Part shown: positions 1 through 64,000 of the stretch, piece after piece
Layout: every line of letters starts with the position of its first letter
How positions within the stretch are numbered: the stretch's first letter is position 1
Assembly (NCBI RefSeq): GCF_011326755.1
Contig: NZ_JAAOIE010000001.1
Location: 398,344 to 462,343 of the forward strand
Origin: Cochlodiniinecator piscidefendens
GTDB lineage: Bacteria; Pseudomonadota; Alphaproteobacteria; Rhodobacterales; Rhodobacteraceae
Direction of reading: 5' to 3'
Length of the DNA: 64,000 nt
The notes under the pieces: generated by a model
Told to the model about the DNA's origin: nothing
The model's database searches: none
What the model saw: only the letters and a program-made list of their open reading frames with translations
Position numbers and translations under genes: made by a program

Positions 1-986
1 ACGGTCAGGTCGGATTTGGCGAGGCTTACGTGCAGGGTCTTTGGGATACATCCTCCATCGAAAGCCTGATGAAGATGGCGCTTAAGAACCGCGAACATCT
101 GCAAACATATGATACCGCCGGGCCTTTGGCCGGGTTAAAGTTTCGTATTGTTGATACTCTTTTGCGCGCCAATTCCCCCAAGGGATCGCGCCGCAATATC
201 CGCAGCCATTACGACGTCGGGAACGAATTTTACCAACTTTGGCTGGATGACGGCATGACCTATTCTTCGGGTCTTTTCCAAGAGGGTGACAGTGATTTGG
301 CCCGCGCCCAAAGGCGTAAAAACGCGCGCGCCTTATCGCGCCTGAATGATCGGGATAGCGTTCTTGAAATCGGCTGTGGGTGGGGTGGTTTTGCCGAACA
401 TGCCGCCGAAGAAGGACGCAATGTCACCGGCGTAACCATTTCACCCAGCCAACACGCCTGGGCCGATAGCCGCCTTGACGGGCGCGCAGACATCCAGATG
501 TGCGACTACCGCGATATCAATGGACGCTATGACAACATTGTTTCTATCGAGATGATCGAAGCTGTGGGGCAGCGATATTGGCCCCAATATTTCGCTACTC
601 TTAAACGCAACTTGGCGGAAGGCGGGCGCATTCTTGTGCAGGCGATCACGGTGCGGGATGATTTCTTTGAAACCTATCGCACGTCATCAGACTACATCAG
701 ACAATATGTGTTTCCCGGTGGCATGTTGCTCAGCGATACGATGATTGCGCAACAGGCACAACAGGCGGGCTTGCGCATCAATGACAGCTTTCACTTTGGT
801 CAAGATTACGCGCGCACCTGCCGAATTTGGGCCAGCCGTTTGGTGGCACGCAAAGCCAAAATACATGAACAAGGCTTTGACGAGGCATTTTTCCGCAACT
901 GGCAATACTATCTCGAAATTTGTGCCGCGGCCTTTGCAGTTGGACAAACCAATGTAACGCAAGTGGAGATGGCACATGTTGCGTAG
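1..986 (+). CDS. Cyclopropane-fatty-acyl-phospholipid synthase-like SAM methyltransferase (5' end outside window)
   Basis: The frame is open from base 3, so the gene starts before the window; about 328 residues are visible of a family usually near 400. The SAM-binding motif I is VLEIGCGWGGFAEHAAE, preceded by the family signature RSHYDVGNEFYQLWLDDGM; the SIEMIEAVGQRYW segment is also typical of CFA synthases. Enzymes of this family use S-adenosylmethionine to methylate or cyclopropanate double bonds in membrane phospholipid acyl chains. It heads a visible four-gene run, and the next gene overlaps it by 11 bases. In some Rhodobacteraceae a paralogous methyltransferase in a similar operon makes furan fatty acids (UfaM type), so cyclopropanation is not certain. 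Confidence 0.88.
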   Translation, partial: GQVGFGEAYVQGLWDTSSIESLMKMALKNREHLQTYDTAGPLAGLKFRIVDTLLRANSPKGSRRNIRSHYDVGNEFYQLWLDDGMTYSSGLFQEGDSDLARAQRRKNARALSRLNDRDSVLEIGCGWGGFAEHAAEEGRNVTGVTISPSQHAWADSRLDGRADIQMCDYRDINGRYDNIVSIEMIEAVGQRYWPQYFATLKRNLAEGGRILVQAITVRDDFFETYRTSSDYIRQYVFPGGMLLSDTMIAQQAQQAGLRINDSFHFGQDYARTCRIWASRLVARKAKIHEQGFDEAFFRNWQYYLEICAAAFAVGQTNVTQVEMAHVA

Positions 987-1458
987 CTTTTTACTGTTGG
1001 TCTTCATATTACTCGGCTATTCCGTTTCATGGGCCAGCCCTAACAACTTCCAGCAACGCGGAGAGGCCACGTTTCGTTGGTTTGGGATCCCTGTCTATGA
1101 TGCGCGTCTGTTCACGCCGGGTGGCGCCGCCCTAAACTGGCAACAAGATCTGACTCTTGAATTGACCTACAGACGGGCTCTGGCACGTCAAAGCCTGATA
1201 GATAGCACGCAGTCTGAAATGCAGCGTCTAGGGTATACCCGCCCACAAGACGCGGACCTTCAATCCTGTTTTAGGAATGTCAGACCTGGGGATACTTTTC
1301 GGGCCCAGACCGAAGGCGCAGATCAGCTACGGCTTTACCTAAATGGTGCAGAAGTTTGTAGGTTAGCACAGCCCGACATTCGACGCGGTTTCATGTCCAT
1401 TTTTCTGTCAGACAACAGCCGCGCCCCCAACGTCAGCCGTCATCTGAGAAACGAGTGA
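976..1458 (+). CDS. Chalcone isomerase-like exported protein
   Basis: 160 residues. It starts with a hydrophobic signal peptide (residues 1-20, ending ...SVSWA). The body matches the bacterial chalcone-isomerase-like family: FRWFGIPVYDARLFTPGG near the start, an ELTYRR segment, FRNVRPGDTF in the middle, then LYLNGAEV and a C-terminal FMSIFLSD segment. Bacterial members are usually periplasmic and lack a proven isomerase role; they may bind fatty acids. The start overlaps the upstream methyltransferase by 11 bases and the stop overlaps the downstream transporter, so translation is probably coupled. The role in lipid modification is inferred from context only. Confidence 0.75.
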   Translation: MLRSFLLLVFILLGYSVSWASPNNFQQRGEATFRWFGIPVYDARLFTPGGAALNWQQDLTLELTYRRALARQSLIDSTQSEMQRLGYTRPQDADLQSCFRNVRPGDTFRAQTEGADQLRLYLNGAEVCRLAQPDIRRGFMSIFLSDNSRAPNVSRHLRNE

Positions 1459-2678
1459 TGCATTACCCTCGGGTCAGTCTTTACGCCTTGATGTTAGCAA
1501 CCGCCGGAATGCCACTTTACATTCATCTGCCGCGTTTTGCTGCAGTGGAACTGGGCATAAGTCTGACGGCCTTGGGCAGCCTCTTGTTAATCTTGCGGAT
1601 GGTTGATGTATTCCAGGACCCAGTATTGGGAGTGTTGATAGATCGTTTTCCCGCTGCGCAACCTGCCTTTGCAAATGCGGCCGCCTTATCTATGGCCCTT
1701 GGGTTTCCTCTCTTATTTTCGCTGCAGGCAGGTATGAACTGGGCTTTCGTGGCTCTACTTATCATCCTGTTCACGGGCTATAGTCTGGGCAGCATATTGA
1801 TTTACGGGCGCAGCGCCTCGCTTGCCCGTTCTGCACAACCGAATGACCTACTGCGCCTCGCCAGCTGGCGAGAAGGCGGGCAACTTGTTGGGGTTATTCT
1901 TGCCGCCGCCCTGCCTTCTTTTCTGCTCGTGTTTGGAGCGGGGCCTGATATCTGGTTTTATTTTGGATTATGTTTGGGCGGCATTGCTTGCCTTGCCGCT
2001 TGGTTCAGCAGAACCATTTGGCGCGGCCCTGTTGAGGTGGGAAAAAATCTGTCGTTGCAAGGCCTAAAGCAAGCCGGAGCAATGAAGCTACTGCTCCTGA
2101 TGCTTCTAAATTCTCTCCCGGTTGCGCTGACCTCGACATTATTTCTGTTCTTTGCAGAGGATCACCTAGGCCTCAGCGGACAGGCCGGCCTGTTTTTGTT
2201 GGCATTCTTTCTGTCAGCCGGACTGTCTATTCCATTCTGGTCTCAAATCAGTACGAAATTTGGCAACCGAAATACCCTTGTTTTAGCCATGGGCCTTGCG
2301 ATCATCAGTTTTTTCGGGGCGGCTTTTTTGATGCCAGGGGATCGCAGTACCTTTTTATTGATCTGTGTCGCATCAGGCTTTGCGATGGGCGCGGACATTT
2401 TGATACTGCCCCTTATGTTTTCAAAGGCGTTGATTGCTGCGGGGCTGAAAGCCGCGTCCGCCTTTGGATATTGGAGCTTTGCCGGTAAGCTCGCCTTGGC
2501 TCTGGCTGCTGCTATCGCTTTGCCTTTGCTCGACTTCTTCAACTTCACCCCGGGTGCCACCTTGAATGACAACGCCCGCAACACGCTCGTTTTTGCATAT
2601 GCCATATTACCCTGCGCGCTAAAACTGATTGCTCTTTGCTTCACCCTGACCTTGCCGCAAAAGGATCCTCTGACATGA
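1458..2678 (+). CDS. MFS transporter of the GPH (glycoside-pentoside-hexuronide/cation symporter) type
   Basis: About 406 residues with roughly 12 hydrophobic segments. The loop after the second segment, RMVDVFQDPVLGVLIDR, is the GPH signature (R-x2-D-x3-DP-x2-G-x3-DR). The ATG at 1458 overlaps the previous stop by one base (TGATG); a GTG three bases earlier is possible. The gene lies between a lipid methyltransferase/chalcone-isomerase-like pair and a DUF3833 gene, and homologous operons in other proteobacteria keep a member of this family, so a lipid-linked rather than sugar substrate is plausible. The substrate cannot be read from the sequence. Confidence 0.8.
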   Translation: MHYPRVSLYALMLATAGMPLYIHLPRFAAVELGISLTALGSLLLILRMVDVFQDPVLGVLIDRFPAAQPAFANAAALSMALGFPLLFSLQAGMNWAFVALLIILFTGYSLGSILIYGRSASLARSAQPNDLLRLASWREGGQLVGVILAAALPSFLLVFGAGPDIWFYFGLCLGGIACLAAWFSRTIWRGPVEVGKNLSLQGLKQAGAMKLLLLMLLNSLPVALTSTLFLFFAEDHLGLSGQAGLFLLAFFLSAGLSIPFWSQISTKFGNRNTLVLAMGLAIISFFGAAFLMPGDRSTFLLICVASGFAMGADILILPLMFSKALIAAGLKAASAFGYWSFAGKLALALAAAIALPLLDFFNFTPGATLNDNARNTLVFAYAILPCALKLIALCFTLTLPQKDPLT

Positions 2679-3232
2679 AACTTCTGACCCTTGCTCTGTT
2701 CGCCATTCTTTTGCTTGTCGCAGCGCGTGGCGTGTTTTTTAGCTTTGGGGCACAAAAACCCACCGATTACGCCGAAAACGGACCGGCCTTCACTCTGAAA
2801 GAACACCTTTCCGGCCCTATCCTGTCCGAAGGGGTGATCTATGGTCCCACCGGACGTGTCACCAACAGTTTCACTGCTCATATGCAAGGCAATTGGGAAG
2901 GTGACACGGGCACCCTGACAGAAAGTTTTACATACTCAAACGGTCAGACCCAAGAACGTGAATGGACCCTGACAGCCGGAGCAGACAACACTTTCACCGC
3001 GACCGCCGAAGATATCATAGGCGCAGCGCAAGGCGTTGTGTCTGGCTCCACAATTATGATGACGTATGAAATCGTTTTGCCTGAACGCGCCGGCGGGCAT
3101 GTTCTATCGGTGACAGATTGGTTGTATTTGACCGAAAGCGGCGTAATCATAAACCGCTCTGAAATGCGCAAGTTTGGCATAATGGTTGCGGAATTGGTCG
3201 CCACCATGCGTCCTGCAACCACTTCTCCTTAA
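2675..3232 (+). CDS. DUF3833 family protein, probably membrane-anchored
   Basis: 185 residues from the ATG at 2675, which overlaps the transporter stop as ATGA. An N-terminal hydrophobic segment (residues 1-25) could be an uncleaved anchor or signal peptide. The rest looks beta-rich with the DUF3833 pattern: GRVTNSF, then GTLTESFTYSNGQTQEREW, and a late SVTDWLYL segment. Members of this family have a lipocalin-like character and regularly follow CFA-synthase/MFS operons; no activity has been shown to my knowledge. It is the last gene of this operon, because about 200 bases without a gene follow. Confidence 0.75.
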   Translation: MKLLTLALFAILLLVAARGVFFSFGAQKPTDYAENGPAFTLKEHLSGPILSEGVIYGPTGRVTNSFTAHMQGNWEGDTGTLTESFTYSNGQTQEREWTLTAGADNTFTATAEDIIGAAQGVVSGSTIMMTYEIVLPERAGGHVLSVTDWLYLTESGVIINRSEMRKFGIMVAELVATMRPATTSP

Positions 3233-3435
3233 GTGCCGCAGTAACTGAGATCTCGAGCGCCAGCCAACCATATTGTTCAATGTCTACTTTGGGCATTGGT
3301 GACTTTTGTGCTCTTTTCACATGGTTCGAAAACCTGAATCTGTTTCCGCATCGGTCTGCACAATTACTGCACATCTCCTAAGCACGTTCTGCGGATGAAA
3401 CTGCAAAGATAGCTCCGACATTGACGGAGAAAATA

Positions 3436-4941
3436 ATGCAAAATCAATTTAGAGTTAGAGGCGTTCCCAAATCGCTTGCTATGGACGGGTGGTGGCTGGG
3501 CTGCTCTGAGGGAATAGAAAACACCACGACGGACAACAAAACTGTGCCAAAACGAATTTCGCGCAGTTCTTATTCTAAACGCCCTATATTAGGAGTGCTA
3601 ACCTTGGTGCTCGGGGCTGATTTTTTATTTTGGCAGCAAAGCCTAGGCATCTCATTGGCGTTATACTCAATCGCAATTTATTGCGTCGGAACGTATCAGC
3701 TTTCGCTGAGGTCCCGTATTCGGCCTTTGATTTTGTTGGTGTTTGGTGTGATGCCAACCATCGAATACGTACAATTTCTTTCGCTTATGTTTTTATGCAC
3801 ATCTTTGGTTGTCTCATTGATCTGGGCACATCAACCTAAACTAGATACCGATAGATACCCAACAGCAGCCTTTCGGCTTTTGGCCGCCATTCCTGTGTCT
3901 GGTATTCTTACTCTTCTCAGCATTATTCGCTCACTTCGGGCTGACACGGGGGGTACGGGTACTGAAACGGTTAAACGCATCCTCCGGAATTGGGCCTTTC
4001 CGGTTGGTGGGACACTGATATTTTTCACACTATTGGTTGATGCAAATCCTGTGTTCGCTCAGTTCCTGTCGATAGACATCGACATTTTAGCCTTGAGCAA
4101 TCGCATTTGTTTCTGGTTGGGTGTGGGATTGTTGATTTGGCCCATGACTGATGGGTTCATTTTCGACGACGGTGCATTCCCCAAACTGACCAAACCAAAG
4201 TGCTTCCTGAGTTTAGGCCTCAATACAGACTCCGTCTTGCGCGCGCTTGTTATGTTTAATCTATTAATTGGCGTTCAAACTGTGCTTGATCTGTCAATCT
4301 TTGTTGGGGGGAGTGAACTTCCGGATGGAATGAGTTATGCGAGTTATGCTCAAAGAGGTGCGTATCCTCTGGTCATCACAGCATTGCTTGCTGGCATTTT
4401 CGCTATTTTGGCGCGCCCCTTTCTGCTGAGCCACCCGTTTCTAAAGCCCCTGATTATGCTGTGGCTTGTTCAAAACGTCGCTCTTTGTATTTCGGCCGGA
4501 TTGCGTTTAGATTTGTATATCGAAGTTTACGGGCTGACATATCTACGTGTGCGGGCATTGATTTGGATGGGGATGGTTGCCCTAGGTTTATCCTTGACCG
4601 CGTGGCAAATTTTATTTGCACATTCAAACCGTTGGTTGATTTTACGCTATGCAGCTTTAGGCGCGGCAACATTGTACGCATGTTGTTTCGTCAACTTTGC
4701 TGCAATTATCGCTACAACGAACATCCCGTACCAAAGATCCAGTATGCATATTTGCAACCTTGGACCGACTGCGCATCAGGCTATTACGAATGGGATTCTT
4801 GAAGCTCGGAATAGCTCACAAGATCGACCATTTATAGACAACCTTGAGCGGTGCCTGCCGGATGCGCCAACCATTGACGGATGGCGAGATTGGGGGCTAC
4901 GCAAGTGGCGCATTGCTGTGTGGCCGGTATCACGCAGTTGA
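3436..4941 (+). CDS. DUF4173 polytopic membrane protein
   Basis: 501 residues from ATG 3436, chosen because a GGAG lies seven bases upstream; an in-frame TTG at 3421 has no such site. About ten or more hydrophobic segments fill residues 40-440. The DUF4173 hallmarks are ANPVFAQF, a FWLGVGLLIWPM segment, and YGLTYLRVRALIWMGMVALG near residue 365. The C-terminal 90 residues are soluble. The gene is followed after 21 bases by a response regulator and an overlapping sensor kinase, an arrangement seen for this family in other alphaproteobacteria. It may be the target or partner of that system, as CreD is in the E. coli cre locus. Function unknown. Confidence 0.8.
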   Translation: MQNQFRVRGVPKSLAMDGWWLGCSEGIENTTTDNKTVPKRISRSSYSKRPILGVLTLVLGADFLFWQQSLGISLALYSIAIYCVGTYQLSLRSRIRPLILLVFGVMPTIEYVQFLSLMFLCTSLVVSLIWAHQPKLDTDRYPTAAFRLLAAIPVSGILTLLSIIRSLRADTGGTGTETVKRILRNWAFPVGGTLIFFTLLVDANPVFAQFLSIDIDILALSNRICFWLGVGLLIWPMTDGFIFDDGAFPKLTKPKCFLSLGLNTDSVLRALVMFNLLIGVQTVLDLSIFVGGSELPDGMSYASYAQRGAYPLVITALLAGIFAILARPFLLSHPFLKPLIMLWLVQNVALCISAGLRLDLYIEVYGLTYLRVRALIWMGMVALGLSLTAWQILFAHSNRWLILRYAALGAATLYACCFVNFAAIIATTNIPYQRSSMHICNLGPTAHQAITNGILEARNSSQDRPFIDNLERCLPDAPTIDGWRDWGLRKWRIAVWPVSRS

Positions 4942-4962
4942 TTGGTAGATAGGAATTGTGAC

Positions 4963-5637
4963 ATGAAAATTCTGCTCGTTGATGATGACCCTCGATTGCG
5001 TGATTTGGTTGGGCTGTCGCTTGAACGGGCGGGATATCAGGTTTTGAACGTGGCGGATGGCAATCAAGCACTTGTATCAATCTTGCGAGACTCCCCTGAT
5101 TTGATTGTGCTTGATGTAGGCTTGCCTGAAATGGATGGCTTTGAGGTGTGCAGGCGCATCCGCGCGCACTCCGAGATACCTATTGTATTCCTGACCGCCC
5201 GCGATGACGAAATTGATCGGGTGATAGGTCTTGAATTGGGCGCGGATGATTATGTTGTGAAACCGTTTAGTCCCCGTGAATTAGTAGCACGCATCAAAGC
5301 TATTTTAAAACGAAGCCGCCCTACCCCCGGGTTCAATATTTTACGTCATGGCCTGTTAGAACTGGATTGTTTAGCCCATGTGTGCCGATTGAAAGGGGTG
5401 AGCATTGCCCTTACAGCAACAGAATTTCGCGTCCTTGAACATCTGTTACAGAACCCCCAAAACATCCGAACACGATCCCAGCTTATCGAAGCCGTATGGG
5501 GTAGACACAGCCAGGTTTCAGACCGCACCTTGGATAGCCATATGCGCAATCTCCGTCAGAAACTGGCCGAAAATGGCGACCCAAATGCCATTGAAACAGT
5601 GCATGGTGTGGGCATCCGCATGAAGGAAGTTATATGA
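4963..5637 (+). CDS. OmpR/PhoB-family response regulator, CreB-like
   Basis: 224 residues. The receiver domain (1-115) has the acidic pair in LLVDDDPRLRDLV, the phosphoacceptor Asp in LIVLDVGLPEMDGFEV, the T in FLTARDDEID and the Lys in DDYVVKPFSPREL. The C-terminal winged helix (130-222) ends in SDRTLDSHMRNLRQKL and the wing. The ATG at 4963 follows an AGGA; an upstream in-frame TTG at 4942 is less likely. The stop overlaps the kinase start as ATGA. The pair resembles CreB/CreC; target genes are unknown, but the DUF4173 gene just upstream is the obvious candidate. Confidence 0.9.
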   Translation: MKILLVDDDPRLRDLVGLSLERAGYQVLNVADGNQALVSILRDSPDLIVLDVGLPEMDGFEVCRRIRAHSEIPIVFLTARDDEIDRVIGLELGADDYVVKPFSPRELVARIKAILKRSRPTPGFNILRHGLLELDCLAHVCRLKGVSIALTATEFRVLEHLLQNPQNIRTRSQLIEAVWGRHSQVSDRTLDSHMRNLRQKLAENGDPNAIETVHGVGIRMKEVI

Positions 5638-6596
5638 TGCGGTCGTGGCGTCCTTCACTTATTCTTGTTCTAGCTGGTGGGCTTGCCGGTACTTTGGCCC
5701 TATCGCTCGCTGGAATTGTTGCTTTACGATATCTTGGTCCTGAAATTGGATTCCGAAATGCGGCAATTGTATTGGGTTTGATTATTACTGCGGCCACATC
5801 ATTGCTTGGATGGCTTTTACTTCGCCTACTTTTGCGTCCGATTCTTGCCTTGCAACGCTATGCGGCAGCAGTCAGTTTTGACAGCACATCAGATGCTGAA
5901 GTTCCGGCACATTTTGGAACCCACGAATTGCACCAAACTTCGCAAAACATCATCGAAATGGCAGAGACTTTACGCGATAGAGAAATGACAATCCGTAGTT
6001 TTACCGACCACGTCACCCATGAGATAAAGACCCCAGTGGCCGCGATCAAAGCTGCAGTTGAGCTTCTAGAAGATGGCGGCAAATTGAGTGCAGAAGATTT
6101 ACGGATCGCGCGCGAAATTGATGGGGCGCAAAACCAAATCCAATCTCAACTCAACGCTTTACGCGCGGTCGCCCAAGCCCGCGAGACGCGGTATATTGGC
6201 ATCTGCTCTTTGGCCGACTTACCCAGAGATATCGGTGGAACCGTGTCTCTATCGCTCGACGGCGCGCATATAAAAATTCCTCTCTCTTGCGATGGGCTGA
6301 ACATAGTCTTACGACAACTCATCCAAAACGCTGCAGAACATGGAGCGTCTCAAATACTGCTGCGTGCCGAAGAATTAACTGATGAAATTCGTGTGTGTAT
6401 CATCGACAATGGATATGGTGTTTCACATGGGAATGCAGATCGAATTTTCGACCCATTCTTCACGACGAAACGCGAAGACGGCGGCACCGGTATGGGCCTT
6501 TCAATCGCGCGCAACATCATTGCGGCTCACCATGGTAAAATCTTCAACATCCCCTATTCAGATGGCGCATATTTTACGATCAAATTCAAAAGGTAA
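5634..6596 (+). CDS. Sensor histidine kinase, CreC-like
   Basis: 320 residues. Two transmembrane segments (about 10-32 and 42-65) are separated by a very short periplasmic loop, so the input is likely sensed in the membrane or through a partner such as the DUF4173 protein. A HAMP-like linker follows, then the H-box FTDHVTHEIKTPVAAIKAA around residue 128, the N-box QLIQNAAEHGA, G1 box IDNGYGV, F-box DPFFTTK and G2 box GGTGMGLSIARNII. It overlaps the response regulator by four bases. The THEIK(T/S)P(V/L)AAI sequence resembles CreC. The periplasmic domain of classical CreC is missing. Confidence 0.88.
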   Translation: MMRSWRPSLILVLAGGLAGTLALSLAGIVALRYLGPEIGFRNAAIVLGLIITAATSLLGWLLLRLLLRPILALQRYAAAVSFDSTSDAEVPAHFGTHELHQTSQNIIEMAETLRDREMTIRSFTDHVTHEIKTPVAAIKAAVELLEDGGKLSAEDLRIAREIDGAQNQIQSQLNALRAVAQARETRYIGICSLADLPRDIGGTVSLSLDGAHIKIPLSCDGLNIVLRQLIQNAAEHGASQILLRAEELTDEIRVCIIDNGYGVSHGNADRIFDPFFTTKREDGGTGMGLSIARNIIAAHHGKIFNIPYSDGAYFTIKFKR

Positions 6597-7136
6597 ATCC
6601 ATATAACGACTACATTGCTTTTACGGGTAAGAACGCTTTGGGCAGGTAGCGACCTTTGCGAAGCCGTGTTTGCCAAAAATCCGATAGCTTTGATGGCAGC
6701 GGATAACGACAAAACATTGGAAATATCCCCTTTTCGTTATTTGGTAAGAATTGACTCTCCAATGCAAAAGGCAATACTCAGGCCCTCCTTTTGAATATCA
6801 AATACAATTGTTTCAAAACCCTGTCGTCGTGAGCTTATTGGATCCAATAGTTTTGAAACAGGTAATCGTCTTGGGTGCGTGAGCTACTTGACCAAGGATT
6901 ACATTGATCGAGCGTTGATTTTGGCCCAGCGATTATCCTCTGATCCTCTTCTTCATAGACGTGGACTTTTCGCGGTTTAGTTCCTATTTCTCTCAAGCAA
7001 TGTTTGCTATGAAGCAGAAAGGCTACGGGACTGAGACGGCCCGATGCTAAGCGACATTACGAATTGTTCGTAGTCATATAAAGTTGGACATCGGAGTGCT
7101 TGAGTATCGTAGGCTCTGGTTCGTTTGTGTGATTGA
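6597..7136. other. Gene-free stretch between the two-component operon and the accessory zone
   Basis: No convincing gene is visible. Short open stretches exist (for example a GTG at 6879 followed by about 33 codons) but lack family resemblance. The clearest structure is a nested inverted repeat at 6809-6860. No copy of the tRNA-Asn 3' end, which would mark the far attachment site of the neighbouring integrase, was found here by eye. Confidence 0.5.
6809..6860. repeat. Nested inverted repeat
   Basis: The arms TGTTTCAAAAC (6809-6819) and GTTTTGAAACA (6850-6860) are perfect 11-base inverted copies. The 30-base spacer contains a second, 12-base perfect palindrome ATTGGATCCAAT (6837-6848). It may be a protein-binding or recombination site, or a remnant of a mobile element end. 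It has no T-run and does not look like a terminator. Confidence 0.55.
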
Positions 7137-7292
7137 TTATGTGGCTTGTTTTTGATGTTGCAAGCGGCGTTGTCGGATTGCCTGCGTTTTGATCTTTTCC
7201 TGTTCTCTTAGAATTTCTTTGTTTCGCCCGAAGTACACGTCTGCAGGTGTGACGTTGTTCAGGCTTTCGTGGTAGCGCTGGTTAGCCGCCAG
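7137..7292 (-). pseudogene. IS3-family transposase fragment (C-terminus of OrfB)
   Basis: Only the last 50 or so residues remain. They read ANQRYHESLNNVTPADVYFG followed by RNKEILREQEKIKTQAIRQR, which is the usual end of a DDE transposase OrfB from one IS3-family subgroup. The catalytic core is absent. Upstream in the same frame the sequence no longer looks like a transposase and runs into the truncated gene at 7343, so the fragment probably marks a former insertion that removed the end of that gene. It belongs to a different IS3 subgroup from the remnant at 12.8-13.7 kb. Confidence 0.75.
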
Positions 7293-7342
7293 TTTCCAAT
7301 GCGCTGTTCGCGGCCTGCACCAGTTTATGCAGAGTGCGTGAG

Positions 7343-7735
7343 CTATCCTGTGCCCGAACGGTAGACGTCCATGTCTGCCATCACATCGAAAAAGTTGTCC
7401 GAAAACCGCCACGTCAGATAACGACCATTTGGCGCAATTTCGAGATGGTCGAAGATCCCGGGAATGGCGACCAGCTCGGCAACAGGTTTACGCAGAAAGC
7501 GGCTTGATCCGGTTTTGGATGGAAACCCCAGCTCGCGGAGTTCTGCAACCAAGACAAAGTGGTCCTGTGGCCCTTCGTCGCCTTCGAACACGGGCCAGCC
7601 TTCTTCGGTTTGATCTTGCAAGAAGATCAATGCGAGGAAAAGCTTGGCTGTGGCGGCTGAGAACCCTGCCATTTTGATGAACTCAGCCACATAGGCAGAG
7701 ATACGAAATTTGGTGTGATTGTAGTGCATTTTCAT
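7343..7735 (-). pseudogene. Unrecognised gene, probably truncated at its 3' end by an IS3 fragment
   Basis: 130 residues from the ATG at 7735 (a second ATG at 7729 is also possible); AAAGGA lies just upstream. The protein reads like a small cytoplasmic helix-rich protein, with FIKMAGFSAATAKLFLALIF near the start, a LRELGFPSKTGSSRFLRKPV stretch and then NGRYLTWRFSDNFFDVMADM. A winged-helix, replication-initiator or plasmid-type DNA-binding protein is possible, but I do not recognise the family. The last residues (YRSGTG) look foreign and the IS3 fragment begins about 50 bases further on, so the original C-terminus is probably lost. Confidence 0.45.
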
Positions 7736-8094
7736 GTTCCTTTCTTGGTAGGCGGAACATGGGAACGCGGCCTTTCGGGCAAAAAGATTCCGGTAAAGAT
7801 TTTCTGCGCATATGCAGGTGCGGTCGCCGTCTCTGCGAAAACACCTGCAAAAGTGATGTCGTAAGTCGCCAGATCCTACGCAAAGCCTGCATGCGTGACA
7901 ATTTTGAACCATTAAGAGACTGATTGCGCGAAGAAATACCCACGCGGAAATGGCGAAACATAGAAATCCAGAAATCGGGAAATGACAGTGCCTTGATGTG
8001 ATTAAGGCAAACAGGTTGCCCCGTCTGCCCAAACTCACCACCTGTTTTCAAGTGGCTACCGCTCAAATTTCCTGTGCAAAGGAAGGTTAGCAGA
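7736..8094. other. Gene-free stretch downstream of the integrase pseudogene
   Basis: About 360 bases with no gene I can support. It holds the ribosome-binding site and presumably the promoter of the truncated gene at 7343-7735. Long open frames crossing it lack family resemblance and overlap real genes on one side. Confidence 0.4.
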
Positions 8095-10093
8095 TCACAC
8101 CACACGCAAGCCTTTTCTCGTTGCCTCCAAGTCAGACACTTTCGCCTTCTTGCCATGGGCAAAGGCGCTTTGGATCATCGAAATGTCGATGTCCACGCGC
8201 TGCACAATCTCGTGCAGATATTCGAGATCATGGCCATCGCCTCCGTAGTGCTTGAGGTTCACCGTCTCCATCTCGTGCCCCATGAGAATATGGCGCAACT
8301 CACTATCGGTGCGGGCCTTGATCTGTTCGACATTGAACTGCGTGCGGAAACTGTGGAAGTCGATGCGCTTTTCATAGACATCGTTGGTCTTGCGGAAGCG
8401 TGTGAAATCTTTGGTGAAGTTCTCAGACAGGGTTTTTCGGTTTTACCACGCGTCAGGTGCGGAAATAGCCGATCCTCACCTTCGCGCCGCCGCATAGCCA
8501 CCAGATCAAGGAAACCAAGGGCAATCAGACTGGTATGGAGAGATAAACGACGCGTCGCGGCTTTGGATTTCAAACGCTGCCAGCGTGCGCCGACTTTAAT
8601 GTCAAAATAGTCGATGCCGTTTTCCACCCGAATATCATCAAGGCTAAGTTGCAGCACCTCTTCTTCGCGCAGCCCGTGCAACACAGCAATGATCGGTGCC
8701 CAGAACATGGGATCGCCGACGTCAGCAATCTGTCCTTGGAAAACCGGAGTTCGGAACAGCTTCGGCAGCTCATCCCCCCAGATCTTACGGCTATTGTCTT
8801 CTTGAAGGATCTCGAGACGTTCCAGTTCTCGCTTGGACCACATCACATTTTCCATGAAATTTTCAGAGAGGTAGCCAAGGGTCTCCATGTAGCGCAGCAC
8901 ACGCTGGGTGTCCTGCATATGTCGATAGACCGTGTTCACGCGCAGCCGTGCAATATTTTCCTGATGCTCAGCCACTTCGATATTGCCCTGACTTGCGCCA
9001 GCCTTCTTCAACTGCGCATGAACACGTGCCTTGTTTTTCTGCTCGTCAAAGTCCGTCGCGTCAACGATTTCACGGATTGTTCTCTTTTCCTTGGAGGATT
9101 TGCCGTGGTTCGCTGAAACCCTTTGGATGATCGAAAACGCGCCGATGAAATCTACCTTCGTCAGATCGCATAGCTGTTTGTCGCCAATGACGTCGATCAT
9201 CAACTTCGCATTGGCTTTCAGATTTGAAAACGAGTTCCGTTCCCTAGACTCGCCCTTGGCTTTGACTGCAAGCTCTTCCGTCGCTTGCCCTCTTTACCCG
9301 CCAAACGTGCCTCACAGTATTTTTCATATGCTTCCGACAGCTTGACTGACGCCTTTTTCGTTGCCTTCGGGGGCGAAGATTGGATCGGTTCAGACGCGTT
9401 CAGTGGCGCGTTGACAGGCACAGAAGTGGTTGCGGTCGCAGGCTCAATAACCAACTGAGCAACGGGCGCTGCGTGAACCGCAATAGCCGCAGGTTCTGCA
9501 CGATAGGTAGGCTTTGAGGGCGCAGCGTCAGCCTTCATTGCCGCCTCAAAGAAACGGCTGGGTGCAGAGAAAACACCCTGATCGCGCTGTGACCGCTCAA
9601 CACTCAGGTCCAGCAAAACACGTGTCGCCTCATAAGCAATAACCATCCAATTTTCCTCATTTTCATTGATGTTTACACCGAGACGCGCCGCGGCAGCGTG
9701 CACAGGCGCTCGTGCCACCTCACGGTTGCGCAAAAGCAGTGCTTCACGCAGCGTGTCTTGCAAGACCAGCTCTCGCTCGGCAGCCATCTGCGCTTCTTCA
9801 CGGGTGCGTTCAGGTGCAATGGCGCGTGCGTGGTCCGATGCTGCGATTTCAAATCGCAGCAGTTCGGTCAAAACCCGCTCCATCAGACCTGTTTCCATGT
9901 TCGCAACGCCTCTCGAATAGTCGAAGGCAAGGGAGCTGAGCCACGTCAAACGGCGGGCCAGCACCTCGGCCTCACGAACCACATCGGTCTTCAAGGAAAA
10001 TACGAAAAACCGGTTTGAGGCGTTTTTGAAAAAATTTCTGGGACGCGCCGCCGCCAGTAAAACGACGATGGTCTGCGCTCCAGATGCAGGCAT
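8095..10093 (-). pseudogene. Tyrosine site-specific recombinase (integrase), broken by at least three frameshifts
   Basis: Pieces in three frames assemble into one phage/island-type integrase. The N-terminal piece has the LERRPSSFYWRRRVP motif of DUF6538-type integrases. A middle piece runs through the SAM-like core-binding domain. The catalytic piece has the first Arg in LHGLREEEVLQLSLDDI, then FHSFRTQFN (HxxR), LMGHE and the tyrosine region KHYGG. Frames break at 10006-10010 (a five-A run, one base short), near 9270, and at 8443-8447 (a five-T run, one base short). The start is uncertain, about 10093. It lies 137 bases from tRNA-Asn in the orientation expected for an integrase beside its attachment site, so this is the scar of an integrated element. 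Confidence 0.85.
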
Positions 10094-10229
10094 GGTGTTG
10101 GTCTTCTCAATGCTCCGACTCCCGCATGGGGTTTGTGTAATCGGATGTGACAGAGAATGTGCCCAGAACGACAAAAGCGCCCCAAGATGGAGCACTTTGT
10201 CATTTATTTCCAACTCCTTAGATGGAAAT

Positions 10230-10304
10230 TGGCTCCGGCGGTAGGGATCGAACCTACGACCAATTGATTAACAGTCAACTGCTCTACCGCTGAGCTACGC
10301 CGGA
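10230..10304 (-). tRNA. tRNA-Asn (anticodon GTT)
   Basis: On the minus strand the acceptor stem TCCGGCG pairs with CGCCGGA, the D-arm, GTT anticodon in CTGTTAA, TTCGATC T-loop and encoded CCA (10230-10232) are all present, giving 75 bases. It is a normal, apparently functional tRNA. Its 3' end faces the integrase pseudogene and is the probable attachment site of the lost element. Asn tRNA with a G34 anticodon is one of the four tRNAs modified with queuosine. Confidence 0.97.
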
Positions 10305-10315
10305 ATACTGCGCGT

Positions 10316-10344
10316 GGTATAGCCACAGTGAATTGGAACGGCAA
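10316..10344 (-). promoter_or_regulatory. Probable promoter of tRNA-Asn
   Basis: The minus strand reads TTGCCG (10344-10339), 17 bases, then TATACC (10321-10316), 11 bases before the tRNA 5' end. Spacing and sequences fit a sigma-70 type promoter. Confidence 0.6.
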
Positions 10345-10556
10345 GCGGATTTTTCGTGGAAATGAAAAAATTCGAATACGAATTACATCATCAATGTATT
10401 TGAAGTTTTGCCCGCACAATCGTGCTTAATTTGGAAAAAAGAAACGCCCCGATAAAAGGATTACTATGCGGCTCTCCGGGATGCCTTGAAAATAGCCTGA
10501 AGGCCTTTGGACGGATGTTGAACAAATCGCCCGCACACCATTACGGAAGAGTTATC

Positions 10557-11021
10557 TTAGCCGCGCCCGCGGTAAGGTGGGACACCTTGATCAGGAATCC
10601 ATACATCCTCAGGCATTTGGCCAGATTGCCAAAATACATCGATTGGAATGCCTCCGCGTGGGTACCAGTATCCGCCGATGCGCAACCATTGGGGATCTAA
10701 AAATTCAACAAGCCGGCGAGCAATGGAAACTGTACAATCTTCGTGAAATGCACCGTGATTGCGGAAAGATCCCAGAAACAACTTTAGAGATTTGCTTTCG
10801 ATCAACCATGCACCCGGTACATAATCAATGACGATATGCGCAAAATCCGGCTGCCCTGTCATAGGGCAGAGCGACGTAAATTCTGGTGCAGTGAACCTAA
10901 CATTATAAGCGGTATCAGATTGCGGGTTGGAAACGCGTTCGAGTTCTGCCTTCTCAGGGCTTTCGGGCATAACGGTCGCGCCGCCCAATTGTTTGAGATC
11001 ACTGTAAATACTGTCAGTCAT
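10557..11021 (-). CDS. queF: NADPH-dependent 7-cyano-7-deazaguanine (preQ0) reductase
   Basis: 154 residues, intact, a single-domain (unimodular) QueF. It reduces the nitrile of preQ0 to the amine of preQ1, the base inserted into tRNA on the way to queuosine. The catalytic Cys lies in [14 protein letters not shown] and the substrate-binding segment is [20 protein letters not shown]. It is the last gene of queC-queD-queE-queF, 14 bases after queE, and is the only member besides queD without a lesion. If queC and queE are really dead, QueF has no endogenous substrate. Confidence 0.95.
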
Positions 11022-11035
11022 GACTGAACTCCTAA

Positions 11036-11737
11036 CTAAACGCCACGTTTATTGCCCCAAACCAACACATGCAGTTGGGGCAAAACGCGGGGGGTGAACC
11101 ATCTGTCGCCTGTCACCTTTTCAATAAGCCAAAGTAGGCGATTGGTGTTTGTGTCCAGATCAACGGGAATGTCGGGGTCTACTTCGGGGTTTCCCGGCTG
11201 TAGATAAAGTTGCAGTTCTGGGTGACGCTTTGCAGCTGTTTTGGCCCATTGATAATCAATATCGTCAAAAATCACGATTTTCATCACGGTCTGGGTTTTA
11301 GAGCCAGCCGAGACAACGCATTTTGCAAAGATGGACCAATCCACGGCTTCACCACTTGACGGAGGCTTAGGACTCAGGACAAGCGTATCGAGCGCGCTAA
11401 ACCAATCTTTGGAAACTGATCCTTGAGTTTCGCAGGCAAAACGATACCCTTTGCCCTGCCCTAGCTGAATGACATTGGTAAAATCCTGAATGGCGGGATT
11501 CCCACCTGATATGGAAACCGTTATGGGGTGCCCACCAGAAAGAGTTTCAACCTCTGCAAACACCTCTTCGGCGGTCATTTTGGCCCAACTATGACGGTTT
11601 GCGCTATCGACGGCGTGCAAACTATCACACTACGAACACCGATAGTCACATCCGCCGGAGCGAACAAACACAGTTGGTTCCCCAATCAAAGCGCCCTCAC
11701 CCTGAATAGTGGGGCCAAAAATTTCGGCGATGCGCAA
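11036..11737 (-). pseudogene. queE: 7-carboxy-7-deazaguanine synthase with an in-frame amber codon in the radical-SAM motif
   Basis: Reading from a TTG at 11737 gives [20 protein letters not shown] then [10 protein letters not shown], a TAG stop, and [15 protein letters not shown]; the rest is an ordinary QueE to 233 codons. The stop is codon 36 (11632-11630), where family members have Trp between the second and third cysteines of the CxxxCxxC cluster (C30, C34, C37 here). TGG to TAG is one transition. The usual ATG start is replaced by TTG, and the TTG lies three bases after the queD stop. QueE is a radical-SAM enzyme converting carboxytetrahydropterin to CDG. A downstream restart could not supply the Fe-S cysteines, so the product would be inactive without stop suppression. 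Confidence 0.9.
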
Positions 11738-11740
11738 AAG

Positions 11741-12094
11741 TCATGGACGGTATTCTGCCCAAGTTTTTGGGGTTTCCGAAATCTTCACTGAAGTTGTTTC
11801 AGGCCATCGTGCCGCACACCATTCGTAAAAATGACGAGCCATGTTTTCAGCCGTCGAAGGGCCGTCCAGCACGTCATTCAGATGACGGTGATCAAAGCTG
11901 TCATCGATATAAGATTTAGGCGGAGCAAGTTCGTGATAATCCCGTACGAACCCATCATCATTTAAAGTATTAGATGCAAGTTCAACAACAACAATATAAT
12001 TGTGGCCATGCATGCGCGCGCATTGATGATCCGCTGGAAGATGTACCAATTGATGTGATGCAGAAAAGTGAAATTCCTTGGAAATACGGTACAT
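11741..12094 (-). CDS. queD: 6-carboxy-5,6,7,8-tetrahydropterin synthase
   Basis: 117 residues from the ATG at 12094, which overlaps the queC stop as TAATG. QueD converts dihydroneopterin triphosphate to carboxytetrahydropterin, the second step toward queuosine. The zinc ligands and active site are visible: the His in FHFSASHQL, the Cys and two His of CARMHGHNY, the DHRHLNDV segment, the Glu of STAENMARHFYEW and the Glu of KISETPKTWAEY. No lesion is seen. It is flanked by the damaged queC and queE. Confidence 0.95.
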   Translation of the reverse strand: MYRISKEFHFSASHQLVHLPADHQCARMHGHNYIVVVELASNTLNDDGFVRDYHELAPPKSYIDDSFDHRHLNDVLDGPSTAENMARHFYEWCAARWPETTSVKISETPKTWAEYRP

Positions 12095-12796
12095 TACGTA
12101 ATTTCCTTTGTGTCGGTTGCTACACGCCAAAAATCTGGATCTTCGTATATTGTAGGATCATTAACTCCAGCCAAATAAAAGGCTTCACGCCGCTCTACAC
12201 AAGTACCGCAGCGGCCACATTGATGAACGCCACCTTTATAACATGACCAAGTTTGTTCAAACGGTGTGTTCGCGTCGGCACCTGCAATGACAATGTCAGC
12301 TTTGGATTTATGCACAAAAGGTGTCACCAAACTTACATTGGCGTATCCATCAAGAGCCTCACGCTGCATCTTGTCGAATGTGTCGGTAAAGCTGGGACGG
12401 CAATCTGGATAGATAAAATGGTCGCCACCATGGACCGCCGTTGCGACGGCGTCATCTCCATTGGCTGCGGCCACACCATAGGCAATCGTAAGCATAATGG
12501 CATTGCGATTGGGAACCACCGTTACCTTCATCGTTTCCTCGGCATAGTGGCCATCGGGAACGTCGATATCATCGGTCAAAGCTGAACCTGACAATTCCGC
12601 TCCGATAGGACGCATATCGATGATATGATGGGGAACGTTCAGACGTGTCGCACAGGCTGCGGCATAGTCCAATTCTTTGCGATGACGCTGGCCATAGTCA
12701 AACGACACAAGCCGGGGAAAGGTCACCCTGATCTGCCAGTAAATGGGCAAGTGACACAGAATCTAATCCGCCGGAGCAGACAACTACAGTTTTCAT
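12094..12796 (-). pseudogene. queC: 7-cyano-7-deazaguanine synthase with a +1 frameshift near its start
   Basis: The ATG at 12796 begins MKTVVVCSGGLDSVSLAHLL, the PP-loop motif of QueC, but the frame ends after about 33 codons. The rest of the protein, from LVSFDYGQRHRKELDYAA on, continues in another frame. The break coincides with a run of four G on the plus strand (12714-12717, CCCC in the gene); three would restore the frame to GDLSRLVSFDYG. The zinc motif near the C-terminus, CYKGGVHQCGRCGTC, is intact. QueC makes preQ0 from CDG with ATP and ammonia. A degenerate IS3 element ends only about 15 bases upstream of the start and has probably removed the native promoter. Confidence 0.88.
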
Positions 12797-13145
12797 ATTT
12801 AAACCCTTGTTTTGTTGACCGGGCATTCGTCTCGCAATTTGCCATTGAAGCTTTCAATGAAACTGTTCTGCTGGGGCTTTCCAGGCGCGATGTAATGCCA
12901 ATCGATGCCGTTTTCCTGAACCCATTTGAGGATCGCCATGCTGGTGAACTCAGTGCCGTTGTTGATACTATCGCCTTTGGCATGCCGCGGTCAGCGATGA
13001 CCAGGTTCAGTTCGCGTGCAACGCGGTGGCCAGACAGCGACGTATCAGCCATCTGAACCAAGTTCTCACGACTGAAGTCATCAATGACTGCCACGATGCG
13101 AAATCTGCGACAGTCGGTCAGTGCGTCGGACACGAAGTCCAAACT

Positions 13146-13186
13146 TCCCGTTGACCGACAGGTGATGCTTGCGCACCGAGAGGGGG
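13146..13186 (+). repeat. Hairpin insertion element, copy C (inverted relative to A and B)
   Basis: This stretch separates the transposase codons for DGPNQR from those for DFVSDAL, where relatives have only WSL, so it is an insertion or replacement. On the plus strand it begins CCCGTTGACCGACAGG and ends GAGAGGGGG, with a hairpin GGTGaTGC-TT-GCGCACC in the middle. It matches copy A on the opposite strand, including CCGTTG, CAGG, ATGC and GAGAGGGGGCG. Confidence 0.6.
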
Positions 13187-13305
13187 CGCTGATTTGGGCC
13201 GTCTGGCGATACCATCGGCTTCCTTGTGCCCAATGCGCGTTTCCTGCCGCCCCTGCTGCGCACCTGAAGCTTCTCTTTCGTATAAATCCGCCTGACCTTC
13301 TTGTG

Positions 13306-13342
13306 CCCTCTCATGCATGTAAACATGCACTGCCGGGTGACA
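13306..13342 (-). repeat. Hairpin insertion element, copy B
   Basis: Removing these 37 bases restores the transposase reading GFAENHKKVRRIY across the joint. On the minus strand the insert starts TGTCACCCGGCAG, has a perfect seven-pair hairpin TGCATGT-TT-ACATGCA, and ends TGAGAGGG. The ends resemble copies A and C; the hairpin stem sequence differs but the position is the same. Confidence 0.6.
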
Positions 13343-13510
13343 GTTCTCGGCAAATCCCTCCCGCGCAATCATCACGTGGACACGACGGTAACCAAGCCGC
13401 TTCCGTTCCCTCGAAACGCATTTGATAGCATTTCTTAAATCAGCATCATCGCCACATCGCGATAGATATCGCACTGATGACCGATCAACTTGCAACACAT
13501 CGCACGCCCG

Positions 13511-13553
13511 CCCCCTCTCGGCAGAATGCCTTGCATTCGCCTGCCAGCAACGG
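13511..13553 (-). repeat. Hairpin insertion element, copy A
   Basis: It interrupts the transposase between MEQHQVSQ and the codons for RACDVLQVDRSSVRY. On the minus strand it reads CCGTTGCTGGCAGGCG, then a hairpin AATGC-AAG-GCATT with an outer GGCAG/CTGCC stem, then GAGAGGGGGCG. Copy C, on the other strand, shares the CCGTTG start and the GAGAGGGGGCG end. Confidence 0.6.
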
Positions 13554-13763
13554 CTGGCTGACCTGATGTTGCTCCATCAGATGCGCCACTGCTTTCCGCT
13601 TGCCAACAGGCGTCACCACTTTTTTGAATTGATGTCTCGCAGCATCGCGTTGTCCAACATCTGCTCGGCCAATAGCTTCTTCAGCTTGCCATTCTCATCT
13701 TCAAGCGATCGCAGCCCCGCCATTACTTAGTACCATTGCGTCGGATGTTAACTGTGACCGGGT

Positions 13764-14084
13764 GTCCTGACGAAAGCAAGCCGAACAAATTCGGCTTTCT
13801 CCCCGCGGAAGATGTTGTTGGCCTATTCTGGGGCCAAAGGTTTCATAAACATGCGGCTCTACCAGCATAAAGGCCTGCTGCATCAGATCATCAGCCGCTA
13901 CACCGGAAATCCTTTCCAACGCCTCAAATGCCTTGCACTCTCCCTTTAGGAATTGCGCCATCGTTACTTCTGCGTCCAACACCAGATCTGCAACAATTGG
14001 AACACCATTGACGAAGGCAAAACTCGAAGCAAATGACGCCATTGTCTCTTCTGAATGTAAAGAAACTGTGTTCTTCAATCTCAT
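13764..14084 (-). pseudogene. TniQ-family transposition protein, 3'-truncated
   Basis: About 107 residues from the ATG at 14084: MRLKNTVSLHSEETMASFAS opens as in TniQ (...PEETLDSFASRLA...), LERISGVAADDLMQQAF follows, and RLPRGESRICSACFRQD-type sequence (HLPRGESRICSACFRQD here) matches the TniQ zinc-binding segment. TniQ proteins take part in target selection or accessory steps of Tn7/Tn5053-like transposition. The gene is cut off right after this segment, at the edge of the degenerate IS3. No tniA or tniB partner is visible, so this is a fragment. Confidence 0.7.
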
Positions 14085-14425
14085 GTCTTCGAGGGTGGCA
14101 AAAAAAGAGGGGCGCCACAAGGGCACCCCGAGGTTTCAATGACTGAACTCATTTGTTTACCGCTCATTTGTTTTATGCCTGCGGCTCAGTCATTGTCATG
14201 GAGCAAGCGCACCTGCTCCGTGTTGATCGAAATTGAAGAGGATTGAGAGCAGCTCAAGTCCCCACCTTCACAAAAAAACACTCTTAGTTATTGTTTTCGC
14301 TACACTTTAACTAAAACACCTCTGGTCCATACATTAGAATTTCATCATTTATTTTTCGACGAATTTCGAAATTTCGTAAAAAATTACGATTTCCGACAGC
14401 GGGTAGATACTCTTAGCAAACTCCC
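14085..14425. other. Gene-free stretch downstream of nrdJ
   Basis: AT-rich, with no gene I can support. Two direct copies of CTCATTTGTTT lie 16 bases apart near 14147-14173. Several overlapping TTTCGAAA-like palindromes sit at 14358-14380, just past the nrdJ stop, but no clear hairpin with a T-run was found for nrdJ. Confidence 0.4.
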
Positions 14426-17400
14426 TCAAGAACAGCCTGAGGTCCCCCCACAGGTGTTACATTTCATACAGGTTCCATTGCGTACGAGCGTGTAGTTCCC
14501 GCAATCTCCACATGGGTCGCCTTCATACCCCTGAAGCTTTGCTTTTGCCCGATGATCAAATGCAACAATCCCAGTGGCGGGTTCACTGGTGACAGCAACA
14601 GCCACTTCCGGAACCAAAGTTTGCAGTGCAGCAACGGGATCATCACCGCCCACAGGAACGCCTCCCTGTAGCACAACCAAATCCTGTGGAACGCGTTTGC
14701 GAAGATATCCGGTCGAGCTAATTTGTTTCAGTACTTCCAAAGATTTAGAAGTCGACTCTGCGCTAAGCTCTCGAATGTTGGATAGGCCTTCATCCTGCCC
14801 TTTGCCGAGATCATCAAAGCTCGCGCCTTCGGGTTTCACATGGGCGAGGTCGGTGCGATCCAGATAACTCACTGCCAACTCACGGAAGATGTAATCAAGG
14901 ATCGACGTCGCATTTTTAATGCTGTCGTTGCCTTGAACCATGCCGGCAGGTTCGAATTTTGTGAATGTGAACGCATCAACAAATTCTTCGAGCGGAACGC
15001 CGTATTGAAGCCCAACTGAAACCGCGATCGCAAAGTTGTTCATCATTGCGCGAAAGCCGGCGCCCTCTTTGTGCATATCAATGAAGATTTCACCTAGCTT
15101 ACCATCGACATATTCGCCCGTGCGCAGATACACCTTGTGTCCCCCGACGACAGCTTTTTGCGTGTAGCCTTTGCGCCGTTCCGGCATTTTTTCACGGTGG
15201 GATTTCATGACCTCTTTGATCACGATCTTCTCAACGATTTTCTCTGCCAGAACCTGCGCTTTTTCGTGGTTTGATCCTTCGGCCAATACCTCTTCGGCCT
15301 CTTCGTCATCTTCTACCAAAGCGGAGGCCAGCGGTTGACTCAGTTTTGATCCATCGCGGTAAAGTGCATTTGCCTTTGTCCCCAACGACCAACTGAGCTC
15401 ATAGGCCCGTTGGCATTCCTCAATGGATGCATCATTTGGCATATTAATGGTTTTGGAAATCGCACCAGAAATGAAACTCTGCGCAGCGGCCATCATATGA
15501 ATGTGGCTATCAACGGACAGATAGCGTTTGCCCTTTTTACCGCAGCTGTTGGCGCAGTCAAAAACGCTATAATGTTCTTCCTTCAGATGCGGGGCATCTT
15601 CTAATGTCATCGTTCCACAAACGTGATCATTGGCCGCTTCGATATCTGCGCGGGTAAACCCAAGATGACGCAGTAAATCAAAGCTCGGGTCATTTAGTTT
15701 CTCGGACGGGATACCTAGTACATTGGTGCAGAATTCGCTTCCCAGCGTCCATTGATTAAACACAAATCGGATGTCAAAGGCTGACGGCAGTGCTGCCTCG
15801 ATCTTTTCGATCTCATTGGTTCCAAAGCCATGGCCAATCAATGATGTGTGATTGATCCCCGGCGCGTTACCGATGGTCCCATGGCCCACTGCATAGCTAA
15901 TGATCTCTTCGATCTGCGCTGGACCGTACCCCAAAGTTTCCAGCGCAGCAGGCACAGACCGATTGATGATCTTGAAATACCCACCACCCGCAAGTTTTTT
16001 GAATTTCACGAGCGCAAAATCAGGCTCAATCCCTGTGGTATCACAGTCCATCACCAGACCAATTGTACCCGTTGGTGCAATTACTGTGGTTTGCGCATTT
16101 CTAAACCCGTTTTGCTCACCCAATGCTATCGCTTCGTCCCAAGAAGACTGTGCAATCGCGATCAGGCGCTCATCCGGGCAATTTCGCAAATCAAGCGGGA
16201 CAGGTTTAACGCTAAGGCCTTCATAACCATCGCTCCGGCCATAGGCCGCATTGCGGTGGTTACGCATCACGCGCAGCATGTCGGCAGAATTGCGTTCGTA
16301 CCCCGAAAATGCACCCAGTTCCCCCGCCATTTCAGCAGATGTCGCATAGGCAACCCCGGTCATAACTGCCGTAAGTGCGCCGCACATTGCGCGCCCATCG
16401 GCACTGTCGTATCCCATGCCCATATTCATCAGCAATCCGCCGATATTGGCATAACCTAAACCAAGCGTGCGATAATCATAGGAGCGTTGCGCAATTTCCT
16501 TTGATGGGAACTGTGCCATCGTCACTGAAATTTCCAGCGTCACAGTCCACAAACGAACAGTGTGCATGAAGTCTTCGACTTGGAACTCTTCATTCTTATA
16601 GAAGTTCAGCAAGTTTATCGACGCGAGATTACACGCTGTATCATCCAAGAACATGTATTCTGAACACGGATTTGAGCCGCGAATTTCACCATCCTGCGGA
16701 CATGTATGCCACGCATTAACAGTATCATGGAACTGAATGCCCGGATCAGCACACGCCCAAGCGGCATGTCCGATCTGTTCCCATAGATCACGCGCTTTAA
16801 TGGTTTTTGACACCTTGCCATCGGTACGACGGATCAACGCCCAATCAGCATCATCTTTGACAGCTTGTAAAAACGCATCCGTCACACGAATAGAGTTATT
16901 GGAGTTCTGCCCAGACACCGACGAATACGCCTCGGAATCCCAATCCGTATCATATGATGGGAATTCAATAGAGGTGTAGCCTTGGCGTGCGTACTGCAAA
17001 ACACGGTTAATGTAGGTCTCTGGTATCTTAACTTTTTTCGCTGACCGGATCGCTGTCTTCAATCCATCGTTGGTTTTGGGGTCGGTTGCAGCCTCTTCCG
17101 CCCCGTCCCAGCTTCGGATCGCTGCAAAAATTTCGTTTAGCTTTTCTTCATGCATCTTAGAGCCTGCAACGATGCTCGCTACTTTTTGCTCTTCGACGAC
17201 CTTCCAATTGATGAATTCTTCGACATCCGGGTGATCCACATCGCAAATCACCATCTTTGCGGCCCGGCGGGTTGTACCGCCAGATTTAATCGCACCTGCG
17301 GCACGGTCTCCGATCTTCAGGAACCCCATAAGACCAGATGATTTACCACCACCGGACAGCGCCTCATCCGCCGCACGCAGGCTGGAAAAGTTCGTACCGG

Positions 17401-18091
17401 TACCAGATCCATATTTAAAGAGACGTGCCTCGCGCACCCACAGATCCATAATGCCACCATCAGACACCAAATCATCTGACACCGATTGGATAAAACAGGC
17501 ATGTGGTTGAGGATGTTCATACGCTGACTTTGATCGGGTCAATTTGCCCGATTTATAATCAACATAATAATGACCCTGCCCTGGTCCATCTATCCCATAA
17601 GCCCAATGCAACCCCGTGTTAAACCACTGCGGTGAATTCGGTGCTGTGCGTTGCGTGGCAAGCATAAAGCGCAACTCATCAAAGTAAGTACGCGCATCGT
17701 CTTCTAAACTGAAATAGCCGCCCTTCCAGCCCCAGTAAGCCCAAGCACCTGCAAGACGATCAAAAACCTGTTTGGCGGAAGTTTCACCAGAATAACGTTC
17801 CTCTTCCGGTAATTTAGCTAATAGTTTTTCATCAGCGACGGAACGCCACAAAAACTCAGGAACGCCTTCTTCTTTCACTTTCTTCAACCGGGCCGGAACG
17901 CCAGCTTTACGGAAGTATTTCTGTGCAATAACATCTGATGCAACCTGACTCCAGCTTTCTGGAACTTCTAGATCATCAAGGCGGAACACAATCGTACCGT
18001 CAGGGTTTCGGATTTCAGAGGTGGTTTTGGTGAACCCCAGCTCTGCATAAACATCGCGACCCGTTTCCGTAAATTTGCGTTCTATTTTCAT
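14426..18091 (-). CDS. nrdJ: Vitamin B12-dependent (class II) ribonucleoside-diphosphate reductase
   Basis: 1221 residues from the ATG at 18091 ([20 protein letters not shown]), normal for the long alphaproteobacterial NrdJ. It makes deoxynucleotides with adenosylcobalamin as radical source, so it works with or without oxygen but requires B12. The barrel has NSPQWFNTG, a [20 protein letters not shown] segment with active-site cysteine, and [20 protein letters not shown]. The C-terminal tail has a zinc-ribbon-like cluster [20 protein letters not shown] and ends GGTSGCS. The gene is alone. A strong NrdR box lies 140 bases upstream, and DnaA-box-like sites lie further up. Confidence 0.96.
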
Positions 18092-18230
18092 CCGTGCCTG
18101 CCTTGATCCACATGTGTTGTCATCAAAAAGGTACAATTCGGCACACTTTACCCGTTCACGTAAATACACGTGTCAAAGCGTTCTCGCTTGGAGAAGTGTT
18201 AAGCTAACTGTCCCTGCATCGGCTACTTTA

Positions 18231-18246
18231 CCACTATATTTTGTGG
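18231..18246 (-). promoter_or_regulatory. NrdR box upstream of nrdJ
   Basis: The 16 bases CCACTATATTTTGTGG match the NrdR consensus (ACACWATATMTTGTGT) at nearly every position and form an inverted repeat. A weaker partner with CTAC...GTAG ends lies at 18262-18277, exactly 31 bases on, the three-turn spacing typical of NrdR box pairs. NrdR is an ATP/dATP-sensing repressor of ribonucleotide reductase genes. Confidence 0.75.
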
Positions 18247-18798
18247 CATTCGACCTAGCCCCTACAAAGTGGCGTAGCACCCCCTAATGGGTCAATGGAT
18301 TTCTTTAACTTATCCACGATAGATTTTGTTCACATCGCCGGAATTACATTTTCTTTCTGATCTGACAGCCACTCAGTTAGAGGAGCCAAAACCCAGATTA
18401 TTGTTTTTATTGGCAAGCTTATCAAAATTAGCTGAGGTGATGCTTCAGCATTAATTAAATTATAGTTAACCTCTTTCCACAAAAGTTATCCACAAACAAT
18501 TTTAACGTGCATTACCAAAACCCAAATTTCCTTTTGCGATACACTTCGAATCCGCCCCCCAAAACTGGCAAAAATCAGCCACGAGATTCGTTTCCTAGTG
18601 AATGGGACTGTTTTGCTCCTAGATCTTGTAGATCCGGCGTCATCCTGCGACCAAATTCGCAAACATTAAGGTTAACGTACTCAATATCCAATGCAGTGAT
18701 CGTTTTACCCTACATTTTTCCAACTCGTATTTCAGCCAATACTTGAAAGCGACCCGTCTCCCGCCCATAACAGGGACATTCCTAAACCTGAGGTTCAC
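18247..18798. other. Gene-free divergent region between nrdJ and the CorC-like gene, with DnaA-box-like sites
   Basis: No gene can be supported here. It holds TTATCCACG (18310-18318), CTTTCCACA (18473-18481, 8 of 9) and a perfect TTATCCACA (18486-18494), next to an AT-rich run (TTAATTAAATTATAGTTAA, 18451-18470 region). These fit DnaA boxes. Promoters for nrdJ (left) and the CorC-like gene (right) must also lie in the region between 18092 and 18798. Confidence 0.5.
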
Positions 18799-20082
18799 AT
18801 GGACACCGCTCTCTGGATTGTTGCTGGCGCAATCGCTGCTTTGCTAATGCTCTCTGCCTTTTTTTCGGGCTCCGAAACCGCCCTTACCGCTGCATCACGT
18901 GGAAAACTGCGAGCTCAAGCCGATAAAGGGTCCGCAGGTGCGCAACAAGCTTTGGATGTCACTGAGGACAGTGAACGCCTTATCGGGGCTGTCTTGCTTG
19001 GGAATAACCTCGTAAATATCTTGGCGGCCTCACTGGCCACGGCCTTATTCACTGACCTATTCGGCGAAAGCGGCGTTGTCTTTGCGACGTTGGTCATGAC
19101 ATTTCTGGTATTGGTCTTCGCCGAGGTTCTACCGAAAACATATGCAATCATCGATCCTGAAACTGCGGCAGCGCGTGTTTCGCCCATTATTCGATGGCTC
19201 ATTCTTGTTTTATCTCCGATTGTTCAGGCGATCCGATTGTTTGTCCGCATGGTTCTAAGCCTCTTTGGGGTAAAGACCGATCCAGACAGCCCAATATTAG
19301 CGATGCGCGAAGAGATCGCTGGCGCAATTACCCTCGGCCATTCAGAAGGCATCGTTGAGAAAGAAGACCGCGATCGTATTTTAGGCGCGCTGGATCTTGG
19401 TGATCGTGCGGTCGAAGAAATCATGCTGCACAGATCAAAAATTGAAATGATCGATGCAGACGACGCACCCGAAGACGTTCTGGCACAATGCTTAGCAAGC
19501 CAGCACACCCGCCTTCCTGTTTATCGGGATGATCCTGAAAACATCATTGGTGTAATCCACGCCAAAGATCTACTGCGCGCTATGAACACCCAAATTCGGA
19601 TCGAAGGTGCATCTGTAGATAACTTTCAAATAACCGATGTCGCCAAAGACCCCTATTTTGTGCCCGAAACCACAACGCTTGATGACCAGTTGCGTAATTT
19701 TCTACGAGCGCACAGTCACTTTGCATTGGTTGTCGATGAATATGGATCACTGCAAGGATTGTTAACGCTCGAAGATATTCTCGAGGAAATTGTTGGCGAG
19801 ATCACCGATGAATTCGATGATAAAGGTGAATTTCAAGTCACTCGAAATGACGACGGTTCCGTTGAAATTGATGGCGCGATGACCATCCGCGACCTTAATC
19901 GTGAAATGGATTGGAACTTACCCGATGACGAGGCAAACACCATTGCCGGACTGGTTCTACACGAGGCTCAGATGATCCCCAGCGCCGGACAAATGTTTAG
20001 TTTTCACGGCTTTCGTTTCGACGTCATCGAACGGCAGGACAATCGCATTACTGCCCTACGCATTCGTCCACTCTTACACTAA
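18799..20082 (+). CDS. CorC/HlyC-type membrane protein (CNNM domain plus CBS pair)
   Basis: 427 residues; ATG preceded by GAGG. Residues 1-190 form a CNNM/DUF21 membrane domain ([20 protein letters not shown] near residue 22, [11 protein letters not shown] near 108) with three to four hydrophobic segments. Two CBS motifs follow (about 205-330: [20 protein letters not shown] and [20 protein letters not shown]), then a CorC_HlyC domain that binds nucleotide or modulates transport. Members are linked to magnesium or cobalt efflux. Annotation as hemolysin is historical. Its stop overlaps the convergent HerA-like gene by four bases. Confidence 0.9.
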
Positions 20083-21626
20083 CGACCACGAAACAGGCTG
20101 CCAAAGATACCGCGTACGATACGGCGGCCTGTTGTTCCCTTAAGTTCTTTGATCACAACATTTCCGATCGCTTCGCCCCAACTTTCGGTTTTTCGGGTGC
20201 GGCGGGACGTCGAACGTCCGACTCGTGATCCGGAGTATCGACGGCCAGCACGATATTCCCGTTCAGCGGTATCAGCCTCTTCTTCGCGTTTTTCAGCTTT
20301 CTCAGCTTCCTGTGCCGCGACGTCAGCGCGTTTCTGCAAGATTTCATATGCAGATTCTCGATCAACCTCTGCCTCATATTTCCCAGCCAGCGGCGAAGCG
20401 GCAATCACCTCTTTACGCTTTGTAGTGTCGAGGGGGCCCAATTGCGATGACGGCGGACGTATGAGGGTGCGTTCAACAACACCCGGCGCACCTTTACGTT
20501 CTAAAAAGGACGTAACAGCCTCGCCAACGCCGACCTCACGAATGGCTTCTTCGGTATCAAAACGCGGATTGTCACGGTAGGTCTCGGCTGCCATGCGCAA
20601 CATTCTACGATCTTTCGCCGTAAAGGCGCGCAAGGCATGTTGAATACGATTGCCCAACTGCCCAAGAATATCGTCCGGTACATCCGCCGGGTTCTGGGTG
20701 ATAAAATAGACACCCACACCTTTAGACCGGATCAGCCGCGCCACTTGCTCGACCTTATCGACAAGCACTTTGGGTGCATCGTCAAACAACAAATGAGCCT
20801 CATCAAAAAAGAACACCATTTTTGGCTTATCAGAGTCACCAACTTCGGGGAGTTCTTCGAACAGCTCAGACAGCAACCAAAGTAGAAATGTCGCATACAA
20901 ACGTGGGGCGCCCATCAGTTTGTCTGCTGCTAGGATATTAATCCGCCCACGCCCATCAGCATCATGCAACATCATATCCGAAAGCGCGAGGGCTGGCTCA
21001 CCGAACAACATCGCGCCACCCTGGTTTTCCAGGACAAGCAATCGACGTTGGATCGCGCCTATAGACTGCGGTGACACCAAGCCGTATCGCATCGAAAGGT
21101 CTTTTGCATTTTGGCCCACCCAGACCAAAAGTGCGCGCAGATCCTTAAGATCCAGCAATGGTAAGGATTGTTCGTCGGCGACCCTAAAGGCAATGTTTAA
21201 AACACCTTCTTGCGCATCAGACAGCTCTAGCAAACGCGACACCAACAGTGGTCCCATTTCGGTAATAGTCGTGCGCACCGGATGCCCCTGTTCGCCGAAC
21301 AAATCCCAAAATGTCACCGGAAAGGCATCATAAGTGTAATCAGAAAATCCGATCGTTTGGGCCCGGCTCATAAAGGCATCATGAAGTTTAAAACCATCAT
21401 GCCCAGCAGCGGCCAAGCCAGATAAGTCACCTTTCACATCGGACAAAAACACCGGGACACCCTGAGACGAAAAGCTCTCAGCGAGGATTTGTAAGGTGAC
21501 AGTTTTTCCCGTGCCAGTTGCCCCAGCAATAAGCCCGTGGCGGTTAGCATACTTCAGCAGCAGCTCCTGTGCCGACGCATAATCTTGCCCGCCGCCTCCT
21601 ACAAAAATTTGCTCACTCACAGGCAT
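20079..21626 (-). CDS. HerA-like ATPase, DUF853 (YjgR) family
   Basis: 515 residues. Walker A GATGTGKT is at about residue 36 and Walker [15 protein letters not shown] near 270, with the family sequences [13 protein letters not shown] and [21 protein letters not shown] charged coiled-coil-like segment rich in E, K and A (about 420-465) precedes a basic C-terminus. Members are related to the HerA/FtsK hexameric translocases; YjgR has no established biological role. The gene is single and convergent with the CorC-like gene. Confidence 0.9.
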
Positions 21627-21694
21627 GATTCCCTTATTATTGTTTAAACTTTGATCTCAAAATACAATTTTAACTCTTATATGCCACCATAACC

Positions 21695-21773
21695 TTATTC
21701 GGCGTGCGTTTGGTTTGCGTCGAATAACTTCCTCCCTGTTAGACTGGCCGCACCTTTAGGTGCGGTTTTTTTT
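21695..21773 (+). ncRNA. Candidate small RNA 1 (hairpin, CUUCCUCCC linker, terminator)
   Basis: A ten-pair stem TTATTCGGCG/CGTCGAATAA (21695-21704 and 21718-21727, one G-U pair) is followed directly by CTTCCTCCC (728-736 of this kb) and an intrinsic terminator CCGCACC-ttta-GGTGCGG plus eight T (21748-21773). There is no open frame. CCUCC-type linkers are typical of alphaproteobacterial sRNAs that pair with ribosome-binding sites. TTGATC (21651) and TCTTAT (21675) could be a promoter with an 18-base spacer. No transcript evidence. Confidence 0.5.
21748..21773 (+). terminator. Intrinsic terminator of candidate sRNA 1
   Basis: A seven-pair GC-rich stem (CCGCACC/GGTGCGG) with a four-base loop and eight T. 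No protein gene on the plus strand ends nearby (the nearest plus-strand stop is at 20082), so it must end a non-coding transcript. Confidence 0.85.
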
Positions 21774-21806
21774 GGCCTGGTCTCAGAAAATTCATGTTTT
21801 TCACTG

Positions 21807-21835
21807 TTGACCGTCGTGTGCAAAGAACGTAGCTT
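21807..21835 (+). promoter_or_regulatory. Probable promoter of candidate sRNA 2
   Basis: TTGACC (21807-21812), a 17-base spacer and TAGCTT (21830-21835) place a transcription start near 21842, just before the sRNA-like structure. Confidence 0.5.
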
Positions 21836-21841
21836 TTGTTC

Positions 21842-21912
21842 AATAATTAAGTCGGCCAGTCCGACGGGGAGAAAAATAAAAAGGATCGCACTTGCTGCGG
21901 TCCTTTTTATTT
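21842..21912 (+). ncRNA. Candidate small RNA 2
   Basis: About 70 bases with a GTCGG-ccagt-CCGAC hairpin (21851-21865), a purine-rich linker GGGGAGAAAAATA, and a 13-pair terminator stem ending in a T-run. A promoter-like pair lies at the right distance upstream. No start codon with a plausible frame is present. It stands in tandem with candidate 1. Confidence 0.45.
21878..21912 (+). terminator. Intrinsic terminator of candidate sRNA 2
   Basis: AAAAAGGATCGCA (21878-21890) pairs with TGCGGTCCTTTTT (21896-21908), loop CTTGC, followed by ATTT. It could also act in part in the other direction because of the A-run. Confidence 0.8.
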
Positions 21913-22029
21913 ATGCTAGGCTTCATCGGCGGCTCTTGGCTTGGTAGCATTTTTCAAATCGATTTTCGGGACTGACATAGGGATTTTCCCGTGCTAAATC
22001 ATCTTCAAACTATGGAATGATGGATAAAA

Positions 22030-22653
22030 ATGACGAATTTCATTAAAAATGCCGCCTTATTGGGGTTTCTCGTTGCTGCAACTCAAGGTCTGGCGCAGGA
22101 CGACACAACAACAGAAGAGACCACAACTGTTGTTCCTTCTGCTGAAGCATTTGACCTTGGCGAAGCGGAAGTTCCTGAAATTGAAGTTGGGCAGCTGTAT
22201 CTCCGTGAAGTTCATGGCGACTGGCAAGTGCGCTGTGTAAAGACGGAAGATAGCACAAATGAGCCGTGCCAGATTTACCAAACACTGATGACACCTGCGC
22301 CAGAAGGCAGCGAAGGCGAAGCGGTTCCAATTGCGGAAGTTAACATTTTGCGCTTACCTGATGGCACCCAAGTGGTCGCAGGCGCAACCATCGCGGTTCC
22401 GTTACTTACACTTCTGACCGAACAATTGCGCGTTTCCATTGATGGTGGCCAAGCACGTTTGTACGATTTCACCACATGCGATACCGAAGGATGCTACGCG
22501 CGCATCGGGTTTACTGCGGATGATATTGCAGCATTCAAACGCGGCAATGGCGCGGTCGTGACAATCGTACCTGCTTTGGCTCCTGAGGACCGTGTTAATA
22601 TTACCATGTCTCTTACAGGGTTTACTGCAGGCTTTGACACCCTCGCGAACTAA
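22030..22653 (+). CDS. Invasion-associated locus B (IalB) family periplasmic protein
   Basis: 207 residues. A signal peptide (1-22, ...ATQGLAQ) precedes an acidic Thr/Glu-rich linker and the IalB domain, with VHGDWQVRCV, EPCQIYQTL and later TTCDTEGCYARIGF, giving two cysteine pairs. The family was named in Bartonella; in free-living Rhodobacterales the role is unknown and invasion should not be assumed. It follows the two sRNA candidates on the same strand and ends in a strong terminator, so it is a single-gene unit. Confidence 0.88.
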   Translation: MTNFIKNAALLGFLVAATQGLAQDDTTTEETTTVVPSAEAFDLGEAEVPEIEVGQLYLREVHGDWQVRCVKTEDSTNEPCQIYQTLMTPAPEGSEGEAVPIAEVNILRLPDGTQVVAGATIAVPLLTLLTEQLRVSIDGGQARLYDFTTCDTEGCYARIGFTADDIAAFKRGNGAVVTIVPALAPEDRVNITMSLTGFTAGFDTLAN

Positions 22654-22675
22654 ATCAAATCACTTGGTTTTCTGA

Positions 22676-22702
22676 AATGCCGCCTTATAGGCGGCATTTT
22701 TT
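22676..22702 (+). terminator. Terminator after the IalB gene
   Basis: AATGCCGCC (22676-22684), loop TTATA, GGCGGCATT then further T residues. It lies between the convergent IalB and ketoacyl synthase genes and may serve both, though the T-run is good only on the plus strand. Confidence 0.85.
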
Positions 22703-22704
22703 GT

Positions 22705-23922
22705 TTATACTTTCCGCAAGGCCAGCACTGCATTCAGCCCACCAAATGCAAAGGCATTAGATAGCGCAATGTTGACGTCAGCATCCCGGGCTTCATTTGG
22801 AACAACATCCAACGCGCATTCGGGATCTGCTTCTGTGTACCCAATCGTTGGTGCGACGACACCTTGGGTGAGCGCCAAAGTACATGCCAAAAGTTCCACT
22901 GCACCAGTGCCGCCTATCAGATGGCCATGCATTGATTTTGTGCTCGACATCATCAAATCGTTAGCGTGATGACCAAAAACATCCGCAACAGCAGCACACT
23001 CTGTTTTATCATTGGCTGTGGTTCCTGTTCCGTGGGCATTGATATAACAGACATCTTCGGGATTAATTTGGGCATCGGTCATCGCGCCTGCGATTGCACG
23101 GGCGGCGCCCTGCTTTGATGGCATCACAATGTCTGCTGCGTCGGATGTCATTGCAAAGCCAATGATCTCAGCTATAATTTCGGCACCACGTGCTCGGGCA
23201 TGTTCGTATTCTTCAAAAACAAAAACACCAGCCCCCTCGCCTTGTACCATGCCATTGCGATCGGCCGAAAAGGGACGACAGGCCGATTTTGACATCACAC
23301 GCAGACCTTCCCACGCCTTAATCCCACCAAAACACAACATCGACTCTGAACCACCGGTGATCATCACATCGGACATACCGCTGCGCACCATTTGAAACGC
23401 TTGCCCCATTGCGTGGTTGGACGATGCACACGCCGTCGCAACAGTAAAGCTCGGTCCCTTTAGGTTATTTTCCATCGATACATGGCTAGCCGCCGCATTA
23501 TTCATCAGCTTTGGGACAACAAATGGGTGAACCCGGTTTTTTCCTTCTTCGTAAACCGTGCGGTAGTTATCATCGAGCGTGGTCATCCCGCCGCCAGATG
23601 TCCCCAAAACAACGCCTGCACGCTGTGATAATGCACCATGGAAAACCAACCCTGATTGGGCAATGGCTTCGCGAGACGCCAACAAAGTAAACTGCGTATA
23701 GCGGTCGTACAATGCAATCTGTTGTCGATTAAAATGCGCTTCCGCTGAGTAATCTTTGATCTGGCCGCCAATCCGTATGCTGAGGCGGTCAACATCTTGA
23801 AACTCTAATGGACCAATTCCGCATTTACCTTCGCGCATCGCGTCATAGGTTTGGGCAACAGATTGCCCAAGCGGGTTAATCGTCCCCTGCCCCGTGATTA
23901 CAACGCGGCGCTGCTCCATCAT
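22705..23922 (-). CDS. Beta-ketoacyl-ACP synthase (FabF-like, dedicated)
   Basis: 405 residues of the KAS I/II fold. The active-site Cys is in TVATACASSNHAMG, and the two His are in NAHGTGTTANDKTE and KSMHGHLIGGTGA. The enzyme condenses malonyl-ACP with an acyl chain. The start overlaps the ACP stop as ATGA, and lpxD and an L,D-transpeptidase gene lie upstream. Position next to its own ACP and lpxD suggests synthesis of a special hydroxy- or very-long-chain acyl group for lipid A rather than bulk fatty acids. This resembles the AcpXL/FabF-XL cluster of other alphaproteobacteria, but the other members of that cluster are absent here. Confidence 0.88.
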   Translation of the reverse strand: MMEQRRVVITGQGTINPLGQSVAQTYDAMREGKCGIGPLEFQDVDRLSIRIGGQIKDYSAEAHFNRQQIALYDRYTQFTLLASREAIAQSGLVFHGALSQRAGVVLGTSGGGMTTLDDNYRTVYEEGKNRVHPFVVPKLMNNAAASHVSMENNLKGPSFTVATACASSNHAMGQAFQMVRSGMSDVMITGGSESMLCFGGIKAWEGLRVMSKSACRPFSADRNGMVQGEGAGVFVFEEYEHARARGAEIIAEIIGFAMTSDAADIVMPSKQGAARAIAGAMTDAQINPEDVCYINAHGTGTTANDKTECAAVADVFGHHANDLMMSSTKSMHGHLIGGTGAVELLACTLALTQGVVAPTIGYTEADPECALDVVPNEARDADVNIALSNAFAFGGLNAVLALRKV

Positions 23923-24182
23923 TTTTCCTGGCCCGCGATAAGAGCCTTGATCGCAGCGGTAATGCTGGCGACTGACGATATGTCAAAGTCGCTTTCCGTT
24001 GGAGCATTTGCATTAAAAGGCACCTGAATATCGAAAGTTTCTTCGATTGCAAAAATGCTCTCGACCAAACCAAGACTGTCAATACCAAGGCTTTCGAGCG
24101 TGCTGTCTGGGTTCACATCCTCCACCGCGAGAACAGCCTGTTCTGCGATGATTTCCCTGACTTTTAACTCTATATCTTGCAT
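23919..24182 (-). CDS. Acyl carrier protein (specialised)
   Basis: 87 residues, acidic. The phosphopantetheine Ser is in LGIDSLGLVESIFAIEETFD. The extra residues between helices III and IV (VPFNANAPTESDFD) and overall length make it closer to dedicated ACPs than to house-keeping AcpP. It lies between lpxD and its ketoacyl synthase and overlaps the latter by four bases. Confidence 0.9.
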   Translation of the reverse strand: MQDIELKVREIIAEQAVLAVEDVNPDSTLESLGIDSLGLVESIFAIEETFDIQVPFNANAPTESDFDISSVASITAAIKALIAGQEK

Positions 24183-24217
24183 AGTAGCTCTTTCATACAG
24201 TCGAAACTCTCGTCTGT

Positions 24218-25303
24218 TTATTGCTTCGACTTTGCAACAATTTTTTGAAGCTCTGCGACTTTTCCAATGAGACGTGGCAAACGACGTAGCGCTTTTTGCA
24301 TTTCGACGTGACTTTCCATCTTAACAGCAGGCGATCCCAACAAAACGCGGCCAGCAGGTGCATTGGTAAAGATTTTGGTCGCGCCACCAGCAACAACGTC
24401 ATCACCCACATTTATGTTGTCAGACACACCGCATTGTCCGCCCATCACAACCCGATTGCCGATTTTAGTCGTACCCGCGATACCCACCTGTCCGCACAAG
24501 AGGCAATCATTTCCGATTTGAACATTGTGGCCAATATGGACTTGATTATCGAGTTTCGTTCCATCCCCGATCGAGGTTGCGCGGATGGTACCACGATCAA
24601 CAGTAACATTGGCCCCAGTTTCAACATTGTCGCCAATGATAACATTTCCAAGCGAATGGATGCGTGTCCAGCTTTGAGCAGAAATTTCACCTTGATCTCC
24701 AAGGCTTTCACGGGCGCGTTCCACTCCAGATTTTTCTGGAGTAACAAAGGAAAAGCCATCTGATCCGATCACACCGCCAGACTGTGCGATAAAACCTTCT
24801 CCAATCTTCACATTGGCCCCAATGCGCACACCTGCATGTAACAAAGCATTCGCACCAATAGAGCTGCCTTCAGCAATGCTGACATGCGATGCGATGCGAG
24901 CGCCAGCACCGATACAAACGTCTCGGCCAATCACAACAAAAGGGCCAATGGCTGCACCTTCGCCTAACTCCGCACTTGGATCAATTATCGCCGTGGCGTG
25001 AACACCGGACGAGATGTCAGGCCCTGGGTCCATTAACTTCGTCAAACCAGACATTGCATATCGAGGGCGAGGCACAAAAATAGCAGCCTCTAGTCCAAGA
25101 TCCTCCCAATCAGCGCCATCCCACAGAATGGCCGCCTTGGCGCTTCCCTGTGCCAAATCATCCCCGTAACGCGGGTCCATCGCGAGCGCCAAAGCAGTCT
25201 CAGACGCTGTGTGAGGTTCGCTTGCATGGGTGATCAAAAGATCAACAGCGCCAACGGCTTTCGCCCCTAGCGCTGTTGCAATTGTTTGTATCGTATAAGC
25301 CAT
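24218..25303 (-). CDS. lpxD: UDP-3-O-acylglucosamine N-acyltransferase, LpxD-type
   Basis: 361 residues from the ATG at 25303 (MAYTIQTIATALGAKAVG). An N-terminal uridine-binding domain (1-100) precedes a left-handed beta-helix of hexapeptide repeats (about 105-320: IGPFVVIGRDVCIG, IGANVKIGEGF, IGDNVETGANVTVDRG). The catalytic His lies in LDNQVHIGHNVQIG. A coiled-coil C-terminus follows. LpxD adds the N-linked 3-hydroxyacyl chain to lipid A precursor. The usual neighbours lpxA, fabZ and lpxB are not here, so this may be a second LpxD-like enzyme working with the adjacent ACP. Confidence 0.88.
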   Translation of the reverse strand: MAYTIQTIATALGAKAVGAVDLLITHASEPHTASETALALAMDPRYGDDLAQGSAKAAILWDGADWEDLGLEAAIFVPRPRYAMSGLTKLMDPGPDISSGVHATAIIDPSAELGEGAAIGPFVVIGRDVCIGAGARIASHVSIAEGSSIGANALLHAGVRIGANVKIGEGFIAQSGGVIGSDGFSFVTPEKSGVERARESLGDQGEISAQSWTRIHSLGNVIIGDNVETGANVTVDRGTIRATSIGDGTKLDNQVHIGHNVQIGNDCLLCGQVGIAGTTKIGNRVVMGGQCGVSDNINVGDDVVAGGATKIFTNAPAGRVLLGSPAVKMESHVEMQKALRRLPRLIGKVAELQKIVAKSKQ

Positions 25304-25349
25304 GATCAATTCCCAGTTCGCGTCGTTCAAGACGCTTCTTGGGTTTGGT

Positions 25350-26969
25350 TTAGCTCCGAATAGAACGAATGACCACCCCGGCATCACGTAGGGCATTCCA
25401 GACACGTGCGTCACGCCCATAAGCATCGCGACGGAAATTGATCCGACCACGCGCCTGCGTGAATGCGGTCCGGTAAATCAAATGTACCGGAACCTGCGTT
25501 TCCAACGGCACAAATGTTTCGCGGTTGCTATCTAGGCTTCTATGAAAGAAGCCACGTGGATCAGATTCCTGAGCAGCCAAAAGCGCATAAGCGAAATCAT
25601 AGGGATCATCTAGACGAACACATCCATGCGAAAACGTACGCACCTCGCGCGAGAACAGGTTCTGCGCTGGAGTATCATGAAGATAGATATTGTACTGGTT
25701 GGGGAAAATAAACTTTACCCGACCCAACGCATTGCGCGGCGATGGAGGCTGACGCATCGCATAAGGAAATGTGCGCGCGGTATATTGGGAAAAGTCCACA
25801 TTGGCACGGTTCACCACACGTCCACGGCTATCAATCAGCTGCAAATGGCCAGCAGCATTTGGGTTGCGCTGCATTTGTGGGAGATATTCATTTGTCGTGA
25901 TCGAGCGCGGAACATTCCACGTTGGATTGATCACAATATGCTCCATGACGTCAGAAAACTCTGGTGTACGACGATCAGAGTCATTTGCACCGACAACCGA
26001 ACGTGTTTGGAAAGTCACCTCTCCGTTATCGATAATCCGGGCTGTAAAATCAGTGATGTTTACCAAAATATGACGAGAACCACGATCGCGATTCAACCAA
26101 CGCTCGCGCTCCATTGCGACGATAACGGATTGGAGACGATCTTCGACACTCCGGTTGATTTCGGTAATTGTTCCACGACCAGCAACGCCGTCAGATGTTA
26201 GCCCGTGATCAACCTGAAAGGCTTGAACGGCTGTTTGAATTGCACCGTCGTAAGTTTGTGTTGCATCGCGACGGAGATACCCCATTGCAATCAGCCGATT
26301 GCGCAAAGACACAACCCCAGCCCCAGATTGCCCAGGCTCCAACGCGTTTGAGGAAACTTCAGGCCCCCAACCGCCCTGACCCAAAAGGCGTTCCATGCGG
26401 ACCTTTTCAGCCATTAAGCGCGTATACTCAGGTGTCCGCGGCGCAAGTGCACGAAAGACCCCATTCGGGGAACGGGTTGCAATGGTTTCTAACAACTCCA
26501 CTCGGTCACGACGCGGAATTTGACGTACAATTCCACTATCAATGCGTCTTGGGTTTTCGATAATTCCAGTTTGTAGATCACGTGAGAACTGTAAATACTG
26601 GCGGGACAGCTCGACTTCCAGTGCCCCACGCTCCCTAGCGTTATCCGCATCACGCAAGTCTGCGCGAATTTCATCTGGGCTATAACGCCCCATCGGCAGA
26701 CCGTGGTCACCCGAGTTTTCCAATGCCCTCAGAAACGCGCGCAAGCGCTGGCGGCTTTGGCCATTTCCGTTGGTCCAAATGGGTTCAAAATCACGGGCAC
26801 GGTAAAACGACGCCAGTGCGTCATCTCCAGAAATAGCTTCGGCAACTGCTTGTTTAAAAGCGGTGACCTGCGCAACGACAGGAGTGTGCGAAAATATCAA
26901 AGACGTTGCTAAAGCAACTGCTTTGAGGGTGAAAAAAGAACGGGTCGGTACGACCTTTGCTATACGCAT
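25350..26969 (-). CDS. L,D-transpeptidase of the YcbB (LdtD) type
   Basis: 539 residues; the ATG at 26969 follows TGAGG, better placed than the one at 26981. A signal peptide (1-34) leads to a YcbB-like scaffold domain, a peptidoglycan-binding domain (about 215-275: LRNRLIAMGYLRRDATQTYD) and a YkuD catalytic domain with the HxnSHGC motif (FSHGCVRLDDP, Cys near 450) and IYLHDTPAQNLF. Such enzymes form 3-3 cross-links in peptidoglycan. It is divergent from a DUF882 (YcbK-like) gene, as in E. coli ycbB-ycbK. Confidence 0.92.
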   Translation of the reverse strand: MRIAKVVPTRSFFTLKAVALATSLIFSHTPVVAQVTAFKQAVAEAISGDDALASFYRARDFEPIWTNGNGQSRQRLRAFLRALENSGDHGLPMGRYSPDEIRADLRDADNARERGALEVELSRQYLQFSRDLQTGIIENPRRIDSGIVRQIPRRDRVELLETIATRSPNGVFRALAPRTPEYTRLMAEKVRMERLLGQGGWGPEVSSNALEPGQSGAGVVSLRNRLIAMGYLRRDATQTYDGAIQTAVQAFQVDHGLTSDGVAGRGTITEINRSVEDRLQSVIVAMERERWLNRDRGSRHILVNITDFTARIIDNGEVTFQTRSVVGANDSDRRTPEFSDVMEHIVINPTWNVPRSITTNEYLPQMQRNPNAAGHLQLIDSRGRVVNRANVDFSQYTARTFPYAMRQPPSPRNALGRVKFIFPNQYNIYLHDTPAQNLFSREVRTFSHGCVRLDDPYDFAYALLAAQESDPRGFFHRSLDSNRETFVPLETQVPVHLIYRTAFTQARGRINFRRDAYGRDARVWNALRDAGVVIRSIRS

Positions 26970-26981
26970 TCCATACCTCAA

Positions 26982-27283
26982 ATGAGATTTCTGTTTAGTT
27001 GGACGCAGAATCGGAAATCTGAACTCAGTTGTCTACTCACATTCATGAGATCGCTATACGAAACATTTAAAGTGTCGATTAATTGCAGCGTCGTCGGCAG
27101 AAAATGTGGAATTAAACAACTTTCAGCAAATTTCTGCCTAAATTGGGTTGTATCTCGGGTTCAACCCAAATCTGCACTTGGTTCGTGATTCGAGATGTGT
27201 CATAAAATTCGTGCATCTGAGGGGATGAATTGAGGCAAAGCCGCTGAAACAAGCGGCGATAGCGATGGAACAGGCGCAATATC
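26982..27283. other. Divergent promoter region with an inverted repeat
   Basis: No gene. It separates the L,D-transpeptidase and DUF882 genes. TTGGGTTG (27143-27150) and CAACCCAA (27162-27169) form an eight-base inverted repeat with an 11-base spacer, a possible operator or leader hairpin of the DUF882 transcript. Confidence 0.45.
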
Positions 27284-27853
27284 ATGACGGTTGATAAGAC
27301 ACCTCTGCTTACGCGGCGTGGAATACTTGGGGCATTTGCAGCGACGGCGCTTGTATCAGCGCCGGTTTATGCAAACGCGACAGGATTTTTACGCGGTGGT
27401 GGTGATATTCGACGTATTCGCATGTTCTCAGGTCGTACCGGCGAACGTATTGACATGATCTACTGGATCGAAGGTGAATATATTCCCGATGCTTTAACTG
27501 AAGTTAATCATTTCATGCGCGATTGGCGCCGTGATGAGGCAACCAATATTGACGCCCGCAACATTGATATTATGGCTGCCGCGCACAATCTATTGGACGT
27601 TGATGAACCTTACATGCTGCTGTCTGGCTACCGTTCACCTCAAACAAATGCGATGTTGCGTCGGCGTTCTAGCGGTGTGGCACGTAATTCGTTGCATATG
27701 CAGGGCAAAGCTGCGGATCTACGGTTGCAGTCTCGCTCTGTTGGACAAATGGCGCGTGCGGCGATTTCCTGTAATGCTGGCGGTGTTGGTCGTTATTCGC
27801 GATCTAATTTCGTACATATGGATTGCGGGCAAATCCGCAACTGGGGCAGCTAA
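27284..27853 (+). CDS. DUF882 / YcbK-family M15-like peptidoglycan hydrolase, Tat-exported
   Basis: 189 residues. A twin-arginine signal (LTRRGILGAFAATALVSAP) begins the protein. The M15-like domain shows the zinc ligands in LSGYRSPQTNAMLRRRS...SLHMQGKAADLRL (His and Asp) and the C-terminal VHMDCG. The family relates to MepK, an endopeptidase that cleaves L,D cross-links, which suits its divergent neighbour, an L,D-transpeptidase that makes them. Confidence 0.88.
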   Translation: MTVDKTPLLTRRGILGAFAATALVSAPVYANATGFLRGGGDIRRIRMFSGRTGERIDMIYWIEGEYIPDALTEVNHFMRDWRRDEATNIDARNIDIMAAAHNLLDVDEPYMLLSGYRSPQTNAMLRRRSSGVARNSLHMQGKAADLRLQSRSVGQMARAAISCNAGGVGRYSRSNFVHMDCGQIRNWGS

Positions 27854-28150
27854 GCCTTCCTCTCCTTATCTATCTCTATGGTAGTCGTTTTTTCGCGGTA
27901 TTTTTACTGCGGAGTACCTACAGTTATGGTGCTTCAAAAAAATTTATCAATATCGTTAAAACTTTCAAAACCTCTAATTTATTTGAAAGCCATTGCGTCG
28001 AAATACACAGTGAAAGCCTATTCAGCTCACTCTTTCGCACTCATAACCCTATGATTCGCCGTTAAAATTATAAAAGCACAAGAATCGAAGTACTGTCTTC
28101 GGTTTAGTGATCAAAGAAATCCATAGCAGAAACGATAGAAATAGCGCGTT

Positions 28151-28630
28151 TCACTCCGCGAAGCAGGGCCAAACGACGTCTCCGGTGATACTTGGATGCT
28201 GGACCTGAGCCCCTTCAGAGATACCATAAGCATCGACCAGCCCTGCATTGATCTCTAAAACGTATTGGACGTTTTCGCCGCCGTCTATTGGCGTGCGGTC
28301 CAATGGCACTGCATCTTGGGCAATACGTGAAACAACACCAGTCACATCAATAAAGAGCATATCAAGTGAAATAAGGGTGTTTTCCATCCAAAAGGATGCG
28401 CGATGGGGGCCGTCGTATACAAACAGCATTCCGCTGCTCATAGCCATTGTTTCGCGATGCATTAAACCTAGCGCGCGTTCCTGCGGGTCATCGGCGATTT
28501 CAACATTGAAAACCGCCTGCCCCCAGTCACCGCGTAAAGAAATTCTATCTTGCACACATTCAGCAAAAACACTTTGCGGTACACATAAAAAAGCACCACA
28601 TGCTAAAGCGGTGCGCAAGATATTACTCAT
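28151..28630 (-). CDS. DUF192 family periplasmic protein
   Basis: 159 residues. A signal peptide (1-23, ...PQSVFAE) precedes the DUF192 domain: VEIADDPQERALGLMHRE, GMLFVYDGPHRASFWMENTL and LEINAGLVDAYGISEG. The function of DUF192 is unknown. It overlaps the upstream double cold-shock gene by four bases, a pairing common in Rhodobacterales. Confidence 0.88.
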   Translation of the reverse strand: MSNILRTALACGAFLCVPQSVFAECVQDRISLRGDWGQAVFNVEIADDPQERALGLMHRETMAMSSGMLFVYDGPHRASFWMENTLISLDMLFIDVTGVVSRIAQDAVPLDRTPIDGGENVQYVLEINAGLVDAYGISEGAQVQHPSITGDVVWPCFAE

Positions 28631-29169
28631 TCAGGCTCTCCACGAGACGCCATTTCCCATGACCCTACAAAGGTTGCCATGGCTCCGCGTTCACCGTCTA
28701 TAACTCTAAGGCACGCCGCCTCGCCCGGCAGCAAATCGGACAAACCAGATCTGCGCAGCACTTCGATATGAATAAACACATCGTCTGAGCTGCCAAAGAC
28801 ATTGGCAAAACCAAAACCTTTGCTTTTGTCGAACCATTTGACACGTGCTGCGACCAGTGGAAGTGATTTATCATCCGCCAAATCAAACACTTCGCCTTCG
28901 GAGTAGTCTCCAGCCAAGCCAAGATCGGGCGGTTCAATAGCCAAAATTCGAGTTGCTTGCACACCTCGCTGGGTTTCTTGAACGATAATCGTCACGGTCG
29001 CCCCATCGGTTACAGAGCTTTGACCAAAGTTCCTTAATACATTTGCATGCAAAAGAATATCGGGGCCGCCCTCGTTAGCGACGACAAAACCGAATCCTTT
29101 AGTCGGATCGAACCACTTCACGGTTCCGCGGACTTCCTGTCCATCTGTACTGTTCTCAGTCATCCCCAT
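28627..29169 (-). CDS. Cold-shock protein with two CSD domains
   Basis: 180 residues. Domain 1 (about 11-76) has GTVKWFDPTKGFGFV and domain 2 (about 107-172) has ARVKWFDKSKGFGFANVFG with DDVFIHIEVLRR; both carry the RNP1-like KGFGF motif. The linker is acidic. Tandem-CSD proteins act as RNA chaperones or regulators. A second ATG lies at 29163. The stop overlaps the DUF192 start (ATGA). Confidence 0.92.
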   Translation of the reverse strand: MGMTENSTDGQEVRGTVKWFDPTKGFGFVVANEGGPDILLHANVLRNFGQSSVTDGATVTIIVQETQRGVQATRILAIEPPDLGLAGDYSEGEVFDLADDKSLPLVAARVKWFDKSKGFGFANVFGSSDDVFIHIEVLRRSGLSDLLPGEAACLRVIDGERGAMATFVGSWEMASRGEPE

Positions 29170-29291
29170 TACTTCTCACACTGTGTATTCCCCAATACAC
29201 GAGTTCCCCAGACTTAGGTTGTGCTACATACATGCATGTTGCAAGGAAAACCTTACAAATTCTCTGCATTACCAACGCCATAAACGAACCT

Positions 29292-29897
29292 TTACGGGTT
29301 CAAGCGCGTTACTGACCATGGTTCACTGATACTCTCACGACGCCATACAAAGCGATCGTGAAGCCTAAACGCACCATCCGCCCAAAACTCGATTTCAGAA
29401 GGAGTGATCCTGAAACCGCCCCAGAAAGGTGGACGCTTTGGGTGAAGGCCCTTACTGGCCGTCACTTTTGCAACTTCTGCCACAAGCTCTGCTCTAGATG
29501 CAAGCGGATGCGATTGTTTTGATGCCCATGCGCCCAATTTGCTCTTTAAAGAGCGCGAATCATAGTAAGAATCCGCCGATGGACCGTTTTCTTGCTCAAC
29601 AGTCCCCCGCACGCGAATTTGACGCCGCAAAGATTTCCAATGCATGACGAATGACGCTTTTTGCGTCGCAATGAGCTCGCGCCCCTTCGCGCTGTCATAA
29701 TTAGTATAGAAGACAAAGGCGTTTGCCTCAATCTCTTTCAGAAGAACCATACGTGCATTTGGCAATCCACTCTCATCTACTGTAGCCAAAGCTATAGCAT
29801 TTGGGTCATTTGGTTCGCTTTTCTCAGCTTCGGAAAGCCAAGAGCGAGCCAATACAAACGGATCGTCGCCTGCAAAAATACCTGTTCTATCGGACAT
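29292..29897 (-). CDS. pdxH: Pyridoxamine 5'-phosphate oxidase
   Basis: 201 residues, typical length. FMN- and PLP-binding segments are visible: [64 protein letters not shown] and the C-terminal [11 protein letters not shown]...RLNP. It oxidises PNP or PMP to pyridoxal phosphate with oxygen. It is divergent from fabI. Confidence 0.96.
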
Positions 29898-30056
29898 TGT
29901 CTGTCTCCTTTGTGAAAGCGGGTACCTTCTCTTTTGATCAGGCGCAACCTGTCCAAACGGTTAGTGTCAGACTTGTAGAGCCTGTTGCAATCTCATAAAC
30001 GTCATAAAGAGACTGATTACGTATCAATATTTAATAAACACCAAGAGGGGCAGCAA

Positions 30057-30875
30057 ATGCCAACAAATCTGATGGAAGGTAAGCGCGGCCTGATCATGGG
30101 GCTCGCTAACGACAAGTCTATTGCATGGGGCATCGCCAAAGCCTGTGCTGAGCACGGAGCAGAACTTGCATTTTCATACATGGGTGATGCATTTAAGAAA
30201 CGCGTTGTACCGCTGGCCGATCAATTGGGTGTCACCCAACTGATTGATTGCGACGTTTCTGATCCCGCTTCTATTGATGCAGCTTTTGCACAAATTGAAA
30301 AAGAATGGGGCAAACTCGACTTCATCGTTCACGCGATTGGGTTCTCTGATAAAAATGAGCTGCGCGGTCGTTATGTTGACACCAGCCCAGAAAATTTCCG
30401 CATGACGATGGATATTTCCGTTTATTCTTTCACTGCCGTTGCGCAACGCGCCGAAAAGCTGATGAAAGACGGCGGCTCCATGCTCACCCTGACCTACTAC
30501 GGCGCTGAGCAAGTGATGCCACATTACAACGTCATGGGCGTCGCCAAGGCCGCGCTTGAGGCGTCGGTTAAATATTTGGCTGAAGATCTGGGCAAAGACG
30601 GTATTCGCGTTAATGCGATTTCTGCGGGTCCGATCAAAACACTTGCGGCGTCAGGTATTGGCGATTTCCGCTATATCCTCAAATGGAACGAATATAATTC
30701 ACCGCTCCGCCGCACGGTTACAATTGATGACGTCGGAAATTCCGCAGTTTATCTGCTGTCTGACCTTAGCTCAGGCGTTACTGGCGAAAACCTGCACGTT
30801 GATTCCGGGTACCACGTCGTCGGCATGAAAGCTGTCGATGCACCGGACATTGACGCGGCTTCAGGTAAAAAATAA
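30057..30875 (+). CDS. fabI: Enoyl-[acyl-carrier-protein] reductase (NADH)
   Basis: 272 residues from the ATG at 30057, preceded by AGAGGGG. SDR fold: [14 protein letters not shown] binds the dinucleotide, and the FabI active site [23 protein letters not shown] region holds Y-x6-[16 protein letters not shown] follows. It reduces trans-2-enoyl-ACP in the last step of each elongation cycle. A xanthine phosphoribosyltransferase gene follows 31 bases later, probably cotranscribed. Confidence 0.96.
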
Positions 30876-30906
30876 GAAACAGCCTTGGCTGAGAGGATTG
30901 AGAGAC

Positions 30907-31410
30907 ATGACAGACCGTTTGCCCCACGAAAAAGGCTTCCACATCAGTTGGGACCAAATCCATCGCGATGCGCGTGCTTTGGCTTGGCGTTTGGATGGGC
31001 ACGGCCCTGACGATGGTGCATGGAAAGCTGTGGTCGCTATTACACGCGGCGGTATGGCACCTGCGATGATCATTTCGCGCGAGTTAGATATTCGCACAGT
31101 TGATACCATTTCAGTGAAATCTTATGATCATCAATCTCAATCCTCTGCCAAGGTGCTAAAGGCACCTGATGCCGAATTGATGGGCGATGGTACTGGAATT
31201 TTGGTAATCGACGATTTGGTTGATTCTGGGAAAACATTGGAATTGGTACGCGATCTGTATCCAAATGCCCATTTCGCGACTGTCTATGCGAAACCCAAAG
31301 GCCGCCCAATGGTGGATACCTTTATCACCGAGGTCAGTCAGGACACCTGGATTTTCTTTCCTTGGGACATGGCGCTTCAATACGTCGAACCTTACCGCGG
31401 CAAAGACTAA
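30907..31410 (+). CDS. gpt: Xanthine(-guanine) phosphoribosyltransferase
   Basis: 167 residues from ATG 30907. The PRPP-binding motif [18 protein letters not shown] and the N-terminal [18 protein letters not shown] loop are those of the Gpt family, and WIFFPWD near the C-terminus is the Gpt purine-binding segment. It salvages xanthine and guanine to nucleotides. A terminator follows directly. Confidence 0.93.
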
Positions 31411-31412
31411 AC

Positions 31413-31436
31413 AAAACGCCCTTCGGGGCGTTTTTC
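31413..31436 (+). terminator. Terminator after gpt
   Basis: AAAACGCCC, TTCG tetraloop, GGGCGTTTT followed by T-rich sequence, three bases after the gpt stop. Confidence 0.9.
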
Positions 31437-31523
31437 TTTTGCTGTGTACGTTTTGGCCTTGTTCTTCGGTTGCTCGGCTTCCTATGGTTCAGCCAACAAA
31501 AAACGTTTCAGCAGGAATTTTAG

Positions 31524-32702
31524 ATGTGCGCGCAGCTTAACCCCCGTTTTGCCCAAACCTTTGCTCCTCCAGTGATGGAAGCGCGCAGATGGCTTGATGG
31601 GGTGGATTTTCCCGCGGATCGCCCGCTATTGAACGTCAGCCAAGCTGCGCCAATAGATCCCCCGCCCGAAGGCCTGCGGCGCGCCATCGCCGATAGCGCG
31701 ATGAACAATGTTGATGCGCACCTCTATGGCCCCGTGCTGGGCATGCCAGAGTTGCGCGTCGAGGTCGCCAGTCAATGGTCAGAGGCCTATGGTGGGACAA
31801 TAAACGAAAGCCAAGTCGCGATCACGTCAGGCTGCAATCAAGCCTTCGCAGCCACGCTGGCTACACTTGCCGGTGAAGGCGATGAAGTCATTCTGCCCAC
31901 GCCTTGGTATTTCAATCATAAAATGTGGCTGGATATGATGGGGGTTGGTTCGATCCCACTCAAAACGGGTGCTGGGCTTTTGCCTGACCCGGGTCATGCA
32001 CGTGCTTTGATCACCGACAAAACCCGCGCCATTGCTTTGGTTTCGCCCAACAACCCGGGCGGTGTTGAATATCCCGCGTCCCTCATTCGGGCATTTTTAG
32101 AATTGTGCCGCGAAAAGGGTATCGCACTAATACTTGATGAAACGTACCGTGATTTCGACAGTCGCGATGGTGCGCCACATGATTTGTTCCATGATCCTGA
32201 TTGGCACGACACCTTGATCCACCTTTATAGCTTTTCCAAAGCCTATAGATTGACCGGTCATCGGGTCGGCGCCTTTATTGCTTCTGAAGATCGTCTATTT
32301 CAGGCCGAAAAATTTCTCGACACCGTTGCAATTTGTCCAAATCAACTAGGCCAGCACGCCGCACTTTGGGGTATGCAAAACCTTGGTGATTGGGTCAAAG
32401 GCGAACGGCTGGAAATTTTAGATCGCCGCGCTGCAATCGCGGAAAACATGCCAAAACTTGAGAGATGGAAGCTACTCGGCCTTGGCGCTTATTTTGCTTA
32501 TGTCCAACATCCGTTTGATTTGCGCTCTGATGTGCTGGCGCAGAAACTCGTACGTGATGCGGGGGTTCTTATGTTACCGGGCACCATGTTTATGCCAGAT
32601 AACGACCCTGCCGGCGGACAACAAATGCGAGTCGCGTTTGCCAATATCGACCGCACCGACATTGGTATCCTCTTTGATCGTCTGGCAGCCTTTTCAACCT
32701 GA
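31524..32702 (+). CDS. Class I/II PLP-dependent aminotransferase
   Basis: 392 residues; AGGAA precedes the ATG. Fold-type I features: TSGCNQAFAATLATLAGEGD, SPNNPGGVEYP, LILDETYRDF, the Schiff-base Lys in YSFSKAYRLTGHRVG and the C-terminal Arg in MRVAFANID. The substrate cannot be assigned; it resembles the aspartate/aromatic aminotransferase group. It is a single gene, 60 bases ahead of the PpiD-like gene. Confidence 0.9.
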   Translation: MCAQLNPRFAQTFAPPVMEARRWLDGVDFPADRPLLNVSQAAPIDPPPEGLRRAIADSAMNNVDAHLYGPVLGMPELRVEVASQWSEAYGGTINESQVAITSGCNQAFAATLATLAGEGDEVILPTPWYFNHKMWLDMMGVGSIPLKTGAGLLPDPGHARALITDKTRAIALVSPNNPGGVEYPASLIRAFLELCREKGIALILDETYRDFDSRDGAPHDLFHDPDWHDTLIHLYSFSKAYRLTGHRVGAFIASEDRLFQAEKFLDTVAICPNQLGQHAALWGMQNLGDWVKGERLEILDRRAAIAENMPKLERWKLLGLGAYFAYVQHPFDLRSDVLAQKLVRDAGVLMLPGTMFMPDNDPAGGQQMRVAFANIDRTDIGILFDRLAAFST

Positions 32703-32761
32703 GACTTGCCCTGTCTTCTAGAACCCCATAAGAAACCGCTAAACGAAGTGAGGAGACGCCA

Positions 32762-34606
32762 ATGTCCGGCCGTACAAACAAAGCATCACAGGCAGCTGTC
32801 TGGGTTATTATTTTACTGCTGATCGTAGGGCTAGGTGGCTTTGGCGTTACAAACTTCGGCGGCACGATCCGCTCTGTTGGTGCGGTGGGCGATAAAGAAA
32901 TATCCGTCGATGCCTACGCGCGCGCGCTGCAACAAGAATTACGGGTTATGGAATCTCAGTTCGGCCAATCTCTGACCATGGAACAGGCGCGTCTGTTTGG
33001 TTTAGATCAGATTGTACTTGAGCGCCTATTTAGCACTGCGGCTTTGGACAATGAAACAGCACGCATCGGCCTCTCTGTTGGCGATAACCAAGTGCGCACG
33101 CAAGTGACGACAAACAGTTCCTTCCAAGGCGCTACAGGTGGATTTGACCGCGAAGCTTATCGTTTTGCGTTGCGTCAGATCGGCTATACCGAAGCGGAAT
33201 ACGAAGATATTGTACGCGAAGAAACGGCCCGCACATTGCTACAATCTTCTATCATCAGCGGCATTGGCTCTGCTGATACGCTTACGAATAGTTTGCTTGA
33301 TTATCAACTGGAACGTCGCAGCTTTGATTACATTCGGTTGGATGAGACCAATTTGGCGGATCCGCTCCCTGCCCCGACTGAAGAACAACTTACCACATAT
33401 TATCAAGGCAACACGCCTGATTTCACCGATCCTGAAAAGAAGAGCATCACCTATATTTGGCTTACACCGGAAATGCTCGTTGATACCGTAACCATCGATG
33501 AAGAAGGTCTTCGCACTATTTATGATGCTCGCATCGAAGAGTACGAACGCCCTGAACGCCGTCTTGTTGAACGTTTGATTTTCTCTTCTCAGGAAGAAGC
33601 CGAAGCCGCATCTGCCGCGCTTATCGCTGGTGAAACCACCTATTCTGATTTGGTTGCAGACGCTGGCTTTTCTTTAGGCGACGTTGATATGGGCGATGTA
33701 ATGGCGTCCGATCTTGGCGATGCCGCCGACGGTGTTTTTGCCTTGACTGAGCCGGGAACCACAGGCGTTCTTCAGAGCGAATTTGGCCCCGCCATTTTTC
33801 GTATGAACGGTATCCTTGCAGCCCAGAGCACCTCTTTTGAAGATGCTCGCGCTGAATTGCTCCCAGAGTATGCCTCTGATCGTGCACGCCGCGTGATCGA
33901 AGATATGCTAACTGATATTGACGATTTGCTTGCGGGTGGTGCCACATTGGAAGAGATTGCCAATGAAACAGATATGCAACTTGGTCAGATCGACTGGTGG
34001 GATGGTCTGGGCGAAGGCATCGCAGCCTATAACCCCTTCCGCGAAGCTGCAGGCACTGTGTCTATGGGTGATTTTGCAGAACTCGCAGAACTGGATGACG
34101 GCGGAATTTTCGCGCTGCGCTTAGATGAAGTTATCGAGCCAGCCTTGTTGCCTCTGGATGACGTACGCAACAACGTGATCGATGGCTGGGAAGCCCAGGA
34201 AAACGACCTGCGCGTACAAGCCTATGCGCTAGATATCATGGCACAATTAATTGAAACAACTACAGCTGACGCATTGGGCCTGACCGTGCAAACGCAAACT
34301 GATTTGCTGCGCACAGGTTACCTAGATGGCACGCCCGAAGGTTTGATCAACGAAGTGTTTGAAATGGCCGATGGCGAAACACGCGTCATCGCGGGCTTTG
34401 GCTCATCCTATATCGTTACGCTGAATTCTATTCAGCCCCCTGCCGACGACGAAGCAACAGCCGAGCGCCGCGCACGTTTATCAGAAAGCATCACCCAAGG
34501 CATCGCGCAGGACGTATTCGAAATCTACGCACGCGCATTGCAAGATGATGCAGGCATCTCAATCAATCAGACTGCGATCAGCGCTGTCCAAGCCCAGCTT
34601 CCTTAA
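32762..34606 (+). CDS. PpiD-like periplasmic chaperone / peptidyl-prolyl isomerase
   Basis: 614 residues. One membrane anchor near the N-terminus (about 16-33) is followed by a SurA_N-type chaperone region with VGDKEISVDAYARALQQEL, a parvulin-like domain (about 250-360: RRLVERLIFSSQEEAEAA, GDVDMGDVMASDLGDAADGVFAL) and a long acidic C-terminal region. PpiD members help outer-membrane and exported proteins fold at the Sec translocon. It lies 11 bases before trpE, a conserved pairing in Rhodobacterales. Confidence 0.88.
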   Translation: MSGRTNKASQAAVWVIILLLIVGLGGFGVTNFGGTIRSVGAVGDKEISVDAYARALQQELRVMESQFGQSLTMEQARLFGLDQIVLERLFSTAALDNETARIGLSVGDNQVRTQVTTNSSFQGATGGFDREAYRFALRQIGYTEAEYEDIVREETARTLLQSSIISGIGSADTLTNSLLDYQLERRSFDYIRLDETNLADPLPAPTEEQLTTYYQGNTPDFTDPEKKSITYIWLTPEMLVDTVTIDEEGLRTIYDARIEEYERPERRLVERLIFSSQEEAEAASAALIAGETTYSDLVADAGFSLGDVDMGDVMASDLGDAADGVFALTEPGTTGVLQSEFGPAIFRMNGILAAQSTSFEDARAELLPEYASDRARRVIEDMLTDIDDLLAGGATLEEIANETDMQLGQIDWWDGLGEGIAAYNPFREAAGTVSMGDFAELAELDDGGIFALRLDEVIEPALLPLDDVRNNVIDGWEAQENDLRVQAYALDIMAQLIETTTADALGLTVQTQTDLLRTGYLDGTPEGLINEVFEMADGETRVIAGFGSSYIVTLNSIQPPADDEATAERRARLSESITQGIAQDVFEIYARALQDDAGISINQTAISAVQAQLP

Positions 34607-34617
34607 GAGGTAATATC

Positions 34618-36129
34618 GTGGCATTGACCCCTTCCTTTGAAGCCTTTGAAAAGGGCTACTCCGCTGGCGAAAACCAAATCGTTTATACGAGGCTTGCCGC
34701 TGATTTAGACACGCCCGTTTCTTTAATGCTGAAACTCGCCGGTGCGCGCAAAGACAGCTTTATGCTGGAATCCGTGACCGGCGGTGAAGTCCGCGGACGG
34801 TATTCCATCGTAGGTCTGAAGCCGGATCTGATTTGGGAAACACGCGGAACACAGGTGCGGATCAACCGCCAAGCGCGCTTTGACGGCGATGCCTTTGAAC
34901 CCGCTGGTGACGATCCTCTTAACAGTTTGCGCGCATTGATCGACGAAAGCCAGATCGAAATGCCCGATGATCTGCCCGCTTCTGCGGCGGGTTTGTTTGG
35001 CTATCTTGGCTACGACATGATCCGCCTTGTTGAACATCTGCCAAATGTGAACCCCGATCCACTGGGTGTACCAGACGCGATGCTTATGCGTCCTTCTGTG
35101 GTCGCAGTGTTGGACGGTGTCAAAGGGGATGTTACCGTGGTGTCTCCCGCTTGGGTTGCCTCAGGAATGAGTGCAAAAGCAGCCTATGCACAGGCCGCTG
35201 AGCGCGTCATGGATGCCGTGCGAGATCTTGAACGTGCAGCAAGCAGCGAGAGCCGCGATCTGGGCCATGAGGCTGACCTCGGTCCTCTTACATCAAATTT
35301 CACACATGAAGGCTACAAAGCCGCTGTTGAAAAGGCTAAGGATTACATCCGCGCAGGCGATATCTTTCAATGTGTTCCTAGCCAACGCTGGACCCAAGAT
35401 TTCCCGCTACCGCCTTTTGCACTCTACCGCAGCCTACGACGCACCAACCCGTCGCCCTTTATGTTTTTCTTTAATTTCGGCGGCTTTCAAGTCGTTGGCG
35501 CAAGCCCTGAAATTCTCGTCCGAGTGTTTGACAACGAAGTCACCATTCGCCCCATCGCCGGCACCCGCCCACGCGGGGCCACCCCGGAAGAAGATCGCGC
35601 ACTCGAAGCCGACCTGATGGCCGACAAAAAAGAGCTGGCAGAGCACCTTATGTTGCTCGATTTGGGCCGCAACGATGCGGGTCGCGTGTCCAAGATTGGT
35701 ACAGTGCGCCCCACAGAAGAATTCATCGTCGAACATTACAGCCACGTCATGCATATCGTATCAAACGTCGTTGGCGAACTGGATGAGGGTCAAGACGCCC
35801 TTTCGGCCTTTTTTGCGGGAATGCCTGCAGGCACCGTATCCGGCGCACCCAAAGTGCGTGCTATGGAAATCATTGATGAACTAGAGCCTGAAAAGCGCGG
35901 CATCTACGGCGGCGGTGTTGGGTACTTTGCGGCCAACGGCGATATGGATATGTGCATTGCGCTACGCACAGCGGTTCTTAAAGATGAAAAGCTTTACATC
36001 CAAGCTGGCGGCGGCGTCGTTTACGATAGCGATCCCGAAGCAGAATATATGGAAACGGTCAATAAATCCAAAGCCATCCGCAAGGCAGCAGAGGACGCCG
36101 GGCGTTTTTCCAACACCTCTGGCAATTGA
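34618..36129 (+). CDS. trpE: Anthranilate synthase component I
   Basis: 503 residues; GTG start with GAGG upstream. The feedback-inhibition motif is present as MLESVTGGEVRGRYSI (LLES type), so tryptophan inhibition is expected. The chorismate-binding core has IFQCVPSQRW, SPFMFFFNFG, PIAGTRPRGAT, LGRNDAGRVSKIGTV and AGTVSGAPKVRAM. It makes anthranilate with TrpG, whose gene lies 1.4 kb on beyond an opposite-strand gene. No leader-peptide attenuator is visible in the 11-base gap from ppiD. Confidence 0.97.
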   Translation: MALTPSFEAFEKGYSAGENQIVYTRLAADLDTPVSLMLKLAGARKDSFMLESVTGGEVRGRYSIVGLKPDLIWETRGTQVRINRQARFDGDAFEPAGDDPLNSLRALIDESQIEMPDDLPASAAGLFGYLGYDMIRLVEHLPNVNPDPLGVPDAMLMRPSVVAVLDGVKGDVTVVSPAWVASGMSAKAAYAQAAERVMDAVRDLERAASSESRDLGHEADLGPLTSNFTHEGYKAAVEKAKDYIRAGDIFQCVPSQRWTQDFPLPPFALYRSLRRTNPSPFMFFFNFGGFQVVGASPEILVRVFDNEVTIRPIAGTRPRGATPEEDRALEADLMADKKELAEHLMLLDLGRNDAGRVSKIGTVRPTEEFIVEHYSHVMHIVSNVVGELDEGQDALSAFFAGMPAGTVSGAPKVRAMEIIDELEPEKRGIYGGGVGYFAANGDMDMCIALRTAVLKDEKLYIQAGGGVVYDSDPEAEYMETVNKSKAIRKAAEDAGRFSNTSGN

Positions 36130-36171
36130 TCCCCACCCGAGCATTTGCAAAGCAAATGAGAGACAAACAGC

Positions 36172-36197
36172 GGCGCGCCTTGGCGCGCCACATTTTT
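36172..36197 (+). terminator. Terminator after trpE
   Basis: GGCGCGCC-tt-GGCGCGCC (36172-36189) followed by ACATTTTTG. A second hairpin, CATTTGC-aaa-GCAAATG (36142-36158), precedes it. It separates trpE from the convergent deacetylase-like gene. Confidence 0.75.
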
Positions 36198-36203
36198 GTG
36201 AGA

Positions 36204-37463
36204 TCAGCGCTGCGCTTTGAGTAGTGCTGAAATTGGGGCGACTGCGACGCTCGCAGCGCGATCTTGCAATCCCCAGGTCACGAGACCTTCAAGCGTGTCG
36301 CTTCGCAAATGCCCAACCATGACAACCTGCCCTTCTTGCGCTGCGCGAAAAGCAGCACGATCAAGATAGCGGCGGATAATATGTGCGCGCTCATTGCCTG
36401 CATCCAGCTCCCGGAACACCGTTACCGCAGGCACACCTTCGCTTGTCGCAACCTGTTGCGCAGCATTCAGTCCCAAAGGATATGTCACAAGACCATGACC
36501 ACTTTCCGCCAGTATTCCCGCAACTTGTTCAGCGGTTTGGCGTGTTCCACCAATGCCACCGCTTTGAGGTCCAATAACCGCAACCGCATCTGGCACGGCC
36601 GCAAGGCTTGCTTGATAGATTTGTTCAATATCAGATGGCTGCGCATTTTCGGGTAAATCAACCATCACCAAAACCTCTAGCCCTGCTGCGCGATACTCAG
36701 CAGCACGCGCGCCTGCAGTAGGTTCCGCCGCATCAACAATAAAACTGACGGGGAACGGTAGATTTTGCGCAACGTCCGGCGCAACAGCTTCACTCCCATC
36801 ATCAATCAATAAAATCGAAAAATACGGCTGATCATTCGCATTCTCATAGGCTTCGGCATTCGCATCCAAAGCGAACATCATTGCCACTTCGCCTTCTTCA
36901 GCAGGCACGGTCTCTTCTGTTACGTTTTCTTCCGGCTCATCACCAACGCGTGGTAGGCGGCTGGTTGGGATTTCAGGTGCCAGTTCTGGCAACGCATCAA
37001 CCGGTTGTATCATTGAGCTTTGCTCCGGCACCCCCGGTTCTTCTGGCGCTTCGGTTTCCGCCTGCGTTGATTCTTCTGTCGCAGGTTCCGTTTCCTCAGT
37101 CATCACTTCAGGCGTCGCGGCCTCGGCGTCTGGTTCCATCACCTCGGGTGCAGGCATCTCTTCCACTGGTTCCTCAACGCCATCTTCAGGCGCGACAACC
37201 TCCTCGTCAGCCATCTCAGTTTCAACTGAATTGGACATGGTGTCGTCACTAGATTGGGCGTCGGCCATAGCTTCAGCATCAGGTTCCATTGGTGTTTCGG
37301 CCAATACGGCGGGTTCTTCCATCACTTGTGGCGCAGGTTCTACGGAACTGGTTTGTCCAACAGGCCCCGCCAACAAAGATGCAAGGCTCGCACTCAGGCC
37401 ACCAATAATACCGCCCCAAAGAATTCCTGAAATCAAACCACGCGCCAAAGGTCTCTCCGTCAC
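36204..37463 (-). CDS. Divergent polysaccharide deacetylase family protein with a long acidic linker
   Basis: 419 residues if the GTG at 37463 is the start; it follows TGAGG by six bases, and there is no nearby ATG in frame. A membrane segment (about 6-30, GLISGILWGGIIGGLSASLA) is followed by a 170-residue Glu/Pro/Ala-rich linker. The C-terminal domain (about 200-419) is the divergent deacetylase domain: FSILLIDDGSE, VSFIVDAAEPTAGARAAEYR, VAVIGPQSGGIGG and VMVGHLRSDTLEGLVTW. The family is related to NodB deacetylases but often lacks the full metal site, so activity is uncertain. It sits antisense inside the split trp cluster. Confidence 0.75.
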   Translation of the reverse strand: MTERPLARGLISGILWGGIIGGLSASLASLLAGPVGQTSSVEPAPQVMEEPAVLAETPMEPDAEAMADAQSSDDTMSNSVETEMADEEVVAPEDGVEEPVEEMPAPEVMEPDAEAATPEVMTEETEPATEESTQAETEAPEEPGVPEQSSMIQPVDALPELAPEIPTSRLPRVGDEPEENVTEETVPAEEGEVAMMFALDANAEAYENANDQPYFSILLIDDGSEAVAPDVAQNLPFPVSFIVDAAEPTAGARAAEYRAAGLEVLVMVDLPENAQPSDIEQIYQASLAAVPDAVAVIGPQSGGIGGTRQTAEQVAGILAESGHGLVTYPLGLNAAQQVATSEGVPAVTVFRELDAGNERAHIIRRYLDRAAFRAAQEGQVVMVGHLRSDTLEGLVTWGLQDRAASVAVAPISALLKAQR

Positions 37464-37571
37464 TTTCTGCCTCAAAATCACGCGCCTTGGCCTTGACCAT
37501 AGCCGCGCTTCCTGAGCATGTATAACCGGACTAAGGACTGGGATCACCCCTATTTGACGAAGGTTGAACAA

Positions 37572-38153
37572 ATGCTGCTGCTCATCGATAATTACGACAG
37601 TTTCACCTATAACCTTGTGCATTACTTGGGAGAGCTGGGAACTGAGGTCGTTGTAAAACGCAACGATGCCATTGATGTGCAAGAAGCAATGGGCATGGGC
37701 GCGGATGCAATTTTGCTATCCCCCGGCCCCTGTGACCCGGCCCAAGCTGGTATTTGCTTAGCCCTAACAGAAGCCGCCGCTGAAACACGCACGCCTCTGA
37801 TGGGTGTCTGTCTGGGTCATCAAACGATTGGCGAGGCCTTTGGCGGCAAAGTTGTGCGCTGTCATGAAATCGTGCATGGTAAAATGGGCACGATGCACCA
37901 CGATGCCACAGGCGTTTTTTCAGACCTCCCGTCCCCATTTGAGGCAACGCGCTATCATTCTTTGACAGTCGAACGTGAAACACTGCCAGATTGTCTCGAA
38001 GTGAACGCATGGCTTGAAGATGGTACAATTATGGGATTGCGCCATAAAGCACTGCCAATTCATGGCGTACAGTTTCACCCTGAATCTATTGCATCTGAGC
38101 ATGGGCATAAATTGCTTCAGAATTTCTTGGACACAGTAAAGGTTCCCGCATGA
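37572..38153 (+). CDS. trpG: Anthranilate synthase component II (glutamine amidotransferase)
   Basis: 193 residues from ATG 37572 ([20 protein letters not shown]). Class I amidotransferase: nucleophile Cys in [15 protein letters not shown], His and Glu in [14 protein letters not shown]. It delivers ammonia to TrpE. It overlaps trpD by four bases and begins a long operon running to moeA. Confidence 0.97.
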
Positions 38154-39169
38154 GCGATCACCTCAAACCGCTAATCGGAGCTGCCGCGGATGGTCCTTTA
38201 ACGCCTGACCAAGCGCGCGAAGCTTTTCAGATTTTGTTCGAGGGCGAAGCCACACCAAGCCAAATCGGTGGACTTCTGATGGCTTTGCGCACCCGTGGCG
38301 AGACGGTTGAAGAATATACCGCTGCAGCAGCCGTTATGCGCGCTAAGTGTAACCCAGTACATGCCCCCAAAGGGGCGATGGATATCGTCGGCACCGGTGG
38401 CGATGGCAAACATACGTTGAACATTTCCACTGCGACAGCCTTTGTTGTCGCCGGTGCAGGTGTTGTTGTTGCCAAACACGGTAATCGCAATCTGAGTTCC
38501 AAATCAGGCACGGCTGATGTTCAAGGCAAAATGGGTATCAACGTGATGGTTGGCCCCAAAGTGGTCGAACGTGCGATAAATGAAGCCGGGATCGGTTTCA
38601 TGATGGCCCCCATGCACCACCCCGCCGTGGCACATGTCATGCCAACGCGGGCTGAATTGGGAACGCGGACCATGTTTAACATTCTCGGCCCGCTTACGAA
38701 TCCCGCCGGCGTTACAAGACAGTTAACCGGAGCGTTTTCCCGCGATCTGATCCGTCCGATGGCAGAAACACTGCAAGCCCTAGGATCTGAAAAGGCATGG
38801 CTGGTTCATGGCGGCGATGGCACAGACGAACTGTCGATTGCGGGTATCAGCTGGGTCTCAGCTCTTGAGAATGGTGAAGTGACGGATCGTGAACTCCATC
38901 CCGAAGACGCCGGACTACCCGTTCATCCGTTTGAAGCGATTATTGGCGGAACACCGGAAGAAAATGCCGGGGCCTTTCGCGCGCTTCTTGAAGGGCAATT
39001 GGGTGCGTATCGCGATGCGGTTTTGTTAAACGCTGCTGCGGCATTGGTTGTGGCGGACAAAGCCCAATCTCTCACCGAAGGTGTAGAACAAGCGGTCCAA
39101 GCCATTGACTCTGGGGCGGCAAAAGCCAAGTTGGAAGCCTTAGCGCGCATTACAACTGAGGAGGCTTAA
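38150..39169 (+). CDS. trpD: Anthranilate phosphoribosyltransferase
   Basis: 339 residues, normal length. Motifs: [20 protein letters not shown] for [40 protein letters not shown] and [11 protein letters not shown]. It overlaps trpG (ATGA) and the following uracil-DNA glycosylase gene (TAATG). Confidence 0.97.
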
Positions 39170-39837
39170 TGCCACTGGATAGCGGAAAACTTGACGGGTG
39201 GAATATGCTGCCTTTTTTCCGCGAAGAATTGCCTCGGATCGCGCAAGTACTGGAAAATGAAAAACGGGTTATCTTACCACCCAAAGATCAAATTTTCACA
39301 GCGCTTCGATTGACACCGTTGGAAAAGACACTCGTTGTGATTTTAGGCCAGGATCCCTATCCGACCCCTGGACACGCCCATGGATTGGCCTTTTCAGTGG
39401 AACCTGATGTACGGCCACTCCCACGGTCTTTGGGTAATATTTTCAAAGAGATGCAGACCGATTTGGGGGGGATTCCTGCAACCGGTGATTTGCGCCATTG
39501 GGCACGCCAAGGTGTTTTGATGATCAACACCGCCTTAACAGTACCTGCTGGGGAAGCCGACGGTCATAAGAAACTGGGTTGGTCAAAGTTAACCCACGAA
39601 ATTCTGACCGAGGTGTCGAAAAAACCGACGGCCTTTGTTTTATGGGGTAAAACCGCACAATCGCTCGGCAAACACATTCAACCCGGTGATCATCTAAAAA
39701 TAGAAACGGCGCACCCGTCGCCGTTATCGGCGCGGCGCGGCTTTTTTGACTCGCGCCCGTTTTCTCGTATTAACGCATGGCTTATCGAACGCGGTGAGTC
39801 CCCTATCAACTGGATTACGGATCAGGAGGCCCCATGA
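39169..39837 (+). CDS. ung: Uracil-DNA glycosylase, family 1
   Basis: 222 residues. The catalytic Asp is in [20 protein letters not shown]; the usual His after GQDPY is Pro here. The leucine-intercalation loop is [21 protein letters not shown], with catalytic His, and [17 protein letters not shown] is also typical. It removes uracil from DNA. Its position between trpD and trpC with translational overlaps on both sides (TAATG, ATGA) is unusual for an operon that otherwise keeps trpD and trpC together. Confidence 0.92.
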
Positions 39838-40655
39838 CAGAGACAGGCACCATCCTCGACAAAATTAAAGCCTACAAACTCGAAGACGTCGCGGCACGAA
39901 AAGAAGCGCGCCCTTTGTCAGAAGTTGAAGCCGACGCCAAAGCCGCAAGCCCAACACGCGGTTTTGCAGATCGTCTTAAAATGGCAAGCACATCAGGGTA
40001 TGGCCTGATTGCCGAGGTCAAAAAAGCCAGCCCATCCAAAGGGCTTATTCGTGCTGATTTCAACCCGCCCGTGTTGGCCAAAGCTTATGAAGATGGCGGT
40101 GCAACCTGTTTGTCTGTTCTCACTGATACCCCATCGTTTCAGGGTGCCGATGAATTTCTGGTCGCTGCACGCAACGCAACCAACCTTCCGGCTCTGCGCA
40201 AAGATTTCATGTATGACACTTATCAAATCGCTGAGGCCCGCGCGCTGCACGCTGATTGTATTTTGATCATCATGGCCTCTGTATCAGATGCACAGGCGCA
40301 GGAACTCGAAGATGCGGCATTTGGTTGGGGCATGGATGTTTTGATCGAAGTCCACAATGAGGCCGAGCTTGAACGTGCAACTGCGCTGAAATCCCCTTTG
40401 ATGGGTATCAACAACCGCAACTTGAACACGTTTGAAACCACGCTGGAAACCACCCGTCATCTATCACGTATGGTACCAACGGATCGCTTGATCGTCGCTG
40501 AAAGCGGGCTAAACACCTCTGAGGATCTGGCCGATCTCGCGCGCTATGGTGCGCGGACCTTCCTGATTGGCGAAAGCCTAATGCGCCAAGACGACGTAAC
40601 TGCTGCAACGCGTTCATTGCTGTCGAACCCTCTTACGCCAAACGGTGCAATGTAA
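39834..40655 (+). CDS. trpC: Indole-3-glycerol-phosphate synthase
   Basis: 273 residues, monofunctional. Motifs: [74 protein letters not shown] and [12 protein letters not shown]. It closes the indole ring from CdRP. Overlaps ung by four bases and moaC by one. Confidence 0.97.
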
Positions 40656-41131
40656 TGTCTGGCCTTACTCACTTTGATGGCAAAGGCGACGCACATATGG
40701 TCGATGTGTCAGAAAAAGCCGTTACATCACGCGTCGCAACAGCCCGTGGGCACATTAAAATGCAGCGCGAAACCTTTGATATGATTACCGAAGGTCGTGC
40801 AAAAAAGGGTGACGTCTTAGGCGTGGCGCGTCTGGCGGGGATCATGGGGGCGAAAAAAACCTCAGACCTTATTCCGCTGTGTCACCCGCTGCCGATTACT
40901 AAAGTGTCTGTAGAACTGACACCAAACGCAGGCCTTCCCGGTATCGAGATCGAAGCGACAGTAAAAACAACCGGTCAAACCGGCGTTGAAATGGAAGCAT
41001 TGACTGCCGTATCGACCACCGCGCTCACGCTGTATGATATGGTCAAGGCCGTTGATAAAGGCATGGAGATCAGCGCGATCCGCGTTTCTCTGAAAGATGG
41101 TGGAAAATCAGGTCGTTACGAGGCACAGTAA
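40655..41131 (+). CDS. moaC: Cyclic pyranopterin monophosphate synthase
   Basis: 158 residues. Family sequences: [20 protein letters not shown] at the start, [39 protein letters not shown] and [12 protein letters not shown] at the end. It acts with MoaA in the first step of molybdenum cofactor synthesis. Start overlaps the trpC stop (TAATG). Confidence 0.97.
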
Positions 41132-42022
41132 ATGGTTTCTGCACGCTCGCTTGAGTTGTTTTTTATTGATGGTCGCCCCGACGGAATGCTCACCGCTGAG
41201 GTGTTTAATTGGACTGGCCATGTTCTTAAAACGCCCCGCACCCAAATCAAACAGGCGCTATCGCGCCCTGAATCTGGATTTACAGGTGTGTATATTCTTC
41301 TGGGCGAAGACAACGGCGAACCGCGCGCATATATCGGTGAAAGCGAAGATATTGGGAACAGGTTACGCGATCACGTGATCAAAAAGGATTGGTGGAATGA
41401 GGCTGTTCTCATAACGTCAGCCGCAGACAATCTTCACAAAGCCCATGTAAAATACCTCGAAAGCCGTCTTGTCGAACTTGCGCGCATTGCGGGCGTTACA
41501 CCACTGGAAAACGGAAACACCCCACCGCGCAGCAGCCTATCAGAAGCCGCCCGCGCGAATATGGAAAGTTTTCTGGAAACGCTGATGATTGTATTGCCAG
41601 CTATCCGTGTTGATATGTTCGTCAGCAAAGCAAGGGAAAGATCCGTTCAAAAAAACCAACCGCTGTCTGACATAGGGATAGAGTTTCGCCTCTCAGTACC
41701 AAAATATGGTGCCGTAGGATCTTGTTATGTAGAAAGCGGGGAGATTATTGTTCAATCTGGATCCATAGCCAATGCTTACTGGGTTCATCCTCAGCGTCCA
41801 AACTATGGGAAAATTCATAAAAGCCTAGTCGAACGAGGCATACTGCTAGTGGACGGGCAAAATGCTGTGTTTACCCAAGATTTTGCATTCTCCAGCTTAA
41901 GCGCCGCCGCATCTGTATTAATTGGCCGAGAGACCGGAGGGCGGACAGCTTGGAAACTCAAATCTGATGGACGCACCTACGCCCAGTGGGAAAAAGACCA
42001 ACTAAAGGACCCCTCCGCATGA
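41132..42022 (+). CDS. GIY-YIG nuclease family protein with DUF4357
   Basis: 296 residues. The GIY-YIG core (about 45-125) reads TGVYILLG...RAYIGESEDIGNRLRDHV, with KYLESRLVELARIAG containing the metal-binding Glu. The C-terminal DUF4357 domain (about 215-290) has a GTAWKLKSDGRTY-like end (GGRTAWKLKSDGRTYAQW). Such proteins are annotated as nucleases of unknown role, sometimes linked to restriction or repair. It begins at the base after the moaC stop and overlaps moeA by four bases, so it is cotranscribed with cofactor genes; many relatives have moaC-moeA directly adjacent. Confidence 0.85.
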   Translation: MVSARSLELFFIDGRPDGMLTAEVFNWTGHVLKTPRTQIKQALSRPESGFTGVYILLGEDNGEPRAYIGESEDIGNRLRDHVIKKDWWNEAVLITSAADNLHKAHVKYLESRLVELARIAGVTPLENGNTPPRSSLSEAARANMESFLETLMIVLPAIRVDMFVSKARERSVQKNQPLSDIGIEFRLSVPKYGAVGSCYVESGEIIVQSGSIANAYWVHPQRPNYGKIHKSLVERGILLVDGQNAVFTQDFAFSSLSAAASVLIGRETGGRTAWKLKSDGRTYAQWEKDQLKDPSA

Positions 42023-43191
42023 TCTCTGTTTCCGAAGCGCTGGATCAAGTTTTTGCGCTCGTCAGTCCACTCGCCACCGAAACCGTTCCGCTAACCTCCG
42101 CGAACGGCCGTACATTATCGAAGGATGTGTTTGCAAAACGCGACCAGCCCCCTTTTGCGGCCTCAGCGATGGACGGCTATGCGATCAAAAGTGTTGAGGC
42201 TGATCCGCAAGCGATGTTCAAAGTTGTCGGCGAAAGCGCTGCGGGCCACGGTTTCGCGGGTATCTTAAAGGCCGGTCAAGCTGTTCGCATCTTTACAGGC
42301 GCGCCACTTCCTGAGGGCGCGGACCGCGTCATCATCCAAGAAGATGTCGATCGCAAAGGCAACCTAATCACCCTGCACAACGAGGTAGACAGCGCGCACT
42401 ATATTCGCCCTGCTGGGGCCGATTTCAAATGTGGCGACAAAATCAGCGCACCGCGTATTCTGACCCCAAACGATATTGCCCTACTCGCATCGATGAATAT
42501 TGCAGACGTGCCTGTAACCCGTCGTCCTGTTGTTGCTTTGATTGCGACAGGTGATGAGCTTGTGATGCCTGGCGAAACACCGGGGCCTGATCAAATCATC
42601 GCTTCAAACAATTTCGGATTAAAGGCGCTTTTCGAAGATCACGGAGCCGAGGCACGATTGATCCCGATTGCACGCGATAACGTCCCTTCGCTTCAAACTG
42701 CGTTTTCGTTGTGTGAGGATGTCGACCTCATTGTCACCATTGGTGGTGCTTCCGTCGGTGATCATGATCTTGTCGCACAAGTTGCCGCCGAAATGGGGCT
42801 CGAACAGTCCTTTTACAAAGTGGCAATGCGGCCGGGTAAACCCTTAATGGCGGGTCATCTTAACGGGACGCCCATGATCGGCTTGCCCGGAAACCCGGTT
42901 TCCTCAATGGTATGCGGGCATGTTTTCATCATCCCCGCCCTTCGGCACCTGCTTGGCTTTAAGGCCGAGCCCCGGCACCAGAGGCGCGCATTCTTAACGA
43001 CAGATCTACCGAAAAACGGTGGGCGCGAACATTACATGCGCTCACGTGTTGAGCACGATAAAATCACTCCATTTCAACGACAAGACAGCGCTTTGCTGAC
43101 TGTTTTAGCGGATGCAAACGCGCTTCTCATTCAGGAGATCGACCAAAGCGAACAAGCAGCCGGCACCGAGGTCTCTTATATTCCGCTCTAA
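42019..43191 (+). CDS. moeA: Molybdopterin molybdenumtransferase
   Basis: 390 residues from ATG 42019. MoeA domains are all present: PPFAASAMDGYAI, IFTGAPLPEGADRVIIQED, IATGDELVMPGE, IASNNFGLKALFEDHGAEA, IVTIGGASVGDHDLVAQVA and KVAMRPGKPLMAG with GLPGNPVSSMV. It inserts molybdate into adenylated molybdopterin. It ends the operon; lexA follows with its own promoter. Confidence 0.96.
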   Translation: MISVSEALDQVFALVSPLATETVPLTSANGRTLSKDVFAKRDQPPFAASAMDGYAIKSVEADPQAMFKVVGESAAGHGFAGILKAGQAVRIFTGAPLPEGADRVIIQEDVDRKGNLITLHNEVDSAHYIRPAGADFKCGDKISAPRILTPNDIALLASMNIADVPVTRRPVVALIATGDELVMPGETPGPDQIIASNNFGLKALFEDHGAEARLIPIARDNVPSLQTAFSLCEDVDLIVTIGGASVGDHDLVAQVAAEMGLEQSFYKVAMRPGKPLMAGHLNGTPMIGLPGNPVSSMVCGHVFIIPALRHLLGFKAEPRHQRRAFLTTDLPKNGGREHYMRSRVEHDKITPFQRQDSALLTVLADANALLIQEIDQSEQAAGTEVSYIPL

Positions 43192-43198
43192 AAATCGT

Positions 43199-43227
43199 TT
43201 GACACAAAAAGGGAACATGGATAGAAC
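43199..43227 (+). promoter_or_regulatory. Probable lexA promoter
   Basis: TTGACA (43199-43204), 17-base spacer, TAGAAC (43222-43227). The -10 element overlaps the middle GAAC of the LexA site. Confidence 0.6.
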
Positions 43228-43238
43228 AATAGCGGAAC
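43213..43238 (+). promoter_or_regulatory. Tandem LexA operator (three GAAC at 11-base steps)
   Basis: GAAC occurs at 43213, 43224 and 43235, each separated by seven bases. The alphaproteobacterial LexA box is GAAC-N7-GAAC (GTTC-N7-GTTC on the other strand), so two boxes overlap by sharing the middle half-site. It lies 39 bases before lexA and covers the -10 region, as expected for autorepression. Confidence 0.88.
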
Positions 43239-43276
43239 AAAAATATTTCCATCAGTGATGTTTCGGGGGACTATCC

Positions 43277-43942
43277 ATGCTGACGAAAAAGCAACTTGAG
43301 CTGCTTAACTTCATCAACAAGCGCCTGAATGCTGATGGTGTTCCGCCCTCTTTTGATGAAATGAAAGACGCGCTGGATTTACGATCAAAGTCTGGCATTC
43401 ATAGATTGATCACCGCGTTAGAAGAACGTGGTTTCATTCGCCGGTTGGCACATCGTGCACGCGCTATTGAAATCGTAAGACTACCCGAATCTATTGACGC
43501 ATCAGCATCTTCCACAGCGAGCTTAAACGGTGCGATTGCAGCCTCAACAGCAGTTCAAGCTATGGCATTGCCGCTCATGGGGCGTATTGCGGCGGGCGTG
43601 CCGATCGAAGCCATTTCGGATGCAGCAACAAATGTGGCTGTTCCTGGACAGATGCTGACCAGTGGCGATCCACATTATGCACTTGAGGTTAAAGGTGAAT
43701 CAATGATCGACGCGGGTATCAACGATGGCGATGTCGTTATTATCCGTGAAACTCAAACCGCTGAAAACGGCGATATTGTTGTTGCCCAAGTCAACGGGTA
43801 TGAAGCGACGCTGAAACGATTTAGACGCAAAGGGGCGATGATCGCTCTTGAAGCAGCTAATCCTGCTTTCGAAACCCGCGTTTTGCCTGAAGATCAGGTT
43901 GAAATTCAGGGGCGCCTCGTTGGACTGATCCGAAATTACTGA
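43277..43942 (+). CDS. lexA: LexA repressor of the SOS response
   Basis: 221 residues; GGGGGA precedes the ATG. N-terminal winged helix: [17 protein letters not shown] and [20 protein letters not shown]. Self-cleavage site Ala-Gly in [12 protein letters not shown]; catalytic Ser in [10 protein letters not shown] and Lys in YEATLKRF. It represses DNA-damage genes and itself through the upstream GAAC array. Converges on comEC with a seven-base overlap. Confidence 0.97.
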
Positions 43943-45996
43943 TGATGCGGGAATGGACTCCAAAGTCTGTTCCCTGACATTTCTGTGGAAGAAACTTCAG
44001 TTAATCCATTTTCGGTTTCAAAAAACGCGAGGCTTCCGCTTCGATCCAGTGTTTCTGGGGTGATTTGCAAACAATCTCCGTCCATTTCGACGCCTCTATA
44101 TGCGTATATCCAAATTCCAACACGACACGTATCAGCCACATCGGTTTCAGATCGAACATGCGTAATAGATGTTGAACCGACATCAAATATTATCAATCTT
44201 TCATCTAGTTCAGGGTCGAATGCTACGGCCTGAATGGGCTCCACCCCGTCATTCTCTAACCAACTACGGGCGACAAAACCTTGCCCTCTTTCTTTGTTTA
44301 AAACCCGACCGTTTTCTCTAAGCACCCCAATTAAATCTGCAGTGTCAGAAATCAGCAAAACCGGCCGCTGTGTTTGTACCCACAATATTGCGGAGCACAT
44401 CAAAATCGGTGCGCCAACCCAACGGCCTTTCCCCTGCCAAAGTGCAATGAACAACCCGCCAATAGCAAAAAGAGGTAAAGCCCACTGTTGTGGCGTCACA
44501 ACATAACGCACAGACCCATCTAACGCAGCAATCGTCTGAGCAACCCATAAAATCCAATCGATCCCCAGCTCCATAAAGAACACTCCGATCAAAGAGAGTC
44601 CAAACGGAGCGAGCAAAAAGGTTATCACTGCGGCGGGCATCACAATGGCGCCCATAATCGGAACAGAAAGAATGTTCGCGATCAGTCCGAATTGGGAAAA
44701 CTGATTGAAATGCGCCGCAGCAACGGGTGCAGTGGCAATCCCCGCCACCGCGGATGACAACACAACAGCCCCCATAGGTTTAACGATCTTGGGCAAACCG
44801 AACCAGTCCCAATTCCGCAACGCCCCAAACACTGAGACAAGCGCAATCGTCGCCGAAAAAGACATCTGAAAGCCCGGAGATACGAGACTGTTTGGTTGAA
44901 GAACCAACACAATGAGTGCAGCAACGGCGACGGCTTGTAACGTAATCGCACGTCGATCTAAGCATATAGCGATCAACATTACCGCAACCATTATGAACGC
45001 CCGCTGCGTTGCAACATTTCCACCAGATAAAAATAGATAGATCGTTGCCGCCATCAATGCCCCGACGGCCGCTATTTTTTTAATCGGTAGATACAATGCC
45101 GTCAGCGGGATGGCAGCAAGAAGAAACCGGAGTGCACCAAACACAAAACCCGTCAATAACCCCATGTGAAGCCCGGAAATCGCCAAGAGGTGGGCAAGGT
45201 TTGTCGCGCGCAGGTCTTCTAAAATTTCGCTGGGGATCGCACTTCTGTCACCTGTCGTAATTGCCGTTGCAAAAGCACCGTTCCCACCGGGCATCCAAGA
45301 TTGCACTGTTTGAGACAAGCCGTATCTGGTGCTGCGTAACCAGGCAGCCGGCGAATCCTGATGTTCTGGCTCCAGTAACATCACGGGCGTTCGCGTGTAC
45401 CCAACGGCCCCAAGTTGTTGAAACCATGCAAAACGACGAAAATCAAAACCACCGGGTTCGGCTGGGCGCGGAGGCGGTGAAAGATGAGCTGTTAGCAAAA
45501 CATTCTGACCAGGCACACGCATCGGAGTAATTTGCGCACCATGTACTGAAATGCGAACCCTTTCGGGAGTATCGTCAGGGGCTACTCGTGCTAAGACAAC
45601 TTGATCCAGAGTATATCTGGTCCGATTGCTATGAGACCGATCAATCCGAACAATACGCCCTTCGACCGGCCCATAGTATCGAAAATCAAGCACCGGAGCC
45701 GCCACCCAATTCGCCTGTAATACGGCTGCAAAAAAACCCGCTATTACGAGCGAAAACGCGCAAAAGACAGGTGATAAGAGTTCACCAAATTTTAGGGATA
45801 GAAGGCTACATACAACACCAGAACATATTAGCCATATACATTCAAAAACAAATGGTTCCCTCGGCATATTGAAGTAGAGAACAATCCCCACGGCAAAAAA
45901 CACCGGAACCCAAACAAACAAGTGTCCGCGCTGTGTTTCGATCAAGGCCAATGGATTTGGCAACCTAGGCACCTTGTCCTCACTGCTTGGCGTCAT
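43936..45996 (-). CDS. comEC: ComEC/Rec2 family DNA-uptake channel protein
   Basis: 686 residues, polytopic. An N-terminal DUF4131-like part has two to three membrane segments and an OB-like soluble domain ([20 protein letters not shown]), followed by the Competence domain (about 230-510) with [17 protein letters not shown] and [20 protein letters not shown]. The C-terminal 150 residues are soluble but show no metallo-beta-lactamase HxHxDH motif, as is usual in Rhodobacterales. It would carry single-stranded DNA across the inner membrane. No strong Shine-Dalgarno sequence precedes the ATG. Confidence 0.9.
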
Positions 45997-46046
45997 TAGA
46001 ACGGGGTTAACGATATCTCCATCACAGTTTCCAAAAGGTTAACACC

Positions 46047-47453
46047 ATGTCCGACCGCCCCGTAGTCACACGTTTTGCCCCATCTCCGACCGGATACCTG
46101 CACATTGGCGGCGCGCGAACCGCATTGTTTAACTGGCTATATGCACGGGGCAACGGGGGAAAGTTCTTACTACGGGTTGAGGACACCGACCGGGAACGCT
46201 CAACACCAGAAGCGACAGCCGCCATTTTGCGTGGAATGGAATGGCTAGGACTTGATTACGACGGCGAAGCCATCAGCCAATTTGAACGGGCCGATCGCCA
46301 TGCAGAGGTTGCACATGCAATGCTTGACTCAGGACACGCATATAAGTGCTTTGCAACCCAAGACGAAATTCAAGCCTTTCGCGAAACGGCCAAAGCAGAA
46401 GGAAAATCGACCCTTTTCAGATCGCCTTGGCGCGATGCGTCGTCGGACACACACGCTGACGCACCCTATGTTATTCGGGTTAAGGCACCACGCGATGGGG
46501 AGACCGTTGTAGAGGATCAAGTCCAAGGACGAGTCGCGTGGAAAAATGAAACACTGGATGATATGATTTGTTTACGTTCCGATGGTACGCCGACATACAT
46601 GTTAGCTGTCGTTGTAGATGATCACGATATGGGGGTTACACACGTTATTCGGGGGGACGATCACCTCTCGAATGCGGCGCGGCAATCGTTGGTATATAAT
46701 GCAATGGATTGGGAGATCCCGGTTTGGGCACATATCCCCCTTATTCACGGCGCTGATGGTAAAAAACTGTCAAAACGTCATGGGGCTTTGGGTGTCGAAG
46801 AATATCAGGCAATGGGTTATCCTGCATCTGGCATGCGCAACTATTTAGCACGCCTCGGCTGGAGCCATGGGGATGACGAATTCTTTACAGATTCGCAGGC
46901 AAAGGAATGGTTTGGATTTGGCGGCATAGGAAAATCCCCTGCCCGTTTCGACTTCAAAAAACTAGAAAACCTATCAGGTCAACACATCGCGCAGTCAGAT
47001 GATGCTGCACTGCTGCATGAAATCGAAGGGTTTCTAAGCGCGAATAATGAAGACCCTTTGAGTGAGACACAACGTCACGATCTGTTGAAGGCAATGTATT
47101 GTCTTAAAGAAAAATCTAAGATGTTTGGAAACCTCCTTGAAAAATCACGATTTATTCTCACTTCCCGGCCTATTGAACGCGACGAAAAGTCAGAAAAATC
47201 ACTTGATGATGTATCCCGTAGTATACTGAGCTCATTGACGCCGCACCTGCAAAATGCTACTTGGTCACGAGAGGATCTTGAGGCTGCGGTTTCTGAGGTC
47301 GCTGAAACACAGGGTCTAAAACTTGGTAAGCTGGTTGCACCAATACGTGCAGCGCTCGCTGGCCGCACGACAACCCCCAGTGTCTTTGATATGATGCTCG
47401 TCCTTGGACGTGACGAAACGCTCGCACGGATTAACGATGTGACGCGTGAATAA
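46047..47453 (+). CDS. gltX: Glutamyl-tRNA synthetase
   Basis: 468 residues. Class I signature [20 protein letters not shown] and KMSKS equivalent [15 protein letters not shown]. The length and C-terminal anticodon-binding domain are normal. It is divergent from comEC; AAGG precedes the ATG. Confidence 0.97.
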
Positions 47454-47524
47454 ACTCGGGGGAATCCCCAAAACGCAGGGTCATCGTTGAAATGCAGCGG
47501 TGACAAGATGGAGAGGTAATACAC

Positions 47525-48820
47525 ATGGCTGACAATAAGAAAACCGCAACGCTCGAATTTGGCGATACGCGTGTTGACTTGCCTATGTACTCACCCACGG
47601 CTGGGCCGGACGTGATCGACATAAGCAAGCTCTACGCTCAGGCAGGTGTATTCACCTATGACCCCGGCTTTACCTCTACGGCATCTTGCGATTCAACGAT
47701 TACTTATATTGATGGTATCAAAGGCGAATTGCTGCACCGTGGTTACCCCATTGATCAGCTTGCCGAAAAATCTCACTACCTAGAAGTTTGTTATTTGCTT
47801 TTGTACGGTGAACTACCTTCTGCGGCACAGCTTGAAGCGTTTGAAAACCGGGTCACGCGCCATACAATGGTGCATGAGCAAATGCATAACTTCTTCCGTG
47901 GGTTCCGCCGTGATGCGCACCCAATGGCAACAATGGTTGGTGTTGTTGGTGCAATGTCAGCATTCTATCATGACTCGCTAGACATCAACGACCCAGACCA
48001 ACGCGAAGTTGCGTCAGTTCGAATGATTGCAAAGCTGCCGACAATTGCGGCGATGGCCTATAAATACTCCATCGGTCAGCCATTCATTTATCCGCGCAAT
48101 GACTTGGACTATTCTGCAAACTTCTTGCAGATGTGTTTTGCTGTTCCTGCTGAGGACTACGAAGTAAACCCTATTCTAAGCCGCGCAATGGATCGTATTC
48201 TTACGCTTCACGCTGACCACGAACAAAATGCGTCAACATCGACTGTACGCCTTGCGGGTTCTTCTGGGGCCAACCCTTTTGCTTGTATTGCTGCGGGAAT
48301 TGCCTGCCTTTGGGGTCCATCCCATGGCGGTGCAAACCAAGCTTGCCTCGAAATGCTGAAAGAGATCGGTACACCTGATCGTATTCCAGAATTTATTGCA
48401 CGCGCAAAAGACAAGGAAGACCCTTTCCGTCTCATGGGCTTTGGGCACCGGGTTTATAAAAACTTTGACCCGCGCGCTAAGGTGATGAAGCAATCTGCCG
48501 ACGAGGTTCTCGATCTATTGGGCGTTGAGGACAATCCTGTTCTGCAGGTTGCCAAAGAACTCGAAGCTGCAGCGCTCGCAGATCCATATTTCGCGGACAA
48601 AAAACTGTTCCCGAATGTGGACTTCTACTCGGGTATTATTCTTGAAGCGATGGGTTTTCCAACCTCTATGTTCACTCCGATCTTTGCGCTTAGCCGCACA
48701 GTTGGCTGGATTTCGCAGTGGAAAGAAATGCTGGGCGATCCAGGTCAAAAAATCGGCCGTCCACGTCAATTGTATCTCGGTGAAACGATGCGCAACTATG
48801 TTGACGTCGAAGATCGCTAA
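47525..48820 (+). CDS. gltA: Citrate synthase (type II)
   Basis: 431 residues; GGAGAGG upstream. N-terminal beta domain [21 protein letters not shown] is the mark of the large, NADH-sensitive type. Catalytic segments: [35 protein letters not shown] and [17 protein letters not shown]. It condenses oxaloacetate and acetyl-CoA. A strong terminator follows. Confidence 0.97.
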
Positions 48821-48830
48821 ATTGCACTCA

Positions 48831-48860
48831 AAAACGCGCCAAAATTTGGCGCGTTTTTTT
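48831..48860 (+). terminator. Terminator after gltA
   Basis: AAAACGCGCC, loop AAAATTT, GGCGCGTTTT followed by more T. Confidence 0.9.
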
Positions 48861-48911
48861 CCATCCACCTTGGGTACCATTGCGCAGCCTTTGGCAGAAA
48901 GTTTTGCCTAC

Positions 48912-49973
48912 TCAATCAAAGCTTATGGTAACTTCATTCGACATCGGCAAAGATTGACAAGTTAAGATATCACCGTTTTCGATATCCACATCGTCCAGTG
49001 CCATCCGCGCACGCATATGTACCGTGCCTTTGCTTATCTTTGCCCTGCATGCGCCACACACCCCTGACTGACAGGAAAACGGCGGCGCCAATCCGGCCTT
49101 TCGCGCAGCATCCAACACTGTTTGGCCAGCCTTTACTGAGAGAGAGCGTAGCGTGCCATCTAAGTGAATTTTCACTTCGGCATTAACGCCTAAAATCCCA
49201 TCATCCAGCGTTGCTATCTGACCGTAACTCTCTGAATGAATTCTGCTTTTTGGTACATCCAAAGCCCCTAAGATCGCTTGTACATCCACATTCATTTTAC
49301 CCGGACCACACACATAATATTGCGTATCCTGAGCGTAAGGAGGATGTTCGTCGATCAAAGCCTTTACAGCATCGGCATCAACCTTTCCCTTACGCCAGTA
49401 TTCAAACCCCGACCACATCGAGGGCGCAGATAAAATATGCCTGACTATCAATCGACCGTCGTACATCTCCAGCAATTCATCCAACGCATCGCCAAATAGA
49501 ATATCACTCGCGGCCCTATTCCCATAGGCAAGGTAGGCAACTGAGTGAGGCTCATTGCACAACACCGAATGCAGCATGGAAAAAAGTGGCGTGATCCCCG
49601 AACCTGCGCCAAAGAAATAATGGCTACGGCGCAAATTTGGGGCAGTGTCTAAAACGAACCTACCATGCGGTGGCATTACGTCGATGGTATCGCCTACTGC
49701 GATGCTATCGTTAATATGATTGCTGACACAGCCGTATTTTACACGTTTGACCGTTATTTGCAGGCGCGCGCCTGACACAGGCGACGACGAAATAGAGTAA
49801 CTTCGCCGCTCCTCTTGACCGTTTAATCGAAACCTAAGCGAAAGGTGTTGCCCCGCGCGCCACCTAAAAACATCTGCCAAACGATCAGCTACATCAAACG
49901 CAATCGTTTTGGCCTGCCCTTCGATTTCATCTCTGACATCGCTTACAGTTAAAGCGTAGAAATTTTGGCTCAT
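48912..49973 (-). CDS. Ferredoxin-NAD(P) reductase with C-terminal plant-type 2Fe-2S domain (oxygenase reductase)
   Basis: 353 residues from the ATG at 49973, three bases after the oxygenase stop. FAD-binding domain with RRSYSISSSPVSGARL; NAD(P) domain with FFGAGSGITPLFSMLHSVL and YYVCGPGKMN; ferredoxin domain with PPFSCQSGVCGACRAKISKG and a final Cys in ILTCQSLP. This architecture (FNR plus C-terminal ferredoxin, as in PaaE or the GbcB/CntB group) passes electrons from NAD(P)H to a Rieske oxygenase. It pairs with the gene just upstream. Confidence 0.92.
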   Translation of the reverse strand: MSQNFYALTVSDVRDEIEGQAKTIAFDVADRLADVFRWRAGQHLSLRFRLNGQEERRSYSISSSPVSGARLQITVKRVKYGCVSNHINDSIAVGDTIDVMPPHGRFVLDTAPNLRRSHYFFGAGSGITPLFSMLHSVLCNEPHSVAYLAYGNRAASDILFGDALDELLEMYDGRLIVRHILSAPSMWSGFEYWRKGKVDADAVKALIDEHPPYAQDTQYYVCGPGKMNVDVQAILGALDVPKSRIHSESYGQIATLDDGILGVNAEVKIHLDGTLRSLSVKAGQTVLDAARKAGLAPPFSCQSGVCGACRAKISKGTVHMRARMALDDVDIENGDILTCQSLPMSNEVTISFD

Positions 49974-49975
49974 CT

Positions 49976-51127
49976 TTACTCTTCCAACCATTTCAAAATA
50001 ATCTTCTGATGTTCCAAAACGGGGGCTTCCCCTTTTGCAGCTGGACCGACTTCGTAATGTGGTGAAGACAGAGACTTTTGTTGCTGTTCACAAGCGTAAA
50101 TATCCTCTGCAGTAAAGTCTCCGCTGGCCATCGGGTCGTCTTCCGAAGTGGCGTCATCTTTCTTATATTTGCCCTCTAATCCAAAATTCGCCCAAAACCC
50201 GCTGGATCGCATTGCTTGTTTTGAAAACTCCCAAGCGCTGGCATTCGCGACTCTGCTTCGATTAACGACACGAGTTAGATCAGGCGCTAGTGGTTCAATG
50301 ATAAATATATTCCAACCATCTTCGGCTGCACCTATCCCAATTCCAGGGAAAAGCATAGGCACCCACGCCCCGACCTGGTCTTCGGGAATAACACGTGGCG
50401 CAGGCAACTTTTGACTTTGGTTTTCCGCGTATTCTGCCACTGGGGGTTCCCAAAACAGATAATGCGGCCCCACGAACCCGTATTCGGCCTTTGCATGATC
50501 ATACATCTGTAGAGTTCCAGAATGGAGATGGGCCAAATGATAAACATCTATATAGTTTTCAACCACGATTTTCCAATTGGCTTTGATTTCGTAGGAACTT
50601 TGCCCTTCTTCGTATTCTGGCAAATCTTCGGGTATATGTGGGCCGATCTGGTCATCTATTTCCCCGAACCAATCCATGATCGAACCTACATCAGGATCGG
50701 GGTGCACAAACAACATGCTCTTCCAAATATCCACGCTGGCGGGCTTCAATCCCAAACATGATTTATCAATCCCGTTGAATTCCCTATCTTCCTCTGGAAC
50801 CGAAATCAGATTGCCTTCCAGATCATAGGTCCAATCGTGATAAGGGCATGTCAAAGCTTTCTGCGTCTTTCCCACTGCCCGGATCAACTGCGTTCCCCGA
50901 TGTCGGCAAATGTTGTGAAACGCTCTTATTCGCCTATCTCGCCCCATCACGATGAAAATGCTATTCAAACCAGCCTGAACGCTCATGTACTGGCCTGGTT
51001 CACTGATGTCTTCCATCAGGCCCGCATACCGCCAAGTGGTTGAAAAAATCTGACGTTGCTCGCGATCAAACCAATCTTGAGAAGTGTATGCCTCAACAGG
51101 CAAATAGTGCAGCATTCGGGTCACCAT
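49976..51127 (-). CDS. Rieske-type aromatic-ring-hydroxylating/N-demethylating oxygenase, alpha subunit
   Basis: 383 residues. The Rieske cluster ligands are CRHRGTQL...LTCPYHDW (C-x-H and C-x2-H). The mononuclear iron site follows: KIVVENYIDVYHLAHLHSGT (two His). It has no beta-subunit gene and therefore resembles homotrimeric enzymes such as glycine-betaine, carnitine or stachydrine demethylases, but the YIDVYHLAHLH sequence does not let me name the substrate. The start overlaps the small membrane protein by seven bases. Regulated with its neighbours by the TetR gene at the head of the operon. Confidence 0.88.
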   Translation of the reverse strand: MVTRMLHYLPVEAYTSQDWFDREQRQIFSTTWRYAGLMEDISEPGQYMSVQAGLNSIFIVMGRDRRIRAFHNICRHRGTQLIRAVGKTQKALTCPYHDWTYDLEGNLISVPEEDREFNGIDKSCLGLKPASVDIWKSMLFVHPDPDVGSIMDWFGEIDDQIGPHIPEDLPEYEEGQSSYEIKANWKIVVENYIDVYHLAHLHSGTLQMYDHAKAEYGFVGPHYLFWEPPVAEYAENQSQKLPAPRVIPEDQVGAWVPMLFPGIGIGAAEDGWNIFIIEPLAPDLTRVVNRSRVANASAWEFSKQAMRSSGFWANFGLEGKYKKDDATSEDDPMASGDFTAEDIYACEQQQKSLSSPHYEVGPAAKGEAPVLEHQKIILKWLEE

Positions 51128-51381
51128 GATGCTCCTAGGAAATTGGGAAAGAAATCAAAAACGATCAACGAAAGCCCAAGAACACACCATGCGCCTTGCA
51201 CGGACCAAAACAAAACGGGGTCTTCATCACGTCTTACGTCGGACACGAGAAATGCGTGACCAGAATAAAAATTGGGCACAGTCCAATACAGAAACAATAC
51301 TCCCCAAAGAAACTGATATCCCAACGCCGTCGACACCATCAGCGCAACGAAGGTACTGTAATTTAACACACGCATATTCAT
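51121..51381 (-). CDS. Small two-helix membrane protein in the Rieske operon
   Basis: 86 residues from the ATG at 51381 (GTG 51387 and ATG 51375 are alternatives). Two hydrophobic helices: about 10-32 (FVALMVSTALGYQFLWGVLF) and about 60-80 (WSVQGAWCVLGLSLIVFDFF). No family recognised. It lies between the regulator and the oxygenase with a seven-base overlap, so it is probably a real member of the operon, perhaps a membrane partner or transporter accessory for the substrate. Confidence 0.65.
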   Translation of the reverse strand: MNMRVLNYSTFVALMVSTALGYQFLWGVLFLYWTVPNFYSGHAFLVSDVRRDEDPVLFWSVQGAWCVLGLSLIVFDFFPNFLGASW

Positions 51382-51389
51382 TTGCACTT

Positions 51390-51968
51390 TTACTCTTTTC
51401 TTAAGGAGCCAATAAGGATGTTAACGGCATTTCGGGCGTTTTCGGTCGCCTGCATCAGGGGTTCAAGAGAAATGCTATTAAAGTAAATCGCCATGATGCC
51501 ATGGGCGACGGCATTTGCTGTCACGTCTGGCACATTAGAAAACTCCGCATAGATTTCTTTTCTCAACAAAGTTTCAAACTGAGTAATGGTAGCGGCTAAA
51601 CGCGTTGCAAGAACGCTATTTGAAACACTTTTCATCGTGAGATCCGCAAACACAAAAATAAGCTGAGGACCGGGATCTTCGGGTTGGCCAAACAAGTAAT
51701 CGATCAGGACTTCCAGCCGTCTAGATGAAGGCAACGCATCCGCAATTGATTGGGTTTGTTTTTCGAGTTCAGCAACAACATGAGTAACAAGCAGGTCAAA
51801 CATATCATCTTTGTTTCCGAGGTGATGGCGCACCAAGGGACGCGTCATACTGGCCTCCTTTGCGATGACATCTAATGTCGCTCCTGAAACCCCATATCTT
51901 GATGCTGCACTAAGGTATGCAGCCAACACCTGTTCACGACGTTTCTCCTTATTAGATGGGCGAGGCAT
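51390..51968 (-). CDS. TetR-family transcriptional regulator
   Basis: 192 residues from the ATG at 51968 (MPRPSNKEKRREQVLAAYL), preceded by GGAG. The N-terminal HTH (about 10-55) has YGVSGATLDVIAKEASMTRP; LVRHHLGNKDDMFDLLVTHV is the following typical segment. The C-terminal ligand domain is of the BetI-like size. It heads the operon with the membrane protein, oxygenase and reductase, and a near-perfect palindrome 49 bases upstream is its likely operator, so it probably represses the whole unit until the substrate or a product binds. Confidence 0.88.
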   Translation of the reverse strand: MPRPSNKEKRREQVLAAYLSAASRYGVSGATLDVIAKEASMTRPLVRHHLGNKDDMFDLLVTHVVAELEKQTQSIADALPSSRRLEVLIDYLFGQPEDPGPQLIFVFADLTMKSVSNSVLATRLAATITQFETLLRKEIYAEFSNVPDVTANAVAHGIMAIYFNSISLEPLMQATENARNAVNILIGSLRKE

Positions 51969-52016
51969 ATCCACTCCAAAAATCAAACCTTCGAAATCAA
52001 ACTACTCCAAGAACAA

Positions 52017-52040
52017 TAAACTGTCAATTATGACAGTTTA
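52017..52040 (-). promoter_or_regulatory. Probable operator of the TetR/Rieske operon
   Basis: The 10-base arms TAAACTGTCA and TGACAGTTTA are perfect inverted copies around a four-base centre ATTA. On the minus strand the arm includes TTGACA (52027-52022), which with TAGTTT (52004-51999) gives a 17-base-spaced promoter pointing to the TetR gene, so a bound regulator would block it. Confidence 0.7.
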
Positions 52041-52295
52041 TAGAGAACTCCTATTTTGCAGCTTTCATCGATACCCAGCCCACTCAAACAAGACATGTGT
52101 ACGACATCCAGAGAACACCTTTGTGGCGACAAATTGAGTCATTTTACTTCAAAAACAAGGACTTACCATCTGTGGCGAATTTTGATCCAATACTAAAATT
52201 TGAGAGGGAATGTTCTCATTTTAAATACAAATAAAGACAAAATTTGACTCGAGCTCACACGCGTAATACGTCTTTCACAACAAGAGGCGTTACTA

Positions 52296-54275
52296 ATGAT
52301 TGAGTTAATTTTAGCGGCTATTGGCCTTATCGGCGTTGGATTTATTGTAGATTCAAATAGTGACGACGACGAAACAAACGAACCTTCCCCGAGAGATCCT
52401 TCCACACCATCCACCCAAGCGGATAATGTGACTGGAACCGCAGAGAACGACTTAATCAACCTTTTTGCAGGTGACGACGTTGCGACTGGCGGTACGGGTA
52501 ATGACGTAATCAACGGCATGGCAGGTTCTGACAATCTTAATGGCGGCGACGGTGACGACACCCTGCGCGGCGGCGGCGATAATGACACCCTCATTGGTGG
52601 GGCAGGAAATGATCGCTTAACAGATTCCGATTCCTCCAGCCGCGATGATATCTCTGGTGGTACTGGGGATGACTACATTGCAGGTGGCGGTGGCCATGAC
52701 ACCATATCCGGTGGTTTTGGCAACGACACTATTTTCGCTGGCTTTGGGGATGATCAGGTCACTGGCGGCGAAGGGAATGATTCAATTCTCGGCGGCGTCG
52801 GCCAAGACGAAATTTCCGGCGGTCATGGCGACGATACCGTATTTGGCGGCACCCGTGACGACACCGTTGGTGGTGGCGACGGCAATGACATGCTCTTTGG
52901 CGGCGATAACAACGATCTCGTGAACGGAAACGTAAATGATGACACCATTGTCGGCGGTCGCGGTCTTGATACGCTTAACGGTGGTTCAGGCAACGATATC
53001 CTTGTAGGGGCTGAAGAGCTATCTCATGATATGGGCATTGACGAATTAGATGGCGTTTCTGCCGATAGCTTCATCAGTCAAATCGCAACCAATGGCACGC
53101 AAATCGGGTCTGCTGGTGATGAGGGTGTTGCCGATGTGCTGAATGGTGGCGACGGTGATGATCTGCTTGTGGCCAGTTCTTCAGATACGCTTATCGGAGG
53201 CGATGGCCGTGACACGTTCCTTGTGGGCGACTGGGCCTCGGGGACAGAACCGGTTGTGATCAATGACTACGCAGCAGGCGAAGACTCTATTGTTCTGTCA
53301 ACCGCTGCAACCAGCCCAACAGTGACCATTACCGATGATGGTAACGGGAATGCGCAGGTTTCATTGGATGGTGAAACGGTGACAACCGTAAACGGAGCCT
53401 TCGGCACACTAACAGTGGCTGATATTCAGATTGAACAGCAACCAGAAAGCCTAACGCCTGATACAACTCCAACGGAGCCAACAACTCCGACGGAACCAAC
53501 AACACCGCCAGAGCCGACAACACCACCGGAGCCGACAGACCCGACGCCGGGGGGGCGCGAACCTATAGCTACTGGTGGGGTTGCGACAACCAGTGGTGAT
53601 AACTTCTTCGGAGCGAATGATGGCGTCACATTCAATGGACTAGGTGGTGCGGATGTGATTGCTGGCGGAACCGGAAATGACGTTCTTTCCGGTGGCGCGA
53701 ACGACGATCATGTTATTGGCCGCGCTGGAAATGATCTGTTAAGCGGCGGAAATGGCGACGACACACTTTGGGATGACTTGGGGGCAGACACCATAAATGC
53801 CGGTAATGGGGATGACACAGTTTTTTCAGCTGGCTTTTTCGATATGGATGAGTTTTTAGCTGATCTTCAAAATGTCAATTTCCCATTTCAAGCCGATGCT
53901 TTGGTTAGGAACACTGTTTTCGACTATTCAAATGATACTGACACCGTAGGAGACGAAATAAATCTTGGTGCCGGCGATGATGTGGTACACACAGGACATA
54001 GCGACACTATCACAAGCGGTGAAGGCTCTGACCGGATTATCCTCGGAGACTGGATCGGCGATGGAAATCCAATCGTAGTTACCGATTTCGATGTTTCCCA
54101 AGATGTTCTAGTCTTTAACTCAGCGACACTTCTTCCGAGTTCAGCAATTGAAATCGAAACAACCCCAGGATCAGGTGCAAATGTAAGCATCAATGGGCAG
54201 CTTGTTGCAATTGTACAGAACCCTGGCCCAACATTTAATACGTCACATGTTCAATTGGTGACCCGTACGGCCTAA
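52296..54275 (+). CDS. RTX-type calcium-binding repeat protein
   Basis: 659 residues. It begins with a hydrophobic segment (MIELILAAIGLIGVGFIVDS) followed by an acidic stretch. Two blocks of nonapeptide repeats (GGxGxDxUx: GGDGDDTLRGG, GGAGNDRLTD, GGTGDDYIAGG, GGEGNDSILGG and many more) fill about residues 50-245 and 445-505. Between them is a threonine/proline-rich spacer with EPTTPTEPTTPPEPTTPPEP. RTX proteins fold on calcium outside the cell, usually after type I secretion through an uncleaved C-terminal signal. No protease, lipase or toxin domain and no secretion genes are visible here; the N-terminal hydrophobic segment is common in Rhodobacterales members. Confidence 0.9.
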   Translation: MIELILAAIGLIGVGFIVDSNSDDDETNEPSPRDPSTPSTQADNVTGTAENDLINLFAGDDVATGGTGNDVINGMAGSDNLNGGDGDDTLRGGGDNDTLIGGAGNDRLTDSDSSSRDDISGGTGDDYIAGGGGHDTISGGFGNDTIFAGFGDDQVTGGEGNDSILGGVGQDEISGGHGDDTVFGGTRDDTVGGGDGNDMLFGGDNNDLVNGNVNDDTIVGGRGLDTLNGGSGNDILVGAEELSHDMGIDELDGVSADSFISQIATNGTQIGSAGDEGVADVLNGGDGDDLLVASSSDTLIGGDGRDTFLVGDWASGTEPVVINDYAAGEDSIVLSTAATSPTVTITDDGNGNAQVSLDGETVTTVNGAFGTLTVADIQIEQQPESLTPDTTPTEPTTPTEPTTPPEPTTPPEPTDPTPGGREPIATGGVATTSGDNFFGANDGVTFNGLGGADVIAGGTGNDVLSGGANDDHVIGRAGNDLLSGGNGDDTLWDDLGADTINAGNGDDTVFSAGFFDMDEFLADLQNVNFPFQADALVRNTVFDYSNDTDTVGDEINLGAGDDVVHTGHSDTITSGEGSDRIILGDWIGDGNPIVVTDFDVSQDVLVFNSATLLPSSAIEIETTPGSGANVSINGQLVAIVQNPGPTFNTSHVQLVTRTA

Positions 54276-54289
54276 CGTCACACAAAACG

Positions 54290-54324
54290 AAAAAAGGCGC
54301 GGAGTAATCTCCGCGCCTTTTTTT
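54290..54324. terminator. Bidirectional terminator between the RTX and enoyl-CoA hydratase genes
   Basis: A 15-base arm with A-run plus GGCGCGGAG, loop TAAT, CTCCGCGCC and seven T. The A- and T-runs on both sides allow termination of both convergent genes. Confidence 0.9.
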
Positions 54325-54328
54325 CCGC

Positions 54329-55105
54329 TTAACGCCCTTCGTATTTAGCGGGCCTTTTCTCTAGAAACGCAACCACCCCTTCTTGGAAATCTCGGGTTTC
54401 ACCGCAAGCCCCTTGCAGGCGTGCCTCTAGCTGTAATTGTTCCTCAAGCGGATTATCAAAGCTCTGACGTAATGCAGATTTGACATGTTGATACGCCATA
54501 GTCGGACCTGAAGCGAGTTTCGCAGCCCGTGCAGCCCAATGCGTTTCAAAAACGTCATCGGGTACGGCTTCCCAAATCATACCCCAGTCTGACGCCTGCT
54601 TGGCACCAATTGGTTCTGCAAACAGAGCAGCCCCCATCGCCTTGGCAAAGCCCATTTGGCGTGGCAACCAATACGTCCCACCCGCGTCCGGGATCAGCCC
54701 AATACGGGTAAAGGCCTGTAGGAACACCGCACTTTCAGCGGCGATAACAACATCACATGCCAACGCAAGATTTGCCCCAGCCCCGGCCGCGGCCCCATTC
54801 ACAGCGGCAATCGTTGGAATGGTACATTCAAAAATAGCCCGTAACATCGGTTCGTATTCGTCACGCAACGTGCGTTCCAAATCCATCGCAGCCGGGTTCA
54901 CCCCATCACCCAAATCCTGCCCTGAACAAAATGCGCGCCCTGCCCCAGTCATCACCAATACGCGCGCTTGGGTTTGCGCAGTGCGCACTGCATGGGTAAT
55001 CTCAGCGCGCATTTGGGTACTAAGCGCGTTCATAACGTCTGGTCGATTGAGTGTCAGTTTCGCAATATTATCTGAAATATCTAGGCGAATGGTTTCATAG
55101 ATCAT
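54329..55105 (-). CDS. Enoyl-CoA hydratase/isomerase family protein (PaaG-like)
   Basis: 258 residues from the ATG at 55105 (MIYETIRLDISDNIAKLTLN). Crotonase fold with oxyanion-hole segments AGRAFCSGQDLGD and NGAAAGAGANLALACDVVIA. IPDAGGTYWLPRQMG is like PaaG, 1,2-epoxyphenylacetyl-CoA isomerase, but no other phenylacetate genes are near. It lies 69 bases downstream of ccmH on the same strand. Confidence 0.85.
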   Translation of the reverse strand: MIYETIRLDISDNIAKLTLNRPDVMNALSTQMRAEITHAVRTAQTQARVLVMTGAGRAFCSGQDLGDGVNPAAMDLERTLRDEYEPMLRAIFECTIPTIAAVNGAAAGAGANLALACDVVIAAESAVFLQAFTRIGLIPDAGGTYWLPRQMGFAKAMGAALFAEPIGAKQASDWGMIWEAVPDDVFETHWAARAAKLASGPTMAYQHVKSALRQSFDNPLEEQLQLEARLQGACGETRDFQEGVVAFLEKRPAKYEGR

Positions 55106-55173
55106 CTGCGTATCCTTTGGGATTTTGATGCAGTGAACCCCAAAGACGAAGGCCCCGCAAGCCAAACCCGACG

Positions 55174-55620
55174 TCAGTCGTCAAGCAGTGATTTCAGTCG
55201 CTTTTCTTCATCAGTAGAAAGAGCCTCTGGTTGAATTTCTTGGCTGCGGCGACGTACATAAAACCACGCGCCAAACGCACCAAACAACAGCATGATTGGC
55301 CCGGCATACCACAAAAGTAGATTTACCCCTGCTCGGCGCGGACGCATCAAGGCAACATCGCCATAGCGCTCTGCAAAAAACTCAAGCACCTCTTCGTCGC
55401 TTTGACCTTCAATCAAAAGAGATCGCACCATTATCCGCGCGTCTTTGGCCCAATCCGCATTTGAGGATGCAATCGTTTCGGAAACGCACTGCACGCATCT
55501 GATTTCTTCATCCAAATCTTGTGCACGTGCCTCAAGCGCTGGATCAGCCAACAGTTCGTCTGGTTCAACCGCCCAGATTGGGGTGGCAAACAACATCAGA
55601 GCCAAAATGATATTTTTCAT
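55174..55620 (-). CDS. ccmH: Cytochrome c-type biogenesis protein CcmH (CycL)
   Basis: 148 residues. Signal peptide (1-17), the RCVQC motif (EIRCVQCVSETIASSNADWA) that keeps apocytochrome thiols reduced, LLIEGQSDEEVLEFFAERYG, and a C-terminal membrane helix (LLLWYAGPIMLLFGAFGAWF). It is the short form without the TPR domain. It starts three bases after ccmF. Confidence 0.95.
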   Translation of the reverse strand: MKNIILALMLFATPIWAVEPDELLADPALEARAQDLDEEIRCVQCVSETIASSNADWAKDARIMVRSLLIEGQSDEEVLEFFAERYGDVALMRPRRAGVNLLLWYAGPIMLLFGAFGAWFYVRRRSQEIQPEALSTDEEKRLKSLLDD

Positions 55621-55623
55621 AGC

Positions 55624-57597
55624 TCACTCCGCCGCCGTTGCATTGGTGACAGGTTTTCGCGCACCGGCGGCAACACGATACCGCCGATCCGTCAAACTGA
55701 TACCCCCGCCGATTGCCATGATGATGGAACCAGCCCATATCCAATTGGCCAACGGTTTAATATAGACGCGCACCGCGTAACCGCCGTTTTCCTGAACGTC
55801 ACCAATCACAACATAAACGTCACGCAAGAACCCATTATCGATTGCGGCCTCGGTGGTTGGCATTGCTTGCACCGGGTAGATACGTTTTTCAGGGTACAAA
55901 ACAGATTCAACACGTGATCCACGCATCACCGTCATTTGGGCAATCAGGGAACGATAGTTAGGCCCCGGTTCTTCAGAGACCTGATCTAACGTGATTTCGT
56001 ACTGTCCAACGGTAAAGGTTTCTCCAATGGCTGCGATACGAATATCTTCATGTTCCCATGCGGTAAGACCTGCGACCCCAAAGATCGTAATACCAAGCCC
56101 GCCGTGCGCTAGCGCCTTACCCCAATCGGACCGCGGCAAGCGCGTCATGCGTTTCAAACGGTCAGCTATCCCGTAGCGGCCACTGCGCAGCCACAGGTCG
56201 GCGAAAGCCCCAAAAACAAGCCAAGACCCTAGAAACAGCCCAATCGGTCCAAGCAGAGAACGACCTGTTTGAAGCGACCAGACCAACCCAGCCAATGCGA
56301 CAGACACCACAAAATACGGTATGAGCCCACGCGCCACCCTGCCAAGCTTTGCCCGCTTCCAAGGCAACATTGCCCCAATAGGCAGAACTGCGCCCAGCAA
56401 AACCATAAAGGGTGTAAACGCGACGTTAAAGAACGGCGGTCCTACTGATAATGTGCGTCCTGTCGCAAGTTCAGACACCAATGGCCAGATCGTGCCCACA
56501 AAAACCACCAATGACGATACCGCCAGCAATACGTTGTTCAGTACCAGCGCACTTTCACGGCTAACCATTGCAAAGGCGCCTTTCGCCTGCATGACATGGG
56601 AACGTGCTGCAAACAGCGTCAAAGCGCCGCCCATAAACACACCCAGAATGATCAGAATAAAAACACCTCTTTCAGGGTCATTGGCGAACGCATGTACAGA
56701 GGTGATTACACCAGAACGCACTAAAAACGTCCCGATCAAGGAAAACCCAAACGCCAGTATCGCAAGCAAGATCGTCCAGCTTTTTAAGGATTCACGTTTT
56801 TCAACGACGACAGCCGAATGCAACAGCGCCGCCGCAAACAGCCACGGCATAAATGATGCGTTTTCAACAGGATCCCAGAACCAAAAACCACCCCAGCCCA
56901 ATTCATAATAAGCCCACCATGATCCAAGCGCGATACCAGCTGTCAGAAAGACCCACGCAGCCAAAGTCCATGGACGTACCCAACGAGCCCAGGCGGCATC
57001 GACCCGCCCCTCTAACAACGCTGCGACAGCAAAGCTGAAGCTCATCGAAAGCCCAACATATCCGAGATATAAAAGCGGCGGATGAAACGCGAGCCCAACA
57101 TCCTGCAGCAATGGATTCAAATCTTGACCATTGAATGGAGGTTGTTCAATGCGCAAAAAGGGGTTCGAGGTGAACAAAATGAACGCCAAAAACGCCACTG
57201 AGATTGAAGACTGCACAGCCAGCACCCGTGCACGCAATCGATCAGGCAAATTACCCCCAAACCAAGCCGCACATGCACCAAACAGTGCTAAGATCAACAC
57301 CCACAAAAGCATCGATCCTTCGTGATTGCCCCATACACCCGCAAATTTATAAAGTAGTGGCTTATCAGTATGGGAATTCGCAACAACCAATTGCAGCGAA
57401 AAATCCGACGTCACGAACGCATATGTCAGCGCAATAAAGCTATAAAATAGCAGCATGAACTGGGCCGTTGCCGCAGGTTCAGCAACAGCCATCCAGCCAT
57501 GCCAGCCCTTATGGGCCCCGATCAGAGGAATAATTGCCTGTACGATAGATACCGTAAAAGCCAAGATGAGGGCGAAGTGACCAAGCTCTGTAAACAT
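55624..57597 (-). CDS. ccmF: Haem lyase CcmF (cytochrome c maturation)
   Basis: 657 residues, about 14 hydrophobic segments. The haem-handling WWD motif is WGGFWFWDPVENASFMPWL, flanked by conserved His; KFAGVWGNHEGSMLLWVLIL is typical near the N-terminus. It attaches haem delivered by CcmE to apocytochromes in the periplasm with CcmH. Separated from ccmE by the holin and muramidase genes. Confidence 0.96.
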   Translation of the reverse strand: MFTELGHFALILAFTVSIVQAIIPLIGAHKGWHGWMAVAEPAATAQFMLLFYSFIALTYAFVTSDFSLQLVVANSHTDKPLLYKFAGVWGNHEGSMLLWVLILALFGACAAWFGGNLPDRLRARVLAVQSSISVAFLAFILFTSNPFLRIEQPPFNGQDLNPLLQDVGLAFHPPLLYLGYVGLSMSFSFAVAALLEGRVDAAWARWVRPWTLAAWVFLTAGIALGSWWAYYELGWGGFWFWDPVENASFMPWLFAAALLHSAVVVEKRESLKSWTILLAILAFGFSLIGTFLVRSGVITSVHAFANDPERGVFILIILGVFMGGALTLFAARSHVMQAKGAFAMVSRESALVLNNVLLAVSSLVVFVGTIWPLVSELATGRTLSVGPPFFNVAFTPFMVLLGAVLPIGAMLPWKRAKLGRVARGLIPYFVVSVALAGLVWSLQTGRSLLGPIGLFLGSWLVFGAFADLWLRSGRYGIADRLKRMTRLPRSDWGKALAHGGLGITIFGVAGLTAWEHEDIRIAAIGETFTVGQYEITLDQVSEEPGPNYRSLIAQMTVMRGSRVESVLYPEKRIYPVQAMPTTEAAIDNGFLRDVYVVIGDVQENGGYAVRVYIKPLANWIWAGSIIMAIGGGISLTDRRYRVAAGARKPVTNATAAE

Positions 57598-57680
57598 GGC
57601 CTGAACATAAGCTTCTTTTTCAGGGCGTCCAGTGGAAAGGCACGTCCATATTGACGCGCCTTATCACAATCCAAACAGTA

Positions 57681-58238
57681 TCAATTCCGTGCATCGCGCC
57701 ATGCGACAAGTGCCGGATTTTGGCTCGGCATTGCTGGCTCTGTTGGTGCCGACGGCGCGTCTGGCGGTGTTTCACGTAAATTTTGCAGACTTTCCGTATT
57801 GGCGACGACTTGTGGAACACGCGCCATCGTTTGAGCAATAGAACGCTGAAAATCCTGACCATATGCCTGATGACGTGCCCCGAAATAGAACGATACAATC
57901 GCCCCCATTAACCACCAAAGCGGATCAGGCACCAACGCTAACCCCTGCATACGTTGGGCAAACCAAACCGGGTCTTTCATGGCCATCACAAACAGGCCGA
58001 TTACACCAATCACCATCAAAGGACGCGGCAATCGGTTCAGGCCGTCCATGAACCGATCAAACCCGCCGCGGCGCTCAAACGCAAATTCCTGGGCGAACTG
58101 TCGTAAGGTTTCCCCCTGTAATTCAAATGCACGTTGACCAGACGCCTCGGAATTTTCGCGAAAAACCTCAGCCGTTTCGCGGATGACATTGCGGCCACCA
58201 CCAAACAAAAGATTAAACAGCCCTGATATCATCCCCAT
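57681..58238 (-). CDS. Holin-like membrane protein (3TM holin family)
   Basis: 185 residues from the ATG at 58238. The N-terminal half has a helical region (GRNVIRETAEVFRENSEAS, QRAFELQGETLRQFAQEFAF), then two hydrophobic segments (about 72-92 LMVIGVIGLFVMAMKDPVWF; about 104-122 WWLMGAIVSFYFGARHQ). The C-terminus is proline-rich and soluble. The form fits the holin family found beside GH108 N-acetylmuramidases. It overlaps the muramidase gene by 10 bases. In Rhodobacter capsulatus an endolysin/holin pair outside the main cluster releases the gene transfer agent. Confidence 0.8.
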   Translation of the reverse strand: MGMISGLFNLLFGGGRNVIRETAEVFRENSEASGQRAFELQGETLRQFAQEFAFERRGGFDRFMDGLNRLPRPLMVIGVIGLFVMAMKDPVWFAQRMQGLALVPDPLWWLMGAIVSFYFGARHQAYGQDFQRSIAQTMARVPQVVANTESLQNLRETPPDAPSAPTEPAMPSQNPALVAWRDARN

Positions 58239-58840
58239 GATGCGATCCTCGCCGCGTGTTCTTCTTGGCTCAGATGATAACGCTGACTGATAAATTCTTC
58301 GGCACGTCTGATCCACCCGCCCTTACCACCGTCTCTGCGGCGCGCATATTTTCGGCTGTTGGGGCGTTGATCTGCCAATCCGTAATAATAATTGCGGCGT
58401 GCAATTCCATAGGCATCGACAAAGTGATCTGGCGAAACGGCAAATGCAGCGGCGGCAGCCGAAATCGTTTGCGGGCCAATCGCCCCATCAATTTCGATCT
58501 CCAGCCCCATATCCCGCAACAACCGTTGCAGAATTTTGACCGCGTTGTCGCCCGAATTGACATACATATCAAACACAGAGGCCTGCACGCCATCAGGCAA
58601 AGCCGCGATATTTGGGCGTTCAAAATAATGTTCGATAAAAATCTCAACCGCCTGTTGCCGCGTCAAAAGGCGCACGTCCTGGGCATCAATTTTTCCGTCT
58701 CGGGTAAGGTCCATACCCAGTCGGCGCATTGTTCCAACGGTCACGCCAAATTTCGTCGCGCCACCCGGATCATCCGGGTCATTCACATATCCGCCTTCGC
58801 GGTTGACGATATCTTGGGCAATTGATCCAACAGTGCGCAT
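58229..58840 (-). CDS. Holin-associated N-acetylmuramidase (GH108 endolysin)
   Basis: 203 residues from the ATG at 58840, with GGAGG six bases upstream. The catalytic Glu (residue 15) is in NREGGYVNDPDDPGGATKFG, the GH108 signature. An EF-hand-like calcium loop DLTRDGKIDAQD follows near residue 46, and the C-terminal peptidoglycan-binding part has EIEIDGAIGPQTISA. No signal peptide, so it needs the holin to reach the wall. It stands between ccmE and the holin gene. Confidence 0.9.
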   Translation of the reverse strand: MRTVGSIAQDIVNREGGYVNDPDDPGGATKFGVTVGTMRRLGMDLTRDGKIDAQDVRLLTRQQAVEIFIEHYFERPNIAALPDGVQASVFDMYVNSGDNAVKILQRLLRDMGLEIEIDGAIGPQTISAAAAAFAVSPDHFVDAYGIARRNYYYGLADQRPNSRKYARRRDGGKGGWIRRAEEFISQRYHLSQEEHAARIASWG

Positions 58841-58888
58841 GGGCAACCTCCGGTGTGTTTTTCCACACCCAAGGCTGCCGTACAGTTG

Positions 58889-59359
58889 TTAATTTGTGGC
58901 TGCACCACCGCCCGCAGCATCCGTCGGATTGCGGTAAACACCTTGTGCTTCAAGCGCTTCGATCACCTCGCGCGGAACGTAGGTTTCATCATGTTTTGCA
59001 AGTATTTCAGACGCTTGAAACACACCATTAATGTAGCGACCCGTGCCAATCATCCCCTGATTTTCCTCAAAGAGATCAGGCAACACCCCGGTGTATTCAA
59101 CAGGAACAGTTGCGCCCCCATCCGTTACGCTAAAGGTAATCGTTTCGCCTTGGCCCCGTACCAATGATCCCTCAGAGACCAACCCACCTAGGCGAAACAC
59201 CTCAGTTTCAGGTGGGGCTTCGGCAGTGATTTCACTAGGTGAGCGAAAGAAGTTAATCCCATCTTGCAGAGCATATCCGATCAACGCGGTCGAAACAGCC
59301 AAAGCAACAGCCGCCACCGCGATGACCTGAATACGTCTGGTTTTCTTAAGTGACTTCAT
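58889..59359 (-). CDS. ccmE: Cytochrome c-type biogenesis haem chaperone CcmE
   Basis: 156 residues from the ATG at 59359 (MKSLKKTRRIQ). One membrane anchor (about 10-30), then the OB-fold with FRLGGLVSEGSLVRG, FEENQGMIGTG and the haem-binding His in EILAKHDETYVPREV. It carries haem to CcmF. It follows argC after four bases. Confidence 0.95.
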   Translation of the reverse strand: MKSLKKTRRIQVIAVAAVALAVSTALIGYALQDGINFFRSPSEITAEAPPETEVFRLGGLVSEGSLVRGQGETITFSVTDGGATVPVEYTGVLPDLFEENQGMIGTGRYINGVFQASEILAKHDETYVPREVIEALEAQGVYRNPTDAAGGGAATN

Positions 59360-59363
59360 GGCA

Positions 59364-60392
59364 TCACGGAAAACATGGAGCGAGCATAAGACCCGCGGTT
59401 TCATCTTCACCCAACATCAAGTTGGCATTCTGGAGCGCCTGCCCGGAAGAACCTTTGGTCAGGTTATCCAAAGCAGCAACAACAATAGCACGGCCATCAA
59501 TCCGATCACCAGTCACACCAATATGGCAGAAATTCGACCCCCGAACGTGGCGCGTGCTCGGAGATTGACCAAACGGCAACATTTCAACAAACGGTTCATC
59601 TACATAAGCCGCAGCCAACGTGTCATGGATCGTTTGCGCATTCCCTTTGACATAAACAGTCGCCAAAATACCCCGATTGGCCGGGATCAAATGCGGTGTA
59701 AACTGAACTTTGACAGGGCGTCCCGCAATCGCGCTAAATTCTTGGTCAAATTCACCCAAGTGCCGATGCGTACCGCCAACAGCGTAGGCGTGGTAGCCTT
59801 CTGACAGCTCGGCATGCAGCAGGTTTTCTTTTAGCGACCGTCCAGCACCAGAAACCGCACATTTCAAATCCAGAATGATGTCATCAAGGTCAATCACCCC
59901 CGCTTCGATCAAAGGCCGCAATGCAAATTGCCCCGTCGCCGCGTTACACCCCGTACCCGCAACGAGCCGCGCATTGCGGATTTCTTCGCGGTAGAATTCT
60001 GTTAACCCATAAACAGCCTCTGCTTGACATTCGAGCGCATCATGCGCCCCGCCATACCATTTGACGTATTCCTCAGGGTCACGCAGTCTGAAATCAGCGG
60101 ATAAATCAACAACCTTGACTGATTTTGGCAAGGCCTTAATCACCCTTTGAGACGTCGCATGCGGGAGCGCACAGAAACACAAATCCACGTCAGCGAAGTC
60201 AATTTCTTCGATCTTGCACAGCGTTGGCAATGTCAGATGGCGCAGGTGTGGAAATACCTCTTTCATGTCCATTCCGGCTTTTCGATCCGCGGACAATGCT
60301 GTTATTTCCATAGATGGATGAGTGGCAATCAGCCGAACAAGTTCAGCGCCAGTATAGCCCGAAGCGCCCAAAATAGCGATTTTATGTGTCAT
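59364..60392 (-). CDS. argC: N-acetyl-gamma-glutamyl-phosphate reductase
   Basis: 342 residues. NADP-binding [20 protein letters not shown]; catalytic Cys region [20 protein letters not shown]; His in [22 protein letters not shown] and [10 protein letters not shown]. It makes N-acetylglutamate semialdehyde for arginine. The motif after the Cys is NAATG rather than the common YPT, which may represent a Rhodobacterales subtype. It precedes the ccm genes on the same strand. Confidence 0.93.
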
Positions 60393-60474
60393 ATCAGTCG
60401 TCCTGCGTTACGCAGTCTTACCTATGTAAAACTGCGGTTGTCTTGGAAATAGTGAAAAATCATGCCGCCTGCAA

Positions 60475-61287
60475 TCACGCAGGTTGAAAATGGATTTTTC
60501 GTCGCAGGATTTGGGTGGCTTTATCAGAAACGCGCGCGGCATTTCCGGTTGTCAAAAACAGGTTTTCGGTGCCTTCACCAGTCATATTAGGGTGCCGCTG
60601 CAAATAATCAGCTAGACTGTCCCCAACAAGATTGGCCTGACTAAAGACTTTTACATCCTCACCAAGCGCCTTTTGGAAAACCTTATCCATAAGCGGATAA
60701 TGCGTGCAGCCTAAAATCGCGGCCTCGGGCTTTGGCATTCTGCGCATCAATGCCTCAACATGTGAACGCACCAAAGCTTCTGCCAGCAATTCATCCCCAT
60801 CTTCGAGCGCATCAACCAAACCGCCGCAAGGCTGCGCCTCAACATCTACTCCAATGGCCCGAAACGCGAGCTCCCGCTGGAACGCCCGGCTTGATACGGT
60901 CGCGGGCGTCGCAAACAGTGCCACGTGTTTCACATTCACTTCGCGTGGTGGTGAATTGTCGCCCCAGTTGCGTTCTGTCAGCGCTTCGATCAATGGCACA
61001 AATACGCCGAGTACCCGTTTGCCTTCGGGCAGGCCGGCCTCTTGCATACGCCGCAACGCCGCCGCTGAGGCCGTGTTGCACGCCAAAATGACCAAATCAC
61101 ACCCCGCCTCCCAAAGCCGCTCAACTGCTTTGCAGGTCAGTTCATAGATATCATCAGAGTCCCGCACCCCATAAGGCGCATTGGCATTGTCACCAAGATA
61201 TACCAACGGCAGATCAGGCATCTTTTTGGCCACCGCATCCAGAACGGTCAAACCACCAAGTCCTGAATCGAAAATACCAACTGCCAT
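60475..61287 (-). CDS. murI: Glutamate racemase
   Basis: 270 residues from the ATG at 61287 ([16 protein letters not shown]), GGAG upstream. The two catalytic Cys are in [16 protein letters not shown] and [13 protein letters not shown], with [16 protein letters not shown] near the start. It makes D-glutamate for peptidoglycan. Confidence 0.95.
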
Positions 61288-61402
61288 TGCGCTCACTCCG
61301 TTGCTGTCGAATGCGTTGCCCCGAACTCAACCGATAATTAAACGAAACACAAGCGGTTTTGGCCACACATGGCGCTTCACCCCGCTTGTGCATCTCAATT
61401 TC

Positions 61403-64000
61403 TCATTCGGCGGCCTGCTGCATATTGGGACCACCGCTTTTGAAACTCGCTAATAAAGCTTCACGTTGTTTTGCGGCGTTAGCCTCATTGGCCTGTTTTA
61501 CCGGGCCGTACCCACGGATGTCCAAGGGCAATCGCGCCAGCGCAATGGCAACATCTTCGGTTTCGGGTGTGACATTGGCCAATACATCTTTCATGTCGCG
61601 TTCATATTGTTTGATCAGGGCCCGTTCCATTTTGCGCTCTGCCGTATAGCCAAACACATCAAAAGGCGTTCCGCGCAAGCGTTTAAACTTCGCAAGCAAC
61701 TTAAACGCTCGCACCATGCCGGGGCCGAATTTCCGTTTTTTCGGACGCCCATTGGCGTCTTTCCCACCTAAGATAGGCGGTGCGAGATGAAAAATAGGTT
61801 TGAAATCACCATCAAACGCTTCTTTCGCCTTGGCTTTTGTGGTCAACAAAATCCGGGCAACTTCGTACTCGTCTTTATACGACAGAAGCTTGTGATACCC
61901 TTCAGCCACCGCAGCTTTCAAAGCGTCATTGTCAGCAAGCGCCACCAGATTTTCAAACCGTTTTGCCAGGCATTTGGATTGATAAGCCGTCAGATGATCA
62001 GAGCGAAACGCAATTTTTTGCGCCAGCGTCTTAGGCAGTTCAACCACCTCTGGCTGCCCAAGCGCGACAACATCCGCAACCGCATGACCCGCCCAACGTC
62101 CAAGTTCAAAGGCACGCAAGTTCCCCTCAACCGCAGCACCATTCATTTTGATCGCTTCACGGATCGCATCCCCAGACAAGGGCACAAGCCCCCGCTGCCA
62201 TGCCGCGCCAAGCATCATCATGTTGGAAAAAATAGAATCCCCCAGCAGGTTCTTTGCGATTTCAGACGCATCAAACATCTGCAATTGATCCTTTAGTCGT
62301 GCCTCAAGCGCGAGGGAAAGCCGATCCATCGGAAGCTTAAATTCCGTATCTTTGGTGAAATCACCCGTGATGATTTCATGGCTGTTCACCACCGCGCCCG
62401 TGCGCCCAGTCTTCATCAACCCCAGCGTTTTGGCACCAGCAGTTGTCACCAGATCACCACCAATCACCGCGTCCGCTTCGCCAGTGGCGACACGTATGGC
62501 GCTGATATCTTCTGGTGCGTTGGCCAAACGACAATGAATGTGCACCGCGCCCCCTTTTTGGGCGAGCCCGGCCATTTCCATCATGCCAGCACCTTTGCCA
62601 TCAATATGCGCAGCCTGCGCCATGATCGCCCCAATGGTCACAACCCCTGTACCGCCAACGCCTGTGATAATCACGTTATGCGTTCCGTTGATCATCGGCA
62701 GATCCGGATCGGGTAAGGCCGGCACCTCAAACTGCGCGGCTTTTTTCTTTTTGGGCGTTGCCCCCTCAAGCGTAACAAAAGACGGACAAAACCCATTCAC
62801 ACAGGAAAAATCTTTGTTGCAAGACGATTGGTCAATGGCCCGTTTGCGGCCCAATTCAGTTTCAACAGGCACAATAGAAACGCAATTGGATTGCACACCG
62901 CAATCGCCGCACCCCTCACATACATCGGGGTTGATAAAAACACGTTGATCAGGATCAGGAAACAAACCCCGTTTGCGGCGGCGGCGCTTTTCAGCGGCAC
63001 AGGTCTGTACATAAAGAATGACAGACACACCTTTGATTTTACTAAACTCTTCCTGAACCTTAGGCATCGCATCGCGCGTGTGTACATCAATACCAGACGG
63101 GAAGTCCTTTAGGTTCACATCCTCTTTTTCATCATAAACAAGTGCGAGTTTCTCAACTCCCATAGCCATGACTTCGCGTGCGATACGTGGTGCGGTCAGG
63201 TCACCTTCGTTGGTTTGCCCCCCGGTCATGGCAACAGCGTCATTGTAGAGAATTTTATAAGTAATCGTCGTCCCCGCTGCCAAAGCAGACCGAATGGACA
63301 ACGACCCAGAATGGTTATAAGTTCCGTCGCCTAGGTTTTGGAAAACATGGTCACGATTGGAAAACGGCGCTTCGCCTACCCAATTAGCCCCTTCGCCCCC
63401 CATTTGGGTAAACCCTACGGTTTCGCGGTCCATCCACTGCACCATATAGTGGCACCCGATCCCAGCATATGCGCGGCTGCCATCTGGGACTTTGGTTGAC
63501 GAATTATGCGGACATCCAGAACAGAAATACGGCAAGCGCGCAGCAATATCTTCGGCGTTATCAGCCAATTGCGCCTGATTAAGCAGATCAAGCCCTGCCA
63601 GAACGCTTTCCGACCCCCGGCCTTCCTCAACCAAGATATTGCCGACATTTTGCGCAATCATAATCGGATCCAACGCCATGCGCGTCGGGAAAAGCTCCTC
63701 TCCGTCTTTATACCAGCCATAAACGCGCCGACCTTTACGGTCATCAAAGATTGCTTCTTTCACCTGCACTTCGATCAGTTTACGTTTTTCTTCGACCACA
63801 ACAATCAGATCAAGCCCTTCGGCCCAGTCGTGAAACCCATCCATATCGAGCGGCCACACCTGACCGATTTTATACGTGGTGATCCCCAGACGTTCAGCCT
63901 CGTCCGCATCCAACCCAAGCAATTGCAAAGCATGCGTGAGATCCAGCCAGTTTTTCCCAGCCGCTACAAAACCAATCTTAGCGCCGCGACTGCCCCAGAC
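61403..64000 (-). CDS. Indolepyruvate ferredoxin oxidoreductase-type fused 2-oxoacid oxidoreductase (5' part outside window)
   Basis: 865 residues are visible; the frame is open to the right edge, and full family members have about 1,100-1,170. The TPP-binding domain includes YFCSGCPHNSSTKVPDGSRA, GIGCHYMVQWMD and the GDGTYNHSGSLSIRSA motif. A ferredoxin-like cysteine cluster follows (VFINPDVCEGCGDCGVQSNC). The gamma-type domain has ITGVGGTGVVTIGAIMAQAA and AGLAQKGGAVHIHCRLA, then a DUF6537 C-terminal domain. It oxidises aromatic or branched 2-oxoacids to acyl-CoA, with ferredoxin as acceptor. Confidence 0.93.
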   Translation of the reverse strand, partial: VWGSRGAKIGFVAAGKNWLDLTHALQLLGLDADEAERLGITTYKIGQVWPLDMDGFHDWAEGLDLIVVVEEKRKLIEVQVKEAIFDDRKGRRVYGWYKDGEELFPTRMALDPIMIAQNVGNILVEEGRGSESVLAGLDLLNQAQLADNAEDIAARLPYFCSGCPHNSSTKVPDGSRAYAGIGCHYMVQWMDRETVGFTQMGGEGANWVGEAPFSNRDHVFQNLGDGTYNHSGSLSIRSALAAGTTITYKILYNDAVAMTGGQTNEGDLTAPRIAREVMAMGVEKLALVYDEKEDVNLKDFPSGIDVHTRDAMPKVQEEFSKIKGVSVILYVQTCAAEKRRRRKRGLFPDPDQRVFINPDVCEGCGDCGVQSNCVSIVPVETELGRKRAIDQSSCNKDFSCVNGFCPSFVTLEGATPKKKKAAQFEVPALPDPDLPMINGTHNVIITGVGGTGVVTIGAIMAQAAHIDGKGAGMMEMAGLAQKGGAVHIHCRLANAPEDISAIRVATGEADAVIGGDLVTTAGAKTLGLMKTGRTGAVVNSHEIITGDFTKDTEFKLPMDRLSLALEARLKDQLQMFDASEIAKNLLGDSIFSNMMMLGAAWQRGLVPLSGDAIREAIKMNGAAVEGNLRAFELGRWAGHAVADVVALGQPEVVELPKTLAQKIAFRSDHLTAYQSKCLAKRFENLVALADNDALKAAVAEGYHKLLSYKDEYEVARILLTTKAKAKEAFDGDFKPIFHLAPPILGGKDANGRPKKRKFGPGMVRAFKLLAKFKRLRGTPFDVFGYTAERKMERALIKQYERDMKDVLANVTPETEDVAIALARLPLDIRGYGPVKQANEANAAKQREALLASFKSGGPNMQQAAE

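Follow-up and report, generated by a model that had tools for sequence, protein, structure and literature searches.

The window analysed here, a 64,000-nt stretch of Cochlodiniinecator piscidefendens contig NZ_JAAOIE010000001.1, carries a compact unit of four genes behind an operator on its minus strand (48912-52040). Downstream of the operator (52017-52040, assigned to neither strand), the unit encodes a TetR-family regulator of 192 residues (51390-51968), a small conserved membrane protein of 86 residues (51121-51381), a Rieske oxygenase alpha subunit of 383 residues that we term R1 (49976-51127), and a reductase of 359 residues with its domains in the order FAD-NAD-[2Fe-2S] (48912-49991). 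The genes overlap or stand close together, and all five features that an earlier note had grouped into one unit are present in the sequence. As that note also held, the oxygenase lacks a beta subunit: no such gene occurs among the four operon genes, nor in the neighbour clusters examined in other genomes, for which reading frames were chosen greedily, so that some genes may have been missed. In the reductase, the Pfam domains FAD_binding_6, NAD_binding_1 and Fer2 all score over their cut-offs, and a second in-frame ATG at 49973 is a possible start. Its best NCBIfam likeness is to PaaE (282 bits, with 421 needed), followed by GbcB (134 bits, with 500 needed); the PaaE likeness is thus below cut-off, and the partner of the reductase here is a Rieske oxygenase.

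The operator, TAAACTGTCA-ATTA-TGACAGTTTA, is an inverted repeat with two perfectly matching 10 bp arms (10+10), located 48 bases ahead of the tetR start codon, the ATG at 51968; this ATG gives the 192-residue product, and the listed ORF begins at a TTG. Read by eye, the palindrome includes a consensus -35 box, TTGACA (minus strand, 52027-52022), followed by a weak -10 element, TAGTTT (52004-51999); the output of a promoter scan contained no -35/-10 pair at the operator. The regulator matches TetR_N weakly (22.3 bits, E 1.1e-4, slightly under the curated Pfam cut-off of 24 bits), and it scores 46.0 and 43.7 bits against the BetI choline repressor models NF001978 and TIGR03384, well below their cut-offs of 118 and 201. 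Conservation of the operator in related loci supports, at the level of sequence, the TetR control that had been proposed: the core TGTCA-N4-TGACA is kept near the TetR start in 50 of 63 TetR-bearing related loci, 80 of 94 such sites in 956 kb fall within the 22.9 kb around TetR starts, and the core is also found ahead of R2, the sister group of R1. Within the 3.70 Mb genome, the operator is the sole match with three or fewer mismatches. Seven more exact core sites occur there, and we rejected the idea of a wider regulon in this genome, taking these sites as chance since six fall inside long reading frames and the seventh lies between genes of the cytochrome-oxidase type. The surroundings of 14 core sites viewed in 22 other genomes, most of them inside reading frames and one (L207) perhaps close to an R1 locus, held no clear pathway pointer.

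R1 combines Pfam Rieske (62.7 bits, over cut-off) and Ring_hydroxyl_A (91.6 bits) domains, and thus shares the Rieske-plus-catalytic architecture of BenA, HcaE and NahAc. Its Rieske cluster ligands are C74-x-H76 and C94-x2-H97, its iron ligands H197, H202 and D342, and its bridging residue D194; C74, H76, C94, H97, H197, H202 and D342 are invariant in our alignment, identifying R1 as a Rieske alpha subunit. In a tree with several long branches, whose deep order is unsure, R1 and R2 form a separate clade (support 99/99). In this tree no characterised member falls in clade R1, and sister clade R2 is equally unnamed. The two are separate from both the YeaW-CntA group and the GbcA-like group and so do not group with Group V, and R1 also lies outside the HcaE-NahAc-BenA-pNL1 group (100/99). 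No NCBIfam equivalog comes near its cut-off for R1; the best match is GbcA (NF058607), at 126.3 bits against a cut-off of 670. The same genome holds a separate GbcA-like gene (G000:C5:13608; 499 bits, under cut-off). The bridging residue divides these groups as well: every one of the 28 R1 and 8 R2 rows has Asp, and each of the 17 rows belonging to the CntA/GbcA side has Glu, as read by a script that left 2 of 58 rows (HcaE and L159) unmatched. The BenA row shares this Asp, and NahAc also has one, shifted by one residue. The Cys-x-x-Cys beside the iron that is reported for some Group V members in PMC10952381 is absent from the R1 and R2 rows, with Val195 and Leu198 at those places here, whereas GbcA-like rows have both this motif and the bridging Glu. 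The tree, NCBIfam and the missing Group V signature place the oxygenase outside the characterised clades, in line with the earlier impression that it does not clearly match glycine-betaine, carnitine or stachydrine demethylases.

The small protein had been described as a two-helix protein, which is probably wrong. Its AlphaFold2 model (mean pLDDT 92.1, pTM 0.71) has three long predicted helices (3-19, 24-40 and 55-77) and a beta hairpin (42-50), and residues W26, G27, W33 and W65 are invariant in the family alignment (A1). Membrane-like segments run throughout the protein around the charged hairpin. Arginines occur near the N-terminus as well as within the hairpin, a placement that fits a topology in which the N-terminus and hairpin would lie inside. 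Pfam returned no family at E ≤ 1 for the protein itself and nothing over a curated cut-off for ten of its relatives (best E 0.018), NCBIfam gave no match, and a Foldseek search with the model found no PDB matches and otherwise only viral ones at E > 2. The protein thus has no convincing counterpart in Pfam, NCBIfam or the PDB, in line with the earlier view that such systems are not known to include it, and our literature search found no paper in which the terms 'Rieske oxygenase' and 'small membrane protein' occur together.

Across genomes, the small gene and the oxygenase travel together. Among the best 80 of 202 relatives, the small gene lies directly upstream of R1 in 71 loci, a pairing that is not due to chance; all 71 pairs are on the same strand, with a median gap of 6 bases and a gap of at most 60 bases in 70 of them. 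Loci with this pairing are assigned to several phyla, so that the small ORF, whose conservation the earlier note had left to be checked, is conserved far beyond the genus. With the oxygenase outside the characterised clades and the small ORF conserved, neither of the two outcomes that would have overturned the note came about, and its interpretation is supported. Distances among the small proteins correlate with those among the R1 proteins (r = 0.89; 0 of 999 permutations), a value that still includes shared ancestry. Of 295 genomes of the family, nine encode the small protein (E < 1e-9) and eight encode R1 or R2 (E ≤ 1e-60), and all eight are among the nine (Fisher p 7e-15); a phylum-level search of 398 genomes gave three matches, and a search of 274 genomes from the class of G703 gave two. 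The remaining nine of the best 80 loci have R1 without the small protein: in five of them a six-helix ABC_membrane_3 protein stands between R1 and the reductase instead, and in the other four no other partner was found in its place. The R2 paralogues of two genomes (G073 and G038; loci L160 and L161) likewise stand apart from the small protein. In three loci (L087, L089 and, with 46% identity, Vibrio L100), a B12-radical-SAM enzyme lies next to a relative of the small protein, and one further relative (L180) is fused behind two VOC-like domains, which is what a docking module would be expected to show. Other relatives (L106-L108 and in G223) have no oxygenase nearby, so the small family may also have another role.

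We propose, with a probability of about 0.5, that the R1 operon encodes an inducible two-component Rieske monooxygenase that acts on a lipophilic substrate, with a new family of helper proteins docking it at the membrane. The gene order and its conservation, the conserved operator, the new clade and the active-site residues are direct observations, and the co-travel of the small membrane protein with R1 across very different marine bacteria suggests that the oxygenase works at the membrane. In this model, TetR would sit on the palindrome and cover the -35 box until a ligand, the substrate or a relative of it, lifts the repressor off the operator. Electrons would pass from NAD(P)H through FAD and the reductase [2Fe-2S] center to the R1 Rieske cluster, and then, in a presumed alpha-3 assembly, across the subunit boundary via Asp194 to the iron held by His197, His202 and Asp342, where O2 would oxidise the substrate in what is probably a single step. 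The three-helix protein may dock soluble R1, or the R1-reductase complex, at the inner face of the cytoplasmic membrane with its conserved charged hairpin facing the cytosol, allowing a lipophilic, membrane-dissolved compound to enter the oxygenase. The lipophilic nature of the substrate is suggested by the membrane partner and by neighbours in other genomes, not by the organism's own genome. Against the proposal stand the R1 loci that lack the small protein, the R2 paralogues set apart from it, the relatives of the small protein with no oxygenase nearby, and the best Foldseek matches of R1, CntA and Stc2, which act on small water-soluble betaines. A broader version, which we regard as possible but doubtful, is that the three-helix hairpin protein is an undescribed docking module that takes R1/R2, B12-radical-SAM and VOC proteins, soluble enzymes of unrelated redox and radical types, to the bilayer, making R1 a membrane enzyme by virtue of its small subunit and directing it at a lipid or bilayer-dissolved compound of marine hosts.

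It is unlikely, in our assessment, that R1 is instead a diverged CntA/GbcA/Stc2-type quaternary-ammonium or N-methyl oxygenase for a marine betaine, with the small protein as an uptake or assembly helper. The R1 structure model (pLDDT 79.4) finds its best structural match in CntA, the closest solved fold (Z 30.6, 3.4 A over 327 residues). Stc2 comes second (Z 29.2), but with terephthalate dioxygenase close behind (Z 28.9). Like the Group V systems CntA/CntB and YeaW/YeaX, the R1 system has two components, with no beta subunit and one flavin/[2Fe-2S] reductase. R1 rows also place a tyrosine (Y192) at the position of CntA Y203, the residue that holds the ammonium group, and carriers of the operon come from corals, sponges, squid and algae, going by record titles. 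Yet this tyrosine is Ala in R2 rows, R1 and CntA share 22% identity, and R1 and R2 have the bridging Asp and no Cys pair; an E205D change is reported to kill CntA. The separate R1+R2 clade also argues against this assignment; unlike the CntA/YeaW layout, the operon includes tetR and the conserved small membrane protein, and nothing next to it was recognisable as a betaine transporter or methylamine gene. Homarine catabolism, an initial guess, was dropped, as nothing in the analysis supports it and no paper was found tying homarine to such an operon; a taurine link was also set aside, as xsc and YeiH adjoin the operon on two Ruegeria plasmids but on the opposite strand.

A ring hydroxylase without a beta subunit, or an aromatic O-demethylase of that kind, acting on aromatic or halogenated compounds and using the small protein only to stabilise the complex, would account for the bridging Asp seen in the BenA and pNL1 rows, the Ring_hydroxyl_A domain and the terephthalate dioxygenase fold match, and a PcaB/fumarase-type lyase adjoins R1 in nine of the best 80 of 202 loci, mostly with TctCBA. 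We consider this distinctly improbable, as R1 lies outside the HcaE/NahAc/BenA clade and, unlike alpha3-beta3 enzymes, has no beta subunit in its operon, the neighbour clusters examined contained no recognisable ring-cleavage gene, and the lyase is confined to some Rhodobacterales and absent from the window. TctCBA with the PcaB-like lyase was discarded as a substrate clue, since only 9 or 10 of 80 loci have this combination and the window lacks it. Least probable to us is that R1 is biosynthetic, modifying a lipid, quinone or pigment in the membrane of its own cell by hydroxylation or demethylation. Membrane partners throughout would suit such a role, as would the one isolated operator in the genome, which implies no larger pathway under the TetR regulator; the radical SAM neighbours of small-protein relatives have HpnJ, HpnR and BchE among their nearest NCBIfam models, and a DUF2141 gene, a domain named in a carotenoid-gene paper, comes first in the operon in five loci. 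Against it stand the rarity of R1 and R2 in the family and the R2 loci, which look catabolic by virtue of their transporter, aldehyde dehydrogenase, CoA ligase and DUF1800 genes, some of them behind the same operator.

Rieske oxygenases are usually regarded as soluble two- or three-component systems. A term search of the main text of a 2025 review did not return the word 'membrane'. In our best reading, the R1 clade is new and the small protein represents a new helper family. A conserved third, membrane-bound component found in several phyla would explain how Rieske enzymes gain access to water-insoluble substrates, and co-expressing the small gene would provide a handle on seemingly inactive orphan Rieske enzymes. 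In bacteria associated with corals and sponges, the R1/R2 regulon and the operator common to it would offer a testable path to the substrate.

The Rieske oxygenase of this operon belongs to a new clade, R1, within a known kind of enzyme, and it is paired with a new, conserved membrane partner. On the minus strand, from 52040 to 48912, a perfect 10+10 bp palindrome (52017-52040) is followed by a TetR gene (51390-51968; just below the cut-off of Pfam TetR_N), an 86-codon gene for a small membrane protein (51121-51381; no Pfam match), the R1 alpha-subunit gene (49976-51127; Pfam Rieske and Ring_hydroxyl_A) and a reductase gene (48912-49991; Pfam FAD/NAD/Fer2). Eight bases separate TetR from the small gene, which overlaps R1 by 7 bases, and R1 overlaps the reductase by 16 bases if the latter starts at its first ATG. 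The operon holds no beta-subunit gene, and all the parts listed by the earlier note (operator, TetR, 86-residue protein, Rieske alpha subunit without beta, reductase) are found in the sequence. Just past the operator, the opposite strand of the window encodes an acidic repeat protein of 659 residues (52296-54275), whose GGxGxD-type repeats look RTX-like by eye.

The small protein is genuine, and it is coupled to R1. Among the best 80 of 202 R1 relatives (62-82% identical; mainly Rhodobacterales), 71 loci carry the small gene immediately 5' of R1 on the same strand, at a median gap of 6 bases and within 60 bases in 70 of the 71. The small gene is thus conserved, a point raised in the earlier note, and the 80 R1 relatives extend beyond Rhodobacterales to MAGs assigned, with binning errors possible, to Granulosicoccaceae, Woeseiaceae, Thermoanaerobaculia, Bryobacterales, Dadabacteria, Poribacteria, Chloroflexi, Anaerolineae, Acidimicrobiia and others. 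The pairwise distances among R1 sequences follow those among the small proteins (r 0.89), a value that still includes common descent (0/999 permutations as high). A survey of 295 family genomes found the small protein (E<1e-9) in 9, R1 in 6 and its sister clade R2 in 2; all 8 R1/R2 genomes fall within those 9 (p 7e-15). Nine of the 80 loci have R1 without the small gene (L025-L029, L068, L088, L093 and L098); L025-L029 encode instead, between R1 and the reductase, an ABC_membrane_3 protein of six helices, which accompanies the small gene at 8 more loci. In many Ruegeria loci the gene between R1 and reductase encodes a protein of 162 residues that begins like a signal peptide and matches nothing in Pfam (cluster c4; L044:7156-7641 and 22 more loci).

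In a 34-row alignment of the small-protein family, W26, G27, W33 and W65 are invariant and G41, P55, L57 and W59 almost so. An AlphaFold model (mean pLDDT 92.1) has helices at 3-19, 24-40 and 55-77 and a hairpin at 42-50; the earlier note, its observation otherwise confirmed and its interpretation supported, was probably wrong in counting two helices. Arg4 and Arg50/51 suggest, by the positive-inside rule, that the N-terminus and hairpin lie on the cytosolic side. A PDB search with this model gave no match. Our literature search, with subscription journals mostly outside its coverage, returned no description of the R1-small protein operon and no paper combining 'Rieske oxygenase' with 'small membrane protein', in line, within that coverage, with the remark that the protein is not a known part of such systems.

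The family also has other partners. On a Vibrio replicon (L100, 4956-6454) the small gene lies directly 5' of a B12-binding radical SAM gene, with R1 absent, and two MAG loci, L087 (5707-9512) and L089, which we took as sponge-derived from their bin names, have the order small gene-R1-radical SAM-reductase. Their radical SAM enzymes belong to the same family as that of Vibrio (L087 versus L100, 46% identity), whose closest NCBIfam models, BchE and HpnJ, are both far under cut-off. At L180:1415-2434 (G762:C170), in a genome from the class of G703, the small domain lies at the C-terminal end of a frame of 339 residues, the front of which we take, by eye, to be two VOC domains. Shorter relatives (61-77 residues), with no oxygenase nearby, occur at L107:4479-4661, L108:4221-4403 and L106:4564-4794.

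The top NCBIfam models for R1 are GbcA (126 bits; cut-off 670), anthranilate (101; 672) and phenylpropionate (101; 830). In a 58-sequence tree, whose deep branching order is unsure because several branches are long, R1 (28 rows; support 100/99) neighbours R2 (8 rows; 100/99), a further unnamed clade, and R1+R2 (99/99) fall outside the YeaW/CntA and GbcA-like rows, which bears out the impression that the oxygenase does not clearly fit known demethylases. A betaine-type substrate is unlikely. R1 has a tyrosine aligned with CntA Y203; as the bridge from Rieske cluster to iron, 28/28 R1 and 8/8 R2 rows have Asp, whereas 17/17 rows of the CntA/GbcA side have Glu (2 of the 58 rows escaped the pattern of the script that read this residue), and R1/R2 rows lack a Cys-x-x-Cys pair. 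Bridging Glu and this pair are reported marks of CntA-like Group V enzymes, the pair for some members only (PMC7948474, PMC10952381). An aromatic substrate is more doubtful again, the HcaE/NahAc/BenA rows being likewise separate in the tree. The predicted R1 structure (pLDDT 79.4) matches terephthalate dioxygenase (Z 28.9) about as well as CntA (Z 30.6) and Stc2 (Z 29.2), so that fold cannot pick a substrate. The window's own genome (3.7 Mb) has eight Rieske alpha-type matches, one of them GbcA-like (C5:13608-14810, 499 bits). The R1 of Jhaorihella thermophila (L056 / G110:C32:37793-38932) is broken by one in-frame TAG.

We propose, with a probability of about one half, that the small protein holds R1 at the membrane, where a lipophilic compound is oxidised. 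We consider a biosynthetic role on a lipid the most improbable of those weighed; the neighbours in some relatives look catabolic. In the mechanism that we infer for membrane docking, TetR would repress from the palindrome, which would contain the -35 box, and induction would follow when a ligand frees it; in the assembled system, the reductase would supply electrons to R1, Asp194 would pass the electron from subunit to subunit, and the three-helix protein would dock the enzyme. Of this picture, the active-site residues, the operator, the gene order and the conservation are observed, whereas substrate class, induction, assembly and docking are deduced.

The operator, TGTCA-N4-TGACA, occurs at 94 sites in the 80 loci (956 kb; 0.33 in a plain shuffle), 80 of them within 22.9 kb around TetR starts. 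It lies near the TetR start in 50 of 63 TetR-bearing loci; of the remaining 13, 8 carry it at another position, in 5 cases before a DUF2141 gene opening the operon, and 5 have none, while the 17 loci without TetR have 0 sites. The window genome carries the 24-bp operator on the single operon only. In relatives, the same operator precedes R2 by 22-24 bases (L025-L027) and genes taken as DUF1800 by their look (L117/L119), and a version with one mismatch precedes a GPH transporter (L028/L029). In genomes G038 and G073 the R2 loci also have the small gene, along with genes for an aldehyde dehydrogenase, a CoA ligase, a GPH transporter and DUF2141. Among the Ruegeria loci L025-L029, all five have a CoA ligase and L025-L027 have R2; genes of GPH transporter, LysR, patatin-like and DUF1501/DUF1800-like type also occur within this group. 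Thus, the operator shared by R2 and other genes, together with these catabolic-type neighbours, suggests that in some relatives R1 and R2 are part of a larger oxidative pathway.
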